Source: Sinomonas mesophila
GTDB lineage: Bacteria; Actinomycetota; Actinomycetes; Actinomycetales; Micrococcaceae
DNA: 64,000 nt
Assembly (NCBI RefSeq): GCF_001999765.1
Contig: NZ_KV908328.1
Coordinates: forward strand, 84,780 to 148,779
Direction: 5' to 3'
Part shown: positions 1-64,000 of the stretch, one piece after another
Position numbering within the stretch: position 1 is the first letter of the stretch
Layout of the letters: every line of letters starts with the position of its first letter
Made by a program: the position numbers and the translations under genes
The notes under the pieces: generated by a model
The model's database searches: none
What the model was told of the DNA's origin: nothing
The model's input: the letters and a program-made list of their open reading frames with translations, nothing else

Positions 1-216
1 CAGTTCGAGCTCCTGCGCTATCTCATGGAGAACCCGCGCCGCGTGGTCAGCAAGGCCCAGATCCTCGACCGTGTGTGGCAGTACGACTTCGGCGGGCAAG
101 CCAACATCGTCGAGCTGTACATCTCCTACCTGCGCAAGAAGATCGACGTCGACCGCGCGCCCATGATCCACACGGTGCGCGGCGCCGGCTACGTCATCAA
201 GCCCGCGGAGGGGTGA
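1..216 (+). CDS. OmpR/PhoB-family response regulator, C-terminal part
   Basis: The 5' end lies outside the window; only the last 71 residues are present. They form a winged-helix DNA-binding domain: the recognition-helix region ends in SYLRKKID and the closing wing reads VRGAGYVI, both standard for OmpR/PhoB regulators. The receiver domain with its phospho-Asp is not visible. The stop codon abuts or overlaps the start of the following histidine kinase, so the two form one two-component operon. The stimulus cannot be read from this part; the pair resembles the actinobacterial MtrAB/TrcRS/PrrAB type only in general organisation. Confidence 0.93.
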   Translation, partial: QFELLRYLMENPRRVVSKAQILDRVWQYDFGGQANIVELYISYLRKKIDVDRAPMIHTVRGAGYVIKPAEG

Positions 217-224
217 GCGCGCGC

Positions 225-1730
225 ATGGGCACGCTGTCCGCCGCCGAGCGCCGCACCGGCAGCTCGTGGTGGAACCCCGACACGTGGCACCTGCGCACCA
301 AGCTCCTGCTCGCGACCATGTTCCTGCTCGTGGGCGTATGCACGGTCGTGGGAGCGCTCCTGTACGCCTTCATGGAGGGGCAGCTCACGCGACAGCTCGA
401 CGCCCAGCTCGCCCAGGCCAGCCGCCGGGCCGCGGAGTTCGGCGCCCCGCCCGGGCTGACCGGGAAGCGTCCGGACCCGCTCGAGGCGCGGGGCCAGGGT
501 GCCGGCACGCTCAACGCGCGGCTCAGCGGGGGCAGCGTCGAGGTCAGCGGCGTCCTCACCGCCGAGGGCAAGCGCATACCCCTCCGCCCATCGGACACCG
601 CCGTCCTCGCGCGCCTTCCCGTTGCCGAGGAGGTGGCGGCGCAGGGCCGGGGCGCCGACGGCCTCGAAGCAGTGAACCGCTCGCTGAGCACCGGCGACTA
701 CCGCCTCGTCGCCGTCGAGACCTCCTACGGCGACGTCGTCGTCACCGGTCTGCCGCTGTCGCAGAAGCAGGCCACGCTCGGCGCGCTCGTCGTCACGACG
801 GGGCTCGTCTCAGCGGCCGGGCTCGTGCTCGCCGGCCTCCTCGGGGGCTGGATCATACGGCGCACGATGGCCCCGCTCGAGCAGCTCTCGGCGGTCGCCG
901 GTCAGGTTGCCCGACTGCGGCTCGACTCCGGCGAGGTCGCCCTCGCCGTCCGCGTCCCGGCGTCGGCCGCCCACCCCACCACCGAAGTGGGGCAGGTCGG
1001 CCAGGCGCTCAACCGCATGCTCGACAACGTCGCCGGCGCGCTCCAGGCCCGCCAGGCCTCGGAGACGAAGGTCCGGCAGTTCGTCGCGGACGCCTCGCAC
1101 GAGCTCCGCACGCCGCTCACGGCGATCCGCGGCTACACCGACATGCTGCGGCTCACCGAACCGCTCACGGCGCAGGGCTCCGAGTCCTTGGGGCGCGTCG
1201 AGAGCCAATCGCTGCGGATGAGCCGCCTCGTCGAGGACCTCCTCCTGCTCGCGCGGCTCGACGAGGGCCAGCCGCTCACGCTCGGTGCCGTGGACCTCAC
1301 GCAGCTGCTCGTCGAGACCGTCACCGATCAGAAGGTCATCGCTCCGGACCACGTGTGGAGGCTCGAGCTGCCCGACGAGCCCATCGACGTCCGCGCCGAC
1401 GGCGCGAAGCTCCACCAAGTCCTCGTCAACCTGCTCTCCAACGCGCGCAAGCACACGCCCGCCGGGACCACGGTGACCGCGGCCGTCGCGCGCTCGGGCC
1501 GGGGCGACGCCGTCATCACCGTCACTGACGACGGACCCGGGATCCCTCCCGAGCTCCAGGAGCGCGCCTTCGCGCGGTTCGCCCGGGCGGACATGGCGCG
1601 CTCGGGGCACGAGGGATCGACGGGGCTCGGGCTCGCGATCGTCCAGGCGATTGTCGAGGCCCACGGCGGCACGGTCGAGCTCATGTCGCGGCCCGGGCGG
1701 ACCGAGTTCGCCGTCCGCCTTCCGGCGTAG
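225..1730 (+). CDS. Sensor histidine kinase, partner of the upstream regulator
   Basis: A 501-residue membrane kinase. TM1 lies near residues 28-50, followed by an extracytoplasmic sensor loop of about 135 residues, TM2 near 186-208, a HAMP linker, then the H-box with phospho-accepting His near 292 (DASHELRTPLTAIRGY). The ATPase domain has the N-box NLLSNARKH (near 402), DDGPGIP (near 435) and GSTGLGLAIV (near 464). All catalytic boxes are intact. ATG at 225 is chosen; a GTG at 213 overlaps the upstream stop (GTGA) and is an alternative, but the purine-rich GGAGGGG at 207-213 would sit on it. The last 50 bp overlap the convergent transporter gene. It should phosphorylate the upstream response regulator; the ligand is unknown. 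Confidence 0.92.
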   Translation: MGTLSAAERRTGSSWWNPDTWHLRTKLLLATMFLLVGVCTVVGALLYAFMEGQLTRQLDAQLAQASRRAAEFGAPPGLTGKRPDPLEARGQGAGTLNARLSGGSVEVSGVLTAEGKRIPLRPSDTAVLARLPVAEEVAAQGRGADGLEAVNRSLSTGDYRLVAVETSYGDVVVTGLPLSQKQATLGALVVTTGLVSAAGLVLAGLLGGWIIRRTMAPLEQLSAVAGQVARLRLDSGEVALAVRVPASAAHPTTEVGQVGQALNRMLDNVAGALQARQASETKVRQFVADASHELRTPLTAIRGYTDMLRLTEPLTAQGSESLGRVESQSLRMSRLVEDLLLLARLDEGQPLTLGAVDLTQLLVETVTDQKVIAPDHVWRLELPDEPIDVRADGAKLHQVLVNLLSNARKHTPAGTTVTAAVARSGRGDAVITVTDDGPGIPPELQERAFARFARADMARSGHEGSTGLGLAIVQAIVEAHGGTVELMSRPGRTEFAVRLPA

Positions 1731-2589
1731 GGCCGCCGTCCCGCCCGCTCGGCCGCGTCGCGAGGAACGTCCCGGCGAGCACGAGGACCGCCCCTGCCCC
1801 GATGAGCAGGGTGAGCGGGTCGCCGTGCAGCGCGACCCCCAGGGCGAGGGCGACGACGGGGTTCACGTACGCGATCGCCGTCGCCCGGGAGGGGCCCGCC
1901 GCGGCGATGAGCCGGAAGAACAGCAGGAAGGCGAGCGCCGTGCACAGCAGCCCGAGGAGCGCGAGGGAGCCCAGAGCCGTCACGCTCGGAACCTCGGCGG
2001 GCCAGGTGAGCGACGCGAAGGGAGCCGAGATCACGGCGGCGATGCTCAGACACACGGCCGTGAGTGACAGCGGCGGGACCTCGCGCAGCCGGACGGCGGC
2101 GATCTGCGGAGCGACGCCATAGCCGAGCGCGACGAGCAGCATCTCGATGACGGGCCACGCGCCCGAGGCCTCCATCCCGCCCCCGCCGAGCGCCACGACG
2201 CCGCCGACGGCCAGCACGAGGCCCAGGACGCGCACGCGGCCGATCCGGCCCTCGAGCCCCGTCGCGCGGGCCACGACGAGCGCGATGACCGGCGCGAACG
2301 CGATGAGGAGGCCCGCGAGCGAGCTTGTGATGTGCCGCTCCGCGTCGCTGAGCAGGAACCACGGGCCGACCATCTCGATGAGCGCGAAGGCGAGCACGGG
2401 CCAGCGGTGCTCCCACACCGCGCGCAGGCCGCGCCAGGCGAACGGCAGGAGGACGACGGCGCCGACCGCCGTCCGCGCGAACACGACAACGGCGGGGCTC
2501 ACCTCCTCGACGGCCTCGCGGATGAGGAGGTAGGGAACGCCCCAGATGACGCCCATGGCAACGAAGAGGCCCCACGTGCGGCGGGTCAT
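1681..2589 (-). CDS. EamA-family (DMT superfamily) membrane transporter
   Basis: A 302-residue, strongly hydrophobic protein with about ten predicted membrane helices arranged as two repeats of five, the EamA/DMT pattern. The start is MTRRTWGLF, followed at once by the first helix; the frame is open further upstream but that part lacks membrane character. The C-terminus is a short Arg/Gly-rich cytoplasmic tail. Such proteins export amino acids or small metabolites; nothing visible fixes the substrate. It converges on the histidine kinase and shares 50 bp of 3' coding sequence with it, so the two transcripts are antisense over that stretch. Confidence 0.85.
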   Translation of the reverse strand: MTRRTWGLFVAMGVIWGVPYLLIREAVEEVSPAVVVFARTAVGAVVLLPFAWRGLRAVWEHRWPVLAFALIEMVGPWFLLSDAERHITSSLAGLLIAFAPVIALVVARATGLEGRIGRVRVLGLVLAVGGVVALGGGGMEASGAWPVIEMLLVALGYGVAPQIAAVRLREVPPLSLTAVCLSIAAVISAPFASLTWPAEVPSVTALGSLALLGLLCTALAFLLFFRLIAAAGPSRATAIAYVNPVVALALGVALHGDPLTLLIGAGAVLVLAGTFLATRPSGRDGGPTPEGGRRTRSARAAT

Positions 2590-2764
2590 GGGCAGCCTCG
2601 CCGAAAGGACCACGCGGATGAGGTGCAGATCACTCGACCACCATAGGAGCCCTCTCCGACAGACGTCACGCTTCGGGCAGGGCCGAATCCTCGCGGCCCC
2701 CCGCGCCGCCAACGCCCCGCACGCGGCGGTCGACGGCGAGGCCCACGATGCCGCGGGGATCCCC

Positions 2765-3348
2765 GTGTTCGACCTCGTGATCCCCGTGTACAACGAGGAG
2801 CGATGCGCTCCGGACGGCCTGGCTCGCCTCGGAAGCGCCCGTGCTCGCCTATGTCGACGCCGCCCTCCCCGTGGACCTCGGCGCGCTCGGAGCCCTCCTC
2901 GCACCCGTGCTCACGGGCGATGCGGACCTCGCCGCGGGGACCCGTGTTGCCCGCTCGTCACGGGCGAGGCGGCGCCCCGGGAGGGCCGCCGCCTCGCGCG
3001 CCTACAACACGCTCCTGCGCGCCGTCTTCGCCACCGGCCTCGGCGACGCCCAGTGCAGCCTCAAGGCGATCCGCGCCGACGCCGCGCGCGTGCTCCTGCC
3101 GCATGCGACCGACCCCAACTGGTTCTTCGACACCGAGCTCCTGGTGCTCGCCGAACGGTGCGGGCTCGTGTGCCGCGAGGTGCCGGTGGCCTGGACCGAG
3201 CCCGTGGCGGAGGTTGACCTCGTGCGCACCGCACTGACGGACGCGCGGGGCGTGGTCCGGCTCGCCCGGGGTCTCGCCTCTGGCCGGGTCCCGGTGGAGG
3301 CCCTCCGGCGGGAGATTGCCGGGCTGCGACGACCGCTCGGCCAGGCGC
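2765..3348 (+). pseudogene. Decayed family-2 glycosyltransferase (dolichyl-phosphate mannosyltransferase type)
   Basis: Two pieces of one glycosyltransferase are visible in different frames. The first piece (about 2765-2803) reads VFDLVIPVYNEER, the usual N-terminal GT2 signature. It is joined directly to a second piece in another frame, readable from about 2805, that begins RTAWLASEAPVLAY and runs through GDAQCSLKAIR and NWFFDTELLVLAER to DARGVVRLARGL. In intact relatives these parts are separated by roughly 60-70 residues of nucleotide-binding domain, so an internal out-of-frame deletion is inferred. The metal-binding DxD region also reads VDAALPVDL where relatives have an aspartate pair. 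The second frame has no stop of its own and runs on through the next gene. This is almost certainly non-functional. Confidence 0.8.
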
Positions 3349-3477
3349 GTTCCGCGGGCGCGAAAAAAAGCTTTGCGTTCCGCGTGACCTCCCGGGGGCC
3401 CGCATCGGTTGAGAGAGTGTCGGCCGCCCCCGAGCGGCCGCCCACAGACCTGAACGCCAATTCCCAGGAGCACGAGC

Positions 3478-4068
3478 ATGTCCCTCTTCACCCTCATCGC
3501 CTCGAGCAAGCTCGCCGCAAGCGCCGTTGCCCTCGGCACCCTCGCCGTCGGCGGCGTCGGCACCGCTGCGTACACCGGCGCGCTGCCGGAGCCCGTCCAG
3601 CAGGCGGCCCACGAGCTCATCGGTGCCCCGGCCCCGAGCGTCGAGGACATCGTCTCGGCCGCCCCGGAGCTGCCGACGGCCGCGCCGTCCGCCTCGCCGT
3701 CCGCTGCCGCCGAGGCCAAGGCCTCCGCTGCCCCCGTCGGCCCGGACGCCCTCGGCCTCGAGGCCGCCGCCCTGTGCAAGGCCTTCGGCGCGGGCGGCCT
3801 CGACGTCTCCTCCGTCGCCTACCGCAACCTGAGCGCTGCGGCCCAGGGCGAGGCGAACATCGGCGCGTACTGCGAGGTTGCCGGCACGTCGGCGGGCGTC
3901 GGGGCCGAGGCCGGCGTGGACGCCCAGGCCGAGGTCGGCGCCTCCCTGCCGGACGCCGCCAAGGCTCTTCCGTCGCTGCCGGCCGAGGCCGCCGTCCCCA
4001 CCGCTCCGGCGCTGCCCTCCGCCCCGGCTGTGGACGCCCAGAACCTCCCCTCGACCGACCTCCGCTAG
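3478..4068 (+). CDS. Ala/Pro-rich single-pass secreted or anchored protein, unknown function
   Basis: A 196-residue protein with a good ribosome site (AGGAG ending 7 nt before ATG). Residues about 10-33 form a hydrophobic segment (ASAVALGTLAVGGVGTAAYT) acting as membrane anchor or signal. A motif ALPEPVQQAAHELIGAP follows, then a low-complexity Ala/Pro/Ser region. A short central section holds two cysteines (AALCKAF and GAYCEVA). I do not recognise a catalytic domain. Proteins with this hydrophobic-segment and LPEPVQ-AH-IGAP pattern occur beside ECF sigma factors in actinobacteria (recollection, not a search). A sigma gene follows after 117 bp, so a role in the same cell-envelope signalling unit is plausible but unproven. 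Confidence 0.75.
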   Translation: MSLFTLIASSKLAASAVALGTLAVGGVGTAAYTGALPEPVQQAAHELIGAPAPSVEDIVSAAPELPTAAPSASPSAAAEAKASAAPVGPDALGLEAAALCKAFGAGGLDVSSVAYRNLSAAAQGEANIGAYCEVAGTSAGVGAEAGVDAQAEVGASLPDAAKALPSLPAEAAVPTAPALPSAPAVDAQNLPSTDLR

Positions 4069-4079
4069 TAGTTCTCGGG

Positions 4080-4128
4080 TAGGCTGTCTGACCGTGTGCG
4101 CCCCTGGCCCCGTCGGGGGCGCGCACGG
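4080..4128 (+). promoter_or_regulatory. Probable -10 box and 5' hairpin ahead of the sigma gene
   Basis: TAGGCT at 4080-4085 is a good actinobacterial -10 box; transcription would start near 4091-4092. The first bases of such a transcript form a strong stem: 4092-4104 pairs with 4116-4128 over 13 positions with one G-U pair. There is no T-run after the stem, so it could be a 5' UTR stabiliser or attenuator, or a weak terminator for the preceding gene. Confidence 0.45.
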
Positions 4129-4185
4129 TGGACGTATCCAGTCCCGCGCGGACGTTGCGCGCGGGCAATGAGGAGAGGGGACGGC

Positions 4186-4833
4186 TTGCAGCTGTGGAAG
4201 GAACGCCGCCGCGCACGGGCGCCTGAGGACGCCGACACCGCGGGCGAGCTCTTCACCACCGCGTACCGCACGCTCTCCCCTGCCATCCTGGGCTACCTCC
4301 GTGCCCGGGGCGTCGACGACCCCGAGGCCGTCACCCAGGACGTCTTCCTCGCCTTCTACACGCGCATCACACCTCAGCCGGAGGCCGGGAACGAGGCCGG
4401 GGCCGACGTCGTGAGCACCGTCGACAGCGACGGCAGGCCCGAGGATCCGTCCGCGGCGCGTCCGCGCCTGACCGGCGGGCTCGACGGGGCCAAGGCCCTC
4501 CTCTTCACCATCGCCCACTCGCGGGCCGTGGACCACCACCGCCGGCGGGGCCGCACGCCGTCCCTCGTTCCCCACGAGGCCGAGACGGATCCCCGCACTG
4601 CCCCCGCGACCCCCGAGGACCTGACGATGTCCCAGCAGGACACGCTCCAGCTCCTCGGCTCCCTGACCGAGGACCACCGCGAGGTCCTGCTCCTGCGCGT
4701 CGTCGCCGACCTCTCGATCGAGCAGACCGCGGACATCATGGGCAGGTCCACCGGCGCCGTCAAGCAGCTCCAGCGCCGGGCGCTCGACGCCCTCAAGACC
4801 CACGCGCTGAGAACGGAACTGAGTCCCGCATGA
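4186..4833 (+). CDS. ECF-type RNA polymerase sigma factor
   Basis: A 215-residue sigma-70 family protein. Region 2 is near the N-terminus (ELFTTAYRTLSPAILGY, then VTQDVFLAFYTRI) and region 4 at the C-terminus (EDHREVLLLRVVADLSIEQ and the recognition helix STGAVKQLQRRALDALK). The two are separated by an unusually long linker of about 80 residues. TTG at 4186 is preferred because GGAGAGGGG sits 5 nt before it; an in-frame ATG at 4168 would place that ribosome site inside the gene. It overlaps the next gene by ATGA, so the pair is translationally coupled, as expected for a sigma factor and its regulator. Confidence 0.88.
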   Translation: MQLWKERRRARAPEDADTAGELFTTAYRTLSPAILGYLRARGVDDPEAVTQDVFLAFYTRITPQPEAGNEAGADVVSTVDSDGRPEDPSAARPRLTGGLDGAKALLFTIAHSRAVDHHRRRGRTPSLVPHEAETDPRTAPATPEDLTMSQQDTLQLLGSLTEDHREVLLLRVVADLSIEQTADIMGRSTGAVKQLQRRALDALKTHALRTELSPA

Positions 4834-5528
4834 ACGCCACCCGTGACCAGGACGGCCTGGGCGCCGTCGACCAGCTGCTCGCCGAGCTCAAGGCCGACGA
4901 CGCCGCCGTCCTTCGGCCCGTGCTGACGGGCCTCCGTTCGCTCGGCAAGGGCGACCCCGTCGAGCCCAGCCCCGCCGTCAGGGCCCTCCTCGCCTCCGCC
5001 GACGAGGCCCCGGCCGCCCCCGTCGTAAGCCTCGACGCCGCCCGTGAGAAGCGAGGCCGCAGGACGGCCGGCGGCCGCCGCCGCACGCTCGTCGCGTCGC
5101 TCGCCCTGACCGGCGTCCTCGGTGTGGGAACCGCCGCCGCGGCCGTGGCCGATGCCGGCTTCCGGGAGAGCCTCAGCCAGGGGATCGCGACGATCGTCGG
5201 CACCATCACCGGCAGCCCTGCCCCCGCCCCGGCACCGCAGTCGCCGCCTGCACCCGAGCTGCCCGCGTCCGCGGATGTGGCCACCGAGATTCCGGCGGCA
5301 CCGACGCCCACGTCGGCTCCCACGACGCCGGGCGCGGCGACCGCCCCGGCCGGGGCCCCGGCGTCGTCCGCTGCCCCCACCCAGGGGCTCAACGCCCCGA
5401 GCCTGCCGAGCCTGCCGATCGACGCGCCGCTCACCCCGCCGACGCTTCCCGCCGAGCTCCCCGCCCCGCCGGCGGGCACGCTGCCGTCGGCGGACACCGG
5501 CGGGGTCTCCGGGACGCGGGTGCCGTAG
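4830..5528 (+). CDS. Probable membrane-bound anti-sigma partner, Pro/Ala-rich exterior
   Basis: A 232-residue protein coupled to the sigma gene by an ATGA overlap. Residues 1-75 look cytoplasmic: a helical part (LLAELKADDAAVLRPVLTGL) then a Pro/Ser/Ala segment ending AVRALLA. A basic stretch (KRGRRTAGGRRR) precedes one membrane helix near 88-108. The rest is a Pro/Ala/Ser/Thr-rich extracytoplasmic region of about 120 residues that probably crosses the wall. Size, order and topology fit an anti-sigma factor. No zinc-binding HxxxCxxC motif is seen, so it is not a ZAS-type anti-sigma factor, and the assignment rests on context. Confidence 0.7.
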   Translation: MNATRDQDGLGAVDQLLAELKADDAAVLRPVLTGLRSLGKGDPVEPSPAVRALLASADEAPAAPVVSLDAAREKRGRRTAGGRRRTLVASLALTGVLGVGTAAAAVADAGFRESLSQGIATIVGTITGSPAPAPAPQSPPAPELPASADVATEIPAAPTPTSAPTTPGAATAPAGAPASSAAPTQGLNAPSLPSLPIDAPLTPPTLPAELPAPPAGTLPSADTGGVSGTRVP

Positions 5529-5558
5529 CTGCCCCGCGCCTCGGGGACGGCCCGCGGG

Positions 5559-6194
5559 CTATTTCGCGAGGCCGTACAGCCGATCGCCGGCGTCGCCGAG
5601 GCCCGGGACGATGTAGGCCTTCTCGTTGAGCCGCTCGTCGATCGAGGCGAGCACGATCGTGACGTCCTGGTCCGAGAGCTCCTCCTCGAGCGTCGCGAGG
5701 CCCTCCGGGGCGGCGAGGAGGCAGATGCACGTGACGTCCGAGGCGCCGCGGCGGAAGAGGAACTTGATGGCCTCCCGCAGCGTACCGCCCGTGGCGAGCA
5801 TCGGGTCCAGCACGAACACCTGACGGCCCGTGAGGTCCTCGGGCAGGCGCTCGGCGTAGGTGATGATGTCGAGCGTCTCCTCGTCCCTGGCCATGCCGAG
5901 GAAGCCGACCTCCGCCGTCGGGACAAGCTTGACCATGCCCTCGAGCATGCCGAGCCCCGCGCGCAGGATCGGCACGACGAGCGGCGTGGGCTTGCGGAAC
6001 GTGGTGCCCACGGTGGTCGCGATGGGCGTCTCGATCGTGACGGGCTGCGTGCGCACGTCCCGCGTGGCCTCGTACGCGAGGAGCGTCACGAGCTCCTCGG
6101 CCAGCTGCCGGAACACCGGGCTGGGCGTGTTCTTGTCCCGCAGGACGGTCAGCTTGTGGGCGACGAGAGGGTGATCCACGACCAGTGTGCGCAT
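5559..6194 (-). CDS. upp: Uracil phosphoribosyltransferase
   Basis: A 211-residue enzyme of normal length for the family, converting uracil and PRPP to UMP in pyrimidine salvage. The PRPP-binding loop is seen as DPMLATGGT, and the uracil-binding C-terminal part ends [15 protein letters not shown], both diagnostic. The gene is probably leaderless: a TAGCTT -10 box (6202-6207 on the minus strand) lies 7 nt before the ATG and no ribosome site is visible. It converges with the anti-sigma gene, 30 bp apart; a small inverted repeat (CCCCG/CGGGG) lies between them. Confidence 0.97.
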
Positions 6195-6213
6195 GCGGGA
6201 AAAGCTATCAGTC

Positions 6214-7014
6214 TCAGGATGCGGACGGTGACGACTCCGGCGAACCGCTGTCGATGTCGCCGCCGTCGGGCGGGCCGGATGTGCTCTCCCGGGACTGCCG
6301 GAGGGCCCGTGCCACTGCGCGCCGGTCGCGCACGACGCGGAACACCCGGTGGGCGAAGATCACCATGCTCAGCCACGCGAGGCCGAGGAACCAGGCCGCA
6401 AGGACGTCCGTGAGCCAGTGGTGGCCGAGGTACACGCGCGAGAACCCCATCGCGAACGCGTAGAGGCCGCCGAGGGCGATGGCCGCCGCGCGCTGCCACC
6501 CGCCCTGGAGCCGGAGGCACACGAGGTAGACGACGATGCCGGCCAGGACCGTCGCGTTGAGCGTGTGCCCGCTCGGGAACGACGCCGAGTATTCGTACGG
6601 CGCGACGGCGGACTCGAGCGGGGGCCGGGTCCTGCCCGTGAGGCCCTTGCCGAAGGCGGTCACGAGGAGCGAGCCCGCCGCCGCGGCCGGCATGAGGACG
6701 AGGGCCCGCCAGTGCCGGGTGCGGATCGCGATCAGGAGCATGGCCGCGGCCGCCGTGATGGGGGCGACGATGCCACCGCCGAGGTTCGTGAAGGCCGTGA
6801 TCGCCGCCATGAGCTCGGGCGTCCGCGATCCGACCGCCGCCTCGAGCACCGGCTGGTCCATCGACCAGAGCGCGCCCCTCTCGACGACCGACTCGTAGAC
6901 CTCGCCGCCGGCCCAGCTGAAGCCGAGCGTGAGCGCCGCCCCCACCGCGAGCAGCGTCCACATCGAGGCGTTGGGCCCCAGCCGGTGGGCCAGGGCATCG
7001 ATCAGGCGGCGCAC
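6214..7014 (-). CDS. PAP2-family membrane phosphatase
   Basis: A 266-residue integral membrane protein with about six helices and the three type-2 phosphatidic acid phosphatase signatures in order: [14 protein letters not shown] (in [10 protein letters not shown]) and [13 protein letters not shown] with catalytic His and Asp. The active site should face outward. Likely substrates are undecaprenyl pyrophosphate or a lipid phosphate; the sequence does not separate these. The C-terminus is a Ser/Pro/Asp-rich tail. It lies upstream of upp on the same strand, 19 bp apart, but upp has its own promoter. Confidence 0.92.
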
Positions 7015-7058
7015 GCTTCCTCCCCAGGTCGACTGGCCTCGAACCTATCATTGGAGCC

Positions 7059-7595
7059 ATGCCCGCCCCCGAGACCACCGACCTCGACGCCGATGCCGGC
7101 CCCCTCGGCCAGGACCGGCGGCACGAGGCCTGGATGCGGCTCGCGCTCGATCAGGCCCGGGCGGCGGAGGAGACCGGAGACGTGCCGATCGGGGCTATCG
7201 TGGTCGGTCCAGACGGCGGGGTGCTCGCCGTCGGGCGCAACGAGCGTGAGGCCGTGGGCGACCCGACCGCGCACGCCGAGGTCCAGGCCATCCGGGGGGC
7301 CGCGGCGCGGCTCGCGCACGACGGCGCCGGGGACGGCTGGCGGCTCGAGGACTGCACGCTCGTGGTCACGCTCGAGCCGTGCGCGATGTGCGCCGGCGCG
7401 ATCGTCCTCGCACGGATCCCCAGAGTCGTGTTCGGGGCCTGGGACGAGAAGGCCGGGGCGGCGGGGAGCGTGTTCGACATCCTGCGTGAGCGGCGGCTCA
7501 ACCACTGGGTCGAGGTGTTCAGCGGTGTCCTCGCGGACGAGTGCGGGGACCTCCTCCGGGCGTTCTTCGAGAAGCACCGGCAGCCCGGGCAATGA
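7059..7595 (+). CDS. tadA: tRNA-specific adenosine deaminase
   Basis: A 178-residue cytidine-deaminase-fold enzyme that makes inosine at the wobble base of tRNA-Arg(ACG). The zinc site and catalytic Glu are visible as HAEVQAIRGAA and PCAMCAGAIVLARI; the family-typical GAWDEKAGAAGS follows. The first 20 residues are an acidic extension. A TATCAT -10 box at 7046-7051 lies 7 nt before the ATG, so the mRNA is probably leaderless (a GGAG in that gap could also help). The divergent PAP2 gene starts 44 bp away. A sigma factor gene begins 46 bp downstream and may be co-transcribed. Confidence 0.94.
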   Translation: MPAPETTDLDADAGPLGQDRRHEAWMRLALDQARAAEETGDVPIGAIVVGPDGGVLAVGRNEREAVGDPTAHAEVQAIRGAAARLAHDGAGDGWRLEDCTLVVTLEPCAMCAGAIVLARIPRVVFGAWDEKAGAAGSVFDILRERRLNHWVEVFSGVLADECGDLLRAFFEKHRQPGQ

Positions 7596-7641
7596 CACTG
7601 GCCGAAGTCGACCTCACATTCCGGGCCCCTGCGGCGTCTGC

Positions 7642-8145
7642 ATGGTGATGGACACGAAACAGCCCTTCGAGAAGCTCGTCGAGCTCCACGGCGCGACGGT
7701 GCTGAGGGTGTGCCGCGCCGTCGTCGGGCCGGGCGAGGCGGACGACGTGTGGCAGGAGACCTTCCTCTCGGCCTTGCGCGCCTACCCGGAACTGCCCGCG
7801 GACGCGAACCACGAGGCCTGGCTCGTGACGATCGCGCACCGGCGCTCGCTCGACTCCGTCCGCGCCGCCGGGAGGAGGGCGATGCCCGTGGGCGAGATGC
7901 CGGACGGTCGCTCGCCGCTCGGCAACCCGGGCCCGGACGGCGACGGCGTGTGGGACCAGGTGGCGCGGCTGCCAGACAAGCAGCGGCGCGTCATCGCCTA
8001 CCGATACCTCGCAGACCTGCCGTTCGCCGACATCGCCGGGATCCTCGGCGGCACGCCCGCCGCCGCGCGCCGCTCGGCGGCGGACGGGCTCAAGAAGCTC
8101 CGGACCCTCATGGCGGAGACGCCGCCGCAAGGAGGAACACCATGA
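7642..8145 (+). CDS. Short ECF sigma factor of the alkylation-repair operon
   Basis: A 167-residue sigma-70 family protein. Region 2 is seen as VCRAVVGPGEADDVWQETFL and AWLVTIAHRRSLDSVR; region 4 as LPDKQRRVIAYRYLADLPF with helix-turn-helix DIAGILGGTPAAARRS. Start ATG 7642 is used; ATG 7648 is in frame and neither has a strong ribosome site. The stop overlaps the start of ogt (ATGA), and ogt, alkB and tag follow on the same strand with almost no gaps. It therefore probably controls, and is controlled with, DNA-alkylation repair. No anti-sigma gene is adjacent. Autoregulation is inferred, not shown. Confidence 0.87.
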   Translation: MVMDTKQPFEKLVELHGATVLRVCRAVVGPGEADDVWQETFLSALRAYPELPADANHEAWLVTIAHRRSLDSVRAAGRRAMPVGEMPDGRSPLGNPGPDGDGVWDQVARLPDKQRRVIAYRYLADLPFADIAGILGGTPAAARRSAADGLKKLRTLMAETPPQGGTP

Positions 8146-8777
8146 CCAGCACCGACCGCACGAGCCGCACCGGCCCCGTCGACCTGGCGTTCGCGCCGCA
8201 CCTGACGGCGATCGAGCCGGGTGCGCTCCACCGCCTGCGCAGCGCCCTCGCTGAGACCGCGACGCGCGAGGGGGTCCTCGACATCGCCTATCGCATCGTC
8301 GATTCGCCCGTGGGGCAGCTCCTGCTCGCGGCCACAGACCGGGGCCTCGTCCGCGTCGCCTACGAGCGTGAGGACCACGACGCGGTCCTGCAGCAGCTCG
8401 CCGAACGCCTGAGCCCGCGCATCCTCGAAGCCCCCGCCCGCCTCGGCTCAGCGGCAGCGCAGCTCGATGAGTACTTCGCCGGCAGGCGCCGCGGCTTCGA
8501 CGTCCCCCTGGACCTGAGCCTGTCAGCCGGCTTCCGCCGCACCGTCATCCAGCACCTCGAGGGCATCCCCTTCGGCGTCACCGAAAGCTACACGGAGGTC
8601 GCCCGGGCGGTCGGCAACCCCAAGGCCGTCCGGGCCGTGGGCACCGCCTGCGCGACGAACCCGCTGCCCGTCGTCGTCCCGTGCCACCGCGTGCTGCGCT
8701 CCGACGGCAGCCTGGGCGGCTACATCGGCGGCCTCGAGGCGAAGTCGGCTCTCTTGGCCCTCGAGGCGGCCCCATGA
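8142..8777 (+). CDS. ogt: Methylated-DNA-protein-cysteine methyltransferase
   Basis: A 211-residue suicide enzyme that moves alkyl groups from O6-alkylguanine to its own cysteine, seen in VPCHRVLRSDG; the helix-turn-helix SYTEVARAVGNPKAVRAVGTA is intact. A strong ribosome site (GGAGG) precedes the ATG, which overlaps the sigma stop by 4 nt. About 48 residues precede the usual catalytic-domain start (YRIVDSPVGQLLLAATDRGL). This extension is longer than in stand-alone Ogt proteins and is helical and Ala/Leu-rich. In this arrangement it might contact the coupled sigma factor, which is speculation. It overlaps alkB by ATGA. Confidence 0.94.
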   Translation: MTSTDRTSRTGPVDLAFAPHLTAIEPGALHRLRSALAETATREGVLDIAYRIVDSPVGQLLLAATDRGLVRVAYEREDHDAVLQQLAERLSPRILEAPARLGSAAAQLDEYFAGRRRGFDVPLDLSLSAGFRRTVIQHLEGIPFGVTESYTEVARAVGNPKAVRAVGTACATNPLPVVVPCHRVLRSDGSLGGYIGGLEAKSALLALEAAP

Positions 8778-9442
8778 GCACGCTCTTCGGCGACGAGCTC
8801 CTGTCCAGGCCGCGCCGCGAGATCGCCCCGGGGGCGGTACACGTGCCCGGCTGGCTCAGGCTGGACCAGCAGGCGTGGATCGCCGAGAGGTTCCGCGGGT
8901 GGGCCGCCGGGCCCGTGCCTCCGCGGGCCGCGTCCGTGCGTGGGCACCGGATGTCGGTGCGGACCGTGTGCCTCGGCTGGCACTGGCAGCCCTACCGGTA
9001 CACGCGCGAGGCCACCGACGTGAACGGAGCCCGCGTGCTCGGCTTCCCCGACTGGCTCGTGCGCGTCGGACGCTTGGCACTCGCCGAGGCCTACGGGGAC
9101 GACTATCCCGCCCGGGAATACACTCCGGATACGGCGCTCGCGAACTTCTACGACTCCGAGGCACGCATGGGCATGCACCAAGACAAGGACGAGGCCTCCC
9201 GCGAGCCGGTCGTCTCCCTCTCGATCGGCGACAGCTGCCTGTTCCGGTTTTGCAACACCGAGACGCGAGCCAAGCCCTACGAGGACCTCCTCCTCGCCTC
9301 GGGCGACCTGTTCGTCTTCGGCGGGCCCTCGCGGCTCGCCTACCACGGCGTCCCCGCCCTCTACCCCGGAACGGCCCCTCCGGGCTGCGGGCTCGAGGCG
9401 GGTCGCATCAACATCACCCTGCGCGTCACGGGCAAGGCCTGA
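8774..9442 (+). CDS. alkB: AlkB-family DNA/RNA demethylase
   Basis: A 222-residue Fe(II)/2-oxoglutarate dioxygenase that removes N1-methyladenine and N3-methylcytosine lesions by oxidative demethylation. The iron ligands appear as HQDKDE (HxD) and the later His in AYHGVPALYPG; the 2-oxoglutarate-binding Arg pair lies in RINITLRVTG. FGGPSRLAYHGV and LANFYDSEARMGMHQD are strongly AlkB-like. Length is normal. It is the third gene of the sigma-ogt-alkB-tag unit and overlaps ogt by 4 nt. Confidence 0.94.
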   Translation: MSTLFGDELLSRPRREIAPGAVHVPGWLRLDQQAWIAERFRGWAAGPVPPRAASVRGHRMSVRTVCLGWHWQPYRYTREATDVNGARVLGFPDWLVRVGRLALAEAYGDDYPAREYTPDTALANFYDSEARMGMHQDKDEASREPVVSLSIGDSCLFRFCNTETRAKPYEDLLLASGDLFVFGGPSRLAYHGVPALYPGTAPPGCGLEAGRINITLRVTGKA

Positions 9443-9472
9443 CGCGCCCCGCCTGGATGGAAGGAGAACGGC

Positions 9473-10090
9473 ATGAGCGAGGCACTCATCACCGGAGAGG
9501 ACGGCCTGGCCAGGCCGTCCTGGGCGAGCGCGGATGCGCTCATGCGCGAGTACTACGACACCGAGTGGGGCATGCCCGTGACGGACGAGCAGGGCCTCTA
9601 CGAGCGGATCTGCCTCGAGGGCTTCCAGTCGGGGCTGTCCTGGGCCACGATCCTCCGGAAGCGGCCAGCCTTCCGCGCTGCCTTCGCGTACTTCGACCCC
9701 GATGTCGTGGCGGCCTTCACCGAGGACGACGTCGAGCGGCTCCTGCACGATGAGGGCATTGTCCGGAACCGCGCCAAGATCAACGCGGCCATCACGAATG
9801 CCAAAGCGACCGTCGCCCTGCGGGAGGAGGGCGGGCTCGTTCAGTTCGTCTGGTCCTTCCAGCCGGACGAGACCCCCGCGCCACTCTCCTACGCGGACAT
9901 CCCCTCGACCTCGCCAGAGTCCGTGGCCCTGTCCAAGGCCCTGCGGAAGAAGGGCTTCTCCTTCGTGGGCCCGACCACGATGTTCGCGCTCATGGAGGCC
10001 ATCGGGATGATCGACAACCACCTCGTGGGCAGCCACCGGCGCGGGAGCTCGGGCGTCTGGCCCCTCAGCGGCTCGCCCGCAGGCGCTTGA
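9473..10090 (+). CDS. tag: DNA-3-methyladenine glycosylase I, zinc ligands mostly absent
   Basis: A 205-residue base-excision glycosylase removing 3-methyladenine. Family blocks are clear: YYDTEWGMPVTDEQGLYE, LEGFQSGLSWATIL, FVWSF and LSKALRKKGFSFVGPTT. A good ribosome site (AAGGAG) precedes the ATG. Compared with E. coli Tag, recalled from memory, the first Cys is Pro (RPSW), the first His is Tyr (EYYDTEWG) and the last Cys is Ser (NHLVGSH), so three of four zinc-snap ligands are missing. The base-pocket region looks intact. It closes the alkylation operon and overlaps the convergent DedA gene by 26 bp. Confidence 0.94.
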   Translation: MSEALITGEDGLARPSWASADALMREYYDTEWGMPVTDEQGLYERICLEGFQSGLSWATILRKRPAFRAAFAYFDPDVVAAFTEDDVERLLHDEGIVRNRAKINAAITNAKATVALREEGGLVQFVWSFQPDETPAPLSYADIPSTSPESVALSKALRKKGFSFVGPTTMFALMEAIGMIDNHLVGSHRRGSSGVWPLSGSPAGA

Positions 10091-10700
10091 CCACCCACAC
10101 CGCCACCATGAGGCCCAGTGCGGCGAGGACGAGATTGCTGAAGCCCCCGACGTAGGGCCGGACGGCGTGCCAGTTCTCCCCGAGCAGGTAGCCGGCCAGG
10201 ATGAGCCCGCCGTTCCACAGCAGCGAGCCGCCGGCGGTGAGGACGGTGAACAGCAGCGGTGGCATCCTGGTCACGCCGGCGGGAATGGAGACGAGGCTTC
10301 GGACCACGGGGACCATCCGGCCGAAGAAGACGCTGCTCTTGGCATGCTTGCCGAACCACTCCTCGGCCCTGTCCACGTCCTCAAGCCTCACGAGCGGAAG
10401 CCTGTCGATGAGCCTGCGGGTGCGCCTGCGGCCGAGCAGCGCACCGACGGCGTACAGCACCCACGCCCCCACGAGCGATCCCGCGGTGCACCACAGGATC
10501 ATCTGCACGAGGCCCAGGGGGCTCTTGGACGTCGTGAAGCCGGCCAGCGGCAGGATGACCTCGCTGGGCACCGGGGGAAGGACGCTCTCGAGGGCGATGA
10601 GCAGCGCGGCGCCGAGGCCTCCGAGGGACTCGATCACGCTGACGGCCCAGGCGCCGAATCCGCCGAGCTCGTCGGCAGGCGGCGCTTCGCTGAGAACCAG
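10065..10700 (-). CDS. DedA-family membrane protein, probable CTG start
   Basis: A 211-residue protein with the DedA signature LESVLPPVPSEVILPLAGF, a GRMVPVVRSLVSIPAG core and about five helices. DedA proteins are membrane-homeostasis or lipid-scrambling proteins. A start at the GTG of VIESLGG (10637) would have no ribosome site. Reading further upstream restores the conserved GFGAWAV segment and leads to a CTG codon at 10700 preceded by AAGGAG with a 5-nt gap; no ATG, GTG or TTG fits there. CTG is therefore the favoured start. The 3' end overlaps tag. Confidence 0.85.
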   Translation of the reverse strand: MVLSEAPPADELGGFGAWAVSVIESLGGLGAALLIALESVLPPVPSEVILPLAGFTTSKSPLGLVQMILWCTAGSLVGAWVLYAVGALLGRRRTRRLIDRLPLVRLEDVDRAEEWFGKHAKSSVFFGRMVPVVRSLVSIPAGVTRMPPLLFTVLTAGGSLLWNGGLILAGYLLGENWHAVRPYVGGFSNLVLAALGLMVAVWVVKRLRASR

Positions 10701-10801
10701 GGGGACTCCTTCCCGTGCACGGTGCTGCGATGGCTCTACCCGCTCGTGCCCATCTGAACCTCGCCCCGGATGCCCGCCACGCCGGCCCCCAGCGCCTCGG
10801 T

Positions 10802-10830
10802 TTGGTCCTGTCCCCCGTCCCGGGTAGAGT
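10802..10830 (+). promoter_or_regulatory. Promoter of tRNA-Ser
   Basis: TTGGTC (10802-10807) and TAGAGT (10825-10830) are separated by exactly 17 bp and lie just upstream of the tRNA, which starts at 10842. This matches a housekeeping sigma-70 promoter placing +1 a few bases before the mature 5' end. Confidence 0.7.
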
Positions 10831-10841
10831 ATTCATCTGCT

Positions 10842-10928
10842 GGTGGTGTGTCCGAGCGGCCGAAGGTGCATCACTCGAAATGATGTTTGGTGTAAAAGCC
10901 AACGGGGGTTCAAATCCCTCCACCACCG
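10842..10928 (+). tRNA. tRNA-Ser (anticodon CGA)
   Basis: An 87-nt class II tRNA. The acceptor stem GGTGGTG pairs fully with CACCACC (10921-10927), with discriminator G. The anticodon stem CATCA/TGATG encloses the loop CTCGAAA, giving anticodon CGA, which reads UCG. A long variable arm (around TTTGGTGTAAAAGCCAAC) confirms serine. The T arm contains GGTTCAAATCC. CCA is not encoded. No integrase or repeated tRNA end is nearby, so there is no sign of use as an integration site. Confidence 0.96.
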
Positions 10929-10938
10929 CACAGTGAGA

Positions 10939-10967
10939 GCCCGTCCCGGGAGACCGGGGCGGGCTTT
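10939..10967 (+). terminator. Rho-independent terminator after tRNA-Ser
   Basis: The stem 10939-10949 (GCCCGTCCCGG) pairs with 10954-10964 (CCGGGGCGGGC) with one G-U pair, followed by TTT. It begins 10 nt after the tRNA, the expected position. Confidence 0.75.
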
Positions 10968-11034
10968 CTGCCTACCTCGGGCAGGCCCGCGAAAGGCTCT
11001 GGACAGACCCCGGGAACGCGCCCAGACTTGCCGC

Positions 11035-12234
11035 ATGCGAGCCAAGATCAGCAGCACTCACCGGCCGCACCGGCCACCGGCCACGAGCGGAACAGCAGGC
11101 ACCGACGCACCCGCCGGGCCGCCGTCGTCCGCCCCTTCCCCCGCCCCGGACGACGCGCCTCCGGCCCAGCTCCCGGCCACGAGCTCGGGGCCGCTCACCC
11201 GGGACGAGCTCGAGCTCGGCCGCCGCAACCATTCGGCGCCGCTCGAATCGCTCCGCTGGGCCATCACCCCGCCCGGCATGCACTACACGCTCATCCACTT
11301 CGACGTCCCCCACCTCGACCGGGAGGCGTGGCGGCTCCGGATCCACGGCGCCGTTGAGCACCCCCTCGAGCTGAGCCTCAGCGACCTCCGCCGCCGTCCC
11401 CGCCGCACCGTCCCCGTGACCCTCGAGTGCGCGGGCAACGGCCGGGCCCGCCTTGACCCGCGGCCTATGAGCGTCCCGTGGGACACCGGCGCGTTCGGCA
11501 CGGCCGAGTGGACGGGCACCCCGCTCGCCCCGCTCCTGCACGAGGCAGGGCTCGCGCCCGAGGCCGTCGAGATCGTCTTCACGGGCGCGGACCGCGGCAT
11601 CCAGGGCGGCGTCGAGCAGGACTATGCCCGGTCCCTGAGCATCGCGGACGCGAGCGCGGACGAGGTCCTGCTCGCCTACGAGATGGGCGGCCTTCCGCTC
11701 CCGCCGCAGCACGGGTATCCCCTGCGGCTCCTCGTGCCCGGCTGGTACGGCATGGCGAGCGTCAAGTGGCTCGTCGCGATCGAGGCCGTCACCGAACCGG
11801 CCCGAGTGTTCCAGAACGAGGTCGCCTACCGCTTCCAGAACGCCGCGGATGACGCCGGGACCCCGGTCACGCGCATCCGCGTCCGGTCGCTGCTGGCCCC
11901 GCCCGGAATCCCCGACTTCCTCACGCGCCGACGCCTCGTCGACGCCGGGCCCACGATGCTGACGGGCCGGGCCTGGTCCGGCGCGGGGCCGGTTCGCCGG
12001 GTCGAGGTCGCCGTCGACGGCCACTGGGCCGACGCCCACCTCGACCCCGCTCCCGGCCCGCACGCGTGGCACGGCTTCAGCTTCCCGTGGGTCGCGACGC
12101 CCGGGACCCACACGCTCGCCTCGCGCGCGACGGACGACGCCGGGAACATCCAGCCGGTCGAGATCCCCTGGAACTACCAGGGCATGGCCAACAACGCCGT
12201 GCAGGAGATCGAGGTCGAGGTCAGGCCCGCGTAG
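11035..12234 (+). CDS. Sulfite-oxidase-fold molybdopterin-dependent oxidoreductase
   Basis: A 399-residue protein. After a Pro/Ala-rich N-terminal stretch (about 1-55) comes the molybdopterin domain with the conserved Mo-ligand Cys in VTLECAGNGR and the cofactor region GGVEQDYARSL / HGYPLRLLVPGWYG. From about residue 270 there is an Ig-like Mo-co dimerisation domain ending in NYQGMANNAVQ. No Sec or Tat signal is seen, so a cytoplasmic location is inferred. It probably oxidises sulfite or a related small molecule. The start is supported by a leaderless-type box CAGACT (11023-11028) 6 nt before the ATG. Confidence 0.9.
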   Translation: MRAKISSTHRPHRPPATSGTAGTDAPAGPPSSAPSPAPDDAPPAQLPATSSGPLTRDELELGRRNHSAPLESLRWAITPPGMHYTLIHFDVPHLDREAWRLRIHGAVEHPLELSLSDLRRRPRRTVPVTLECAGNGRARLDPRPMSVPWDTGAFGTAEWTGTPLAPLLHEAGLAPEAVEIVFTGADRGIQGGVEQDYARSLSIADASADEVLLAYEMGGLPLPPQHGYPLRLLVPGWYGMASVKWLVAIEAVTEPARVFQNEVAYRFQNAADDAGTPVTRIRVRSLLAPPGIPDFLTRRRLVDAGPTMLTGRAWSGAGPVRRVEVAVDGHWADAHLDPAPGPHAWHGFSFPWVATPGTHTLASRATDDAGNIQPVEIPWNYQGMANNAVQEIEVEVRPA

Positions 12235-12325
12235 GCGGGAGCCCGGCGCCACTGGCACGCCAGGCGCCCCCGGTAGACTGGTCGGCGGCCCGCTCCAGGC
12301 CGCCGACGAACCGGGGAGGTGCCGC

Positions 12326-12988
12326 ATGCCAGCTGTGCAGCTTCCCTTTCGCTCCCGCAGGCCCCTGACGGCGCTCGGCTGGGCGCGGGCGACGGCGGTC
12401 GGCGGCACGGTCACGGCGCTCGCCGCCGGGGCGCATGCCTGGGCGGGCGGGGCCCTTCCGCATCCGCTCATCCTCGCCGCGCTGCTCGCGCTCGTGGCCC
12501 TGGCCTCGACGGCGCTGGCCCGCCTGACGCTCCGGCTCCCGGCGCTCGTCGGCGTCCTGGGCGCGGGCCAGCTGGCCCTGCACGAGGCCTTCGCGGCGTT
12601 CTCCGGCTCGCAGGCGGCCTCCCCCGGGGCGGCAGAGGCGCTCGCCCGCGGCCGGCACCAGCACGCCGGCGACGCCGCCGCGGCGCTGGGCTCGCTGCAC
12701 CCCGCGCCGGACGTCCTCGCGGACCACTCGCACGCCTCGCCGGCCATGCTGGGACTGCACGCCGCCGCGACGCTCGCGTGCGCCGTCGTGATCCGCCGCG
12801 CCGAACGCGCCGTCGAGGCCCTGGCCGCGTGGCTGCGTCCGCTGGTCCGCCTGCCGCGGCCAGCCGCCGTCGTGCCCACCGCCCGCCTGCGGCCCGTCCC
12901 ACCGCGGCCCGCGCGCCGCATGCTGCCCTGGCGGCAGCTCGCCCCGCCGCCCCTGCGCGGCCCACCCCCAGCACCCGCCTTCGCCTGA
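12326..12988 (+). CDS. Membrane protein with His-rich loop, unknown function
   Basis: A 220-residue protein with about four or five hydrophobic helices (near 20-40, 45-65, 70-90, 145-160). Between the third and fourth helix is a loop rich in histidine: RGRHQHAG, then SLHPAPDVLADHSHASP. The C-terminus is Pro/Arg-rich and cytoplasmic. I cannot name the family. It is directly followed, after 78 bp, by a YcnI-type copper-protein homologue in the same direction. A metal-related role, perhaps copper, is therefore reasonable but unproven. A TAGACT -10 box lies in the gap before it. Confidence 0.72.
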   Translation: MPAVQLPFRSRRPLTALGWARATAVGGTVTALAAGAHAWAGGALPHPLILAALLALVALASTALARLTLRLPALVGVLGAGQLALHEAFAAFSGSQAASPGAAEALARGRHQHAGDAAAALGSLHPAPDVLADHSHASPAMLGLHAAATLACAVVIRRAERAVEALAAWLRPLVRLPRPAAVVPTARLRPVPPRPARRMLPWRQLAPPPLRGPPPAPAFA

Positions 12989-13066
12989 CCCGCGCCCCGG
13001 CCCAGCCTGCGGCGCCCCCCTCACGTCCTCAGGCGCGCCCTGTGACGCGCCGCGAAAGGCACCGCT

Positions 13067-13777
13067 GTGAAGAACACCTCCCTCTCCCCTGCCCGCAAGG
13101 CCGCCGTTCTCGCTGCCCCCGCCGCCCTCGCCGCGGGCCTCCTGCTCGCCGGAGCCGGGGCAGCCTCGGCCCACGTCGGCGTCGACCCCTCCACGACCGA
13201 GGCCGGCGGCTACGCCCTGCTGAGCTTCGGCGTCCCGCACGGCTGCGGCTCGAGCCCCACGACGAAGGTCGCGATCTCCCTCCCCGCCGAGCTCACCGAC
13301 GCGACCCCGACCGTCAACGCGAACTGGACCGTCGAGAAGGTCACCGAGAAGCTCGACAGGCCCCAGATCCTCGCCGACGGGTCGAAGGTCACGGAGCGCA
13401 CGGGCGCGATCGTCTACAGCGCCGAGACCCCGCTCGACGCGCACCTGCGCGACGAGTTCGTGCTCTCGGTGAAGCTGCCCGCCGACGCCGCGGGCAAGAC
13501 CCTGTACTTCCCCACCCTGCAGACGTGCGCAGACGGCCAGACGGACTGGGCCGAGATCCCCGCAGCGGGCCAGGACCCGCATGACCTCGACTCACCGGCG
13601 CCCTCAGTCGCCGTGACCGCAGCGGAGACTGCCAGTACGGAGGCGGCGGTGCCCGCGGATGGGGGCTCGGCAGCGGCCGGCTCGGCGGCCGCCGGCTGGG
13701 CCGGGCTTGCGGCGGGCCTCGCTGGCCTCGGCCTCGGCGGCGTCGCGCTCTACCGGACGCGCTCTCGCGGGGCCTGA
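13067..13777 (+). CDS. YcnI-family (DUF1775) copper-binding protein homologue
   Basis: A 236-residue exported protein. A signal peptide ends ASA followed at once by HVGVDPSTTEAGGY; the mature N-terminus would be His, which in YcnI forms a copper-brace site (known for the Bacillus protein). The DUF1775 fold continues to TCADGQTDWAEIP, with an internal disulfide likely between the GCGSS and TCADG cysteines. A Ala/Gly-rich linker and one C-terminal membrane helix with a basic end (YRTRSRG) anchor it outside the membrane. With the upstream His-rich membrane protein it probably handles copper. Confidence 0.9.
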   Translation: MKNTSLSPARKAAVLAAPAALAAGLLLAGAGAASAHVGVDPSTTEAGGYALLSFGVPHGCGSSPTTKVAISLPAELTDATPTVNANWTVEKVTEKLDRPQILADGSKVTERTGAIVYSAETPLDAHLRDEFVLSVKLPADAAGKTLYFPTLQTCADGQTDWAEIPAAGQDPHDLDSPAPSVAVTAAETASTEAAVPADGGSAAAGSAAAGWAGLAAGLAGLGLGGVALYRTRSRGA

Positions 13778-13922
13778 GCCCGGAAGGGCCTGCGTGGCCC
13801 GGGCGGGCCGCCCTGCCCCGCGCCCGGCCCCGCACTCGGCGGTGCGCGCCGGGTGCGGGGCAGACACAGCGCCGAGTCTTCGGAGTCTTGACGCACGTGT
13901 GACTGAAGTGAATGGTGGGACT

Positions 13923-14540
13923 ATGAGTCTCATGCCCCGGGCCGCCGCCGCCCTCGCCCCGCTCCTGCTCGTCGCCGGGCTCGCCGGGTGCGGCCAGGGC
14001 ACCACCACCGGAACGACGTCGTCGCCGTCGCCGACCACTGCCTCGCCGACCCCCACCGGAACGGCCAGCCCGACGCCGTCGGAGACGCCGTCAGAGACTG
14101 CGTCCCCGACGGCGGGCGGCCTCGCCCGCTGCCTCTCAACCCAGCTCGAGGGCAGCATCCAGCCCGGCTCGGGCGGCGCCGCGGGGACCGTCTACCAGAA
14201 GATCGTCCTGACGAACGTCTCCCAGGCCCCCTGCCTCCTCCAGGGCTTCGCGGGCGTCTCGCTCACGGACGGCCCGGAGGGCGCCCCGATCGGCGCGCCC
14301 GCGGACCGGGACGCGGCCGCGCCCGTCGTGGCGATCACGCTCGCGCCCGGGCAGAGCGGCGCGGCGGACTTCGGGCTGACCCAGGCGCGCAACTACACCG
14401 ACTGCGTGGTCGTCGAGGCGGCGGGCTTCCGCGTCTACCCGCCGGAGGACTACGGCTCGCTCTTCATCCCGGCGCCGTCGACGGCGTGCAGCAACGCCGA
14501 CATCCACCTGCTCACCCTGCGCGCCTTCCAGCCCGCCTGA
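13923..14540 (+). CDS. DUF4232 lipoprotein
   Basis: A 205-residue lipoprotein with lipobox LVAGLAGC near residues 18-25, a Ser/Thr/Pro-rich spacer of about 40 residues, and a beta-rich DUF4232 domain starting LARCLSTQL and containing paired cysteines (PCLLQGFAG, YTDCVVVE, STACSNAD). The family is common in actinobacteria and has no established biochemical function. The preceding 145-bp gap holds a GC-rich inverted repeat (about 13823-13862, imperfect), probably ending the copper-protein transcript, and a TTGACG -35-like element near 13888. Confidence 0.85.
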   Translation: MSLMPRAAAALAPLLLVAGLAGCGQGTTTGTTSSPSPTTASPTPTGTASPTPSETPSETASPTAGGLARCLSTQLEGSIQPGSGGAAGTVYQKIVLTNVSQAPCLLQGFAGVSLTDGPEGAPIGAPADRDAAAPVVAITLAPGQSGAADFGLTQARNYTDCVVVEAAGFRVYPPEDYGSLFIPAPSTACSNADIHLLTLRAFQPA

Positions 14541-14613
14541 GCCGCAGAGGCGCCCAGACCACCGCTGATCCCCGACCCCGAGAACTGTCGGTGCAGTGGG
14601 GGATGATGGACGC

Positions 14614-17600
14614 GTGACGGAGAGGACGCCCGGCGGACGGAGCAGGGACGCCGCGGTCATGCAGCGCTTCGGCGCCGCGACCCGCGAGTGGTTCCTCGGC
14701 GCCTTCCGGGCCCCGACGCCCGCGCAGGCCGGGGCGTGGGAGGCCGTGTCCTCCGGCAGGCACGCGCTCGTGGTCGCCCCGACGGGCTCCGGCAAGACCC
14801 TCGCCGCGTTCCTCTGGTCGCTCGACCGCCTCATGCGGCACGACGGCGCGGGCCAGGATCCCGGCGCGGACGACGGCGCCCTGCCGGGGCTGGGCGCCGC
14901 GGCCCTGCCGCCGACCACGGCGGAGGGCGAGGCGCCCGCGCGCGGGGGGCGGCGCCGTCGTCCGCCGAAGAACCGCACCAAGGTCCTCTACATCTCCCCG
15001 CTCAAGGCGCTAGGGGTCGACGTCGAGCGGAACCTGCGCGCGCCGCTCATCGGCATCTCGCAGACGGCCCGACGGATCGGCCTGCCCGCCCCCGACGTGA
15101 GCGTGGGCGTCCGCTCGGGGGACACGAGCGCCTCGGACCGCAGGGCGCTCCTGGCCAACCCGCCGGACATCCTCATCACGACGCCCGAGTCCCTCTACCT
15201 CATGCTCACGTCCCAGGCCCGCGACACCCTCGCGGGCATCGAGACCGTGATCGTGGACGAGGTGCACGCCGTCGCCGGGACCAAGCGCGGCGCGCACCTC
15301 GCGGTCTCGCTCGAGCGGCTCGACACGCTCCTGCCGCGGCCGGCGCAGCGTATCGGCCTCTCCGCGACGGTCGAGCCGCGCGAGCTCGTCGCCCAGTTCC
15401 TCGCCGGCCAGGCCCCGTGCGAGATCGTCGCCCCGCCCGCGGCCAAGACGTGGGAGCTCACCGTCACGGTCCCCGTGGAGGACATGAGCGACCTGCAGGG
15501 CGCGGCCGCCGCGCACGATACCGGCCCGGCCTCGGGCCTGCAGCCGCAGGCCTCGATCTGGCCGCACGTCGAGGAGAAGATCGTGGACCTCGTCCTCGAG
15601 AACCGCTCGACGATCGTCTTCTCCAACTCCCGCCGCCTCGCCGAGCGGCTCACGGGCCGGCTCAACGAGATCTACACCGAGCGCCTGCAGCCGAGCGCGT
15701 GGGACGAGCCGGTGCCCGACGCCGAGCGGGGGCTCACGACGGCGGGCGCGGCCGCCGGGGCCGCCGCGGCGGCGGTCGCCAAGCGCACGCCCGCCGAGAT
15801 GATGGCGCAGGCCGGGCAGACCTCGGGGGCCGAGCCGGTCCTGGCCAGGGCGCACCACGGCTCGGTGTCCAAGGAGCAGCGGGCCCAGATCGAGGACGAC
15901 CTCAAGTCCGGCCGGCTGCGCTGCGTCGTGGCCACGAGCAGCCTCGAGCTCGGCATCGACATGGGGCTCGTGGACCTCGTGGTCCAGGTCGAGTCGCCGC
16001 CGTCGGTCGCTTCAGGCCTGCAGCGCGTGGGCCGCGCGGGGCACCAGGTCGGCGAGGTCTCCCAGGGCGTGCTCTTCCCCAAGCACCGCGCAGACCTCGT
16101 GCACACGGCCATCACGGTCGAGCGCATGCTCGCCGGCCGGATCGAGCCCCTGCGCATCCCGGCGAACCCGCTCGACATCCTCGCCCAGCAGACCGTGGCG
16201 GCCACGGCGCTCGGGCCGGTCGACGTCGAGGAGTGGTTCGACGTCGTCCGCCGCGCCGCGCCGTTCGCGACCCTGCCGCGCTCCGCGTTCGACGCGACCC
16301 TCGACCTGCTCTCGGGCAAGTACCCCTCCGACGAGTTCGCCGAGCTGCGCCCCCGCATCGTGTGGGACCGCACCGAGGGCGTCATCGAGGGCCGGCCGGG
16401 CGCGCAGCGGCTCGCCGTCACGAGCGGCGGGACGATCCCGGACCGTGGGCTCTTCGGCGTGTACATCGTGGGCTCGGAGGAGGGCACGCGGGGCGGCCGC
16501 CGCGTCGGCGAGCTCGACGAGGAGATGGTGTACGAGTCGCGGGTCGGGGACATCTTCGCCCTCGGGGCGACGAGCTGGAAGATCGAGGACATCACCCACG
16601 ACCGTGTCCTCGTCTCCCCCGCGTTCGGCCAGCCCGGCAAGCTGCCGTTCTGGAAGGGAGACGGCGTGGGGCGGCCCGTCGAGCTCGGCCGCGCCCTCGG
16701 CGCGTTCCAGCGCGAGGTCTCCGGCGCCGACCGCGAGCGCGCGCTGGAACGGATCGAGGCGGCGGGGCTCGACGCGTTCGCCGCCGGCAACCTCCTGCAG
16801 TACCTCGACGAGCAGCAGCAGGCCACCTCGGTCGTCCCGAGCGATCGGACCCTCGTGGTCGAGCGCTTCCAGGACGAGCTCGGTGACTGGCGCGTCGTGC
16901 TGCACTCCCCCTTCGGCATGCCCGTGCACGCCCCGTGGGCCCTCGCCGTCGGGCGCCGCCTGAGCGAGCGCTACGGCCTCGACGGCTCGGCCATGGCGGC
17001 CGACGACGGGATCGTGCTGCGCGTGCCCATGATGGAGGACGAGCCTCCCGGCGCCGAGCTGTTCGTGTTCGAGCCCGAGGAGCTCGACGGAATCGTCACG
17101 GAGGAGGTCGGCGGCTCGGCGCTCTTCGCCGCGCGCTTCCGCGAGTGCGCCGCCCGGGCCCTCCTGCTCCCCCGGCAGAACCCGGCCAAGCGCCAGCCCC
17201 TCTGGCAGCAGCGCCAGCGCGCGTCCCAGCTGCTCGACGTCGCCAAGAAGTTCCCGCAGTTCCCGATCGTCCTCGAGGCCGTGCGCGAGTGCCTCCAGGA
17301 CGTCTACGACCTCCCGGCCCTGCGCGACATCGCCGCTTCCGTGCAGCGCCGCGAGCTCCGGCTGGTCGAGACGACGACGCAGCAGCCCTCGCCCTTCGCC
17401 CGGTCCCTGCTCTTCGGCTACGTCGCACAGTTCCTCTACGAGGGCGACTCGCCCCTGGCCGAGCGCCGCGCCGCCGCCCTGTCGCTCGACTCGACGCTCC
17501 TGAACGAGCTCCTCGGCCGCGCGGAGCTCAGCGAACTGCTCGACGCCCAGGTCATCGAGCAGACCGAGCGCGAGCTGCAGCGGCTCGCCGAGGACCGGAA

Positions 17601-19533
17601 GCTCAAGGACCTCGAGGGCGCGGCGGACCTGCTGCGCCTCCTGGGGCCGCTGTCGGCCGATGAGGTCGCCGAGCGGCTCCAGGCCGGAGAGGTCGAAGCG
17701 GCATCGCATCTCGCCGAGCTCGTCGCGTCCCGCCGCGCGCTCCTTGTTTCTGTTGGTGGGGCGGAGCGGTACGCCGCGATCGAGGATGCCTCCCGGCTGC
17801 GGGATGCGCTCGGCGTGCCGCTTCCGATGGGCGTTCCCGTGGCGTTCATCGAGCCTGTGGCTGACCCGCTCGGGGACCTCGTCGGGCGGTACGCGCGCAC
17901 GCATGGGCCCTTCACCGCCGCGGAGGCGGCGGCCAGGCTGGGGCTCGGCGTCGCCGTCGTCCACACGACGCTCAAGCGGCTCGCCGCGGACAGCAGGGTC
18001 ATCGAGGGAACCTTCCGCCCAGCCACGCCCGCCGCCCCAGCACCCGAGGACGCGCCCCACGCCGCAGCGATTCCCCGCGAGGAGTGGTGCGACGCCGAGG
18101 TGCTGCGGAAGATCCGCCGCCGCTCGCTCGCGGCACTGCGGGCCGACGTCGAGCCCGTGGACCAGCCGGCCTTCGCGCGCTTCCTCACGGCGTGGCAGCA
18201 CGTCGGGGACGTGGGCCCGGCCGCCGCGGGCCGCGGGGCGCGCCGCGGCGGCGCGGGCCTGCGCGGGCACGACGGCGTGCTGACCGCCGTCGACCAGCTC
18301 GCCGGCGTGCCGGTCCCGGCGAGCGCGTGGGAGCCGCTCGTCCTGCGCTCGCGCGTGGAGGACTACACGCCCGCGCTGCTCGACGAGCTCATGGCCAGCG
18401 GGGAGATCCTGTGGACCGGAGCCGGCGCCCTCCCGGGCAACGACGGCTGGATCAGCCTGCACGTCGCGGAGTCGGCGGCGCTGACCCTCTCCCCCGACGA
18501 GGAGTTCGCACCCGACGACGCCCAGCAGCGCGTGCTGGACTTCCTCGCCGGAGGGGGCGGGTACTTCTTCCGCCAGATCGCCGAGCAGGCCGGCGGGATG
18601 GATGCAGTGCTCTCGGACCAGGCGGCGGTGCAGGTGCTCTGGGACCTCGTGTGGGCCGGCCGCGTCACCGGGGACACGTTCGCCCCTGTCCGCGCACTGC
18701 TCGACGGCGGCCGCACGGCCCACCGGCAGCCGGCGCGGACGCCCCGGGCCCGCTCCTACGGGGGCTCGCTCCGGGCGGGACGCCTCCCGCGGGTCGGCCG
18801 GCTCGGGGCCGTCGCGGGCCATGGCTTCGACGCGCCCTCGACAGCGGCGCCGCCGCTGGCCGCCGGCCGCTGGTCCGCGGTCCCGCGGACCTCCCTGGAC
18901 CCGACGGTCAAGGCGCACGCGTACGCGGAGCTCCTCATGGACCGCTACGGCGTCCTGACCCGCGGCTCGGTCATGGCCGAGGACGTGCCCGGCGGCTTCG
19001 GACTGCTGTACAAGGTCCTCTCTCGGCTCGAGGAGGCGGGAAAGTGCCGCCGCGGCTACTTCGTCGACAGGCTCGGCGCGGCCCAGTTCGCCGTCCCCGC
19101 GACCGTGGACCGGCTGCGCTCGTACGCCAGGGACGAGGCGTTCGGCGGCGAGCCGCCCCCGCGCGAGGCCCTCGCCCTCGCGGCCACCGACCCGGCGAAC
19201 CCGTACGGCGCCGCCCTCGCCTGGCCCGAGGTCCCCGGCGCGGCCACGGGGCACCGGCCGGGCCGCAAGGCCGGCGCCCTCGTCGTGACGGTCGACGGCG
19301 CGCTTGCCCTCTACGTCGAGCGCGGCGGCAAGACGCTGCTCGCCTTTTCGGACGACGACGAGGTGCTCGCCCCCGCTGCGGCGGCGCTCGTCGGCGTCGT
19401 GCGGGCCGGGGCCGTGGACAGGCTCGCGATGGAGAAGGTCAACGGCCACGACCTCCTCGACACGCCCCTCGCCCGGGCCCTCATGGACGCCGGTGCCTAT
19501 TCGACTCCCCGCGGCGTCAGGATCCGTCCCTGA
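14614..19533 (+). CDS. lhr: Lhr-type ATP-dependent helicase
   Basis: A 1639-residue superfamily-2 helicase, full length for the family. Motif I is APTGSGKT, motif II DEVHAV, motif III GLSATV. Domain 2 holds VATSSLELGIDMG and QRVGRAGHQ (motif VI). The Lhr winged-helix and long C-terminal domains follow, ending PRGVRIRP. Two low-complexity inserts lie in domain 1 (near residues 80-120 and 370-410). GTG 14614 is chosen because a GATGAT box lies 6 nt before it; GTG 14596 is in frame. The stop overlaps the start of nei2 (TGATG), so the proteins are coupled. Lhr is a 3'-5' DNA helicase linked to repair. Confidence 0.95.
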   Translation: MTERTPGGRSRDAAVMQRFGAATREWFLGAFRAPTPAQAGAWEAVSSGRHALVVAPTGSGKTLAAFLWSLDRLMRHDGAGQDPGADDGALPGLGAAALPPTTAEGEAPARGGRRRRPPKNRTKVLYISPLKALGVDVERNLRAPLIGISQTARRIGLPAPDVSVGVRSGDTSASDRRALLANPPDILITTPESLYLMLTSQARDTLAGIETVIVDEVHAVAGTKRGAHLAVSLERLDTLLPRPAQRIGLSATVEPRELVAQFLAGQAPCEIVAPPAAKTWELTVTVPVEDMSDLQGAAAAHDTGPASGLQPQASIWPHVEEKIVDLVLENRSTIVFSNSRRLAERLTGRLNEIYTERLQPSAWDEPVPDAERGLTTAGAAAGAAAAAVAKRTPAEMMAQAGQTSGAEPVLARAHHGSVSKEQRAQIEDDLKSGRLRCVVATSSLELGIDMGLVDLVVQVESPPSVASGLQRVGRAGHQVGEVSQGVLFPKHRADLVHTAITVERMLAGRIEPLRIPANPLDILAQQTVAATALGPVDVEEWFDVVRRAAPFATLPRSAFDATLDLLSGKYPSDEFAELRPRIVWDRTEGVIEGRPGAQRLAVTSGGTIPDRGLFGVYIVGSEEGTRGGRRVGELDEEMVYESRVGDIFALGATSWKIEDITHDRVLVSPAFGQPGKLPFWKGDGVGRPVELGRALGAFQREVSGADRERALERIEAAGLDAFAAGNLLQYLDEQQQATSVVPSDRTLVVERFQDELGDWRVVLHSPFGMPVHAPWALAVGRRLSERYGLDGSAMAADDGIVLRVPMMEDEPPGAELFVFEPEELDGIVTEEVGGSALFAARFRECAARALLLPRQNPAKRQPLWQQRQRASQLLDVAKKFPQFPIVLEAVRECLQDVYDLPALRDIAASVQRRELRLVETTTQQPSPFARSLLFGYVAQFLYEGDSPLAERRAAALSLDSTLLNELLGRAELSELLDAQVIEQTERELQRLAEDRKLKDLEGAADLLRLLGPLSADEVAERLQAGEVEAASHLAELVASRRALLVSVGGAERYAAIEDASRLRDALGVPLPMGVPVAFIEPVADPLGDLVGRYARTHGPFTAAEAAARLGLGVAVVHTTLKRLAADSRVIEGTFRPATPAAPAPEDAPHAAAIPREEWCDAEVLRKIRRRSLAALRADVEPVDQPAFARFLTAWQHVGDVGPAAAGRGARRGGAGLRGHDGVLTAVDQLAGVPVPASAWEPLVLRSRVEDYTPALLDELMASGEILWTGAGALPGNDGWISLHVAESAALTLSPDEEFAPDDAQQRVLDFLAGGGGYFFRQIAEQAGGMDAVLSDQAAVQVLWDLVWAGRVTGDTFAPVRALLDGGRTAHRQPARTPRARSYGGSLRAGRLPRVGRLGAVAGHGFDAPSTAAPPLAAGRWSAVPRTSLDPTVKAHAYAELLMDRYGVLTRGSVMAEDVPGGFGLLYKVLSRLEEAGKCRRGYFVDRLGAAQFAVPATVDRLRSYARDEAFGGEPPPREALALAATDPANPYGAALAWPEVPGAATGHRPGRKAGALVVTVDGALALYVERGGKTLLAFSDDDEVLAPAAAALVGVVRAGAVDRLAMEKVNGHDLLDTPLARALMDAGAYSTPRGVRIRP

Positions 19534-20411
19534 TGCCCGAGGGAGACAACGTCTATCAGGCAGCGCAGGCCATGCACGCAGCGCTCGGGGGGAAACGGCT
19601 CGCGGGCAGCGACTTCCGCGTCCCCGCGTTCGCGACCCTCGACCTCGCGGGCTGGACCGTCCTCGAGGTCGTCTCGCGCGGCAAGCACCTCCTGCACCGG
19701 CTCGCCCCGCCCGCGGGGCACAGCGGGGGCGGCGGAGCGCGCGGCGGACATCGCGCGCACGACGGCGGCGAACGCCTGAGCATCCACTCGCACCTGTCGA
19801 TGGAGGGCAGCTGGCAGGTCTATCCCCCGGGCTCCCGGTGGCGCAAACCGGCGCACACCGCCCGGGCGGTGCTCACGGCCGAGGATGGGACGAGCGCCGT
19901 CGGCTTCTCGCTCGGGTCGCTCGAGGTGATCCCGACCGCCGAGGAGGGCTCCGCCGTCGGGTATCTGGGCCCGGACCTCCTCGGCCCCGACTGGGACCCC
20001 GCCCTCGCGGAGGGGAACCTGCGCGCCCGGCCGGGGCGCGCCGTCGGCCAGGCCCTCCTCGATCAGCGCAACCTCGCCGGGATCGGCAACGTGTACCGCT
20101 GCGAGCTGTGCTTCCTCGGGCGCGTCCACCCCGCCGACCCGGTCGCGTCCGTCCCGGACCTTCCAGGCATGGTCGCGACCGCCAAGCGGCTGCTCGAGGC
20201 CAACAAGTCGCGGCCCCGCAACACCGTCGGCGGCTTCGGACCGCGCAACGCCACGTGGGTGTATGGGCGCACGGGCCAGCCGTGCCTGCGCTGCCGCACC
20301 CGGATCGAGCATGGCACGCTCGGCGAGCCCGTCCCCGGCACGGGGGCACGGACCGGGGACCTGCGGGAACGCGACATCTACTGGTGCCCCAGCTGCCAGC
20401 CCCGCCGGTGA
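19533..20411 (+). CDS. nei2: Fpg/Nei-family DNA glycosylase/AP lyase (Nei2 type)
   Basis: A 292-residue base-excision enzyme for oxidised bases. The catalytic N-terminus MPEGDNVYQ is intact; the helix-two-turn-helix is QALLDQRNLAGIGNVYRCE; the C-terminal zinc finger has CLRC and CPSC pairs. A Gly/His/Arg-rich insertion lies near residues 66-85. The start overlaps the lhr stop, so helicase and glycosylase are made together, consistent with a shared repair pathway. The symbol follows the mycobacterial Nei2 naming; endonuclease VIII-like is the safe description. Confidence 0.93.
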   Translation: MPEGDNVYQAAQAMHAALGGKRLAGSDFRVPAFATLDLAGWTVLEVVSRGKHLLHRLAPPAGHSGGGGARGGHRAHDGGERLSIHSHLSMEGSWQVYPPGSRWRKPAHTARAVLTAEDGTSAVGFSLGSLEVIPTAEEGSAVGYLGPDLLGPDWDPALAEGNLRARPGRAVGQALLDQRNLAGIGNVYRCELCFLGRVHPADPVASVPDLPGMVATAKRLLEANKSRPRNTVGGFGPRNATWVYGRTGQPCLRCRTRIEHGTLGEPVPGTGARTGDLRERDIYWCPSCQPRR

Positions 20412-20528
20412 CACACAGCGGCATGGACCGGGACCGCGCGCGGCACATGCACTACGGTTGACCCGGAACGCGTCCGGCCTTCCGAGGGGCTATGCCCGTC
20501 CTGCACCCTTTCCCTCGGGAGATCTTCC

Positions 20529-21530
20529 TTGTCCATGGACCAGTCACACGACCGTGCCATGCCCCGCCTCAGCCGCCGAGCCGCCCTCGCCGCGCTCGGC
20601 CTCGTCCTCCCGACGCTGGCCGCATGCGCGCCCGACGCCGACGCCTTGGTCTCCCTCAGAGCGACGGCGGCCGACCTCCCCTCCCCGGACCCGGATGACT
20701 CGACCTCGATGCCTGTCCCTGGCGGCATCGCGAGCGCCCGGGCGGTCCCGTCCCCCACGCGCGCCGTCCCCGATCGGGCGTCCCTCCCGTCCACCGCGGA
20801 GCTCGTGGCCCGCTTCGGCACCGCGGTGCCGCGCGAATGGGGGCTCGAGGTCACGGGAGTGGTCACAAGGACCGAGCCCCATAGCGTGGCGCTGACCTTC
20901 GACGCCTGCGGGGGCCCGCAGGGCCTCGGGTTCGACGAGCGGCTCATCACCACCCTGCGCGCCCAGCGCGTGCCCGCGACCGTGTTCCTCAACACGCGCT
21001 GGGTGGCCGCGAATCCGGGGCTGGCCCACGAGCTCGCCGCCGACCCCCTCTTCGCGATCGGGAGCCATGGGGCCCGGCATCTCCCGCTCTCGGTCCGGAG
21101 TCATGCGGCCTACGGGATCCCTGGGACGGCCAACGTCGCCGAGGCCGCCGAGGAGGTCCGCGCGAGCCGCGACGCGCTCGAGCAGGAGCTCCAGCGCGAG
21201 ATCCCCTGGTTCCGCTCCGGAACCGCGCACGTCGACGACGTGGCAGTACAGGTCTGCCGTGCGCTGGGCAGCCTCCCGGTCAACTTCAGCGTCAACGCGG
21301 ACGGCGGCGCGACGTTCACGTCCGATCAGGTCGCCGCGCGGCTCGCGACCATCCAGCCGGGAGACATCTCGATCGGCCACATGAACCGCCCCGGATCCGG
21401 GACCGCCGCCGGATTTGCGCGCGCCCTGCCGGACCTCCTGGCCCGGGGTGTCCGCTTCGAGACGCTCGCGGCGCTCGGGGGCTTCCAGAAGCACCGCCGC
21501 GGGGTCTCACCTAGGCCGCGCTCGGACTAG
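20529..21530 (+). CDS. Exported polysaccharide deacetylase-like protein (variant NodB motif)
   Basis: A 333-residue protein. A twin-arginine lipoprotein signal is visible (LSRRAALAALGLVLPTLAAC). After a Ser/Pro-rich spacer, a NodB domain begins near residue 118. Its first motif reads ALTFDACGG, so the second metal-binding Asp of TFDDG is Ala; the His motif is present as GSHGARHLP. This variant is seen elsewhere in the superfamily, so activity is possible but the metal site is altered. TTG 20529 is chosen because GGGAG lies 8 nt upstream; ATG 20535 is the alternative. The stop overlaps the stop of the convergent SRPBCC gene at a CTAG. Confidence 0.85.
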   Translation: MSMDQSHDRAMPRLSRRAALAALGLVLPTLAACAPDADALVSLRATAADLPSPDPDDSTSMPVPGGIASARAVPSPTRAVPDRASLPSTAELVARFGTAVPREWGLEVTGVVTRTEPHSVALTFDACGGPQGLGFDERLITTLRAQRVPATVFLNTRWVAANPGLAHELAADPLFAIGSHGARHLPLSVRSHAAYGIPGTANVAEAAEEVRASRDALEQELQREIPWFRSGTAHVDDVAVQVCRALGSLPVNFSVNADGGATFTSDQVAARLATIQPGDISIGHMNRPGSGTAAGFARALPDLLARGVRFETLAALGGFQKHRRGVSPRPRSD

Positions 21531-22258
21531 GCGTACAGGCCCTCGAGGTACGTCCCCCACGCCGCCTCGTGCCGCGCGGCGCGCGCCCGCCGCTCGTCCT
21601 CGGAGGCGGTGTCGAGGGAGAAGTCGTGGACCGTCAGGCCCACGCGGTCGCCGAACGCGTTGCGCCCGAAGACCCGCACGAGGGCGGTCCCGGTGCGCAG
21701 GCCGAGGAAGTTCTCGTCGAGGTAGTCCACGGTGGCCTCGACGCGGCCCAGGCCGGGAAGGTCGAGGTCACGCTTCTCCCCCGGCATCGCGCCCTCGAGC
21801 CCGAGGGCCGCGACGAACCGCTCGAACGCGTCCGGAGCCGTCGCGCCGTCGGGCCCGAAGGCCTCGCCGAAGGCGACCGCGCGGCCGTCGAAGTGCTCGA
21901 GGTACTCCCCGAGCGTGTGGAGGTAGAACCACGTGTGCTTCACGGCGCCGTCGTACTGCTGCTCCCAGTCGTCGGTGAGCACGCCCGAATGCACGTAGTG
22001 CAGGTGCGTGCCGTCGGGGCCCGGAGTGAGGACGTGTTCGAGCTGGTTGTACCAGCCGTCCGGGCCCTCCATGCGCTGCACGAGCCGCGCCGGGAAGTCC
22101 TCGGTGAGCCGCTCGTGCGGGTAGCGCTCCGGGAAGGGGTACATCCACGCGGCCGTGCCGTCCGTGACCGCGGTCCAGACCCGCTCGGGCTCCGCGCGGA
22201 GCACGGTGTCCAGGACGATCTCGAAGGGGTGGTTCTGCGGGCTCTCGTTCTGGGTCAT
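21527..22258 (-). CDS. SRPBCC (AHSA1-like) ligand-binding domain protein
   Basis: A 243-residue cytoplasmic protein with the START/SRPBCC fold: an opening strand FEIVLDTVLRAEPERVWTAV, the WMYP helix region and a long C-terminal helix (SEDERRARAARHEAAWGTYL). These bind small hydrophobic ligands; a ligand or reaction cannot be read from sequence. Its start overlaps the stop of the upstream ArsR-type regulator (ATGA), so the two are one operon, an arrangement common for HTH-AHSA1 pairs. In such pairs the regulator usually represses its own operon. Confidence 0.88.
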   Translation of the reverse strand: MTQNESPQNHPFEIVLDTVLRAEPERVWTAVTDGTAAWMYPFPERYPHERLTEDFPARLVQRMEGPDGWYNQLEHVLTPGPDGTHLHYVHSGVLTDDWEQQYDGAVKHTWFYLHTLGEYLEHFDGRAVAFGEAFGPDGATAPDAFERFVAALGLEGAMPGEKRDLDLPGLGRVEATVDYLDENFLGLRTGTALVRVFGRNAFGDRVGLTVHDFSLDTASEDERRARAARHEAAWGTYLEGLYA

Positions 22259-22881
22259 GGCTGGATCTCCTTGTCGGCTGTGTTCTCGGCGGGGCCTGCG
22301 TCTTCCGTGAGGCTGGGGTGGAGGGCGACGACGAGGCGGTGCCTGCGCGCCCCCGGCGCCGCGGCGTCATGGTACTTCGCGGCGAGCCGGGCCACCTCGG
22401 CGCCGAGCTCCTCGGCGAACGCCGCCCGGGCGGCCGCGGACGCGAAGGCGATCTCGCCGTCGACCGCGAACGTCGCGAGCTGCTTCCGCGCTGCCGCCGC
22501 GCCCGCGATGAGCCGGCCGACCTCGCGCACCATGCGCGAGGCGAGCGCGAGCAGCCAGTAGGCGCTGAACCGGTCGCGCAGGTGTCCGGGGTCCGGCTGG
22601 ACCACGGCGAGCGCGGCGGGCGAGATGACGTAGGCGGCTGCGGTCGCCTGGAGCACCCGCTCCATGACGTTGCCCTTGCGCCGCTCCTCGACGAGCGTCA
22701 CGAGCCCGTGCTCCTCGAGCGAGCGGAGGTGGTAGTTGACCTTCTGCCGTGGCAGGCCCACCTTCGCGGCGAGCCCGGCCGCGGACGACGGCGTGGCCAG
22801 CTCCCGCAGGAGCCTCGCCCTGAGCGGGTCCAGGCTCGCCGCGGCGGCGGCCGCATCCTCGATGACCACGACATCCTGCAT
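22255..22881 (-). CDS. ArsR-like winged-helix transcriptional regulator
   Basis: A 208-residue protein. Residues about 15-80 form a winged helix (LDPLRARLLRELATPSSAAGLA, then KVGLPRQKVNYHLRSLEEHGLV). The rest is a helical domain without recognisable metal-binding cysteines, so it is not an arsenic-type sensor. It is the first gene of a two-gene operon with the SRPBCC protein and probably autoregulates. The promoter side has an AT-rich stretch (around 22895-22915, ATTTTTTTTG on the opposite strand), unusual in this DNA and a likely operator/promoter zone. Confidence 0.87.
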   Translation of the reverse strand: MQDVVVIEDAAAAAASLDPLRARLLRELATPSSAAGLAAKVGLPRQKVNYHLRSLEEHGLVTLVEERRKGNVMERVLQATAAAYVISPAALAVVQPDPGHLRDRFSAYWLLALASRMVREVGRLIAGAAAARKQLATFAVDGEIAFASAAARAAFAEELGAEVARLAAKYHDAAAPGARRHRLVVALHPSLTEDAGPAENTADKEIQP

Positions 22882-22964
22882 GCCTCGAGGATTCCACCGA
22901 CAATTTTTTTTGTCAAGAACTCTCAGGCATTCGGATGACCCGAGGAGCGGAGCGCCACGCGGAA

Positions 22965-23007
22965 GGGCCCCTGCTTCCCGCGCACCAGGCGCGAAGGGCA
23001 GGGGCCC
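22965..23007. terminator. Strong inverted repeat, probable transcription end of the aldehyde dehydrogenase operon
   Basis: GGGCCCCTGC (22965-22974) pairs with GCAGGGGCCC (22998-23007), and the stem continues inward imperfectly through CCCGCGC/GCGCG around an ACCAG loop. It lies just beyond the 3' end of the leftward aldehyde dehydrogenase gene and upstream of the leftward ArsR gene, so it insulates the two transcripts. There is no long T-run. Confidence 0.6.
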
Positions 23008-23037
23008 CTCGGAGCTCCGCGAGTCAGCGGGTGAGGA

Positions 23038-24543
23038 TCACCGGCTCTGGTGGTGCATGACGTGCTTCGTCCTTGAGTAGTCGTCCAGGGCGTAGACAGA
23101 CAGGTCGCGGCCGTAGCCGGAGCCCTTGAACCCGCCCCAGGGGACCTCGTTGGCGAGGACGAGGTGCGAGTTGACCCAGACGGTGCCGAAGTCGAGCTTC
23201 GAGGCGACGCTGTGGCTGCGCCGGGCGTCGTTGGTCCAGACCGAGGCGGCGAGGCCGAAGGGCACGTCGTTGGCGCGGGCGATCGCCTCGGCCTCGTCGG
23301 AGAACGTCTCGACGGTCACGACGGGGCCGAAGATCTCCTCACGCGAGCACTCGGCGCCGTCGGGCACGTCGACGAGGACAGTCGGGGCGACGAAATAGCC
23401 GGGGCCCTCGATCGCCCCGCCACCGAGGGCGGCGCGGATGCCCTGAGCCTGCGCCCGCTCGAGGTAGCCGAGGACGCGCTCGAAGTGCTCCTTGGACGTC
23501 AGCGGGCCGATCTCGACGTCGGAGCCGGCACCCGGCTCGCCCACCACGAGCGTGCCCACTTCCTTCACGAGCAGGTCGGTGAACGCCGAGGCGACGGACT
23601 CGTGCACGAGGACGCGGCAGCCGGCGCCGCACTCCTGGCCGGAGTTCCAGTAGCCGGCGGCGCGCAGCGACTCGGCGGCCGCGGCGAGTTCCGCGTCGGC
23701 GAAGACGACGACGGGCGCCTTGCCGCCGAGCTCGAGGTGGACGCGCTTGAGGGACTCAGCGGCGCCGCGGGCCACGGCCCGGCCGCTCCGGACCGAGCCA
23801 GTGAGCGCGATCATGTCCACGTTCGGATGCTCCGAGAGGCGGGAGCCGACGACGGACCCAGCGCCCGCGACCACGTTGAACACCCCCGCCGGCAGGATGT
23901 CGGCGACCAGCTCGGCGAACTTGAGCGTCGTGAGCGGGGTCTGCTCCGAGGGCTTGAGGACCAGGGTGTTGCCGGCCGCCAGGATCGGCGCGATCTTCCA
24001 CGCGGCCATGAGCAGCGGGTAGTTCCACGGCGTCACGACGCCGACGACGCCGAGCGGCTCGCGCAGGATGAGGGACAGGTGGTCTTGGGCGTACTCGCCG
24101 GCGGCCATGGACGTGGTCGCCCGGAGCGCGCCGGCCATGAAGCGGAACGTGTCGATGGTTCCCGCAACGTCGTCCTCGGAGACCATGGACGGCTTGCCGC
24201 AGTTGGCGGACTCGAGGCGTGCCAGGAGCTCGGCGTTCTCGGCGAGACGGTCGGCGATGCGGTGCAGGATCTCGGAGCGTTCCTTGGGAACGAGCCGGCC
24301 CCACGCGTCCTTGGCCGCGAGCGCCGCCGCCACCGCGGCGTCGACCTCCTCGACGGTGCCATCTGCCACGGAGGCGATGGTCTCACCCGTGCAGGGGTCG
24401 ATGACCTGCCGGGCCGGACCGGAGCCGGGCTGGAAGGCCCCGTTGATGAAGTGGCCTGCGGGCGCGAGGTCACCGGATGCGAGGAGCGGCTCGCTCCCCG
24501 GGGCGCGCCGGATGGACGTAGTGCTGGGAACTGAAACGGACAT
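23038..24543 (-). CDS. NAD(P)-dependent aldehyde dehydrogenase (betaine/aminobutyraldehyde type)
   Basis: A 501-residue ALDH of normal length, oxidising an aldehyde to the acid. Signatures: TPWNYPLLMAAWKIAPILAAGN, the catalytic Glu in LELGGKAP and the catalytic Cys in SGQECGAGCRV, then EEIFGPVV. It falls among betaine-aldehyde/4-aminobutyraldehyde dehydrogenases by these motifs; the exact substrate is unknown. The start at MSVSVPS has GGAGGT 7 nt upstream. It follows the DapA-like gene by 40 bp in the same operon, opposite a monooxygenase and a betaine-type importer, suggesting that it acts late in breakdown of an imported amine or quaternary ammonium compound. Confidence 0.92.
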   Translation of the reverse strand: MSVSVPSTTSIRRAPGSEPLLASGDLAPAGHFINGAFQPGSGPARQVIDPCTGETIASVADGTVEEVDAAVAAALAAKDAWGRLVPKERSEILHRIADRLAENAELLARLESANCGKPSMVSEDDVAGTIDTFRFMAGALRATTSMAAGEYAQDHLSLILREPLGVVGVVTPWNYPLLMAAWKIAPILAAGNTLVLKPSEQTPLTTLKFAELVADILPAGVFNVVAGAGSVVGSRLSEHPNVDMIALTGSVRSGRAVARGAAESLKRVHLELGGKAPVVVFADAELAAAAESLRAAGYWNSGQECGAGCRVLVHESVASAFTDLLVKEVGTLVVGEPGAGSDVEIGPLTSKEHFERVLGYLERAQAQGIRAALGGGAIEGPGYFVAPTVLVDVPDGAECSREEIFGPVVTVETFSDEAEAIARANDVPFGLAASVWTNDARRSHSVASKLDFGTVWVNSHLVLANEVPWGGFKGSGYGRDLSVYALDDYSRTKHVMHHQSR

Positions 24544-24583
24544 GGGCTGTACCTCCGTCATGGATGGGTGGATGGGGAAGGCG

Positions 24584-25498
24584 TCAGCGGACGACGCCGA
24601 CGGTCGGCACGGGTGCTTCCTGCACCCGCGCAAGGAGCCCCGCAATCCTTGCCGCGGACTCGGCGTCGAGCGGCGTCATCGGTTCGCGGGGCTCCCCGAT
24701 CGGGAACCCGTCCGCCGCGAGGGCCGCCTTGACGGCCGGGACGAAGGGGCCGCTGATGATCGCGTCGAGCAGCGGGTAGATGCGGTTCCACTCCTGGCGC
24801 GCGATGTCGATCCTGCCCGCCGCGACGGCGTCGTAGACCGCGACGATCCGGGCGGGGATGATGTTGGCCGTTCCGGCCATGACACCGGCCGCGCCCTCGA
24901 CGAGCGAGGACAGGATGAGGGTGTCCCAACCGACGAAGGTCGAGACGACGTCGCCGAAGTGGTGGATGAGCTGCGCGGACTGCGCCGCGTCCGGACTCGT
25001 GTTCTTGACGTACTGGATGTTCTCGACCTCGCGCGCGAGCCTCCCGACGATCTCGGGCTCCAGATTCACGCCCGTGACCGAGGGGATGTTGTAGAGCATG
25101 ACCGGGATGTCCACGGACCCGGCGACGGCGCGGAAGTACCTGAGCGTCTCGTCCAGGGACAGCGGCTCGTAGTACGGGGCAAGGGTCATGAGGACGTCGG
25201 CGCCCGCGGCCGCGGCGTGCCGCGAGAGCGCGATGGCCTCAGCGGTGCTCGTGGCCCCGGTCTGGGCGATCACCGGCACGCGCCCTGCCGTCTGGTCGAC
25301 GACCGTCTCGACGATCTGGCGGCGCTCGTCGCCGCTCAACGCCGAGACTTCGCCCGTCGAGCCACAGGCGACAACCCCATGGACTCCGCCGTCGATCGAG
25401 CGCTCCACCACGTCGCGGAGGCGCTGGTAGTCGACGCTGCCGTCCTCAGCGAAGGGAACGGTCAGGGCCGTGAGGATGCCCCTGAGTTGCTCTGACAT
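24584..25498 (-). CDS. DapA-like class I aldolase/dehydratase, not a true DapA
   Basis: A 304-residue TIM-barrel protein of the DHDPS/N-acetylneuraminate lyase family. The Schiff-base Lys is in YVKNTSPDA and the Tyr in YNIPSVTG; the pyruvate carboxylate loop is GSTGE. Lysine-biosynthetic DapA has an Arg in the YNVPGRTG motif that is absent here, and the locus is catabolic, so it is likelier a pyruvate-releasing aldolase or dehydratase acting on an unknown acid. Start at MSEQLRG has AAGGAG upstream. It is the first gene of the operon with the aldehyde dehydrogenase and carries an operator-like palindrome in its leader. Confidence 0.9.
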   Translation of the reverse strand: MSEQLRGILTALTVPFAEDGSVDYQRLRDVVERSIDGGVHGVVACGSTGEVSALSGDERRQIVETVVDQTAGRVPVIAQTGATSTAEAIALSRHAAAAGADVLMTLAPYYEPLSLDETLRYFRAVAGSVDIPVMLYNIPSVTGVNLEPEIVGRLAREVENIQYVKNTSPDAAQSAQLIHHFGDVVSTFVGWDTLILSSLVEGAAGVMAGTANIIPARIVAVYDAVAAGRIDIARQEWNRIYPLLDAIISGPFVPAVKAALAADGFPIGEPREPMTPLDAESAARIAGLLARVQEAPVPTVGVVR

Positions 25499-25531
25499 TC
25501 CTGGTTTCTCCTTGTTCTGGACCGTGGTCGC

Positions 25532-25585
25532 GTTCATAGAATGAGCGGTCCGTTCAAGGTACGGTCGCTGGGTCGAGAACGTCAA
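25532..25585 (-). promoter_or_regulatory. Promoter and operator of the DapA-like/aldehyde dehydrogenase operon
   Basis: On the minus strand, TTGACG (25580-25585) and TACCTT (25556-25561) are 18 bp apart, a good sigma-70 promoter. Just downstream lies GCTCATTCTATGAAC (25532-25546), a near-palindrome that matches the operator of the divergent operon at 12 of 15 positions. A repressor bound here would block elongation or initiation. Confidence 0.6.
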
Positions 25586-25632
25586 GTGAGCGCCGTCACA
25601 TGACTCCCCAGAGGCGCTTCGCGGAATGGCTG

Positions 25633-25699
25633 TTGACGCTGTGACTGCGCTCACCTAGCTTGTTGTTCATCGAGTAATCACTTAGTTCATTCAGTGAAC
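25633..25699 (+). promoter_or_regulatory. Promoter and operator of the monooxygenase-ABC operon
   Basis: TTGACG (25633-25638) and TAGCTT (25656-25661) are spaced by 17 bp. Downstream lies the perfect inverted repeat GTTCATTCAGTGAAC (25685-25699), with additional half-sites GTTCA at 25664 and TGAAC at 25703. The position after the -10 box mirrors that in the divergent operon. The IclR-type regulator encoded at the end of this operon is the obvious candidate ligand-responsive protein, by inference. Confidence 0.6.
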
Positions 25700-25724
25700 A
25701 GGTGAACGAACGAAAGACTCCCCC

Positions 25725-27108
25725 ATGAACCAGATGAGGCTCTTCGCCTTCGACTTCAATGGCCCTGCACACCTCTCGGCGGGCCTGTGGAGGCACCCGG
25801 CAGACCGTGGACGCGACTACAGGTCCCTGAAGTACTGGGTGGAGTACGCCAAGATGCTCGAGGACGCGTGCTTCGACGGCATCTTCTTCGCCGACAACGT
25901 CGGCTACCACGACGTCTACAAGGGCAGCGTCGATGCCGCCCTCAAGGACGGCGCGCAGATCCCCGCGAACGACCCGGCCTACCTGATCCCGGCGATGGCC
26001 GCGGCGACCAAGCACCTGGGATTCGGCGTGACGTCGACGACGGCGTACGACCACCCCTACGCGCTCGCCCGCAAGTTCTCCACGCTGGACCACCTCACGA
26101 ACGGCCGCATCGGCTGGAACGTCGTGACCTCGTACTCGGACAGCGCCGCGAAGAACCTGGGCACCGGCGTCCAGAAGGCGCACGACGACCGCTACGAGCT
26201 CGCCGAGGAGTTCATCGAGGTCGCCCTCAAGCTCTGGGAGGCATCGTGGGAGGACGGCTCCGTCCCGGCCGACGCCGCCTCCGGCACCTACACGGACCCG
26301 ACGCGCATCCACCCGATCGGGCATCAGGGCAAGCACTTCACCGTCCCCGGCATCGCCCTGTGCGAGCCGTCCCCGCAGCGCACCCCGGTCATCTTCCAGG
26401 CCGGCGGCTCGAGCAAGGGCGTGGCCCTCGCGGCCGCCACCGCGGAGGCCGTGTTCATGAACGCGACGTCCAAGGCCGGGCTCAAGAAGCAGGTAGACAC
26501 CCTCCGCGCGAAGGCCGTCGAGGCCGGCCGCGACCCGTCGCACATCGCCGTGCTGCAGATGATCACGGTCATCACGGCGCCGACCGACGCCGAGGCCCAG
26601 GCGAAGTACGAGGAGTACAAGAGCTACGTCTCCTACGAGGGCGCCATGGCCCGCTACAGCGGCTGGGCCGGGCTCGACATGTCCGCCTTCGACCCGGACG
26701 TGCCCTTCAAGAACGTCAAGACCAACGCCGGCCAGACCATGGTCGACCTGTTCTCGAAGATGGACCCCACCAAGGAGTGGACGCCACGGGACATCGCCGA
26801 CTACATCGGCATCGGACGGCACGTCCCCCGTCATCGTGGGCAGCCCCCAGACAGTCGCCGACGAGCTCACCTCCTGGGTCAACGAGACCGGCATCAGCGG
26901 CTTCAACATCGCGCACGCGGTCAAGTACCAGGACATCAAGGACTTCGTCGACGTCGTCGTCCCCGAGCTGCAGCAGCGAGGGCTGATGCGCACGGGCTAC
27001 GACGGCTCGACCCTGCGCGAGAACCTCTTCGGCGCCGGCCAGGCCCGGCTGGCCGCTGACCATCCCGGCGCCGCCTACCGCGACGCCCTCTCAGTCAAGG
27101 CCCCGTGA
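25725..27108 (+). pseudogene. FMNH2-dependent monooxygenase (NtaA/SnaA/DszA family), frameshifted
   Basis: A luciferase-like flavin monooxygenase of about 460 residues split by one frame change. The first frame (25725 onward) carries the family N-terminus (LFAFDFNGPAHLSAGLWRHP), NGRIGWNVVTSY and VIFQAGGSSKG. At about 26811-26820 it leaves the family after YIGIG, while the +1 frame resumes exactly with GTSPVIVGSPQTVADELTSW and ends QQRGLMRTGYDGSTLRENLFG. One extra base near 26816-26817 explains this. It could be a true mutation or a sequencing error. The first frame runs to 27059 with a nonsense tail. Intact relatives oxidise small organic substrates using FMNH2 from a partner reductase. Confidence 0.85.
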
Positions 27109-27109
27109 G

Positions 27110-27268
27110 GACAGCGCCTACATGATCGTCGGCTCCGTCACCGCGATGGAGCCCGGCACCGGGGAGGCCCTCGTGTTCCGCGGAGGCACGTTCGGCGAGT
27201 TCACGCTCTGGCCCACGCCCACCCCCGCACCCGCACCCACACCCACCCAGAAAGCAGAAGACCGATGA
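27110..27268 (+). pseudogene. C-terminal remnant of a flavin reductase
   Basis: Right after the monooxygenase stop, a 52-codon open stretch reads DSAYMIVGSVTAMEPG, then ALVFRGGTFGEF, which resembles the last strands of DIM6/NtaB-type flavin reductases (D-x-x-x-VG-x-V ... LVF-x-GG). About 120 N-terminal residues carrying the flavin site are missing, and a Pro/Thr-rich tail of repeated CCCACC/CCCGCA units follows. Two-component monooxygenases need such a reductase next door, so this is best read as the remains of the partner gene after a deletion. The match is by eye. Confidence 0.55.
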
Positions 27269-27693
27269 CCATGCTGCAGACCATCACCGAGGCCTGGAGC
27301 CGCGCCTGGGGCGACGGCGACACGAGCGCCTTCGAGCGCATCACCGCCGAGGGCTACGTCCGCCACTCGAAGGGCGGCGCGGACGTGTCCCTCCCCGACG
27401 TCCTCCGCCAGGTCGAGGATTCCCACGCCGCGTTCACGGACTTCACGGTCGAGGTCCTGCACGCCGTCGAAGGCGACGACCTCATCGCCATCCACTGGCA
27501 GAGCGTCGGCACGCACACCGGGACGTTCATGGGCGTCCCGCCCACGAACCGCACGGTGACCGTCAACGGCGCGTCGTTCCTGCGCCACCGAGACGGGCTC
27601 ATCACCGAGGAATGGACCGTCTGGGACCCCCGGGAGCTCCTCTCCTCCATGAACATCTGGCATCTCGGCGAGCAGATCAGGAGGAACGCGTGA
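27265..27693 (+). CDS. SnoaL-like (NTF2-fold) protein
   Basis: A 142-residue protein with the cone-shaped NTF2/SnoaL fold pattern: an opening helix (TITEAWSRAWGDGDTSAFERI), a HSKGGADVSLPD loop and strands DDLIAIHWQSVGTHTGTFMG and HRDGLITEEWTVWD. Relatives include ester cyclases and small dehydratases or isomerases. It lies between the monooxygenase and the importer genes and overlaps the next start by 4 nt, so it is part of the same catabolic operon. The ribosome site is weak; ATG 27271 is another possible start. Confidence 0.85.
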   Translation: MTMLQTITEAWSRAWGDGDTSAFERITAEGYVRHSKGGADVSLPDVLRQVEDSHAAFTDFTVEVLHAVEGDDLIAIHWQSVGTHTGTFMGVPPTNRTVTVNGASFLRHRDGLITEEWTVWDPRELLSSMNIWHLGEQIRRNA

Positions 27694-28796
27694 GCGCCGC
27701 ACCCGTCAAGGCACCGGCAGGCGATCGCGGGGACGCCATGAACACAGAAGGCCCCTTCATCCGGGTGGACCACCTCACCAAGGTCTACAGCCTGGGCAAG
27801 TCCGCCAGGCTTGGGCTGCCGGGCAGAAGGTCCCAGGCGAAGGGGTTCACCGCCGTCGACGATGTCTCCTTCGACGTGAAGCGCGGGCAGATCTTCGTCA
27901 TCATGGGCCTGTCCGGCTCGGGGAAGTCGACCATCATCCGCATGCTGAACCGGCTCATCGACGCCAGCGACGGGTCCATCACCGTCGACGGCAGGGACGT
28001 CCGCTCACTTCCGCCCGCCCAGCTGCGCGCGTACAGGAACCAGACCATCAACATGGTCTTCCAGCACTTCGGGCTCTTCCCGCACAAGTCCCTCATCGAC
28101 AACGTCGCCTTCGGCCTCAAGGTCCGCGGCGTGGACAGGGCCACCCGGGAGGCCAAGGCCGCCGAGGCCCTGACCCTCGTGGGGCTCGGCGACCGCATCC
28201 ACGCGATGCCCGACCAGCTCAGCGGAGGCATGAAGCAGCGCGTCGGCCTCGCCCGCGCCCTGGCCACGGACGCCGAGATCCTGCTCATGGACGAGCCCTT
28301 CAGCGCCCTCGACCCACTCATCCGCAAGGACATGCAGGAACTCCTGGTCAAGCTGCAGCGCAACTTCAAGAAGACGATCGTCTTCGTCACCCACGATCTC
28401 AACGAGGCCATGTACCTCGGCGACCGGATCATGGTCATGAAGCAGGGCAGGAACGTCCAGACGGGCACCGCGCTGGACCTGCTCGAGGCGCCCGCCGACC
28501 CCTACATCGAGGAATTCGTCGCCGAGGTCGACCGCAGCAAAGTCCTCACGGCCGGGATGATCTCCAAGGATCCGGATCCGGGCATGGCCGCCGCCGCGCC
28601 GGGCGTGCCCGCACGTTCAGGACACGACGCCGTGCGCGTGTCCGAGGCCACGGTGCTGACCGAGCTGCTCCCGCTCCTGGCGGCGGGGACAGAGCGGGTC
28701 GAGGTCGTCGACGAGCACGGAACACCGGTCGGCCACGTGACCGCGGAGACGGTCCTTGCAGCCCTCGCCCCCAAGGAGTACAGCCATGCGCTTTAA
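27690..28796 (+). CDS. proV: Glycine betaine/proline-type ABC transporter ATP-binding protein
   Basis: A 368-residue ATPase of the ProV/OpuAA class. Walker A is GLSGSGKST, the signature LSGGMKQRVGLARAL, Walker [14 protein letters not shown]; the Q-loop reads MVFQHFGLFPH. The C-terminal part after about residue 270 has one degenerate CBS-like half rather than the full tandem CBS of E. coli ProV. GTG 27690 is chosen because AGGAGG sits 5 nt before it and it overlaps the upstream stop. It powers import with the following permease and binding protein. Confidence 0.93.
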   Translation: MSAAPVKAPAGDRGDAMNTEGPFIRVDHLTKVYSLGKSARLGLPGRRSQAKGFTAVDDVSFDVKRGQIFVIMGLSGSGKSTIIRMLNRLIDASDGSITVDGRDVRSLPPAQLRAYRNQTINMVFQHFGLFPHKSLIDNVAFGLKVRGVDRATREAKAAEALTLVGLGDRIHAMPDQLSGGMKQRVGLARALATDAEILLMDEPFSALDPLIRKDMQELLVKLQRNFKKTIVFVTHDLNEAMYLGDRIMVMKQGRNVQTGTALDLLEAPADPYIEEFVAEVDRSKVLTAGMISKDPDPGMAAAAPGVPARSGHDAVRVSEATVLTELLPLLAAGTERVEVVDEHGTPVGHVTAETVLAALAPKEYSHAL

Positions 28797-29685
28797 CATC
28801 GGAGACTGGTTCGCCTCGGTCATCGACTGGATGCTGGCCAATGTCGGGTGGTTCTTCGACGGCGTCGCCTGGCTCGTGAGCCAGATCGTTGGCGCCGTGG
28901 AGATCGTGCTGATCGGCCTGCATCCCTTCCTGATCATCGCCCTGCTCGCCGGCGCCGCCCTCGCCCTGACACGGAGCCTGGGCCTGACGCTCTTCTCGGC
29001 GGCGGCGTTTGCGGTCATCGTCGCCATGGGACTGTGGGTCGAGAGCATGTCCACCCTCGCCGTCGTGCTCGTGTCCGTGATGTTCTCCCTGGCCATCGGC
29101 ATCCCCCTGGGGATCTGGGCCGCGCTGAACAACACCGTGAGCGCGGTCGTGCGTCCCGTCCTCGATCTCATGCAGGCCATGCCCGTGTTCGTGTACCTCA
29201 TCCCGGCGGTCTTCTTCTTCGGCGTCGGCATGGTTCCCGGCATCGCGGCCACCATCGTGTTCGCCGTCCCCCCGGCCGTGCGCCTGACCGAGCTCGGCAT
29301 CCGCAAGCTCGACCTCGAGCTGCTCGAGGCGGCCATGGCCTTCGGAGCCAAGAAGGGCCTCATCCTCAAGGACGTCCAGCTGCCGCTGGCCTTCTCCTCG
29401 ATCATGGCCGGGGTCAACCAGGTCATCATGCTGGCCCTGTCCATGGTCGTGGTCGCAGGGCTCGTCGGAGCCGGAGGCCTCGGCGGCGTCGTCGTCCAGG
29501 GTGTGGCCCAGCTGGACACCGCCCGCGGCTTCGAAGGCGGCCTCGCCGTCGTCATCCTCGCCGTGTACCTCGACCGCGTCACGAGCGGCGCCCGCTCCCT
29601 CGGCGACGTCCTGCGCAGCCGGCGCGCCAAGAAGGAACAGCGCGCCGCGGCCGCAACCGCCCCGGTCGCCGCGGCCGCGGGCTAG
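28786..29685 (+). CDS. proW: Glycine betaine/proline-type ABC transporter permease
   Basis: A 299-residue inner-membrane permease with about seven helices. The EAA loop coupling to the ATPase is seen as ELLEAAMAFGAKKGLILKDV; LIPAVFFFGVGMVPGIAATI and ALSMVVVAGLVGAGGLG are typical of ProW/OpuAB. The ATG has AAGGAG upstream and overlaps proV by 11 nt. It forms the channel of the importer; the hydrophilic N-terminal domain of E. coli ProW is absent, as usual in Gram-positives. Confidence 0.93.
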   Translation: MRFNIGDWFASVIDWMLANVGWFFDGVAWLVSQIVGAVEIVLIGLHPFLIIALLAGAALALTRSLGLTLFSAAAFAVIVAMGLWVESMSTLAVVLVSVMFSLAIGIPLGIWAALNNTVSAVVRPVLDLMQAMPVFVYLIPAVFFFGVGMVPGIAATIVFAVPPAVRLTELGIRKLDLELLEAAMAFGAKKGLILKDVQLPLAFSSIMAGVNQVIMLALSMVVVAGLVGAGGLGGVVVQGVAQLDTARGFEGGLAVVILAVYLDRVTSGARSLGDVLRSRRAKKEQRAAAATAPVAAAAG

Positions 29686-29748
29686 ACCCACCTTCCCCTA
29701 CTCACCCCCATTTCACCCACTATCCCGTTCCACCCTCTGGAGACTGAC

Positions 29749-30636
29749 ATGATCACAAAGATCAGCGCCGCCCTGGCCTGCGCGGCCCTCACCGCGGCCA
29801 TGAGCGCCTGCTCGGGCGTTGCCGCTGGCCCCCAGGCCAACGAGAAGACCATCACCGTTGCCGAAGTTCCCGGGTTCGATGACACCGTAGCCATCACCGG
29901 GCTGTGGACCGCGCTGCTCGACGAGCACGGCTACAAGCTCGAGACCAAGACCGTCGACCTGGCGGCGGGCTTCTCCGGCATCGCCCGCGGCGACCTCGAC
30001 GGCTACCTCAATGCCTGGCTGCCCACCACGCACGCCTCGTACGTCGACAAGTACCGGGACCAGCTCGTCATCCCCGAGAAGCCCTTCTTCGACAACGACC
30101 GCCTCGTGCTCGCAGCCCCCGAATCCGTGCCCGAGAACACCATCAGCGAGGTCGTCGCGAACGCGGACAAGTACGGGTCGAAGGTCGTCGGCATCGAAGC
30201 CGGCGCTGGCATGATGAAGATCCTCCCGGACGTCCTCAAGACCTACGGCGCCCAGGACAAGCTCTCGATCGTCGAGGGCAGCACGCCCGCGGCCCTCGCC
30301 GCCCTGAAGGACGCGGCCGCCAAGAACGAGCCGGTCGTGGCAACCCTGTGGACCCCGCACTGGGCCTTCGCCTCGATGCCCATCAAAGCGCTTGAGGACG
30401 ACCTGGGTGGCTGGCCCAAGCCCGACGGCTCTTACCCCGTGCTCTCTAAGAAGTTCGCGGAGAAGGCGCCCGAGGTCGTCACGTGGATGTCCAACAGCAA
30501 GCTCAGCGAAGAGCAGTTCGCGAGCCTCATGCTGGCCGTCAGCGAGGCCAAGGACCCCGTCGAGGGCGCCAAGAAGTGGCTCGAGACGCCCGAGAACCGC
30601 AAGACGGCGGACAGCTGGTTCGACAGCGCCAGCTGA
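29749..30636 (+). CDS. proX: Quaternary-amine (ProX/OpuAC-type) substrate-binding lipoprotein
   Basis: A 295-residue lipoprotein with lipobox LTAAMSAC and an OpuAC domain. Aromatic residues that commonly cage the quaternary ammonium head are seen in YLNAWLPTTH and ATLWTPHWAF, followed by GGWPKP. This points to a betaine, choline, carnitine or similar ligand, not fixed further. A ribosome site GGAG precedes the ATG. Being in an operon with catabolic enzymes and an IclR regulator, it more likely supplies a growth substrate than an osmoprotectant. Confidence 0.9.
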   Translation: MITKISAALACAALTAAMSACSGVAAGPQANEKTITVAEVPGFDDTVAITGLWTALLDEHGYKLETKTVDLAAGFSGIARGDLDGYLNAWLPTTHASYVDKYRDQLVIPEKPFFDNDRLVLAAPESVPENTISEVVANADKYGSKVVGIEAGAGMMKILPDVLKTYGAQDKLSIVEGSTPAALAALKDAAAKNEPVVATLWTPHWAFASMPIKALEDDLGGWPKPDGSYPVLSKKFAEKAPEVVTWMSNSKLSEEQFASLMLAVSEAKDPVEGAKKWLETPENRKTADSWFDSAS

Positions 30637-30708
30637 CCGCAGCGCCGAGCGGAAATCGCCGGGAGGCGGCTAGCCTGAGAGAAAACAACTCGGAAGGCAG
30701 CCTCTCCC

Positions 30709-31512
30709 GTGAGCGACCAGGACCCACGGTCCAAGAGCACCATCAGCGCCAACAGGTCCGTAGCACGCGCCATCAGCGTGCTACGGGCCTTGGCCGTCAG
30801 CCCGCGGGGAAGCTCTGCCACAGAGGTGGCCAAGATGGTCGGTCTGCCTCGTCCGACGGTGTTCCGGCTCCTGCTGACCCTCGAGGAGGAGGGCTTCGTC
30901 GACCGGAGAGACACGCTCTATTCGCTGGGCTGGGACCTGGCCCGCGTCGCACGGTCTGCGGACCCGGCCGCCGGGCTCGTCGCCCGGGTACGGGACACCG
31001 TCCACGCCCTGGCCGAAGGGCTCGGAGAGACGGTGACGCTCAGCCTGCGCCAGGGCCTCTTCGACTACGACCTCGTCCTCCAGGAGTCGCCCCGCACCAT
31101 CGGGGTGACGATGTCCGACATGCGCGGCATGCGCTGGCCCCTCTACGCCTCGGCCACCGGAAAGCTGCTCCTGGCCGAACTCAGCCCCGAACAGGTGACG
31201 AGCGTCATCGGCGGGGAGCTGCCCAAGCTGGCTGCCCGCACCATCACGGACATGGGCCAACTGCACGCAGAGCTCGACCGTGTCCGGCAGCAAGGATGGG
31301 CACACATCGACGACGAGCTCGAGGACGGCATCTTCGCGATCGCCGTCCCGCTCCGGGACAACGTCGGCCAACTCTTCGCAGCGCTGGCCATGGTCGCCCC
31401 GAAGCATCGGATCGACGTCGAGGACACCATCCAACGCCGTCTGGGGACCTTGCTCGACGCCGCCAAGCAGCTGACCCATCAGCTGACGAGCACCATGCCG
31501 GCAAGCGCTTGA
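30709..31512 (+). CDS. IclR-family transcriptional regulator
   Basis: A 267-residue regulator. The N-terminal winged helix is SVARAISVLRALAVSP with recognition part EVAKMVGLPRPTVFRLL; the C-terminal IclR effector domain includes RGMRWPLYASATGKLLLAEL and GWAHIDDELEDGIFAIAVPL. It is the last gene of the monooxygenase-ABC operon, so it probably controls this operon and the divergent aldehyde dehydrogenase operon through the GTTCA-type palindromes found in both leaders. The effector would be the imported compound or an intermediate; that is inference. The start is GTG. Confidence 0.92.
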   Translation: MSDQDPRSKSTISANRSVARAISVLRALAVSPRGSSATEVAKMVGLPRPTVFRLLLTLEEEGFVDRRDTLYSLGWDLARVARSADPAAGLVARVRDTVHALAEGLGETVTLSLRQGLFDYDLVLQESPRTIGVTMSDMRGMRWPLYASATGKLLLAELSPEQVTSVIGGELPKLAARTITDMGQLHAELDRVRQQGWAHIDDELEDGIFAIAVPLRDNVGQLFAALAMVAPKHRIDVEDTIQRRLGTLLDAAKQLTHQLTSTMPASA

Positions 31513-31586
31513 CGCAGCAAACCTCAAAGCTCCGGTCCGAGGGTACCCGCAGGCGGGGCGGGGGCAGGACGGGAGACGCTCGCCTT

Positions 31587-31646
31587 CGTTTCTGGTACGC
31601 ACGACGCCGGGTGCCCGGCCCGCGCGGGCCGGGCACCCGGCGTCGT
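31587..31646. repeat. Dispersed repeat copy plus 46-bp perfect palindrome
   Basis: Positions 31601-31646 form a perfect palindrome of 46 bp (23-bp arms, centre GCCCGC/GCGGGC). Directly before it, CGTTTCTGGTACGCACGACG (31587-31606) is nearly the same as the repeat at 46003-46022. The element lies between the convergent IclR and hsp20 genes. It could act as a two-way terminator, though no T-run follows, or be a REP-like extragenic element. Confidence 0.8.
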
Positions 31647-31689
31647 ACCCGGATTGCCCTGAGGGCGACGAGATACGTACCCGAGTTGG

Positions 31690-32112
31690 TCAGCCGCGCT
31701 TGACCTGGATCTTGGACGACGGCGGCGGGGACGGCTGGGCGGGGACGGGCACGCGGACCTCGAGGACGCCGTCCTTGTAGGTCGCGGTGACGTCGTCCGC
31801 CGTCGCGCCCTCGGGCAGCGGGACCGTGCGGGAGAACGAGCCGTACCGGAACTCACTGCGGTACGAGTGTTTGTCCTTCTGTTCCGCCCTCTCCTCCCGG
31901 TACGCCCTGATGTGCAGCCCGTCGTCCGTGATGCTCACGTCGACGTCCTTCTCGGGGTCGATGCCCGGGAGCTCGGCCCTGACCACGAGGGCGTCGCCCT
32001 CCTGAACCTCCTCGACCTTGATGGCAGCGCTGGACGCATCCCCTTCGAAGAGCCGCTCGATCAGCTCGAACGGCGTGCGGCGGCTGTCAAACCACTTGGT
32101 CAACTCTGACAT
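31690..32112 (-). CDS. Hsp20/alpha-crystallin small heat-shock protein
   Basis: A 140-residue chaperone. The alpha-crystallin domain spans about residues 35-125, with ALVVRAELPGIDPEKDVDV, the YRSEFRYGSFSRTVPLPEG block and the closing YKDGVLEVRVP. A C-terminal IQV after the Pro/Ser-rich tail is the usual I-x-I/V anchor for oligomer assembly. It holds unfolding proteins in a refoldable state. An AAGGGGAAGG ribosome site precedes the ATG. I see no HAIR or CIRCE element upstream. It converges with the IclR gene. Confidence 0.95.
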   Translation of the reverse strand: MSELTKWFDSRRTPFELIERLFEGDASSAAIKVEEVQEGDALVVRAELPGIDPEKDVDVSITDDGLHIRAYREERAEQKDKHSYRSEFRYGSFSRTVPLPEGATADDVTATYKDGVLEVRVPVPAQPSPPPSSKIQVKRG

Positions 32113-32197
32113 CGCCTTCCCCTTTCCCTGCGAGACACCTTGGAGCGGGCCGCCCCTTTAAGGATCGGACGCCCGTGGCGCAGGGGAAACCCCTCTC

Positions 32198-35080
32198 TCA
32201 GCCCGTGTTGCGCAGGCCGGCGGCGACGCCGTTGATCGTGATGAGCAGGGCACGCTGAAGCCTCTCGGCGGTCTCCGAATCGGCCGCCTGGCCCCCCGCG
32301 CCCTCCTCGCTGGTGCGCTCCTGACGCATGCTGTTCTCGCGAATCCTTCGCAGCAGCTCGACCTGCAGGTAGCTGATCGGATCGAGGTACTGGTCCCGGA
32401 TCTCGAGCGTTCGCTTGAGCGTCGGCGTCGCATCGAGGAGCTCGGACTCCCCCGTGAGCCACTCGACCTCGGCCACGGTCAGCTCGTACTCCGCCCGGAT
32501 GGCCTCGAAGACGTGGTGCAGCGGGGGCGGCACGAGGGTCGAGACGTAGTGCGAGGCGATCTCGAGGTCCGTCTTCGCGAGGGTCATCTCGACGTTGGAG
32601 ATGACCGAGCGGAAGAAGTGCCAGCGCTCGGCGATCTCGCGGAGCTCGGCCTCCTTGCCCGCAGCCCGGGCGGCCCTGAGGCCCGAGCCGACGCCGAACC
32701 AGCCGGGCACGATCTGCCGCGACTGGGTCCAGCCGAAGACCCACGGGATCGCGCGCAGGCCCTCGAGGCCCGCGCCCGAGTCGGGACGCTTGGACGGGCG
32801 CGAGCCGATGTTCAGCTGGCCGAGCTGCTCGACCGGCGTCGAGGCCAGGAAGTAGGCGGGCAGGTCGGGGTCCTCGATGAGGCTCCGGTACCGCGCGAAC
32901 GCCGCATCCGAGATGAGGTCCATGACCCCGGAGTAGCGCTCCCGCTCGTCCACGGTCGTGCGGGGCGCGACGTGCAGGGCCGACGCGCGCATGACGGCGG
33001 CGAGCGAGAGCTCGAGGTTCTCCCGCGCGAGCTCGGGCAGCGAGTACTTGTCGCTGATCACCTCGCCCTGCTCGGTGAACTTGATCTCGCCCTCGAGGAC
33101 GCCGTTGGGCTGGGCCAGGATCGCCTCGTAGGTCGGGCCGCCGCCGCGGCCCACCGATCCGCCGCGGCCGTGGAAGAGGCGCAGGCGCACGCCGTGCCGG
33201 GCGGCGACGTCGCGCAGCCTGCGCTGGGTCTTGTGGATCTCCCATTGGCTCGTGAGCACGCCGGACTCCTTGTTCGAGTCCGAATAGCCGAGCATGACCT
33301 CCTGCACGTCCCCGCGCAGGCGCACGATCTCGCGGTAGGCCGGTTCCGAGAGCAGCTGGTCAATGATCTCCGCGGAGGCGCGCAGCTCCTCGACCGTCTC
33401 GAGCAGCGGCGCGAAGCCCACGTGCGCGTACGGCGCCTCGCCGTAGAGCCGCACGAGCCCGGCCTCGCGGGCCAGGAGCGCGGGGGCCAGGACGTCGTCC
33501 GCGCCGCGGGTCATGGAGACGATGTAGGTCTCGATGACGTCCGGGCCGTAGACGCGGCGGGCCTGGCGGATGACGCGCATCGTCTCGTACACCCGGCCCG
33601 CGTGGCCGGGCAGCTCGACGGGGTGGCCCGAGAGCGGGCGGCGCGAGCCGAGCTCCTGCGCGAGGATCCGGCGTCGCTCGGCGCGCGGCAGCTCGGTGTA
33701 CGGGCGGGACAGCTCGGCGAGGGGGTCGAGCAGGAGGCCCACGGCCTCGTGGTGGTAGTCGGCGTGCTCGCGGATGTCGAGCGTCGCGAGGTGCAGCCCG
33801 AACGAGGAGAGCACGCGGCGCGTCGTGGCGAGCACGCCGTCGGCCGCGAGCGGGGCGTGGGCGCGCAGCGAGTGCTCGAGCACTGCGAGGTCCGCGCCGA
33901 GCTGGTCGGCGTTGACGTAGTCCCGCCCGGGCTCGTGCGGCGTCCCGGCGGCCACGCGGCGGCCCGTGTTGAGCAGCTTGGCCTTGATGCACGTGAGCTT
34001 GAGCCGGTAGGGCTCCTGCGCGTTGAGCGCGAGGATCCGCTTGTCGAGACCCGGCAGCTTCTCGAGGTCCACGCGGATCGACTCCTCAAGCGCGGGCTCG
34101 ACGCCGGCCAGCGCCGTCGAGTTCGAGAGCGTGCTGATGAGCTCGTCCACGAGGCCGACGGCGATGCGCACCGCCGCCTGGTTCTGCAGCGCGAGGATCT
34201 CGCCCGTGACCTCGGGGGTGACGTTGGGGTTGCCGTCCCGGTCGCCGCCGATCCACGAGCCGAAGCGCAGCGGCGCCCGGTCCTCGGGGAGGGACACGCC
34301 ATGCTCGGCGAGCAGTCCCGAGAGCTCGTCGAGGACGTGCGGCATGGCGTCGGTGAGGATCTCGCCGAGGTAGTAGACGGCGTTGCGGGCCTCGTCGAGC
34401 GGACTCGGGCGGACCTGGCGCAGCTCGTCGGTCTGCCACATCTGGTCGATCAGCTCGGCGAGGTGGCGGTCCTGGCGGCGGCGCAGCGCCGTTCCTTCGG
34501 TGGACGGCACGGCGAGGGTCCGGGAGATCGCGCGCAGCTTGTCGAGTACGGACCGGCGCGAGGCCTCAGTGGGGTGGGCGGTGAACACGGGCCGGACGTC
34601 GAGCCTGTCGACCGCCTGCTGGAGTCCCTCGGGCCCGACCTGCTCGGCAATGTCCCGGACCGCGGAGGCGAGCCAGCCGGCGTCCTCCGCCCGGCCTCCG
34701 AGCTCGCGCACGCGGTGCAGCTGCTCCGCCGCGTTCGCCAGGTGGAAGTAGAACGCGAAGGCGCGCACGAGCTCGGTCGCCTCGTCGAGCGGCAGGGAGG
34801 CGAGCAGCTCGCGGACCTGCTGCGCGACGTCGGCCGCGTTCCACGGCCCCAGCGCGCCCGCGCCGCCCCGGGCCGCCTCCTTCGACTCCTTGGTCAGGAG
34901 GCGGACCTCCTCGACGAGGCGCAGGAGCTCGGGGCCGTGCTGGCGCACGAGCGACTCGCCCAGGAGGGTCGAGACGCGGCGGACGTCGGCCCTGAGTTCT
35001 GCCGCGGGCGCCGCGGCGGGGGCGGCGTCCCCGGCGCGGGCTTCCGCTGCGGCTTCCGGGGCATCGGCGGGCGCAGGCAT
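32198..35080 (-). CDS. ppc: Phosphoenolpyruvate carboxylase
   Basis: A 960-residue enzyme that carboxylates PEP to oxaloacetate, refilling the citrate cycle. Catalytic blocks are present: [15 protein letters not shown] with the active-site His, [24 protein letters not shown], and the C-terminal NG ([13 protein letters not shown]). The first 30 residues are an Ala/Pro-rich extension typical of high-GC relatives. Downstream, 85 bp separate it from hsp20; no clear terminator is seen there. Confidence 0.97.
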
Positions 35081-35237
35081 GGGCGACTCCAGCGGGTGAG
35101 GGGCTCGTATGCGGCGCTGGATACTGTGAGCCAGACTACTAGTTTCCAGCGAACGAGGATACCGGAGCCCCTCCCGCCCCCGCCCCGGGCGTCCGCATGC
35201 TGGCTGCCCGATTCCCCTTCACCGGTACCCTAGATGG

Positions 35238-36197
35238 GTGATGGCATCCCCCCTCCCCGTGCGCGACGGCGTCAACGCGACGCGCCTGCGCCTGCCCGAG
35301 CACGGCTGGGAGACGGCGCTGGACTACATGCTGCACCGCTGGGGGCACATCGACCCCGAGGGGATCCTCGCGAGGTTCGACGGCGGGGAGATCGTCGCCG
35401 CCGACGGCTCGCCGCTGCACCGCGGCACGCCTCTGGCCGAGCACACCTTCATCTGGTACTACCGCACGCTCCCCGAAGAGGAGCGGCTGCCGGTCGAGCT
35501 CGCCATCCTGCACCGGGACGAGCACGTGCTCGTCGTGGATAAGCCGCACTTCCTGCCCACGACCCCGGGCGGGACGTACATCCAGGAGTCCGCGCTCGTG
35601 CGGCTGCGCAACGCCCTGGACCTGCCGGACCTGATCCCCATGCACCGCCTCGACCGCATGACCGCCGGGGTGCTGCTGTTCTCGGTCAACCCGGCCACGC
35701 GCGGGAAGTACCAGGTCCTCTTCGAGCGGCGCGCGGTCGTCAAGGAGTACGAGTGCGTCTCCGCCGTGCCGCGTCATCCTCTGGGTGGTGCGCACGACGG
35801 CGCGGGCTTCTCCCAGCGGTTCTCCGCGCCCGTCGTCGTGCGCAACCGCATGGAGAAGCGGCGCGACTACCTGCTCGCCTCGGTCGTGGACGGCGAGCCG
35901 AACGCCGAGACGCGCGTGAGCCTCGAGCGCGTGGGCGGGCCGGCGGAGGCGCCGCGGGCGCTGTTCCGGCTCGAGCCGCACACGGGCAAGACGCACCAGC
36001 TGCGCGTGCACATGGCCGGGCTCGGGGCGGGGATCATGCACGACCCGTTCTATCCAGTGCTCCTGGACAAGGCCCCCGACGACTACGCGCGCCCGCTCCA
36101 GCTCCTCGCCCGCGGGATCCGGTACCGCGACCCGCTCACAAGGGCCGAGACCGAGTTCCGCAGCCGGCTCGGGCTCCAGGAAGCCCCGCCGGTCTGA
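35238..36197 (+). CDS. RluA-family RNA pseudouridine synthase
   Basis: A 319-residue enzyme isomerising uridine in rRNA or tRNA. The catalytic Asp is in MHRLDRMTAGVLLF; HTGKTHQLRVHMAGLG is the conserved C-terminal block. There is no separate S4 domain, although residues 15-80 resemble the short N-terminal part of RluA-type TruC/RluC relatives; the exact target base is unknown. GTG 35238 is immediately followed by ATG 35241; a TACCCT box at 35226-35231 lies 6 nt before the GTG, so the mRNA is probably leaderless. Its stop lies at the very edge of a 21-bp repeat array. Confidence 0.92.
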   Translation: MMASPLPVRDGVNATRLRLPEHGWETALDYMLHRWGHIDPEGILARFDGGEIVAADGSPLHRGTPLAEHTFIWYYRTLPEEERLPVELAILHRDEHVLVVDKPHFLPTTPGGTYIQESALVRLRNALDLPDLIPMHRLDRMTAGVLLFSVNPATRGKYQVLFERRAVVKEYECVSAVPRHPLGGAHDGAGFSQRFSAPVVVRNRMEKRRDYLLASVVDGEPNAETRVSLERVGGPAEAPRALFRLEPHTGKTHQLRVHMAGLGAGIMHDPFYPVLLDKAPDDYARPLQLLARGIRYRDPLTRAETEFRSRLGLQEAPPV

Positions 36198-36271
36198 CCC
36201 CGCGGTGCCTGCGATGCGGGGTCACCTCCCTGCGATGCGGGGTCACCTCCCGACCACCGGGGTCACCGTGG
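36196..36271 (+). repeat. 21-bp tandem repeat array, locus A
   Basis: Two exact 21-bp units (36210-36230 and 36231-36251, core GCGATGCGGGGTCACCTCCC) are flanked by a partial unit before (36196-36209) and a variant closing unit that ends GGGGTCACCGTGG (36252-36271). The array fills the gap between the pseudouridine synthase stop and the macro-domain gene. The same unit occurs at 39647-39730 and, reversed, inside a gene at 40917-41040. Confidence 0.95.
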
Positions 36272-36285
36272 CGCACACTGGTTCC

Positions 36286-36804
36286 ATGCGCATCGAGATC
36301 GTCGAAGGTGACATCACCACGCGGGCCGTGGACGCGATCGTGAACGCGGCCAACTCCTCGCTCCTGGGCGGCGGCGGCGTGGATGGCGCCATCCATCGGG
36401 CCGCAGGCCCCGAGCTGCTCGAGGCATGCCGGGAGCTGCGCCGCGCCGAGCTGCCGGACGGGCTTCCCGTGGGCGCCGCCGTCGCGACACCGGGCTTCCG
36501 GCTCCCGGCCCGCTGGGTCATCCACACGGTCGGCCCCAACTGGCACGTCGGCGAGCGCGATCCCGAGCTCCTCGCCTCGTGCTTCGCCGAGAGCCTGCGG
36601 GTCGCGCGGGAGCTCGGCGCGGCGTCCGTCGCGTTCCCCGCGATCTCGGCCGGGATCTACGGCTGGGACCGCCGGACCGTCGCGGAGACCGCCGTCGGGA
36701 CGGTCCACTCCGCCGAGCCGGGCAGCCTCGAGCTCGTCGAGTTCGTCCTCTTCGGCGCCGAGATGGCCGCTGAGTTCCGCACCGCCCTCAACGAGCTCGG
36801 CTGA
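36286..36804 (+). CDS. Macro-domain ADP-ribose hydrolase (O-acetyl-ADP-ribose deacetylase type)
   Basis: A 172-residue single macro domain of the MacroD/YmdB type. It hydrolyses O-acetyl-ADP-ribose and can remove mono-ADP-ribose from proteins (known for the family). Visible signatures are IVEGDITTRAVDAIVNAANS, LLGGGGVDGAIHRAAGPEL, WVIHTVGP and FPAISAGIYGW. ATG 36286 has no clear ribosome site; a weak CACACT box lies 6 nt upstream. The 21-bp repeat array sits directly upstream and stays open in the same frame, but it is not needed for the fold. The downstream DedA gene begins 8 bp after the stop. Confidence 0.94.
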   Translation: MRIEIVEGDITTRAVDAIVNAANSSLLGGGGVDGAIHRAAGPELLEACRELRRAELPDGLPVGAAVATPGFRLPARWVIHTVGPNWHVGERDPELLASCFAESLRVARELGAASVAFPAISAGIYGWDRRTVAETAVGTVHSAEPGSLELVEFVLFGAEMAAEFRTALNELG

Positions 36805-36812
36805 CCGCGGCC

Positions 36813-37442
36813 ATGGGACCCGACGTCGCCGCCGACCTCACGGGCCCCTGGCTGTTCGCATGGCTCCTGCCGATCATCGTCCTCGACGGCTTCCTCCCGC
36901 CCGTGCCCTCGGAGATCGCGCTGATCACAGCTGGGACCATCGCGGCCGAGGGCCGGGCCAACCCCATCCTGCTCGTGGCCGTCGCCGCCGTGGGCTCGTG
37001 GCTCTCCGACCTCGGCGTCTACCTCGTGTTCCGGCGGCGGCTCACCGGCCTGCTCGACCGCACGGGCTGGGGCCGCCGCACGCACCGGACGATCCACGAC
37101 GCCGTCGAGCGCTTCGGCAAGTCCTCGACCTACGGCGCGATCATCGGGGCCAGATTCCTCCCCGGCGGGCGGCTCGCCACGAGCGCGACGGCGGGGATCG
37201 CCGAGGTCTCCCCGCGCGGCTTCGCGGCGAGCACCGCCGTCGGCGGGGTCCTGTGGGCGGCGTGGCACGTGGGGCTGGGCTTCGTCACGGGCCATGCGAC
37301 GGGCCTTCCGTTCTGGGCGAGCGGCGCGATCGGGGCGGGGATCGGCCTCACGGTCGGCCTGTGCATCGCGGCCGTCGCGGCCGCGCGGCACCGGCGGCGC
37401 CGGGACAGCGGGCGGCCCCTCGGCAGCGAGGCCGCCGAGTAG
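36813..37442 (+). CDS. DedA-family membrane protein
   Basis: A 209-residue protein with the DedA core: VLDGFLPPVPSEIALITAG, an amphipathic segment, then GARFLPGGRLATSATAG and a long Gly/Ala-rich final helix with a basic C-terminus (RHRRRRD). It is the second DedA homologue in the window and only distantly like the first. It starts 8 bp after the macro-domain gene and is probably co-transcribed. The family maintains membrane lipid distribution; a specific role is unknown. Confidence 0.9.
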   Translation: MGPDVAADLTGPWLFAWLLPIIVLDGFLPPVPSEIALITAGTIAAEGRANPILLVAVAAVGSWLSDLGVYLVFRRRLTGLLDRTGWGRRTHRTIHDAVERFGKSSTYGAIIGARFLPGGRLATSATAGIAEVSPRGFAASTAVGGVLWAAWHVGLGFVTGHATGLPFWASGAIGAGIGLTVGLCIAAVAAARHRRRRDSGRPLGSEAAE

Positions 37443-37449
37443 CGCCGCC

Positions 37450-37755
37450 CTACACCGGCACCCACGCCCCGCGGCGCCGGCGCAGGACCTGGAGCCGCCC
37501 GGTCGTCGCGACGTCCTCGACGGCGTCCTGCATGACGAGGGCGGCGGCGCGCGCCGCGGCGAGCTCGTCGCCGTCGTTCGCGGCCTCGACGAGGTACCGC
37601 ACGGTGATCTGGGGGACGCCTTTGACGACGTCGAGCCGGTCCCCCTCCACGAGGTGCAGCGACCCGACAGCCTCCTTCGCCGCCTCCATGACCCGCTCTG
37701 GGGCGTTCCCGGGGCGAAGGCCGGTGATCTGCAGGACGGCGCGGTAGCTCGGCAT
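37450..37755 (-). CDS. Small conserved-looking cytoplasmic protein, unknown function
   Basis: A 101-residue protein starting MPSYRAVLQITGLRPG. It has a regular strand-helix pattern (ERVMEAAKEAV, RLDVVKGVPQITVRYLVEA, LAAARAAALVMQDAVEDVA) and a basic C-terminal strand (GRLQVLRRRRGAWVPV), consistent with a compact alpha/beta domain. No family is recognised. Codon use matches its neighbours, which supports it being real. It is divergent from the LysE gene with only 22 bp between the starts, so their promoters overlap. Confidence 0.7.
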   Translation of the reverse strand: MPSYRAVLQITGLRPGNAPERVMEAAKEAVGSLHLVEGDRLDVVKGVPQITVRYLVEAANDGDELAAARAAALVMQDAVEDVATTGRLQVLRRRRGAWVPV

Positions 37756-37777
37756 GGGCCCACCGTATCCTTGGACG

Positions 37778-38425
37778 GTGACCCTGACGGACTCCCTCCT
37801 TGGCTTCGCTGCGATCGCGGCACTCATCACGATCATCCCGGGGACTGACACGGCTCTCGTGCTCCGGTACACGATCAGCCAGGGCCGCCGCCACGCCTAC
37901 ACCGCCGCGCTCGGCATGATCACCGGCGCGTTCGTCTGGGGCGCGGCGGCAGCGACGGGCGTCTCGGCCCTCCTGACGGTCTCGACCGTCGCCTACGACA
38001 TCCTGCGCCTCGCCGGCGCCGCGTACATGGTGTGGCTCGGCGTGGGGCTGTGGCGCGCCTCGTTCGCGGGGGACGACGCCGACCTGCCGCCCGGGGTGCT
38101 CCCTCACCACAGCTTCGAGCCGCTGCGGCGGACGTGGGCCAAGGGCTTCGTCTCGAACCTGCTCAACCCGAAGTACGGGATGTTCTGCATCGCCGTGATC
38201 CCGCAGTTCCTCGTCCCGGACGTCCCGCCCGTGCTCATGGGCCTGGCGCTCACGGCTGTCAGCAACCTCGAGGCCATCGTGTGGTTCGCCGCGATCGTGA
38301 CCGCCGCGCAGTTCTTCTCCAAGTGGCTCAACGGGGCGCAGTTCCGGCGGTGGATCGACCGGGTCACCGGGACCGTCCTAGGGGCCTTCGGCGTCGCCGC
38401 CGTGCTCGAGCCGCGGCACGCATAG
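37778..38425 (+). CDS. LysE/RhtB-family exporter
   Basis: A 215-residue six-helix membrane protein of the LysE translocator family, which exports amino acids or related metabolites. Family marks are IIPGTDTALVLRYTISQGRRHAY near the N-terminus, LAGAAYMVWLG in the middle and GFVSNLLNPKYGMFCIAVIP. GTG 37778 is chosen because a TATCCT box (37766-37771) lies 6 nt before it, giving a leaderless mRNA. The substrate is unknown. Confidence 0.9.
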   Translation: MTLTDSLLGFAAIAALITIIPGTDTALVLRYTISQGRRHAYTAALGMITGAFVWGAAAATGVSALLTVSTVAYDILRLAGAAYMVWLGVGLWRASFAGDDADLPPGVLPHHSFEPLRRTWAKGFVSNLLNPKYGMFCIAVIPQFLVPDVPPVLMGLALTAVSNLEAIVWFAAIVTAAQFFSKWLNGAQFRRWIDRVTGTVLGAFGVAAVLEPRHA

Positions 38426-38469
38426 GCGGCCCGGGAACAGATCGGCCGGTCGGCGGGTTGGGGACCCTT

Positions 38470-38787
38470 GTGACGACTTCCCAGGACCTCGCCCCAGCCC
38501 CGAGCCAGACCGCCGCCACCCCCTCTGGTGCCTCTGGTGCCCACGCGCCGTCGAGCGCAACGAGCCCGGCCGTCCCCACTGTGCACGAGCGAGCGCTCGT
38601 GACCTGGCTCGCGATCTTCCCGCTCGTGGCGCTCGGACTGTGGGCCTTGGGGCCGCTCATGGAGGGCTGGCACCCGGTGCTGCGCGCCCTGGGGCTCACG
38701 CTGGTCGTGGTGCCGCTCGCCGTGTACGTCGTCGTCCCCAGGCTCATGGGGGCCTACCTCGGGCTGCGGGCCCGGTCGCGGAAGTAA
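38470..38787 (+). CDS. Small two-helix membrane protein, unknown function
   Basis: A 105-residue protein. The first 40 residues are Ala/Ser/Thr/Pro-rich and probably disordered in the cytoplasm. Two membrane helices follow (LVTWLAIFPLVALGLWALG and LGLTLVVVPLAVYVVVPRLM), and the protein ends in a short basic tail. Many actinobacteria have proteins of this shape, but I cannot name a family. GTG 38470 is the likely start. It lies 44 bp after the LysE gene in the same direction. Confidence 0.7.
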   Translation: MTTSQDLAPAPSQTAATPSGASGAHAPSSATSPAVPTVHERALVTWLAIFPLVALGLWALGPLMEGWHPVLRALGLTLVVVPLAVYVVVPRLMGAYLGLRARSRK

Positions 38788-38834
38788 CCCTCAGGGTCTG
38801 GGAATTCCCCCGGCCGGCGTGGCATTGTCGGTGC

Positions 38835-39641
38835 ATGACCGAGGATTCTCAGCTCGAACGCTGGCAGCGCTTCCGCGACAACCGCAACAACGCCCTCGCC
38901 GAGGAACACGGCTGGCTCTCGCTCACGTCCCTCCAATGGCTCACGCCCGAGCCCTCCCCGATGGAGTTCGTCCCGGGACTGTGGCACACGGACGAGTCCA
39001 CGGGGCTTGAGACCGCCGTGCTCACGGCCCGTGCCGATGAAGGCCTCGTCTTCGTCGAGGAGGGCGACCCCGTGGATGGGACGTTCGCCGCGCACCTGGA
39101 CAACGAGGAGTCCCTCAACTGGGTGCGGTACGGCACGATCGTCGTCGAGCTCGTGATGCGCGGCGGCTCCTACGCGATCCGCACGCGCGACTCCCAGTCG
39201 CCCACGCTCACCGAGTTCCGCGGCGTGCCGGTCTACGACTACGCCCCCGAGTGGGTCATCGAGGCCCGCTGGGAGCCGTATCCGGAACCGCGCAAGGTGC
39301 CGATCTCGACGGCGAACCCGCTGGTCGACGGCGTGCACACCTCGGCCGGGGAGGTCGTGTTCCACCGGCACGGGCACGAGTACCGGCTCCAGGCCGAGCA
39401 GGGACGGCTCAAGGACCTGACGATCACGTTCCACGACGAGACGAACGGCCAGGGCACGGACGACTGGCGCAAGGTCACGACCGCCGCACCCCGGCCGGAC
39501 GGGACGGTGATCGTGGACTTCAACCGCGCCATCAACTACCCGAGCGCGTTCACGCCCTTCGGCACGTGCCCCATGCCGGTCAAGGGGAACTCTCTGGACC
39601 TCGCCGTCGAGGCGGGGGAGAAACTCCCGAACGCGGGGTAG
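38835..39641 (+). CDS. DUF1684 family protein
   Basis: A 268-residue cytoplasmic protein with DUF1684 features: the opening WQRFRDNRNNALAEEHGWLSLTSLQWL, a central FRGVPVYDYAPEWVIEARW and the closing VDFNRAINYPSAFTPFGTCPMP. The family is widespread and uncharacterised; FNRAxNPxCAF-like blocks suggest a small-molecule or metal site. Its last codons (PNAG and the stop) lie in a degenerate unit of the 21-bp repeat array that follows, so the repeat has shaped the C-terminus. Confidence 0.88.
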   Translation: MTEDSQLERWQRFRDNRNNALAEEHGWLSLTSLQWLTPEPSPMEFVPGLWHTDESTGLETAVLTARADEGLVFVEEGDPVDGTFAAHLDNEESLNWVRYGTIVVELVMRGGSYAIRTRDSQSPTLTEFRGVPVYDYAPEWVIEARWEPYPEPRKVPISTANPLVDGVHTSAGEVVFHRHGHEYRLQAEQGRLKDLTITFHDETNGQGTDDWRKVTTAAPRPDGTVIVDFNRAINYPSAFTPFGTCPMPVKGNSLDLAVEAGEKLPNAG

Positions 39642-39730
39642 GGCCCTGCAACCCGGGGTCACCTCCCTGTGACGCGGGGTCACCTCCCTGTGACGCGGGG
39701 TCACCTCCCTGCGACGCGGGGTCACCGTGG
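39627..39730. repeat. 21-bp tandem repeat array, locus B
   Basis: Four 21-bp units occupy 39647-39667, 39668-39688, 39689-39709 and 39710-39730, with core ACGCGGGGTCACCTCCC; the second and third are identical. The last ends GGGGTCACCGTGG, exactly as at locus A. A degenerate unit (39627-39646) precedes them inside the DUF1684 gene. The SDR gene on the other strand ends within the last unit. Confidence 0.95.
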
Positions 39731-40498
39731 GGCCATGCGGATCGCGCCGTCGAGCCGGATCGTCTCACCATTGAGCATCGCGTTGTCCACGATGTGGGCG
39801 ACGAGGCCCGCATACTCCTCAGGCCGGCCGAGGCGGGACGGATGCGGGATCTGCTTGCCCAGGGACTCCTGCGCCTCGGCGGGCAGGCCGGCCATCATGG
39901 GCGTGGCGAAGATGCCCGGGGCGATGGTCACGACGCGGATGAGGTGCCGCGCGAGCTCGCGCGCGAGCGGGAGCGTCATCGCGTGCACACCGCCCTTCGA
40001 CGCCGCGTAAGCCGGCTGGCCGATCTGCCCGTCGAACGCCGCGACCGAGGCCGTGTTCACGATGACCCCGCGCTCCGGCCCGCCCAGCTCCGTCTCGACT
40101 GGGTCGGTGGCGGCGATGGCCTCGGCCGCGAGCCGGACGACGTTGAACGTGCCGAGGAGGTTGACCCGGATGACGCGCTCGAACTGCTCGAGCGCGAGCA
40201 CGCCCTCGCGCCCGAGGACCTTGCCCGGCGTCGCGATCCCCGCGCAGTTCACGACGACGCGCAGCGGCCCGAGCTGACTCGCGCGCGCGACGGCGGCACG
40301 CACCTGCTCCTCGTCCGTCACGTCGGCGGGGGCGAACGCCGCCCGCTCGCCGAGCTCGGCGGCCAGCTCGGCCCCAGCACTTCCCGGGAGGTCGGCAATC
40401 ACGACCGCCGCCCCGCCTGCATGCAGGCGCCGCACCGTCGCCGCCCCCAGCCCCGAGGCGCCGCCCGTGACGAGCGCCGTCGTTCCCTGAAGCTCCAT
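39722..40498 (-). CDS. Short-chain dehydrogenase (3-hydroxyacyl-CoA dehydrogenase type)
   Basis: A 258-residue SDR. The NAD-binding motif is [11 protein letters not shown], followed by VVNCAGIA; the catalytic triad is Ser in [10 protein letters not shown] and YxxxK in [12 protein letters not shown]. The [12 protein letters not shown] and [10 protein letters not shown] blocks are characteristic of the HSD10/type-2 3-hydroxyacyl-CoA dehydrogenase group, so a role in fatty-acid or branched-chain acyl-CoA oxidation is likely. Its stop codon (39722-39724) is supplied by the 21-bp repeat array. An 18-bp palindrome upstream suggests control by a TetR-type repressor. Confidence 0.92.
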
Positions 40499-40510
40499 CG
40501 CTCCCCCTTG

Positions 40511-40528
40511 AGTTAATCATCGCTAACT
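40511..40528. promoter_or_regulatory. TetR-like operator palindrome upstream of the SDR gene
   Basis: AGTTAATCATCGCTAACT is an inverted repeat with 7 of 9 half-site positions paired and arms AGTTA/TAACT. It lies 12 bp upstream of the SDR start, where a repressor would block transcription. The regulator is not encoded nearby. AT content here is well above the surroundings. Confidence 0.5.
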
Positions 40529-40688
40529 GGGGCCATCCTAGCCAGCCGCGTGAGGTCCGTCACGAGGACGGCAGAAGCGAGCGCGGGCGAAGCTGCACAC
40601 GTCACGCCGGAAACAGGTCCGATTCACCCTCAGGCGCACCTGAGTTATGCAGTTTCACACGCGATCGAGGCCATCTAGGCTGACGGGC

Positions 40689-41996
40689 ATGGACGAGTCG
40701 CCCGGACTCCCGACGAGCGCAGCGGAGTGGGCCCGGCGCGCGCAGGCCGCGGCGGACAGCGTCAACGTCGGCTACGGACACCGATTGCTCGGCTTCGTCC
40801 CGGGCACGTGGCTCGCCCGGACGGCCAGGCCGGCCCCGGCCGGAGGCGGTCCGTGGCACTACTGGTGGCAGGCGCACTACCTCGACTGCCTCGTCGATGC
40901 CGCGTGGCGCCGGCTCGGTGACCCCGCATCGCAGGGACGTGACCCCGCAATGTTGGGAGGTGACCCCGCAACGTTGGGAGGTGACCCCGCATCGCAGGGA
41001 CGTGACCCCGCAATGTTGGGAGGTGACCCCGCAACGTTGGCCCTCGCCCCCCGGCTCCTGCGCACCATCCGCCTGCGCAACGCGTTCCGCTTCGAGAACG
41101 ACTACTACGACGACATGGCCTGGCTCGCCCTCGCCGCGGGCCGCGCCGAGGCGCTCATCCAGCGCCTCCGCCGCCGCGGCCTGCGCGGTGCCCGCACGGC
41201 CGCCCGCGTCCTGGGCCGACAGCTCGCCTCCGCCGACACCGCCGAGCTCGGCGGCGGGCTCTTCTGGAACACCCGGCGAGACTTCAAGAACGCCCCAGCG
41301 ACGGCCCCCGCCGCGCTCTTCTTCGCGCGCACCGGTAAGCGGGAGCGCGCCCAGCGGCTCGTCGACTGGCTCGGGGCGCGGCTCTTCGATCCAGACCTGG
41401 GCCTCTACCTCGACGGCCTGCGCATCGGCCCCGGCGACACGGCCGAGCTCGTCACGGACGTCTGGACCTACAACCAGGGCCCCGTGCTCGGCGCCCTCCT
41501 CGAGCTCGGGGGCGAGGCGAACCTCGCCCGCGCCGAGGCACTCATCGCCGCCGTCGGGCGCGGGCTCACCACCGAGGTAGGGATTCCCGGCGAGCACGGC
41601 GGCGCGGCGACGGGCGGCGCGGAGGTGCCGGGCGGCGTCGTGCGGGCCCTCCAGGCCAACGGCGACGGCGACGGCGGGCTCTTCATGGGCATCCTCGCCC
41701 GCTACCTCACGGCCGCCGCGGTGCATGGCCGGCTCCCGGCGACGGCGCGAGCGGAGGCCTCGCGGCTCGTCGTGGACACGGCCGAGGCGCTGTGGGCCGG
41801 GGCCGAGGAGCGGCGGGACGGCACAGGGCGTCAGCTCCTCACCTTCCCGATGCATCCCGGCCAGCCGGCGTCAACGGCCTACCCGCCGAGCGCGAGGGTC
41901 GAGCTGTCCACGCAGCTGCAGGCCTGGATGGTGATCGAGTTCGCGCACCAGCTCACCCGCGCCCCCGGGGAAGCCGAGAAGGAGGCCGAGAAATAG
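40689..41996 (+). CDS. GH76-family glycosidase with in-frame repeat insertion
   Basis: A 435-residue alpha/alpha-barrel protein of glycoside hydrolase family 76 (endo-alpha-1,6-mannanase-like). The catalytic Asp pair is in NDYYDDMAWL; GGLFWNTRRDFKNAPATAPAAL, DVWTYNQGPVLGAL and the C-terminal ARVELSTQLQAWMVIEF are typical. No signal peptide is seen, so it acts inside the cell or on imported glycans. ATG 40689 is chosen because a TAGGCT box (40676-40681) lies 7 nt before it. Residues about 77-118 are six heptapeptides of the form [GR]DPA[SMT][QL]G encoded by the 21-bp repeat, inserted before the first catalytic region. Confidence 0.88.
   Translation: MDESPGLPTSAAEWARRAQAAADSVNVGYGHRLLGFVPGTWLARTARPAPAGGGPWHYWWQAHYLDCLVDAAWRRLGDPASQGRDPAMLGGDPATLGGDPASQGRDPAMLGGDPATLALAPRLLRTIRLRNAFRFENDYYDDMAWLALAAGRAEALIQRLRRRGLRGARTAARVLGRQLASADTAELGGGLFWNTRRDFKNAPATAPAALFFARTGKRERAQRLVDWLGARLFDPDLGLYLDGLRIGPGDTAELVTDVWTYNQGPVLGALLELGGEANLARAEALIAAVGRGLTTEVGIPGEHGGAATGGAEVPGGVVRALQANGDGDGGLFMGILARYLTAAAVHGRLPATARAEASRLVVDTAEALWAGAEERRDGTGRQLLTFPMHPGQPASTAYPPSARVELSTQLQAWMVIEFAHQLTRAPGEAEKEAEK
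40917..41040. repeat. 21-bp tandem repeat array, locus C (inside the GH76 gene)
   Basis: Six units of 21 bp (the last two bases short) run 40917-41040 in the orientation opposite to loci A and B. They form a 63-bp super-unit of three variants repeated twice. Units 1 and 4 (GGTGACCCCGCATCGCAGGG and one base) are the exact reverse complement of locus A units. The array is in phase with the gene, adding 42 residues without a stop. Confidence 0.96.
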
Positions 41997-42060
41997 AGCA
42001 CTCAACAATTGCCTATTCGCCGCGGAGTCGGCAACAATGGCGGCCATATCGGCCGTTTTC

Positions 42061-42079
42061 TTAGGTGTGGCTAACCTAC
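42061..42079. promoter_or_regulatory. IdeR/DmdR (DtxR-type) iron box
   Basis: TTAGGTGTGGCTAACCTAC matches the DtxR/IdeR 19-bp consensus (TTAGGTTAGGCTAACCTAA) at 16 of 19 positions. It lies 31 bp before the iron-binding-protein gene and contains a TAACCT -10-like element. Iron-loaded IdeR would therefore repress the importer when iron is plentiful. Confidence 0.85.
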
Positions 42080-42110
42080 ACGCGGCGGCCGCGTCAAGAG
42101 GAGAATCACC

Positions 42111-43151
42111 ATGACGTTCCGCCCCCGAGCCCTCGCCAGCATCGCGCTGGCGGCCGCCGCCGCCCTCGGCCTCGCCGCGTGCGGAGCCTCCCCGGGAAGC
42201 CAGCAGCAGCCCACCGAGGACCCCAACGCCCTCACCGTGTACAACGCCCAGCACGAATCCCTCACGAAGGAGTGGATCGAGGGGTTCACCGCGGAGACCG
42301 GCATCAAGGTCAACTACCGGCAGGGCTCGGACACGGAGATGTCCAACCAGATCATCCAGGAGGGCGCGGACTCCCCCGCGGACGTCTTCCTCACCGAGAA
42401 CTCCCCCGCGATGACTCAGGTCGAGAACGCGGGCCTCTTCGCCGACGTCGCCGCCGACACCGCGGCCCAGGTCCCCGCGGAGTACCGCCCCTCGACGAAC
42501 AAGTGGACCGGCATCGCCGCCCGCTCCACGGTGTTCGTCTACGACAAGACCAAGCTCACAGAGGACAAGCTGCCGAAGTCCCTCCTGGACCTCGCGAACC
42601 CGGAGTGGAAGGGCCGCTGGGCCGCCTCGCCGTCGGGCGCCGACTTCCAGGCGATCGTCTCGGCCCTCCTCGAGCTCAAGGGCGAGGCCGCCACCGAGGC
42701 GTGGCTGACCGCCATGAAGGAGAACTCGAAGGCCTACAAGGGCAACTCGACCGCCATGAAGGCGGTCAACGCCGGCGAGGTCGAGGGCGCGGTCATCTAC
42801 CACTACTACTACTATGGCGACCAGGCGAAGACGGGCGAGAACTCGACCAACGTCGGGACGCACTACTTCAAGAACCAGGACCCGGGCGCGTTCGTGTCCG
42901 TCTCGGGCGGCGGCGTGCTCAAGTCCTCGAAGAAGCAGGAGCAGGCGCAGGCCCTCCTGAAGTTCATCACCGGGAAGAAGGGCCAGGAGGTCCTGCAGAA
43001 GGGCACCTCCTTCGAGTACGCGATCGCCTCGGGCGTCCCAGCCAACGAGAAGCTCGTCCCGCTCGCCGAGCTCAAGGCCCCCGTGGTCGACCCCGCCAAG
43101 CTCAACTCGGCCAAGGTCACCGAGCTCATGACCAAGGCCGGGCTGCTCTAG
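42111..43151 (+). CDS. fbpA: Iron(III) ABC transporter substrate-binding lipoprotein
   Basis: A 346-residue lipoprotein with lipobox LGLAAC, followed by an Fbp-type periplasmic-binding fold (ALTVYNAQHESLTKEWIEGF, RQGSDTEMSNQI, PADVFLTEN). The iron-binding Tyr pair is in IYHYYYYGDQ. It delivers ferric iron to the following permease. An AGGAG ribosome site precedes the ATG, and an IdeR box lies upstream, in full agreement with the assignment. First gene of a three-gene operon. Confidence 0.94.
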   Translation: MTFRPRALASIALAAAAALGLAACGASPGSQQQPTEDPNALTVYNAQHESLTKEWIEGFTAETGIKVNYRQGSDTEMSNQIIQEGADSPADVFLTENSPAMTQVENAGLFADVAADTAAQVPAEYRPSTNKWTGIAARSTVFVYDKTKLTEDKLPKSLLDLANPEWKGRWAASPSGADFQAIVSALLELKGEAATEAWLTAMKENSKAYKGNSTAMKAVNAGEVEGAVIYHYYYYGDQAKTGENSTNVGTHYFKNQDPGAFVSVSGGGVLKSSKKQEQAQALLKFITGKKGQEVLQKGTSFEYAIASGVPANEKLVPLAELKAPVVDPAKLNSAKVTELMTKAGLL

Positions 43152-43154
43152 GCC

Positions 43155-44756
43155 GTGGACCCGGCCCCAGCACCCGCGCCGGCCGCCTCCCGCCCGGGAG
43201 GCGGCCTCGCGGCCCCGCGGGCGGCCAGGGGCACGCGCTCCCGCCCGCCCCTCGGGCTGATCGCCGCGGCCTGCCTCGTCGCGGCGGCTTCGCTCGTCCC
43301 GCTGGGCTTCGTCGTCGCCATGACGGTCGCGACCGGCTGGGAAACCGCATTCGCGCTCATCCTGCGGCCCCGCACGGGCGAGCTGTTGGGCAACACGCTC
43401 GCGCTCATGGCCCTCACGGTGCCCCTGTGCGTCCTGCTCGGCGTGGGCGGCGCGTGGCTCGTTGAGCGGACCGCCCTGCGCGGGCACCGGCTGTGGGCCG
43501 TCGTGCTCGCCGCGCCGCTCGCCATCCCGGCCTTCGTGAACTCCTACGCGTGGGTCTCGGCTGTCCCCTCGCTCGAGGGCGTCCTCTCCGGAACGCTCAT
43601 CGCGACTCTGTCCTACTACCCGCTCGTCTACATCCCCGCGGCCGCGACCCTCGCCCGCCTCGACCCGGCCATCGAGCAGTCCGGGGCGTCGCTGGGGCTC
43701 GGCCCCTGGGCTGTCTTCCTCCGCGTCGTCCTGCCCCAGCTGCGCATCGCCATCTCGGGCGGGGCGCTGCTCGTCGCACTGCACCTGCTCGCCGAATACG
43801 GCGCCTTCGCCATGATCCGCTTCGACACGTTCACGACGGCGATCATGGAGCAGTACCGCTCGACCTTCAACGGCGCGGCCGCGAACATGCTCGCGAGCGT
43901 CCTCGTGGCCGCGTGCCTGGCCCTTCTGCTCGTGGAGGCCCGAGTCCGCGGCAGCGCGAGGTACGCCCGCCTCGGCTCGGGCGCCCAGGCCGTCCCGACG
44001 AGGCTCGCGCTCGGCACGTGGCAGGCGCCCGCGCAGGCGGCCCTCGGCGTCGTCGCGGCCCTCGCCGTCGGCGTCCCGCTCGGGATCGTGGGCCGGTGGG
44101 CCGCCGCGGGCGGGCCCGGCGTCTGGCAGACGGCGGAGCTCGGCCGTGCCCTTGGCTCGAGCCTGGGGCTCGGGCTGCTCGGCGCGCTCGCGGCGACCGC
44201 CGTCGCGTTCCCGATCGCGTTCCTCGCCGTGCGCTACGCGGGCCGGCTCAGCCACGGCCTCGAGCTGGCCAACTACGTCACGAGCGCGCTGCCGGGCATC
44301 GTCGTGGCCCTCGCGCTCGTCACGGTGTCGCTGCGCTCCGTGCCCGGCGCGTACCAGACGACGGGCCTGCTCGTGGCCGCGTATGTGCTCCTGTTCCTCC
44401 CGCGCGCCCTCGTGAACCTCCGCGCGGGCCTCTCCCAGGCGCCGAAGGAGCTCGAGGAGGCCGCCCAGGCCCTCGGCACTCCCCCGCTACTCGCCTTCAC
44501 GCGGGTGACGCTCCGGCTCTCGGCTCCCGCGGCCGCCGGCGGCGCCGCCCTCGTCTTCCTCGCCGTCGTCAACGAGCTCACCGCGACGCTCCTGCTCTCC
44601 CCGATCGGTACCAAGACCCTCGCGACGGAGTTCTGGAGCCTCTCGAGCGAGATCGACTACCGGGGCGCCGCCCCGTACGCGATCCTCATGATCGCGCTGT
44701 CGGCGCCCATGACGTACCTGCTGTTCCAGCAGTCCAAGAAAGCAGCCGGACAGTGA
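43155..44756 (+). CDS. fbpB: Iron(III) ABC transporter permease
   Basis: A 533-residue membrane protein with about twelve helices in two homologous halves, as in FbpB. Two EAA loops are visible ([20 protein letters not shown] and [20 protein letters not shown]). The N-terminus is a Pro/Ala-rich cytoplasmic segment of about 25 residues. GTG 43155 follows the fbpA stop by 3 bp. It overlaps the ATPase start by 4 nt (GTGA). Confidence 0.93.
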
Positions 44757-45919
44757 CCGAGCAGAAGCAGGGCCCTGCCCCGGCGGCCGGTGCGGCGCGG
44801 CCGCCCGAACCACGCATCGCGCCGGCGGCCGCACAGGCCCCCGAGGACACCGACTGGCACCTCGAGATCGAGGGCGTCACGAAGGCCTTCGGGGCCCTGC
44901 AGGTGCTCGCGGGCATCGACCTCACCGTCTTGCGCGCAGGCACGACGGCGATCGTCGGCCCGAGCGGGTCGGGCAAGACGACGCTCCTGCGCCTCATCGC
45001 GGGCTTCGAGGCCCCCGACGCCGGCCGGATCCTGCTCGACGGCCGCGAGGTCGCCGGCGGCACGTGGGTCCCGGCGCACCGGCGCAACGTCGGCTACGTC
45101 GCGCAGGACGGCGCCCTCTTCCCGCACCTGTCGGTGGGGCAGAACGTCGCCTTCGGGCTCGACGGCGCGCGGTACCGGGGGCGGCGGGCCGTCGCCGCGC
45201 GCGTCGAGGAGCTCCTGCACATGGTGGCCCTTGACGGATCGTACGTGCGCCGCCGCCCGCACGAGCTCTCGGGCGGGCAGCAGCAGCGCATCGCCCTCGC
45301 CCGCGCGATGGCCCGCGAGCCGGAGATAATGCTCCTCGACGAGCCGTTCTCGGCCCTCGACGCGGGGCTGCGCGTCGCGACGCGCCGCGCGATCGGCAGG
45401 GTCCTCGCCCACGCCGGCGTGACCACGGTCCTCGTGACCCACGACCAGGCCGAGGCGCTCTCCTTCGCCGACCAGGTCGCCGTCATGCGCGGGGGCAGGC
45501 TCGTGCAGATCGGCAACCCGTTCGTCGTCTACACGCGGCCCGCGGACCGCGCGACGGCGGAGTTCCTCGGCGACGCGGTGATCCTCGACGCGTGGCTCGA
45601 GGGCTCGCTCGCGATGTGCTCGCTCGGGGCGATCCCCGTGCGCCGCCCGACCGTCCAAGGCCGGGTCCAGCTCATGCTGCGCCCCGAGCAGATCCGGATC
45701 GCGTCGGACTCGCCCATCCACGGCACGGTGCTCGACTGGGACTACTTCGGCCCCGAGTCCTCGGTCCGGATCAAACTTCCCGAGCGTCCCGCGGACCCGC
45801 GCATCCCCGGCGGCGGCGAGGTCATCACGATCCGGCACTGGAACGCGGCCATGGCCCGGGCAGGGATGGACCTCGCGCTCAAGGTCATCGGCGAAGGAGT
45901 CGCCTTCCCCGTCGTCTGA
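44753..45919 (+). CDS. fbpC: Iron(III) ABC transporter ATP-binding protein
   Basis: A 388-residue ATPase. Walker A is GPSGSGKTT, the signature [15 protein letters not shown], Walker [13 protein letters not shown]; a C-terminal TOBE-like domain starts around residue 290 ([12 protein letters not shown]). The first 35 residues are a Pro/Ala-rich extension. GTG 44753 overlaps the permease stop. Last gene of the IdeR-controlled fbp operon. Confidence 0.93.
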
Positions 45920-45937
45920 CCTCCGCCCTTCCCTTTC

Positions 45938-46022
45938 GGGTACGCATCTCGATCTCGACGCACCTTTCCCGTTCCTGGTACGCATCCCCCATGCGCTTTC
46001 GCCGTTCCTGGTACGCACGACG
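45938..46022. repeat. Intergenic repeat with GGTACGCA motif, three copies
   Basis: GGTACGCA occurs at 45939-45946, 45977-45984 and 46010-46017; the last two sit in the longer identical string CCGTTCCTGGTACGCA (45969-45984 and 46002-46017). A fourth copy with the same left flank is at 31587-31606. All lie between genes. The array fills most of the 188-bp gap after fbpC and precedes the promoter of the next gene. Confidence 0.85.
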
Positions 46023-46107
46023 GCGGGACTCACCCGGGCGGGCACGCGCCGGCGCCGCCGGACGCACCGGGGCGGCCGCCGCCGTCGTGCGCCGCTACGC
46101 TGGCTCC

Positions 46108-46896
46108 ATGGCCGACGCACCCTCCGACCGTTGGACCGCGAGCTCCGCGCTGACCCGCTCGCGGCTCGCACCGAACCCCGGCCCCATGAGCCTCGACGGG
46201 ACGAACTCGTACGTGGTCGCCGCGCCGGGCGCCGGGTCGACCGTCGTCGTGGACCCGGGCCCGCTCGACGGCGAGCACCTCGCCGAGCTCGCCGCCGCGG
46301 GACGCGTCGAGCTCATCCTGCTGACCCACCACCACCCGGACCACACCGAGGCCGCCGGCGAATTCCACCGCATGACGGGGGCGCCGGTGCGCGCCCTCGA
46401 CGCGGCCCTGTGCCTCGGCGCCCCGCCGCTGGCCGACGGCGAGGTCCTGGAGGCCGCCGGCGCGCGCATCGAGGTCATCGCGACCCCGGGGCACACCGCG
46501 GACTCGGTCTGCCTGCACCTGCCCGACGACGGCGACGACGGCTCGGTGCTCACGGGCGACACGATCCTGGGCCGCGGCACCACGGTCATCGCCTTCCCCG
46601 ACGGGCGCCTCGGCGACTACCTCGCGTCCCTGCGCCGCCTCGAGACCCTCGGGGACGCCGCTGTGCTCCCGGCGCACGGACCGGTGCTGCCGAGCGTCGG
46701 CGAGATCGCGCGCGCCTATCTGGCCCACCGCGAGGAGCGGCTCGGGCAGGTCCGCGCGGCGCTCGCGCAGCTGGGACCAGACGCCCCGATCGCTGCGGTC
46801 ACCGACGCCGTGTACACGGACATCGACCCGTCCGTGCGCCGCGCCGCCGAGAACTCCGTCGCGGCCCAGCTCGACTACCTCCGCGGCTGGGCGTAA
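46108..46896 (+). CDS. Metallo-beta-lactamase-fold hydrolase (glyoxalase II/LACTB2-like)
   Basis: A 262-residue enzyme with two-metal MBL motifs: THHHPDH, the later His in TPGHTADS, Asp in VLTGDTILG and the final His in VLPAHGPV. The C-terminal winged-helix-like tail (YLAHREERLGQVRAAL ... YLRGW) is typical of the LACTB2/RNase-like hydrolase group. The substrate is unknown; thioester or RNA hydrolysis are both possible. TACGCT at 46096-46101 lies 6 nt before the ATG, so the mRNA is probably leaderless. Confidence 0.92.
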   Translation: MADAPSDRWTASSALTRSRLAPNPGPMSLDGTNSYVVAAPGAGSTVVVDPGPLDGEHLAELAAAGRVELILLTHHHPDHTEAAGEFHRMTGAPVRALDAALCLGAPPLADGEVLEAAGARIEVIATPGHTADSVCLHLPDDGDDGSVLTGDTILGRGTTVIAFPDGRLGDYLASLRRLETLGDAAVLPAHGPVLPSVGEIARAYLAHREERLGQVRAALAQLGPDAPIAAVTDAVYTDIDPSVRRAAENSVAAQLDYLRGWA

Positions 46897-46963
46897 ACCG
46901 ACGGCACGGCCGGAAAGGCCGACGGCCCGAAAGTCCGACGGCCCAACCGGAAAGGCGACGGGC

Positions 46964-47305
46964 CTAGAACAGACTGAACCGCGTGAACTCCCCGGTCGCG
47001 GGCCCGATCGTGGCCTCGACGCCGTCCACGCGCCCCGGCGTGTTCCCCGAGCGCAGCCAGTCCAGGAGACCCTCGACCTCCTCGCGCGTGCCCTCCGCGG
47101 TCACCTCGACCGTGCCGTCGAGCAGGTTCCCCGCCGAGCCGACGAGCCCGCGCTTCTCGGCCTCGCCGAGGGTCCAGTAGCGGAACCCGACCCCCTGGAC
47201 GATCCCCCGCACGGTCGCGTGCAGCCGCGCCTCGGGTACGTCCGCCGGCACGCCCTCAGCCTCCCCCTCCGCGCCCCTATGGCGCCCCTGCCGGAACCAC
47301 GTCAT
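46964..47305 (-). CDS. acyP: Acylphosphatase
   Basis: A 113-residue enzyme hydrolysing acyl phosphates. The catalytic Arg is in VQGVGFRYWTLGEAEKRG and the catalytic Asn in GNLLDGTVEV; the fold ends TRFSLF. About 25 N-terminal residues (HRGAEGEAEG and so on) extend beyond the compact domain. MTWFRQ is taken as the start; a shorter product is possible. Downstream, the 67-bp gap to the MBL gene contains short imperfect repeats of the form CCGGAAAGGCCGACGG. Confidence 0.93.
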   Translation of the reverse strand: MTWFRQGRHRGAEGEAEGVPADVPEARLHATVRGIVQGVGFRYWTLGEAEKRGLVGSAGNLLDGTVEVTAEGTREEVEGLLDWLRSGNTPGRVDGVEATIGPATGEFTRFSLF

Positions 47306-47380
47306 GGTTCCAGTGTCGGCCGGAGCGCCGCGCCGGGCCACCCCTCCCGCAGCCCGGGCGGGTCAAGTAGCGTGGCCCGC

Positions 47381-49366
47381 ATGAGCGCCCAGGCACCGCT
47401 TCAGCCGTCCCTGCACCGCCAGCATGTGGTCCTCGGGGCCCCCACCCAGCTCTGGCTCGATCCGGACGGGCGGCTCGAGCCCGGCGCGCCGGGAGGGGGC
47501 CTCACCGGCATCTTCCACGGGGACACCCGCTTCCTCTCCCGCGCGCTTGTCACGGTCGACGGCGCCGAGCCGCAGCCCGTCGGGGTCTCCGGCTCGGGCT
47601 CCCGCCTCACCGTGGACGGCCTCGCCCGCGCCATCCCCGGCCCCACCCTCGACCCGGCCGTCCGCGTCCGCCAGCACTGGAGCGTCGAGCCCGGCCGCGT
47701 GCGCCACCGGATCGAGCTCAGCACGTCCCTGGACCGGCTCGAGTGCACGCTCGCCGTGCACCTCGGCGCGGACTTCGCTCCCATGGACGCCGTGCGCGTG
47801 GGCGGCGCGGGCGAGCCCGTGGCCCCGGAGCCGCAGGACGGCGCCGAGCTCCGCGCCGGGCTGGCGTGGTCGCACGGCGCGCACTCCGCCGAGGTCGCCG
47901 CCCGCGCCGGGCAGCCGTCGGGGACGCCGGCGGCCGCGACGACCGCTATCGACGAGGAGGCCGACGACACGGACGGCTTCCCCACCGGCCACCCGGCCCT
48001 GACGTGGGCGGCGGTTCTCGGCCGCGGCGAGCCATTCCGCGCGGAGTGGAGCGTCGCGCTCGAGGACGCGGACGCCGTCGTGCTCGCCGCTCAGGACGCG
48101 CCGGTGGCGGCCGAGGCGCGGCAGGACTCCCTCGGCCGGCTGCTCTCCTCCTCGCTCGAGGAGCTTGCGGGCCTGCGGCTCGCCACCCGCAGGGTGCCGG
48201 ACGCGCCGTTCCTCGCCGCGGGCGCGCCGTGGTACTTCACGCTGTTCGGCCGCGACTCGCTGTGGGCGGCCCGGCTGCTCCTGCCGCTCGACACCGCCCT
48301 CGCGGCCGGGACCCTGCGCGCCCTTGCGGCGTACCAGGGCACCGAGCACCGCCCCGAGTCCGCCGAGGACCCCGGCAAGATCCCGCACGAGGTGCGCGCC
48401 GGGGAGCTCGTGCTCGACGGCGGCCCCGGCGGGGACCAGCTGCGCCTGCCGCCGGTGTACTACGGGAGCGTCGACGCGACGCCGCTGTGGCTGTGCCTCC
48501 TCGGCGAGCTGTGGCACACGGGCCGCTCGCCCGAGACGGTGCGCTGGCTCCTGCCGCAGGCCCGGGCGGCGGCCGAGTGGCTCGTCGCGGCGGGCGCGGA
48601 CTCCTCGGGCGGCTTCCTCTCCTACCGGGACGAGACCGGCCACGGGCTGAGCAATCAGGGCTGGAAGGACTCGGCGGACGCGATGCAGTTCCTCGACGGC
48701 CGCCGGGCCGTGGGGCCGATCGCGCTCGCCGAGGTCCAGGCGTACGCGCACCAGGGCGCCCTCGAGGCGGCCGCGCTCTTCGAGGAGCTCCGCCCGCCGG
48801 GCGGCGGCGAGGGGCTGCGGGCGCAGGCGACGGCGCTGCGCGACTTCGCGGCCGGGCTTCGGGCCCGCTTCCGCGAGCGCTTCTGGGTCGAGGACGAGGC
48901 GGGCCGGTTCCCCGCGATGGCGCTCGACGGCGCAGGGTCGCCGCTCGATGCGCCCGGCTCCAACATGGGCCACCTGCTCGGCACCGGGCTCCTGTCCGAG
49001 GAGGAGGCGGAGACCGTCGTGGCCCGGCTGACGGGGCCCGAGCTGTTCAGCGGCTTCGGGATCCGCACGCTCGCGACGTCGGCGGCGGGCTACTGGCCGC
49101 TGAGCTACCACTGCGGCTCGGTGTGGAGCCACGACACGGCGATCGCCGTGCGCGGAATGCTCGCAGACGGGTTCCGGGCCGAGGCCGCAGCGGTGGCCAG
49201 GGGGCTCGTGCGGGCCTCGGAGTCGTTCGGGCACTCGCTGCCCGAGCTGTTCTCGGGCGAGGGATCCGAGGAGACCGACCACGCCCTGCCATATCCCTCC
49301 GCGTGCCGTCCGCAGGCGTGGAGCGCGGCCGGCGCGGCGGTCGCGGCGCAGGCGCTCGGCCGCTGA
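47381..49366 (+). CDS. Amylo-alpha-1,6-glucosidase/glycogen debranching-like enzyme
   Basis: A 661-residue protein. Residues about 15-220 form the N-terminal glycogen-debranching-type beta domain (GIFHGDTRFLSRALV, HWSVEPGRVRHRIE); the rest is an alpha/alpha-barrel with WYFTLFGRDSLWAARLLLPL, NQGWKDSADAMQF and SYHCGSVWSHDTA, all typical. An Ala/Gly-rich insertion lies near residues 180-200. The TAGCGT box (47368-47373) 7 nt before the ATG supports a leaderless start. It trims an alpha-glucan or an osmolyte glycoside; the substrate is not certain. Confidence 0.9.
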   Translation: MSAQAPLQPSLHRQHVVLGAPTQLWLDPDGRLEPGAPGGGLTGIFHGDTRFLSRALVTVDGAEPQPVGVSGSGSRLTVDGLARAIPGPTLDPAVRVRQHWSVEPGRVRHRIELSTSLDRLECTLAVHLGADFAPMDAVRVGGAGEPVAPEPQDGAELRAGLAWSHGAHSAEVAARAGQPSGTPAAATTAIDEEADDTDGFPTGHPALTWAAVLGRGEPFRAEWSVALEDADAVVLAAQDAPVAAEARQDSLGRLLSSSLEELAGLRLATRRVPDAPFLAAGAPWYFTLFGRDSLWAARLLLPLDTALAAGTLRALAAYQGTEHRPESAEDPGKIPHEVRAGELVLDGGPGGDQLRLPPVYYGSVDATPLWLCLLGELWHTGRSPETVRWLLPQARAAAEWLVAAGADSSGGFLSYRDETGHGLSNQGWKDSADAMQFLDGRRAVGPIALAEVQAYAHQGALEAAALFEELRPPGGGEGLRAQATALRDFAAGLRARFRERFWVEDEAGRFPAMALDGAGSPLDAPGSNMGHLLGTGLLSEEEAETVVARLTGPELFSGFGIRTLATSAAGYWPLSYHCGSVWSHDTAIAVRGMLADGFRAEAAAVARGLVRASESFGHSLPELFSGEGSEETDHALPYPSACRPQAWSAAGAAVAAQALGR

Positions 49367-49408
49367 GCCGGGGGACCCCGGGCCGCTGAGCAGGGGCGCC
49401 CCCGGGCC

Positions 49409-50575
49409 TCACCCCCTGCGCAGGTCCGCGAGCGCGGCGGAGAACCGGTCCCCGAGGAGGGCGAGCCGCTCGGCCGGCTCGTTGCTGAAGACGATCCGCA
49501 GCTGCCGGTCCGCGACGTCGCCGCCCCAGCCGGTCATCGCCGTGGCGGCGACGCCGTGCCCGAGCAGGGCGTCCGAGACCTCGCCGGGGGCGAAGCCGAG
49601 CTCCCGCGTGTCGAGCACCTGGGACCAGCCCCCGGCGGCCGGGACCGTCGGCATCTCCGCGAGCTGGGAGCAGACCGTGTCGCGCCGCCGCTGCCATTCG
49701 GCGACGCACCCCGCCAGCCCGTCGTCGGCCGTCAGCGCCGCCGCGAGTCCCGCCTGCGCGATCCCGCCCGGGGTGATCCCGTTGTAGATGTGCACGACGG
49801 ACAGGTCCGGCATGACGGCGGCAGGGGCCGCGATCCACCCGATGCGCCAGCCGATCATGCGCTGCTCCGCCGACGGGGCCCCGACCACGACGGTCCGTTC
49901 GCGCATGTCCTCGAACGCCTGCGGGCACACCACGGCGGCGCCGTCGTACACGATCCCCTCCATGAAGGACCAGTAGATGAGCCACAGGTCGCGCTCGAGG
50001 CACAGCCGCGTGACCGCCTCCCATTCCGCCGCGTTCAGGAGATAGCCGGTGGGAAACGACGGGTTCTGGAGGAACAGGGCGCGGGTCCGCGGGCCCGCGG
50101 CGGCGGCGAGCGCGTCGAGGTCCATGCGCCATGCCCCCGAGGCGCGGGCCATCGGCACGAGCCGCGGGACGCACCCCGCGAGCCGGACGCGGTTGAGCAT
50201 GCCGGCGTACGTCGGGTCGGTGAGGATGACCTCGTCGCCCGGGTCGGAGAGGGCCAGGAGCGCGTCGAGGAGGGCGTCTCCCTCGCTCGTGGTCAGGACG
50301 ATCTCGCGCTCCGGATCGTAGGCGACGCCGGAGCGCCGCTCGATGTGCCCGGCGACGGCGCGCGCCGCGCCGAGCTGCCCCGTGAACGGCAGGTATGAGT
50401 TCGCCTCGTCCCGCCCCACAGTGTCCCGCGTCGCCACGATCGCCGCGGCCGGAGGCCGCAGGTCCGTGTCGAGGTTCTCGAGACGGAGCATGTCCGGATC
50501 GGCCTCGGCAGCGGCCGCGACGCGGTCGATGGTGAACCCGTGGACGTCCCTGAGCCGCTCTGGTCTGGTCCTCAT
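49409..50575 (-). CDS. Class I/II aminotransferase-fold protein lacking the PLP lysine
   Basis: A 388-residue protein with a clear fold-type I aminotransferase framework: NSYLPFTGQLGAARAVA, VLTTSEGDALLDALLAL, DPGDEVILTDPTYAGMLNRV, the MIGWRIGW block and the C-terminal carboxylate-binding Arg in RQLRIVFSNEP. The residues that hold PLP are changed: NPxNPTG is NPSFPTG, the Asp/Tyr motif reads YWSFMEGIVYDG, and the S-x-K before MxGWR is SAEQR. The entire protein has no lysine at all, so a Schiff base is impossible. It starts 10 bp after the YdeI-like stop and is probably co-transcribed. A normal aminotransferase activity should not be assumed. Confidence 0.85.
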   Translation of the reverse strand: MRTRPERLRDVHGFTIDRVAAAAEADPDMLRLENLDTDLRPPAAAIVATRDTVGRDEANSYLPFTGQLGAARAVAGHIERRSGVAYDPEREIVLTTSEGDALLDALLALSDPGDEVILTDPTYAGMLNRVRLAGCVPRLVPMARASGAWRMDLDALAAAAGPRTRALFLQNPSFPTGYLLNAAEWEAVTRLCLERDLWLIYWSFMEGIVYDGAAVVCPQAFEDMRERTVVVGAPSAEQRMIGWRIGWIAAPAAVMPDLSVVHIYNGITPGGIAQAGLAAALTADDGLAGCVAEWQRRRDTVCSQLAEMPTVPAAGGWSQVLDTRELGFAPGEVSDALLGHGVAATAMTGWGGDVADRQLRIVFSNEPAERLALLGDRFSAALADLRRG

Positions 50576-50585
50576 GTCTCTTCTC

Positions 50586-51176
50586 CTACGGCGTGCGCTT
50601 CTGCGGATACACGGTCTCGCGCCGCACGAGCATGTCCACGAACTCGGCGATCTTGCGCGCCCGCGTCTCGGGCCGCTTGACCTGGGTCGTGCGGTAGATG
50701 AGCGCGAAGCGGTTGGTCGAGGTCAGCACGTCGAACATGGCCTGCGCCTCGGGCACGGCGGCGATCGCGGCGGCGAGATCCTCGGGCACCTCGGCGGCCG
50801 CCGCCCCGGCGTAGGCCATCTCCCAGCGGCCGTCCGCCCGGGCGGCATCGATCGCGGCACGACCGGCCGGCGTCATGCGCCCCTCGGCCTCGAGCCGCCC
50901 CACTCGCTCGACGTTGTTCTTGGACCACCGGCTCGTGCGGGTCCGCGGTGTGAAGCGGATTGCGGAGCTGCCGGCGTCGCGGGTGCGCAGCTGCCCATCG
51001 ATCCAGCCGAAGCACAGGGCCTCGAGCACGGCGTCCTCGTATTGCAGCGCCGTGACCGTCCCGCCCTTCTTGTGCAGGACGAGCCAGACGCCGGGGCTCC
51101 CGCCGTGGTGCTCGGCGAGCCAGCCGCGCCACGCGGCGGCGTTGGGGACAAGGAGTTCGGGCAGTTCGGGGGCCAT
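50586..51176 (-). CDS. YdeI/OmpD-associated family protein
   Basis: A 196-residue cytoplasmic protein of the YdeI-like family: AAWRGWLAEHHGGSPGVWLVLHKKG at the start, LEALCFGWIDGQ, FTPRTRTSRWSKNNVERVG in the middle, and the closing segment RFALIYRTTQVKRPETRARKI. The biochemical function is not established; Bacillus YdeI has been linked to antimicrobial-peptide resistance. It is the first gene of a two-gene leftward unit with the lysine-free aminotransferase homologue. MAPELPEL is the start; codons upstream lack a ribosome site. Confidence 0.9.
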   Translation of the reverse strand: MAPELPELLVPNAAAWRGWLAEHHGGSPGVWLVLHKKGGTVTALQYEDAVLEALCFGWIDGQLRTRDAGSSAIRFTPRTRTSRWSKNNVERVGRLEAEGRMTPAGRAAIDAARADGRWEMAYAGAAAAEVPEDLAAAIAAVPEAQAMFDVLTSTNRFALIYRTTQVKRPETRARKIAEFVDMLVRRETVYPQKRTP

Positions 51177-51289
51177 GGGCCCACTCTCGCCGGGGGCCGG
51201 GACGCGGCGCAAGGGCCGCACGACGGATCAGCCCGGGAAACCCGCGGGGCGGCAGCAGTGGGAGGATGGAGCGAGCCGAAAGGAATCCG

Positions 51290-52051
51290 ATGCTGCGCGT
51301 CCGCCCCACCCGCTACACCTCCGCCCTCCCGCAGCTGCGCGGGCTGTTCGAGTCCCTGGGCCTCGTCGCGACCGAGGAAGGGGACGGCTGGGCCGTTCTG
51401 GACTCGGCCGGCGGCCGGATCCGGCTCCAGTCCGTCCCGGCGGGCGCCGCGGAGGACGGAGCGACGCTGTTCGGCGTCGAGATCCGCGAGCCCCGGGAGT
51501 TCGCCCGTCGCACGCTCGAGGACGGGGGCGACGCGGTGCTCGAGGACAGCCACGGCGGGCCGCGCGTGCGGGTGACGGGGCCGGACGGTCTCACGTTCCT
51601 CGCCGAGCCGACGGCGCACGCCGCCCAGTGCGCGGACGCCGATCCCGCCGTCGCCGTGCGCCTCGAATGGCTCACGCCGGACGTGCCCGGCGCCCTCGCG
51701 ACGCTCGCCTCGATCGGCGCGCGCCCCCGCGCGACGCATGCGTCGGAGCCGGCCCCCGCCGCCCCGGCCGTCCAGCCGAGGGCCGAGCCGCTCGGCACCG
51801 AGTTCACGGCCAAGAACGGCGGGGTCCTCGCCGCCCTGCCCGCGCCGGTGCCCGCCGTGGGCGGGATCGTCCTCGAGTACGACGGCGACCTGGCCGCCTT
51901 GGGTGCGCGTCTCGCCGCCGCCGGGTGGTCGCCCGGGAAGGGGGAGGCACCCGGCCGGCCGGGCGCCGTCGTCCGCCTCACCATCCCGGTTGCGGACGGA
52001 AGTCCGGTCGTCATCCTCCCTGCCCCCGCCCCGCATGCGGTAGAACAGTAG
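51290..52051 (+). CDS. VOC/glyoxalase-fold-like protein
   Basis: A 253-residue protein that reads as two betaalphabetabetabeta-type modules (LGLVATEEGDGWAVLDSAGGRI ... VTGPDGLTFLAE; then VRLEWLTPDVPGALATLASI ... VVRLTIPVADGSPVVIL) joined by an Ala/Pro-rich linker. This matches the vicinal-oxygen-chelate superfamily in outline. The usual metal-binding His/Glu pattern is not evident, so enzymatic function is doubtful. ATG 51290 has AAAGGA 6 nt upstream; ATG 51266 is in frame. It ends 2 bp before the DUF4916 start. Confidence 0.7.
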   Translation: MLRVRPTRYTSALPQLRGLFESLGLVATEEGDGWAVLDSAGGRIRLQSVPAGAAEDGATLFGVEIREPREFARRTLEDGGDAVLEDSHGGPRVRVTGPDGLTFLAEPTAHAAQCADADPAVAVRLEWLTPDVPGALATLASIGARPRATHASEPAPAAPAVQPRAEPLGTEFTAKNGGVLAALPAPVPAVGGIVLEYDGDLAALGARLAAAGWSPGKGEAPGRPGAVVRLTIPVADGSPVVILPAPAPHAVEQ

Positions 52052-52053
52052 GC

Positions 52054-52593
52054 ATGGAAGTGCGTACCCCCGACCCGTACCCCGGCTGGCTCTCCCCCGA
52101 GGACCTCTACGAGGCGCGGAACCGGCTGCCGATGCTCTATGTCGAGGCCCTCCCGGTGCGCCTCGACCCGCTCGGCTACGTGAGCGAGGTGGGTCTCCTG
52201 CTCCAGGCCGACGACGAGGGCAACATGATGCGCAGCCTCGTCTCCGGCCGGGTCCTGTACAAGGAGACGATCCGCGGCGCCCTCCTGCGCCACCTCGAGA
52301 AGGACCTCGGGCCCCTCGCGCTGCCCCAGCTTCCCGTGAGCCCGGTCCCGTTCACGGTCGTCGAGTACTTCCCCTCGCCGTCCCAGACCGGCTTCGTCGA
52401 CGAGCGGCAGCACGCCGTCGCCCTCGCCTACGTCATCCCCGTGGCCGGCGAGTGCCAGCCGCGGCAGGACGCCCTCGAGCTCACGTGGATGGCTCCCGCG
52501 GAAGTGCTCAGCGTCGAGGTCCAGGCCGAGTTCGTGGGCGGTCGCGGGGAGCTCGTGCGGCAGGCGCTCGCGTTCGCGGGGTACACGCCGTAG
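52054..52593 (+). CDS. DUF4916 NUDIX-like protein
   Basis: A 179-residue protein of an actinobacterial NUDIX-fold family: PYPGWLSPEDLYEARNRLPMLYVEALPVR at the start, VSEVGLLLQADDEGNMMRSLVSGRVLY in the middle and VPFTVVEYFPSP. The canonical NUDIX box (GX5EX7REUXEEXGU) is not recognisable, so it may bind rather than cleave nucleotides. TAGAAC (52041-52046) lies 7 nt before the ATG, suggesting its own leaderless promoter inside the end of the upstream gene. Confidence 0.85.
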   Translation: MEVRTPDPYPGWLSPEDLYEARNRLPMLYVEALPVRLDPLGYVSEVGLLLQADDEGNMMRSLVSGRVLYKETIRGALLRHLEKDLGPLALPQLPVSPVPFTVVEYFPSPSQTGFVDERQHAVALAYVIPVAGECQPRQDALELTWMAPAEVLSVEVQAEFVGGRGELVRQALAFAGYTP

Positions 52594-52737
52594 GGCCCGT
52601 GCCCACAGCGACCCGGGGTCCCCTCGTGGACTGCATCCTCCGTGCCGTATCCTCCGGCGCCGCGCGCCTCAGTCCGGCCGTTGTCGTTCCGTCCTAGGCT
52701 AGAAGGCGGACCGACAGCCAGCCCGGAGGATCCCCCT

Positions 52738-53937
52738 ATGCAGCACCCAGGACCGCACGAGACGCACGGAGCCGCCGAGTTCCACGAGATCGACGCCCAT
52801 GAGCTGCGGCCGGGGCAGCGCCTTCTCCTGCCCGACGGGGCTGACAGCGCGGAGATCCTCGAAGTCGACACGGTCCTGGACGACTACGACCGGCCCGCCC
52901 TGTACTTCGTGGTCTTGGACAACCACGCGAACCTGCGGGTCGCCCACGGCACGCGGGCGAAGGTATCCCGGGGCAAGGCGCCGCGGCCGGCGGACCTGCT
53001 CTTCTCTGGCCCCACCGCCGAGATGGGGTCCCCGGACCGCGAAATGGGGTCCCCGGACACCGAGATGGGGTCCCAGGACGCCGAGATCGGGTCCGCGGCG
53101 CACGACGCCGGCCGCCCGCCGTCGTCGTTCGACCCACCGGCGGAGGCTGCCGCCCCGCTCGACCCCGCCGCCGCGCCCGACCCCACCCTCGCCGACCCCG
53201 CGGGCATCCCCACCCGGCCCCTGCTCCCGCCCCGCGGCCCGTCCGAGATCACGCTCGACACGGGGGACGTTGTCGTCGTCCCGGGCGCGGCGCCCCCGCG
53301 CGGCGGCGGCCCGAGCCCGGAGCTCCTCGCCCGGATCCCGGCCCGCGAGGAGAAGCCCGAGGACCTCATGCGGCGGCTCGACGCCGCGCACCCAGGCCGG
53401 CACACGGTCCACGAGCTCGCCGAGCGCCTCGCGCGGGGGATCAACGTCAAGTCCGGCGCGTGCCTGGCGAACCTGAGGGAGCTCGCCTACGAGCTCTACA
53501 TCGGCCAGCGCGACGCGGACGGCGCTCTCGCCGTCGCAGACCTCCTCGCCGTCCTGCCCTACGACGGAAACCCGGGCCGCTGGGCCTCCATCGAGTCGGC
53601 CCTCGGCCTGGCAGCACACCTCGCGCGCGAGCGCGGCGAGACCAACCGGGCGGACGCCTACGGGGAGCTGCTCAGGGCCCCCGAGACCGCGGAGACGGAC
53701 CCGTTCCGGGCCCGCATGGCCGAGCGCGTGCGCCAGCGCGCCCTCAACGAGCCGAACCTCTACGACAAGGAGGTCTCCCGCGCGGTCGAGACCAAGGACC
53801 ACAGCGAGGAGCGCGGCTGGCGCATGCTCCGCCTCGGCGCGCTCCTGCACCTGCGCGCGCACGGCGGCTCCGAGTCGCTCGCCCAGGACGAGCTGGACCG
53901 GCGGATCGAGGTCGAGCTCGACGCCGTGCGGGCCTGA
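52738..53937 (+). CDS. Unknown protein with internal 7-residue repeats
   Basis: A 399-residue soluble protein. Residues 1-90 look like a small beta domain (QRLLLPDGADSAEILEVDTV, DRPALYFVVLDNHANLRVAHG). Residues 95-122 are heptad units EMGSPD[RT], encoded by a 21-bp DNA repeat. A Pro/Ala-rich linker follows (to about 190). The C-terminal half is all helical (EKPEDLMRRLDAAHPG, CLANLRELAYELYIGQRDADG, ASIESALGLAAHLARERGETNRADAY, LRRGALLHLRAH-like), resembling TPR-like helical repeats. I recognise no family. TAGGCT 42 bp upstream (52694-52699) and GGAGGA before the ATG support the start. Confidence 0.75.
   Translation: MQHPGPHETHGAAEFHEIDAHELRPGQRLLLPDGADSAEILEVDTVLDDYDRPALYFVVLDNHANLRVAHGTRAKVSRGKAPRPADLLFSGPTAEMGSPDREMGSPDTEMGSQDAEIGSAAHDAGRPPSSFDPPAEAAAPLDPAAAPDPTLADPAGIPTRPLLPPRGPSEITLDTGDVVVVPGAAPPRGGGPSPELLARIPAREEKPEDLMRRLDAAHPGRHTVHELAERLARGINVKSGACLANLRELAYELYIGQRDADGALAVADLLAVLPYDGNPGRWASIESALGLAAHLARERGETNRADAYGELLRAPETAETDPFRARMAERVRQRALNEPNLYDKEVSRAVETKDHSEERGWRMLRLGALLHLRAHGGSESLAQDELDRRIEVELDAVRA
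53020..53103 (+). repeat. 21-bp in-frame tandem repeat, second family
   Basis: Units at 53020-53040, 53041-53061 and 53062-53082 share GA[GA]ATGGGGTCCC; a decayed fourth (GAGATCGGGTCC) follows to 53103. They encode EMGSPD-type heptads in a linker between two domains of the unknown protein. Unit length equals that of the 36-41 kb family, but the sequences align only around GATG-GGGTC. Confidence 0.9.
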
Positions 53938-53950
53938 GACGGGAGCCTTC

Positions 53951-56819
<2,869 letters not shown>

Positions 56820-56830
56820 CCCTTCTCCCA

Positions 56831-56890
56831 CGAGATGGTCCCTGAAGTTCCCGTGCAGAACGACCATCTCGAAGGAGGACGACCACCTCG
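56831..56890. repeat. Intergenic inverted repeat between tgt and the MFS gene
   Basis: CGAGATGGTC (56831-56840) is the reverse complement of GACCATCTCG (56862-56871), giving a 10-bp stem with a 21-nt loop; an imperfect third copy GACCACCTCG lies at 56881-56890. The genes on both sides converge, so it may end transcription in both directions. Confidence 0.7.
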
Positions 56891-56910
56891 ACGGACGGCG
56901 GCCCCCGGGG

Positions 56911-58176
56911 TCAGCGAGCGGCCCGGCTGGAACGCGCCTGGTGCCCCGCCGCGAGCTGCACGGCCACGAGGGTGCCGACGCTGAACGCGAGCACGGAGCC
57001 GAGGATCACGAGCAGGGGCGGCGTCCACGATCTGGAGGCGTCGTGGACCAGGCCGACGAGGGTCGGGGCCGTCGCGGCGGCGGAATAGCCCAGCCCCTGG
57101 ACCCACGCGGACATCCGCCCCGCGGAGGCCTGGTCGGGGGCGATCCGCATGACGGCCGTGAAGATGAGCGTGATGCCCCCGCCCTGGGCGGCCCCGCCGA
57201 GGGAGCACCAGAGCGCCCAGAGCTCCGGCGCGGCCAGGAGCCCCACCGGCACCGTGAGCCAGAGCGCGGCGAGGACCACGGCCGCCGTCGTCGGCCCGGC
57301 GAAGCGCGCGAGCAGCGGCGTGCCGAGCGCGCCGAGGATGGCGAGGATCTGGAACAGCGAGGCCCCGGCGCCCGCGGCGTCCGCGGAGAGCGCGAGCTCG
57401 TCGCCCAGGAAGCTCGGAAGCCACGCCGTCACGCCGTAGTAGGAGAACGCCTGCCCGCCGAAGCCCACCACGAACGCCACGAGGATCCCCCGCCCCGGGC
57501 GCCGCACGTCCTTCGGGGCCTGCGCGGGCGGGCCCGCGACGGCGGGCGCGAAGGCGCCGCGAAGGCCGACGGCGGCCGCCCAGACCCCGAGCGCCACGAG
57601 GGCGAACACCGCGCTCGCCGCGAGCGAGAGCCGCCAGCCCGCGGCCGCGGCCAGCGGCGCCGAGGCGACCGAGGTCAGGAACGCGCCGACATTGAGCGAG
57701 GCGGTGTACACGCCGAGCGCCATGCCCTGACGGGCGGGGGCGAAGTCGCGCCGGATGATGAGCGGGACGGCGATGTTGCCCACCGTGATCGCGACGCCGA
57801 TCAGGACCGTCCCGAGCATGACGACGACGGTGCCGTTCACCGAGCGGAGCACGACGCCGGCCAGGACGCCCAGGAGCGTGAGCGTCACCGCGACCTCGGC
57901 CCCGAGCCGGCGCGCGCACAGGGAGGCGAGCGGCGAAGCCAGGGCGAAGCACAGGACGGGGATGCCCGTGAGCAGCCCCAGCTCCGAGGCCGAGAGCCCC
58001 AGCTCCGCCGAGAGGGGCCCGACGACGGGCGCGACGCCGACGAAGGGGCCGCGCATGGTCAGGGCGATGAGCCCGATGGACACGAGCAGCAGCCCCGCGC
58101 CGGCGGCCCGAGAGCGGGCTCGGGCGGACGCGGGGGCAGGGCTGGGATGGGGGCGCATTGCCTTTCGGTCTATCAT
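56911..58176 (-). CDS. CynX/NimT-type MFS transporter
   Basis: A 421-residue protein with twelve predicted helices. The first helix and loop (SIGLIALTMRGPFVGVAPVVGPL) and LGLLTGIPVLCFALASPLASL are typical of the cyanate/nitroimidazole MFS branch; the second half opens with FVVGFGGQAFSYYGVTAWLPSFL. The substrate is unknown. The N-terminus has a 25-residue Pro/Arg-rich cytoplasmic extension starting MIDRKAM. It converges with tgt. Confidence 0.9.
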   Translation of the reverse strand: MIDRKAMRPHPSPAPASARARSRAAGAGLLLVSIGLIALTMRGPFVGVAPVVGPLSAELGLSASELGLLTGIPVLCFALASPLASLCARRLGAEVAVTLTLLGVLAGVVLRSVNGTVVVMLGTVLIGVAITVGNIAVPLIIRRDFAPARQGMALGVYTASLNVGAFLTSVASAPLAAAAGWRLSLAASAVFALVALGVWAAAVGLRGAFAPAVAGPPAQAPKDVRRPGRGILVAFVVGFGGQAFSYYGVTAWLPSFLGDELALSADAAGAGASLFQILAILGALGTPLLARFAGPTTAAVVLAALWLTVPVGLLAAPELWALWCSLGGAAQGGGITLIFTAVMRIAPDQASAGRMSAWVQGLGYSAAATAPTLVGLVHDASRSWTPPLLVILGSVLAFSVGTLVAVQLAAGHQARSSRAAR

Positions 58177-58332
58177 GGGGAACCCCTTGGCCTCCCGGTT
58201 AGCCCGGCACGCACCGCGGGAATGCGCTTTCCTAGCCTGTGATCTTCACCCCACCGGATCTACGGAGGACCCTCCAGGAGCGCCGGCGTCTGCCAGACTT
58301 GCGGCGTCGGGCATTCTCGGGGAGGTGGACGC

Positions 58333-58770
58333 ATGGGTTCGAGGGGAACCGAGCGCGTGACGCTCGGCGGCGCGGCGATCGCCCTGGGGACCGCCGTCAC
58401 GTGCCTGCTCTTCGGCATGGTCATGGGAGTGGCCGCGGGCAGCGTGAGCCGTGCCCTCATCGTGCTTGTCGTGTCAGTCCCGGTCGCCGCCCTCGTGGGC
58501 GCGCCCCTCGCGTGGCTGACCGCGAGGCTCATGGCCCCGGTGCGGCATCAGTGGTGGCACATCGTGGCCTTCGCGGGAACGGGCGCCCTGGCGAGCGCCC
58601 CCATGGCGCTCTATCTCACCAGGGGCCAGCCCGAGCCGTTCGCCGTCCTGACCCTCGTGCCCGCGGCCTGCGCCGCGGTCGGCCGGGCATCGATCTGGCG
58701 CCTCGCGACACTCCATGACGGGCCGAGCCACCATGCCAACGCGGAACGTCCCGGATCACACGGGGTGTGA
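58333..58770 (+). CDS. Small four-helix membrane protein, unknown function
   Basis: A 145-residue protein with four hydrophobic helices (about 10-32, 40-62, 75-95, 100-120) and short loops. No family is recognised. GAGG in GGGGAGGTGG precedes the ATG. The last dozen codons (NAERPGSHGV and the stop) are encoded by one arm of a perfect 19-bp hairpin, so the natural C-terminus may have been replaced when that element arrived. Confidence 0.72.
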   Translation: MGSRGTERVTLGGAAIALGTAVTCLLFGMVMGVAAGSVSRALIVLVVSVPVAALVGAPLAWLTARLMAPVRHQWWHIVAFAGTGALASAPMALYLTRGQPEPFAVLTLVPAACAAVGRASIWRLATLHDGPSHHANAERPGSHGV

Positions 58771-58783
58771 TCCGGGACGTTCC
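58743..58783. terminator. Perfect 19-bp hairpin spanning the end of the small membrane protein gene
   Basis: GGAACGTCCCGGATCACAC (58743-58761) and its exact reverse complement (58765-58783) flank a 3-nt loop. It overlaps the stop codon and lies in the convergent gap before the symporter gene. It could terminate both transcripts; there is no T-run, and the perfection suggests a recently inserted element. Confidence 0.75.
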
Positions 58784-58822
58784 GAGAGGAACCAGCCCGC
58801 CCGAGGGGCGGACGACGGCGGG

Positions 58823-60238
58823 TCAGCCGACGCGCTCGAGCTCGCCGTCGCCGTCGTGCGCGGCCCGCGCGGGGGTGCCGAACGCCGAGCCCTGCTCGGC
58901 GTCGAGCGGCGTGTCCTTGCGGTTCTTGAGGCAGAACACGTAGACGAGCAGGGACGCGGAGATGCACACGGTCACGTAGGTGAAGAGCGTCTCGACCTGG
59001 CCGGCCTTCTGCAGGGCCGCCCCGATGAGAGGCACGGTCCCGCCGAAGAGCGAGTTGGCGATCGCGTAGCCGAGGCCCACGCCGAGGGCGCGGATCGAGG
59101 CGGGGAAGAGCTCGGCCTTCACGAGGGCGTTGATCGAGGTGTACCCGCCGACGATGACGAGGCCGCCCATCATGAGGAAGAAGGCCGCGACCGGGTCCTT
59201 CGTCCCGCCGAGAGTCGAGAGCAGCGGCCACGTGCAGAGCACGCCGAGGATGCCGAACCAGAGCAGGAGCGGCTTGCGGCCCACGCGGTCCGAGATGAGC
59301 CCGTACACGGGCTGGAGGCACATGAAGATCAGCAGGGCCCAGAAGTTGATCTGGCTCGTGGCCTCCTTGGGGATGCCCGAGGTGTCGTTCATGAACTTCA
59401 GGATGAAGTTCGTGTACGTGTAGAACGCCACGGTGCCGCCGAGGGTCACGCCGATGCACACGAGCAGGGCCTTCCAGTGGCGCGTGAGCAGCAGGCGCAT
59501 GGTGCCGGGCTGGGCCTCGGACGAGGCCGCTCCCCCGGCCGAAGCGCCCTTCCGCGCAGCCGCGACCTGCTCCTCGGAGACGGTCTCCTCCATCGAGCGG
59601 CGCAGCCACAGGACGACGAGCGCCGCGACGCCGCCGAGGAGGAACGGGATGCGCCAGCCCCACGCGGTGAGCTCCTCCTTGGACAGGACCTGCTGGAGGA
59701 TCACGAGGACGAGGAGCGCGAGCATCTGCCCGCCGATGAGCGTCACGTACTGGAAGCTCGAGAAGAACCCACGACGGCGTGCGGTCGCGGCCTCGGACAT
59801 GTAGGTCGCGCTCGTGCCGTACTCGCCGCCCACGGAAAAGCCCTGGAGGAGGCGGACCGCGATGAGGGCCACGAGCGCGAGGATGCCGACCTGCTCGGTC
59901 GTGGGCAGGATCGCGATCGCGAACGAGCCCGCGCTCATGAGGCTCACGCTCAGCGTCAGCGCGGCCTTGCGGCCCTTGCGGTCGGCGTACCGGCCGAAGA
60001 ACCACGAGCCGATGGGCCGCATGAGGAACGTGATGGCGAAGACGGCCATGGCCTCCATGCCGGCCTGGAGCTCGTCCTTGGAGCTGAAGAAGTGCGACTG
60101 GAAGTATGCCGCGAAGACCGTGTAGACGTACAGGTCGTACCACTCGACGAGGTTGCCCGCCGAGCCCTTGAGGATGTTGCCGACGGCGCGCCGCGTCTGC
60201 GCGGCCTCGCTCGTGGGCTGGGTCTGGGTGCTGGTCAT
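58823..60238 (-). CDS. Metabolite:H+ symporter (KgtP/MHS-type MFS)
   Basis: A 471-residue twelve-helix transporter. MHS-family marks are GNLVEWYDLYVYTVFAAYF, MRPIGSWFFGRYADRKGRK, the loop GGEYGTSATYMSEAA and SDRVGRKPLLLWFG. Relatives import alpha-ketoglutarate, other dicarboxylates, proline or shikimate with protons. An Ala/Gly-rich cytoplasmic loop (near 225-250) separates the halves. It is divergent from a response regulator-kinase-TAXI operon with 138 bp between the starts, so it is the likely target of that system. MTSTQTQ is the start. Confidence 0.92.
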   Translation of the reverse strand: MTSTQTQPTSEAAQTRRAVGNILKGSAGNLVEWYDLYVYTVFAAYFQSHFFSSKDELQAGMEAMAVFAITFLMRPIGSWFFGRYADRKGRKAALTLSVSLMSAGSFAIAILPTTEQVGILALVALIAVRLLQGFSVGGEYGTSATYMSEAATARRRGFFSSFQYVTLIGGQMLALLVLVILQQVLSKEELTAWGWRIPFLLGGVAALVVLWLRRSMEETVSEEQVAAARKGASAGGAASSEAQPGTMRLLLTRHWKALLVCIGVTLGGTVAFYTYTNFILKFMNDTSGIPKEATSQINFWALLIFMCLQPVYGLISDRVGRKPLLLWFGILGVLCTWPLLSTLGGTKDPVAAFFLMMGGLVIVGGYTSINALVKAELFPASIRALGVGLGYAIANSLFGGTVPLIGAALQKAGQVETLFTYVTVCISASLLVYVFCLKNRKDTPLDAEQGSAFGTPARAAHDGDGELERVG

Positions 60239-60376
60239 GGCTTCGACGCTAGGGTGACGCGGGCCACAGCCCAAGGCGGCGGCCGGGATCCTAACTGTTT
60301 CTTAAATCTCACCCTCGGCGGGGAGAGTAGGCTCCTACGGACGCGGAAGGTCGCCACGCGGAAGTAAGGAACCCGA

Positions 60377-61075
60377 ATGCGAGTGCTCATCGTCGAGGAC
60401 GACGACGCGATGGCGTCGGCGCTGCTCGCGGCCGTCGGCTCGGCGGGCCTCGACGGCCACCGGGTGGCCCGCGGCTCCGACGCCCTCCTGGCCCACCGGG
60501 ACTTCGACGTGGTCCTCCTCGACCTCGGCCTGCCGGACATGGACGGCCTCGAGGTCCTGCGCAAGCTGCGCCAGGTCACGCATTGCCCGATCCTCATCCT
60601 CACGGCGCGGGACGACGAGCGCAGCGTGGTCCTCGGCCTCCGCCAGGGCGCCGACGACTACCTCGTCAAGCCGGTCAAGCTCGTCGAGCTCCTCGCTCGC
60701 ATCGAGGCCGTCGCCCGGCGCGTGGCCCGCGGCGGCGGGACCGTGGCGCACAGCCTCCGCGCGGGCCCGGTGAGCGTCGACCTCGACCGGCGGGAGGCCG
60801 CCGTCGACGGCCGCGCGCTGCACCTGACGGCGACCGAATTCGAGCTCCTCGCGCTCCTCGTGCGGCATGCGGGCTCGGTCGTCACCCGGGAGCAGATCCT
60901 GGACGCCCTCTGGGGGGACGCGTTCCTCACGACGTCCCGGTCCCTCGACGTCCACCTCTCCGGGCTCCGCTCGAAGCTCAGCCTTCCGGGGTTCATCGTC
61001 AACGTCCGCGGGGTCGGGTACCGGATCGAGACGGCCCCCCATGGGGTGCGGCCCGGGGAGGCAGGGCGGCCGTGA
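60377..61075 (+). CDS. OmpR-family response regulator
   Basis: A 232-residue regulator: receiver domain with the acidic pair VEDDD, phospho-Asp in VVLLDLGLPDMDG, Thr/Lys in LTAR and YLVKPV; then a winged helix (LTATEFELLALLVRHAGSVVT ... LDVHLSGLRSKL ... VRGVGYRIE). It resembles TctD-type regulators of tricarboxylate or dicarboxylate uptake. Its stop overlaps the kinase start (GTGA). The upstream gap has a TAGGCT box and AT-rich direct repeats suited to binding. Confidence 0.94.
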   Translation: MRVLIVEDDDAMASALLAAVGSAGLDGHRVARGSDALLAHRDFDVVLLDLGLPDMDGLEVLRKLRQVTHCPILILTARDDERSVVLGLRQGADDYLVKPVKLVELLARIEAVARRVARGGGTVAHSLRAGPVSVDLDRREAAVDGRALHLTATEFELLALLVRHAGSVVTREQILDALWGDAFLTTSRSLDVHLSGLRSKLSLPGFIVNVRGVGYRIETAPHGVRPGEAGRP

Positions 61076-62526
61076 GGCTGAGGGTCCTCGGCATCCTGAG
61101 CGTCGTCACGGCGCTCATCGTCCTCGCGGTCGCGGCCTCGATCCTGGCCTCGGCGAGCCGCGAGCTCACCCAGGAGCTGCAGATCAACCGCGCCGCGGCC
61201 CTCGGGCGGTTCGCCCAGGTCGCCTACGACTCGACCCTCGACGGCGACTCGGCCCAGCTGCAGCGGGACATGGACCGCTACTCCTCGCTCTATGGCGAGG
61301 GCCTCGTCATCCGGTCCCCGACGGCGACTCTCACCTCGGGCGGCCTCAGCCCGGACCGGCCCGACATCGCGGAGGCCCTCGCCCGGGCGCGGCTCAACCT
61401 CGACGACACGGCGCTGTCCCCGCTCGCGCCCTTCGGCCCGGCGTCCGAGACGATGTCCCGGCCGTTCGGCACGGGCAGCCAGGTGCTCGGCGAGGCCGTG
61501 CTCGACGTCGACCTCGAGCCCGCGCGGGCGAGGCTGCGGGAGCGCTGGGCGTTCGTCGCGCTCGGCGCGGTCGCCGTGTGGGCGCTCCTGCTGCTCGGCG
61601 CGGGGCGCGTGACCGGCTGGGTCCTGCGGCCGGTGCACCGGCTCACCGAGGCCGTCGCGGAGCTGGGCTCGTCGGGCCGCGCGGCCCCGCTGCCGGAGGA
61701 CGGCCCGCCCGAGCTCAGGGCGCTCAGCCGGGCCTTCACCTCGATGTCGCAGACCGTGGCCGAGAGCCTCGAGTCGCAGCGCCAGTTCATCGCGGACGCG
61801 GCGCACCAGCTGCGCAACCCCGTCGGTGCGCTCCGGCTGCGCACGGACCTCCTCGGGCTCGAGCTCGCCACCGAGGCGCAGCGGGAGGCCGCCGGCAGGG
61901 CGTCGGGCGAGCTCGACCGGGTCGAGTCCGTCCTCGCGGACCTCCTCCGCCTCGCCGCCGCCGAGCACCGGGCATCGGAACTCGCGGCGCCGGCGGAGGT
62001 GGGAGCCCCCGGCCCCCTCGACCCGTACCCGGTCCTCGCCGAGGCCGTCGAGCACGCCGGGCCCGAGGCGCGGCGGGTCGGCGTCGAGCTGCGCCTCGCC
62101 GGGCCTCCGCCGGAGCCCCTGCGGATCCGCTGCGACGAGGGCGACCTGGCCGAGATGGCCGGCGAGCTCATCGGCAACGCCCTCAAGTACGCGCCCGGTG
62201 CAAGGGTGACCGTGTCCGCCCGGGCCGGCGGCGGCATCGTCTCCGTCGAGGTGGCCGACGACGGCCCCGGCCTGAGCGCGGACGAGCGCTCCGCCGCGAC
62301 CACGCGCTTCTGGCGGTCCCCGCGGCATCAGGGCATCCAGGGCACGGGGCTCGGCATGGCCATCGTGGAGCGGCTTGCGGGGGCGAACGGCGCCCGCCTC
62401 GACCTGGCGCCTGTCGAGCCGCATGGGCTCGTGGCACGGCTCGACTTCCCGGAGGCGGGTCCGGGGAAGGCCGCGCCCGGAGGTGCCGCGCCCCGAAAGG
62501 CCGCGCCCGGAGAGGCAGGGCCATGA
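61072..62526 (+). CDS. Sensor histidine kinase (TctE-like)
   Basis: A 484-residue kinase. TM1 is at residues 3-23, an extracytoplasmic domain of about 135 residues follows, TM2 is near 161-183, then HAMP, the H-box DAAHQLRNPVGALRLR, and an ATPase domain with ELIGNALKYAPG, VADDGPGLS and GTGLGMAIVERL. A low-complexity PGKAAPGGAAPRKAAPGEA tail ends the protein. GTG 61072 overlaps the regulator stop. It probably reads the TAXI lipoprotein encoded next, with which it overlaps by ATGA. Confidence 0.93.
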   Translation: MRLRVLGILSVVTALIVLAVAASILASASRELTQELQINRAAALGRFAQVAYDSTLDGDSAQLQRDMDRYSSLYGEGLVIRSPTATLTSGGLSPDRPDIAEALARARLNLDDTALSPLAPFGPASETMSRPFGTGSQVLGEAVLDVDLEPARARLRERWAFVALGAVAVWALLLLGAGRVTGWVLRPVHRLTEAVAELGSSGRAAPLPEDGPPELRALSRAFTSMSQTVAESLESQRQFIADAAHQLRNPVGALRLRTDLLGLELATEAQREAAGRASGELDRVESVLADLLRLAAAEHRASELAAPAEVGAPGPLDPYPVLAEAVEHAGPEARRVGVELRLAGPPPEPLRIRCDEGDLAEMAGELIGNALKYAPGARVTVSARAGGGIVSVEVADDGPGLSADERSAATTRFWRSPRHQGIQGTGLGMAIVERLAGANGARLDLAPVEPHGLVARLDFPEAGPGKAAPGGAAPRKAAPGEAGP

Positions 62527-63491
62527 GAGGCGCGCCCGTGATCGGCCGGCGCGCCCTGCTGCGCGGGGGCGCCGGCGCGGCCCTCGCCGGCCTCCTCGCG
62601 GGATGCACGCGGGCCCCGGAACCTGGGGCGGTCACGGTCGCCGGCGGCGAGCCAGGCGGCTTCTACCTCGAGTTCGCCTCCCTGCTCGCCGAGGCCCTGA
62701 CCCGGCACGGCGTGGCCCAGACGGCAGGTGCGCTCGAGACCGGCGGCAGCCTCGACAACATGGACCGGCTCGCTGCCGGCGAGGCCACCCTCGCGATCAC
62801 CCTCGCCGACGCCGCGGCGGAGCGCCTGGCCGGCCCCGCGCCGTCGTCCGCGCCCGGGCGGCTCGTCGCGCTCGGCAAGGTGTACGAGAACTACGTCCAC
62901 TGCATCGTCCGGCGGAACGCGGGGATCTCCACCCTCGCCGACCTCGCGGGCCGCTCGGCCGCCGTCGGCGATCCCCGGGCGGGCACCTCGCTCACGGCGC
63001 GCCGGCTCATCGAGGCCTCGGGCATCCCGGAGGGGTCGCTGCGCGAGGAGCCGCTCGGCCTGAACCAGGGGCTCGCGGCCCTGCGCGACGGTGCCGTCGA
63101 GGCGCTCTTCTGGTCGGGAGGCGTCCCGACGGCCGCGATCGCCTCGGCAAGCAGGGAGCTGAGCCTGGCCCTCCTCGACCTGTCGCCGCTCATCGCGCCC
63201 ACCCGGGCCCGCCACGGCGCCTTCTACGACCGCGTCCTGATCCCGGATGGCACCTACGCCGGCATCCCGGCGACCTGGACGGTCGGCGTCGCGAACCTGC
63301 TCCTGTGCCGTGAGGACCTCGACGCCGAGGTGGCCCGGCGGACGGTCGAGCTCCTGCTCACCCGGGCGGCCGAGCTCGTGCCCCGTTCGAGCCTCGGAGT
63401 CCAGTTCCTGAGCCCCGACACCCTCATCAACACCGCGGGCATCCCACTCCACCCGGGCGCCGAGGCCGCGTACAGGGCCTTCCACGGCTGA
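62523..63491 (+). CDS. TAXI-family substrate-binding lipoprotein (sensor accessory)
   Basis: A 322-residue exported protein with a Tat/lipoprotein-like signal (GRRALLRGGAGAALAGLLAGC) and a TAXI-type solute-binding fold (VTVAGGEPGGFYLEFASLLAEAL, ALETGGSLDNMDRLAAGEATLAI, VGDPRAGTSLTARRLIEASG). No TRAP membrane subunits are nearby. Coupled to a kinase by ATGA, it most likely presents a carboxylate ligand to that kinase rather than to a TRAP transporter. Confidence 0.9.
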   Translation: MRGAPVIGRRALLRGGAGAALAGLLAGCTRAPEPGAVTVAGGEPGGFYLEFASLLAEALTRHGVAQTAGALETGGSLDNMDRLAAGEATLAITLADAAAERLAGPAPSSAPGRLVALGKVYENYVHCIVRRNAGISTLADLAGRSAAVGDPRAGTSLTARRLIEASGIPEGSLREEPLGLNQGLAALRDGAVEALFWSGGVPTAAIASASRELSLALLDLSPLIAPTRARHGAFYDRVLIPDGTYAGIPATWTVGVANLLLCREDLDAEVARRTVELLLTRAAELVPRSSLGVQFLSPDTLINTAGIPLHPGAEAAYRAFHG

Positions 63492-63662
63492 GCGTCTGCA
63501 CCCGAATCCCCCCGGCCCGCAAGTGTTGGCTTGTGCCGGGTGCTGCGTCCGTTCACCCGGCAGAGGTCAACAATTGCGCGAGTTCCGGGCCCCTAGACTT
63601 CCGGCGTCGACGGCGTAAGGTGAAAAGGTGAGTCGTCTCACAGCACGCGTGTGGAGGTCACG

Positions 63663-63899
63663 ATGAGCCTGTTCAAGAAGCGCAAGGACGCGGAGCCGGA
63701 GGCGAAAGCCGAGGCGGGCGCCGAGGCCGAGGAAGGTGCCGAGGCGCCAGCAAAGCCCAAGCGCGAGGTCCATGCCTTCCGGCAGATCCCTCCGTACGAG
63801 ATGGACGAAGAGCTCGCCAGGCGCATCGCGATGCGCGCCTACGGCGACGACGACCACGACGGCGAGCCGGACATCCCGGCCGCGCAGTTCCCAGGCTGA
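63663..63899 (+). CDS. Small acidic protein, unknown function
   Basis: A 78-residue soluble protein. The N-terminus is MSLFKKRKD, followed by an Ala/Glu repeat region (AEAKAEAGAEAEEGAEA) and a folded-looking end (EVHAFRQIPPYEMDEELARRIAMRAYGDDD). GGAGG sits 5 nt before ATG 63663. TAGACT (63593-63598) and TAAGGT (63616-63621) are candidate -10 boxes in the 171-bp upstream gap, which holds nothing else I can identify. Codon use fits its neighbours. No family recognised. Confidence 0.7.
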   Translation: MSLFKKRKDAEPEAKAEAGAEAEEGAEAPAKPKREVHAFRQIPPYEMDEELARRIAMRAYGDDDHDGEPDIPAAQFPG

Positions 63900-63918
63900 G
63901 CCACTCCCGGCTGAGCGT

Positions 63919-64000
63919 TCAGCTCCCCGAGTGCGCCTCGAGGAACGAATAGACCTCCGTCTCGTCCACACCGGGGAAGGCCCCGGGTGGCATCGCCGCG
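63919..64000 (-). CDS. C-terminal end of an unidentified gene
   Basis: On the minus strand an open frame enters from the right edge and ends at 63919. The last residues read AMPPGAFPGVDETEVYSFLEAHSGS. Its codon pattern is coding-like and it converges on the small acidic protein gene, 19 bp away. Too little is present to name it. Confidence 0.6.
   Translation of the reverse strand, partial: AAMPPGAFPGVDETEVYSFLEAHSGS

Follow-up and report, generated by a model that had tools for sequence, protein, structure and literature searches.

The three 21-bp tandem arrays found in the window, the 64,000-nucleotide stretch of the Sinomonas mesophila genome analyzed here, may be single arms of a non-autonomous palindromic interspersed family, with arms resembling the ends of IS21-, Tn7- and Mu-type elements and lengthened by slippage; this is the interpretation we favor, and we hold it tentatively. 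The family looks like decayed mobile DNA of a soil bacterium, without a moving enzyme of its own. Tandem Repeats Finder confirmed that the three arrays, which an initial annotation had reported in both orientations, are real (Table 1), delimiting locus A as 36208-36251 (21 bp, 2.1 copies, 100%), locus B as 39654-39726 (21 bp, 3.5 copies, 98%), and locus C as 40917-41040 (21 bp, 5.9 copies, 83%) or, alternatively, as a perfect 63-bp doubling (2.0 copies, 100%). The two units originally counted at locus A are perfect, and a third, degenerate unit that had been overlooked ends at 36271. As was also noted from the sequence, GGGGTCACCGTGG closes both locus A and locus B, and units 1 and 4 of locus C are the exact reverse complement of locus A units.

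Table 1. Repeat arrays and neighboring genes (positions within the window).
Feature	Position	Strand	Evidence
Locus A, two perfect 21-bp units and one degenerate unit	36210..36271	+	reading, Tandem Repeats Finder
Locus B, four units	39647..39730	+	reading, Tandem Repeats Finder
Locus C, six units	40917..41040	-	reading, Tandem Repeats Finder
RNA pseudouridylate synthase gene, stop codon precedes locus A	35238..36197	+	Pfam PF00849
Macro-domain gene, downstream of locus A	36286..36804	+	Pfam PF01661
DUF1684 gene, convergent partner at locus B	38838..39641	+	Pfam PF07920
Short-chain dehydrogenase gene, convergent partner at locus B	39722..40498	-	Pfam PF00106
Glycosyl hydrolase family 76 (GH76) gene containing locus C	40689..41996	+	Pfam PF03663

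Locus A starts 12 bp past the pseudouridine synthase stop codon, just upstream of the macro-domain gene, and locus B occupies the space separating the DUF1684 gene from the short-chain dehydrogenase gene convergent to it. Locus C is intragenic rather than intergenic, lying in frame in the GH76 gene, where it encodes a 7-residue, GDPATLG-like repeat ahead of the best PF03663 stretch (residues 136-379). Its six units represent a three-unit block present twice, a recent local duplication, which explains the interior of locus C and not the family as a whole. Allowing up to 3 mismatches, TGCGGGGTCACCTCC matched at 15 places in the window, 11 of them in loci A, B, and C; the shuffled mean was 6.6, and 0 of 100 shuffles reached 15.

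Our genome-wide search revealed a dispersed family comprising over 100 units spread across both strands and many contigs. A degenerate 19-mer (≤2 mismatches) yielded 221 matches versus 16 for the reversed pattern, and a 17-mer (≤1 mismatch) yielded 159 versus 0 for its reversed control. At least about 70 repeat places are present in one species, and related units with other periods occur in other Sinomonas species. Among the genomes searched, the family is seen only in Sinomonas: the GGGTCACCT pair was found in 3 of 396 genomes of the order, two of which were Sinomonas and one a single hit, and the plasmids and phages searched contained no match to the repeat. No published description of the family was found in the open-access literature searched.

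Each unit opens with the box G(A/T)TG(C/A)GGGGTC, whereas the remaining unit sequence and the period (~19-22 bp) vary between Sinomonas species, with a 22-bp period in G002/G003 and, locally in G005, one of 19-20 bp. The initial annotation's argument that 21 bp corresponds to two helical turns fits the ~21-bp period observed here and is weakened by these other periods. On inspection, palindromic symmetry is limited to the 7-mer GGTNACC and does not extend to the full 21-bp unit; the supposed constancy of this 7-mer did not hold, as relatives carry GGGGTCTCTGG and GGGGTCCCGTCC instead. The TCACCTCC stretch in the unit presumably equals the 16S rRNA tail; an anti-Shine-Dalgarno role was dropped because units of G001, G004, and G005 lack it. 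Neighboring units of one array often have a common spacer, as judged by eye. Across 86 arrays, the outer ends are sharp at the junction of GATGC and GGGG and the inner ends are graded. Arms reach up to 8 units, and some arrays form a full palindromic element consisting of an arm, a central palindrome, and an inverted arm. In 70 clusters, a sample of the listed places, the arms were oriented '+-' in 13, '-+' in 3, '+' only in 27, and '-' only in 27.

Two types of center were recognized, type I being GGGGTCAATGTC-NN-GACATTGACCCC and type II GTCTCTA...TAGAGAC. Reading of the sequences located type I at ~12 sites in G000, and type II at 8 sites in G011/G010. A model of type II identified 12 places in G011 at E ≤0.01 and recovered type II centers in G000, G005, and G006, none of them model members, while a type I center accompanied by different arms, likewise not a model member, was found in G001. 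Center types are common to several species whose arms differ. For center model R3, the structure was set by hand, as the RNAalifold structure of R1 departed from the palindrome; many of its weaker matches (e.g., 77 in G011 and 62 in G010) are arms rather than centers because R3 includes one arm unit. R2 produced weak matches (≤32.7 bits) in G012 (9) and G009 (2), and matches at 30-36 bits in G002 (2), G003 (2), and G004 (1). Covariation in the center hairpins was not above that of shuffles, which neither proves nor excludes an RNA function, and Rfam returned 0 matches at the gathering threshold for 7 loci (25246 bases).

Comparison with related species revealed persistent sites and changing arms. 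In G010 and G011, two close species with ~96-99% identity at compared loci, the compared sites are common to both and whole 21-bp units differ; of the 19 pairs aligned, 9 show a change in unit number by exact multiples of 21 bp. In the subset of sites compared, no array was present in one species and wholly absent in the other. The initial proposal of a spreading family is sustained by dispersal over genome and genus, whereas the sharing of sites by G010 and G011, which differ in unit number, reveals no recent jump. The same sites are occupied in species with ~78% protein identity, and the sites persist as the sequence and period of the arms vary among species. At the locus A site, units of another subfamily (period ~22) are present in G006 (two), G010 (six), and G011 (seven), and one unit-like stretch in G009; no array was seen by eye in G001-G005, G008, or G012-G014, and G007 has another gene there. 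Behind the DUF1684 gene, arrays with other unit sequences occur in G009, G010, G011, G006, and G005. The locus C loop is variable in relatives, with related 21-22 bp units visible by eye in G006, G010, and G011. Several orthologous gaps have no array at all. An automatic count over 61 intervals of a 160 kb block gave 2 shared, 4 G011-only, and 4 G000-only sites (p 0.10), fewer shared sites than the at least 5 places read by eye in the same block, because gene-call edges hid some. Core and spacer positions changed in 42/1439 and 42/1085 cases, respectively (p 0.22), so the core was not significantly slower. TCA positions showed 3 changes in 360 cells, a pattern spotted afterwards and uncorrected for multiple looks.

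The location of the arrays bears on an unlikely, yet serious, alternative, namely that they are host-functional 3'-end elements, transcribed hairpins or protein-binding arrays kept by selection, that stop read-through into a convergent neighbor or protect mRNA 3' ends. The 70 clusters comprised 35 convergent, 17 tandem, and 9 divergent places, 6 inside genes, and 3 at an edge, and arrays lay a median of 16 bp from the stop codon (77 cases within 100 bp). The 160 kb block was picked for its known arrays and then counted gap by gap; in it, arrays occupied 5/29 convergent versus 4/118 other gaps (Fisher p 0.015), and the box strand read along the direction of the neighboring transcript in 44/65 cases (p 0.006). 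These observations, together with the sites shared at ~78% protein identity, would suit a 3'-end function, but such a location could equally reflect tolerance. The 27 '+'-only and 27 '-'-only clusters have no partner arm within 150 bp and hence form no compact long hairpin, and the lack of covariation above shuffles, the core positions that are not significantly slower, and the orthologous gaps lacking an array also argue against this function. Outside the tips, the flanking sequence is rich in C (C 0.45-0.51 and G 0.21-0.25 on the left) compared with C 0.41 and G 0.37 behind the stops of convergent gaps without arrays. Flank hairpins as an insertion target were rejected as weak (z -2.2 for '+-', -1.3 overall). 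Small genes flanked by arrays (L165-L168) were considered as cargo cassettes, an idea discarded on the basis of L165, where the arrays look like ordinary neighbors because the orthologous G010/G011 loci also have units on both sides.

The remaining alternatives are far less probable. Independent expansion of GC-rich gene-end seeds by local slippage, with no copying between loci, agrees with the slippage-like steps in unit number, the 63-bp doubling at locus C, and the spacers shared by neighboring units; the same box and tip phase in 86 arrays, the excess of 221 over 16 matches, and the centers common to many sites would be hard to obtain independently. As an account of the whole family it is contradicted and very improbable, and it holds only for the growth of existing arrays. 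Equally doubtful is the iteron-like or regulator-binding array proposed by the initial annotation, whose interpretation as a whole is partly supported: a constant box in tandem units that span roughly two helical turns would fit it, but ~70 clusters lie mostly behind stop codons, half of them between convergent genes, none of the five scanned neighbor genes of loci A-C is a replication gene, and the period shifts among species. A RAYT-driven REP/BIME/REPIN family is hardly credible. The arrays share the alternating orientation and the placement downstream of genes or between convergent genes given for REPs in PMC3733652; against this, Y1_Tnp/RAYT (PF01797) was found in 0/15 Sinomonas genomes, with control matches in 5/14 genomes, and the unit does not form a palindrome of 20-40 bp.

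Under our favored reading of the arrays as arms of a non-autonomous element, a trans-acting DDE recombinase would have bound the box and copied elements to new places, in the manner of IstA, TnsB, and MuA, which bind multiple repeats at either end of a transposon. Any unit would then be a potential end; the arms would later lengthen and shorten by replication slippage, the element would be tolerated where least harmful, behind genes, and the mobilizer may have been lost or gone unrecognized. This spreading mechanism is inferred. No autonomous element with matching ends was found among PF01695 and PF09299 proteins. G000 has no full-length IstB match, and its single Tni-type module (L255) has no box within ~6 kb upstream or 4 kb downstream; this module was rejected as a driver, as G010 and G011, which hold arrays, lack a PF09299 (Mu-transpos_C) match and no box lies near it. 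Conversely, G001, G005, G009, G012, and G014 have a Mu-transpos_C protein and few or no GTCACCTCC arrays. IS21 as a present-day driver was likewise rejected, since IstB copy number does not track array counts: G014, which has no arrays by the same patterns, gave 31 matches to the IstB model, 25 of them at E <1e-14. Tandem repeats of ~22-24 bp, inverted at the other end, were detected at 3 of 9 Sinomonas IS21 loci (L158, L159, L162), and the other 6 had no tandem inverted ends in the same test; the IS21 ends in G014 and G007 differ in sequence from the array units. Thirty inverted pairs gave no signal of target duplication (best z 2.4 of 60 tests), which may have been erased in old insertions.

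Should the arms be transposon ends, they show end repeats evolving and expanding once the gene between them is gone; should the arrays act at gene ends, high-GC bacteria have a 3'-end element of a new kind. To our knowledge, bacterial interspersed repeats whose spread has been explained are mostly tied to Y1 transposases or known insertion sequences. The foldback elements of eukaryotes consist of inverted arms of short tandem repeats around a small center, and the Sinomonas elements have the same arm layout, differing in being bacterial and compact (up to a few hundred bp) and in having no known relation to them. A bacterial foldback counterpart, a mobile family whose arrays can expand and whose 21-22 bp units could each serve a trans-acting DDE recombinase as an end, with fast-changing, species-specific arms around slow-changing centers, seems improbable to us; if true, the arms would preserve the history of a race in which the recombinase's binding box and the element compete. 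Rickettsia palindromic elements insert in frame in genes, resembling locus C in its protein gene, but intragenic clusters are a minority in Sinomonas (6/70). They are named in PMC3733652, where REPs are described as alternating in orientation and lying downstream of genes, between convergent genes, and sometimes inside genes. The Sinomonas arrays, like REPs 'extragenic, preferentially downstream of genes', share with REP/BIME/REPIN sequences the short intergenic repeats in both orientations, the opposite pairs, and the positions behind genes, between convergent genes, and sometimes within genes, whereas they lack a RAYT and a palindromic unit and have arms that are tandem arrays of variable length. 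IS21, Tn7/Tn5053, and Mu-type ends, and MITEs derived from them, carry multiple direct repeats that recur in inverted orientation at the opposite end; according to PMC10122671, IstA requires a pair of complete direct repeats at each end, with a 23-bp spacing as in IS5376, and the IS21 member described there generates a 5 bp target-site duplication. Here, no transposase gene lies between the arms, neither a matching autonomous element nor a detectable target duplication was found, and the arms run to as many as 8 units, whereas they follow the same layout, inverted, sharp at the outer boundary, and fading on the inner side, with units that are putative transposase sites.

The three 21-bp arrays A, B and C were recovered, by reading the sequence and by a tandem-repeat search, where the initial annotation had placed them. 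Matches to TGCGGGGTCACCTCC with at most three mismatches numbered 15 in the window against a shuffled mean of 6.6, and 15 was reached in 0 of 100 shuffles. Searched on both strands in its own and related genomes, as that annotation had proposed, the 21-mer proved to be dispersed in the genome of the window (G000; 4,008,197 bases, 47 contigs) and present in other Sinomonas. Across the whole of G000, a degenerate 19-mer allowed up to two mismatches matched 95 times forward and 126 times in reverse, where the reversed control gave 7 and 9.

Tandem repeats in the window
Feature	Position	Description
Array A	36208-36251	Two perfect units, then a degenerate third
Array B	39654-39726	3.5-4 units
Array C		Six units, a three-unit block perfectly doubled (63 bp, 100%)
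21-bp tandem repeat	53018-53098	GAGATGGGGTCCCCGGACC-like, 3.9 copies, apparently coding stretch
15/30/45-bp tandem repeat	55094-55269	CTGGGCCGGC..., sequence unrelated to the A-C family

Among 15 Sinomonas genomes (G000-G014), a 17-mer with at most one mismatch gave 159 matches in G000, 45 and 32 in the close species G011 and G010, and 0-10 in the others; eight genomes had any match, the single ones in G001 and G004 not exceeding their control. The GTCACCTCC pair (spacer 10-14) occurred in 8 of 15 Sinomonas genomes versus 1 of 230 others of the family, with one match only; the TGCGGGGTC pair in 5 of 5 sampled Sinomonas versus 2 of 115 others, with one match each and a control match in one of the two; and the GGGTCACCT pair in 3 of 396 genomes of the order, two of the three being Sinomonas. 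Two exact joined units matched a single contig, from Sinomonas sp. ASV486, in a scan of named genomes to which the window's own possibly did not belong, and the plasmids and phages searched gave no match.

In 86 G000 arrays, a sample taken from among the matches listed, the outer end was sharp, with G, A, T, G and C at -5 to -1 before GGGG in 70, 70, 67, 67 and 92%; outward from -7 only a C-rich composition remained, and the inner side faded across one to two units. What varied least was the outermost stretch of each unit, the box G(A/T)TG(C/A)GGGGTC; ATGGGGTC, within the window repeat at 53018-53098, resembles it. Seventy sampled G000 clusters (71 less one duplicate, arms more than 150 bp apart being scored separately) comprised 27 plus-only, 27 minus-only, 13 plus-then-minus and 3 minus-then-plus. 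Compact arm pairs enclose a short palindrome, the centre: by reading, a GGGGTCAATGTC-NN-GACATTGACCCC-like type I at about 12 places in G000, and a GTCACGTCTCTA...TAGAGACGTGAC-like type II at eight aligned places in G010 and G011. The type I model found another G000 copy at C20:41855 (63.4 bits) and, with 42.2 bits, an intact centre in G001 whose flanking arms consist of a very different 22-bp unit; beyond its own members the type II model matched G000 (C6:111630, 48.6 bits), G005 (47.5) and G006 (42.7), and more weakly elsewhere. Centres thus recur from species to species with differing arms. In stretch L228 and at G011:C1:236977-237127, GTCA(C/T) units repeat about every 14 bp in palindromic arrays, perhaps a further subfamily.

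Units measured 22 bp in G002 and G003 (21 at one G003 place), consisted of GTTGCGGGGTCYCTGGC plus five free bases in G004 and most G005 places, and were 19-20 bp at other G005 places. Behind the DUF1684 gene (site B), G005, G006, G009, G010 and G011 carried other 19-22 bp units, G014 other repeats and G007 a different hairpin; the gaps read in G004, G008 and G013 held no array, G001 and G012 lying outside this reading. Site A had CGTTGCGGGGTCCCTGGCAGAC-like 22-bp units, six in G010, seven in G011 and two in G006, and by eye no array in G001-G005, G008 or G012-G014. At site C the GH76 protein has a variable loop, where related units were seen by eye in G006, G010 and G011.

Array loci of G010 and G011 share about 96-99% identity, and 26 of the 28 G010 loci extracted matched an extracted G011 locus; the remaining two are L140, included as a presumed partner position, and L134, which lay outside the partner search. 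Nine of 19 pairs aligned for indels differed by exact multiples of 21 bp (three of them, L133, L151 and L155, also with larger insertions), six lacked any length difference of at least 8 bp, and four differed otherwise. Over 25 pairs, units diverged by about 3.3% versus 1.3% for the remaining, mostly coding, aligned DNA, with no significant difference between core and spacer. A different 21-bp tandem repeat, CTGGGGAGGAGCGCGCAAGTC (L154 and L096), is likewise one unit apart between the two species. At L107 (G011:C1:990700-994000), about 1.1 kb has been inserted into a repeat element whose G010 counterpart is uninterrupted; the inserted DNA holds a transposase-like reading frame that looks IS30-like by eye. 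Proteins of G000 and G011 are on average 77.8% identical (70 reciprocal best hits). Between these two genomes, some G000 sites were occupied in both and others empty in G011, as at C3:211756, where the corresponding 78-bp gap has no array.

The main rival explanation, a host function at gene ends, seems rather unlikely to us; it draws on where the arrays lie, a placement that may equally reflect tolerance. The 70 sampled clusters lay in convergent (35), tandem (17) and divergent (9) gaps, inside genes (6) and at edges (3), while 11 of the 60 window gaps are convergent; in a 160 kb block picked for its known arrays and then counted gap by gap, arrays occupied 5 of 29 convergent versus 4 of 118 other gaps (p 0.015). 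The median distance from stop codon to array was 16 bp (77 distances, up to 100 bp). Genes were called with our own codon-usage caller, which misses some small genes, so a few contexts are wrong. In L165-L168, inverted arrays enclose small single genes (by eye NUDIX-like, glyoxalase-like, release-factor-like and TetR-like), the upstream array lying near the gene start. An iteron-like array, one of the two readings offered by the initial annotation, is disfavored by the gene context of A-C.

Our search of the open-access literature found no published description, no Rfam family matched the seven repeat loci scanned, and a RAYT/REP family was rejected, its transposase being absent from the 15 Sinomonas genomes searched. 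In G014, a genome without these arrays, 31 IstB-model matches (25 at E <1e-14, 12 sharing one score) represent a recent IS21 expansion. Full-length IstB was absent from G000, which has one TniA/TniB-like pair (L255:6040-9637, equal to C11 ~26039-29636; Pfam Mu-transpos_C, with rve below cut-off, and TniB), around which the box was not found. Followed by a reading frame that by eye is TniQ-like, this pair may belong to a Tn5053/Tn7-like transposition module. According to the structure paper PMC10122671, several direct repeats per end, inverted at the opposite end, mark the IstA/TnsB/MuA group, and IstA requires two complete repeats; three of nine Sinomonas IS21 loci read had this repeated, inverted-end layout. 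We therefore tentatively take the arrays to be non-autonomous transposon-end elements that have decayed and whose arms are driven by slippage, an interpretation that we consider plausible, if somewhat short of probable.
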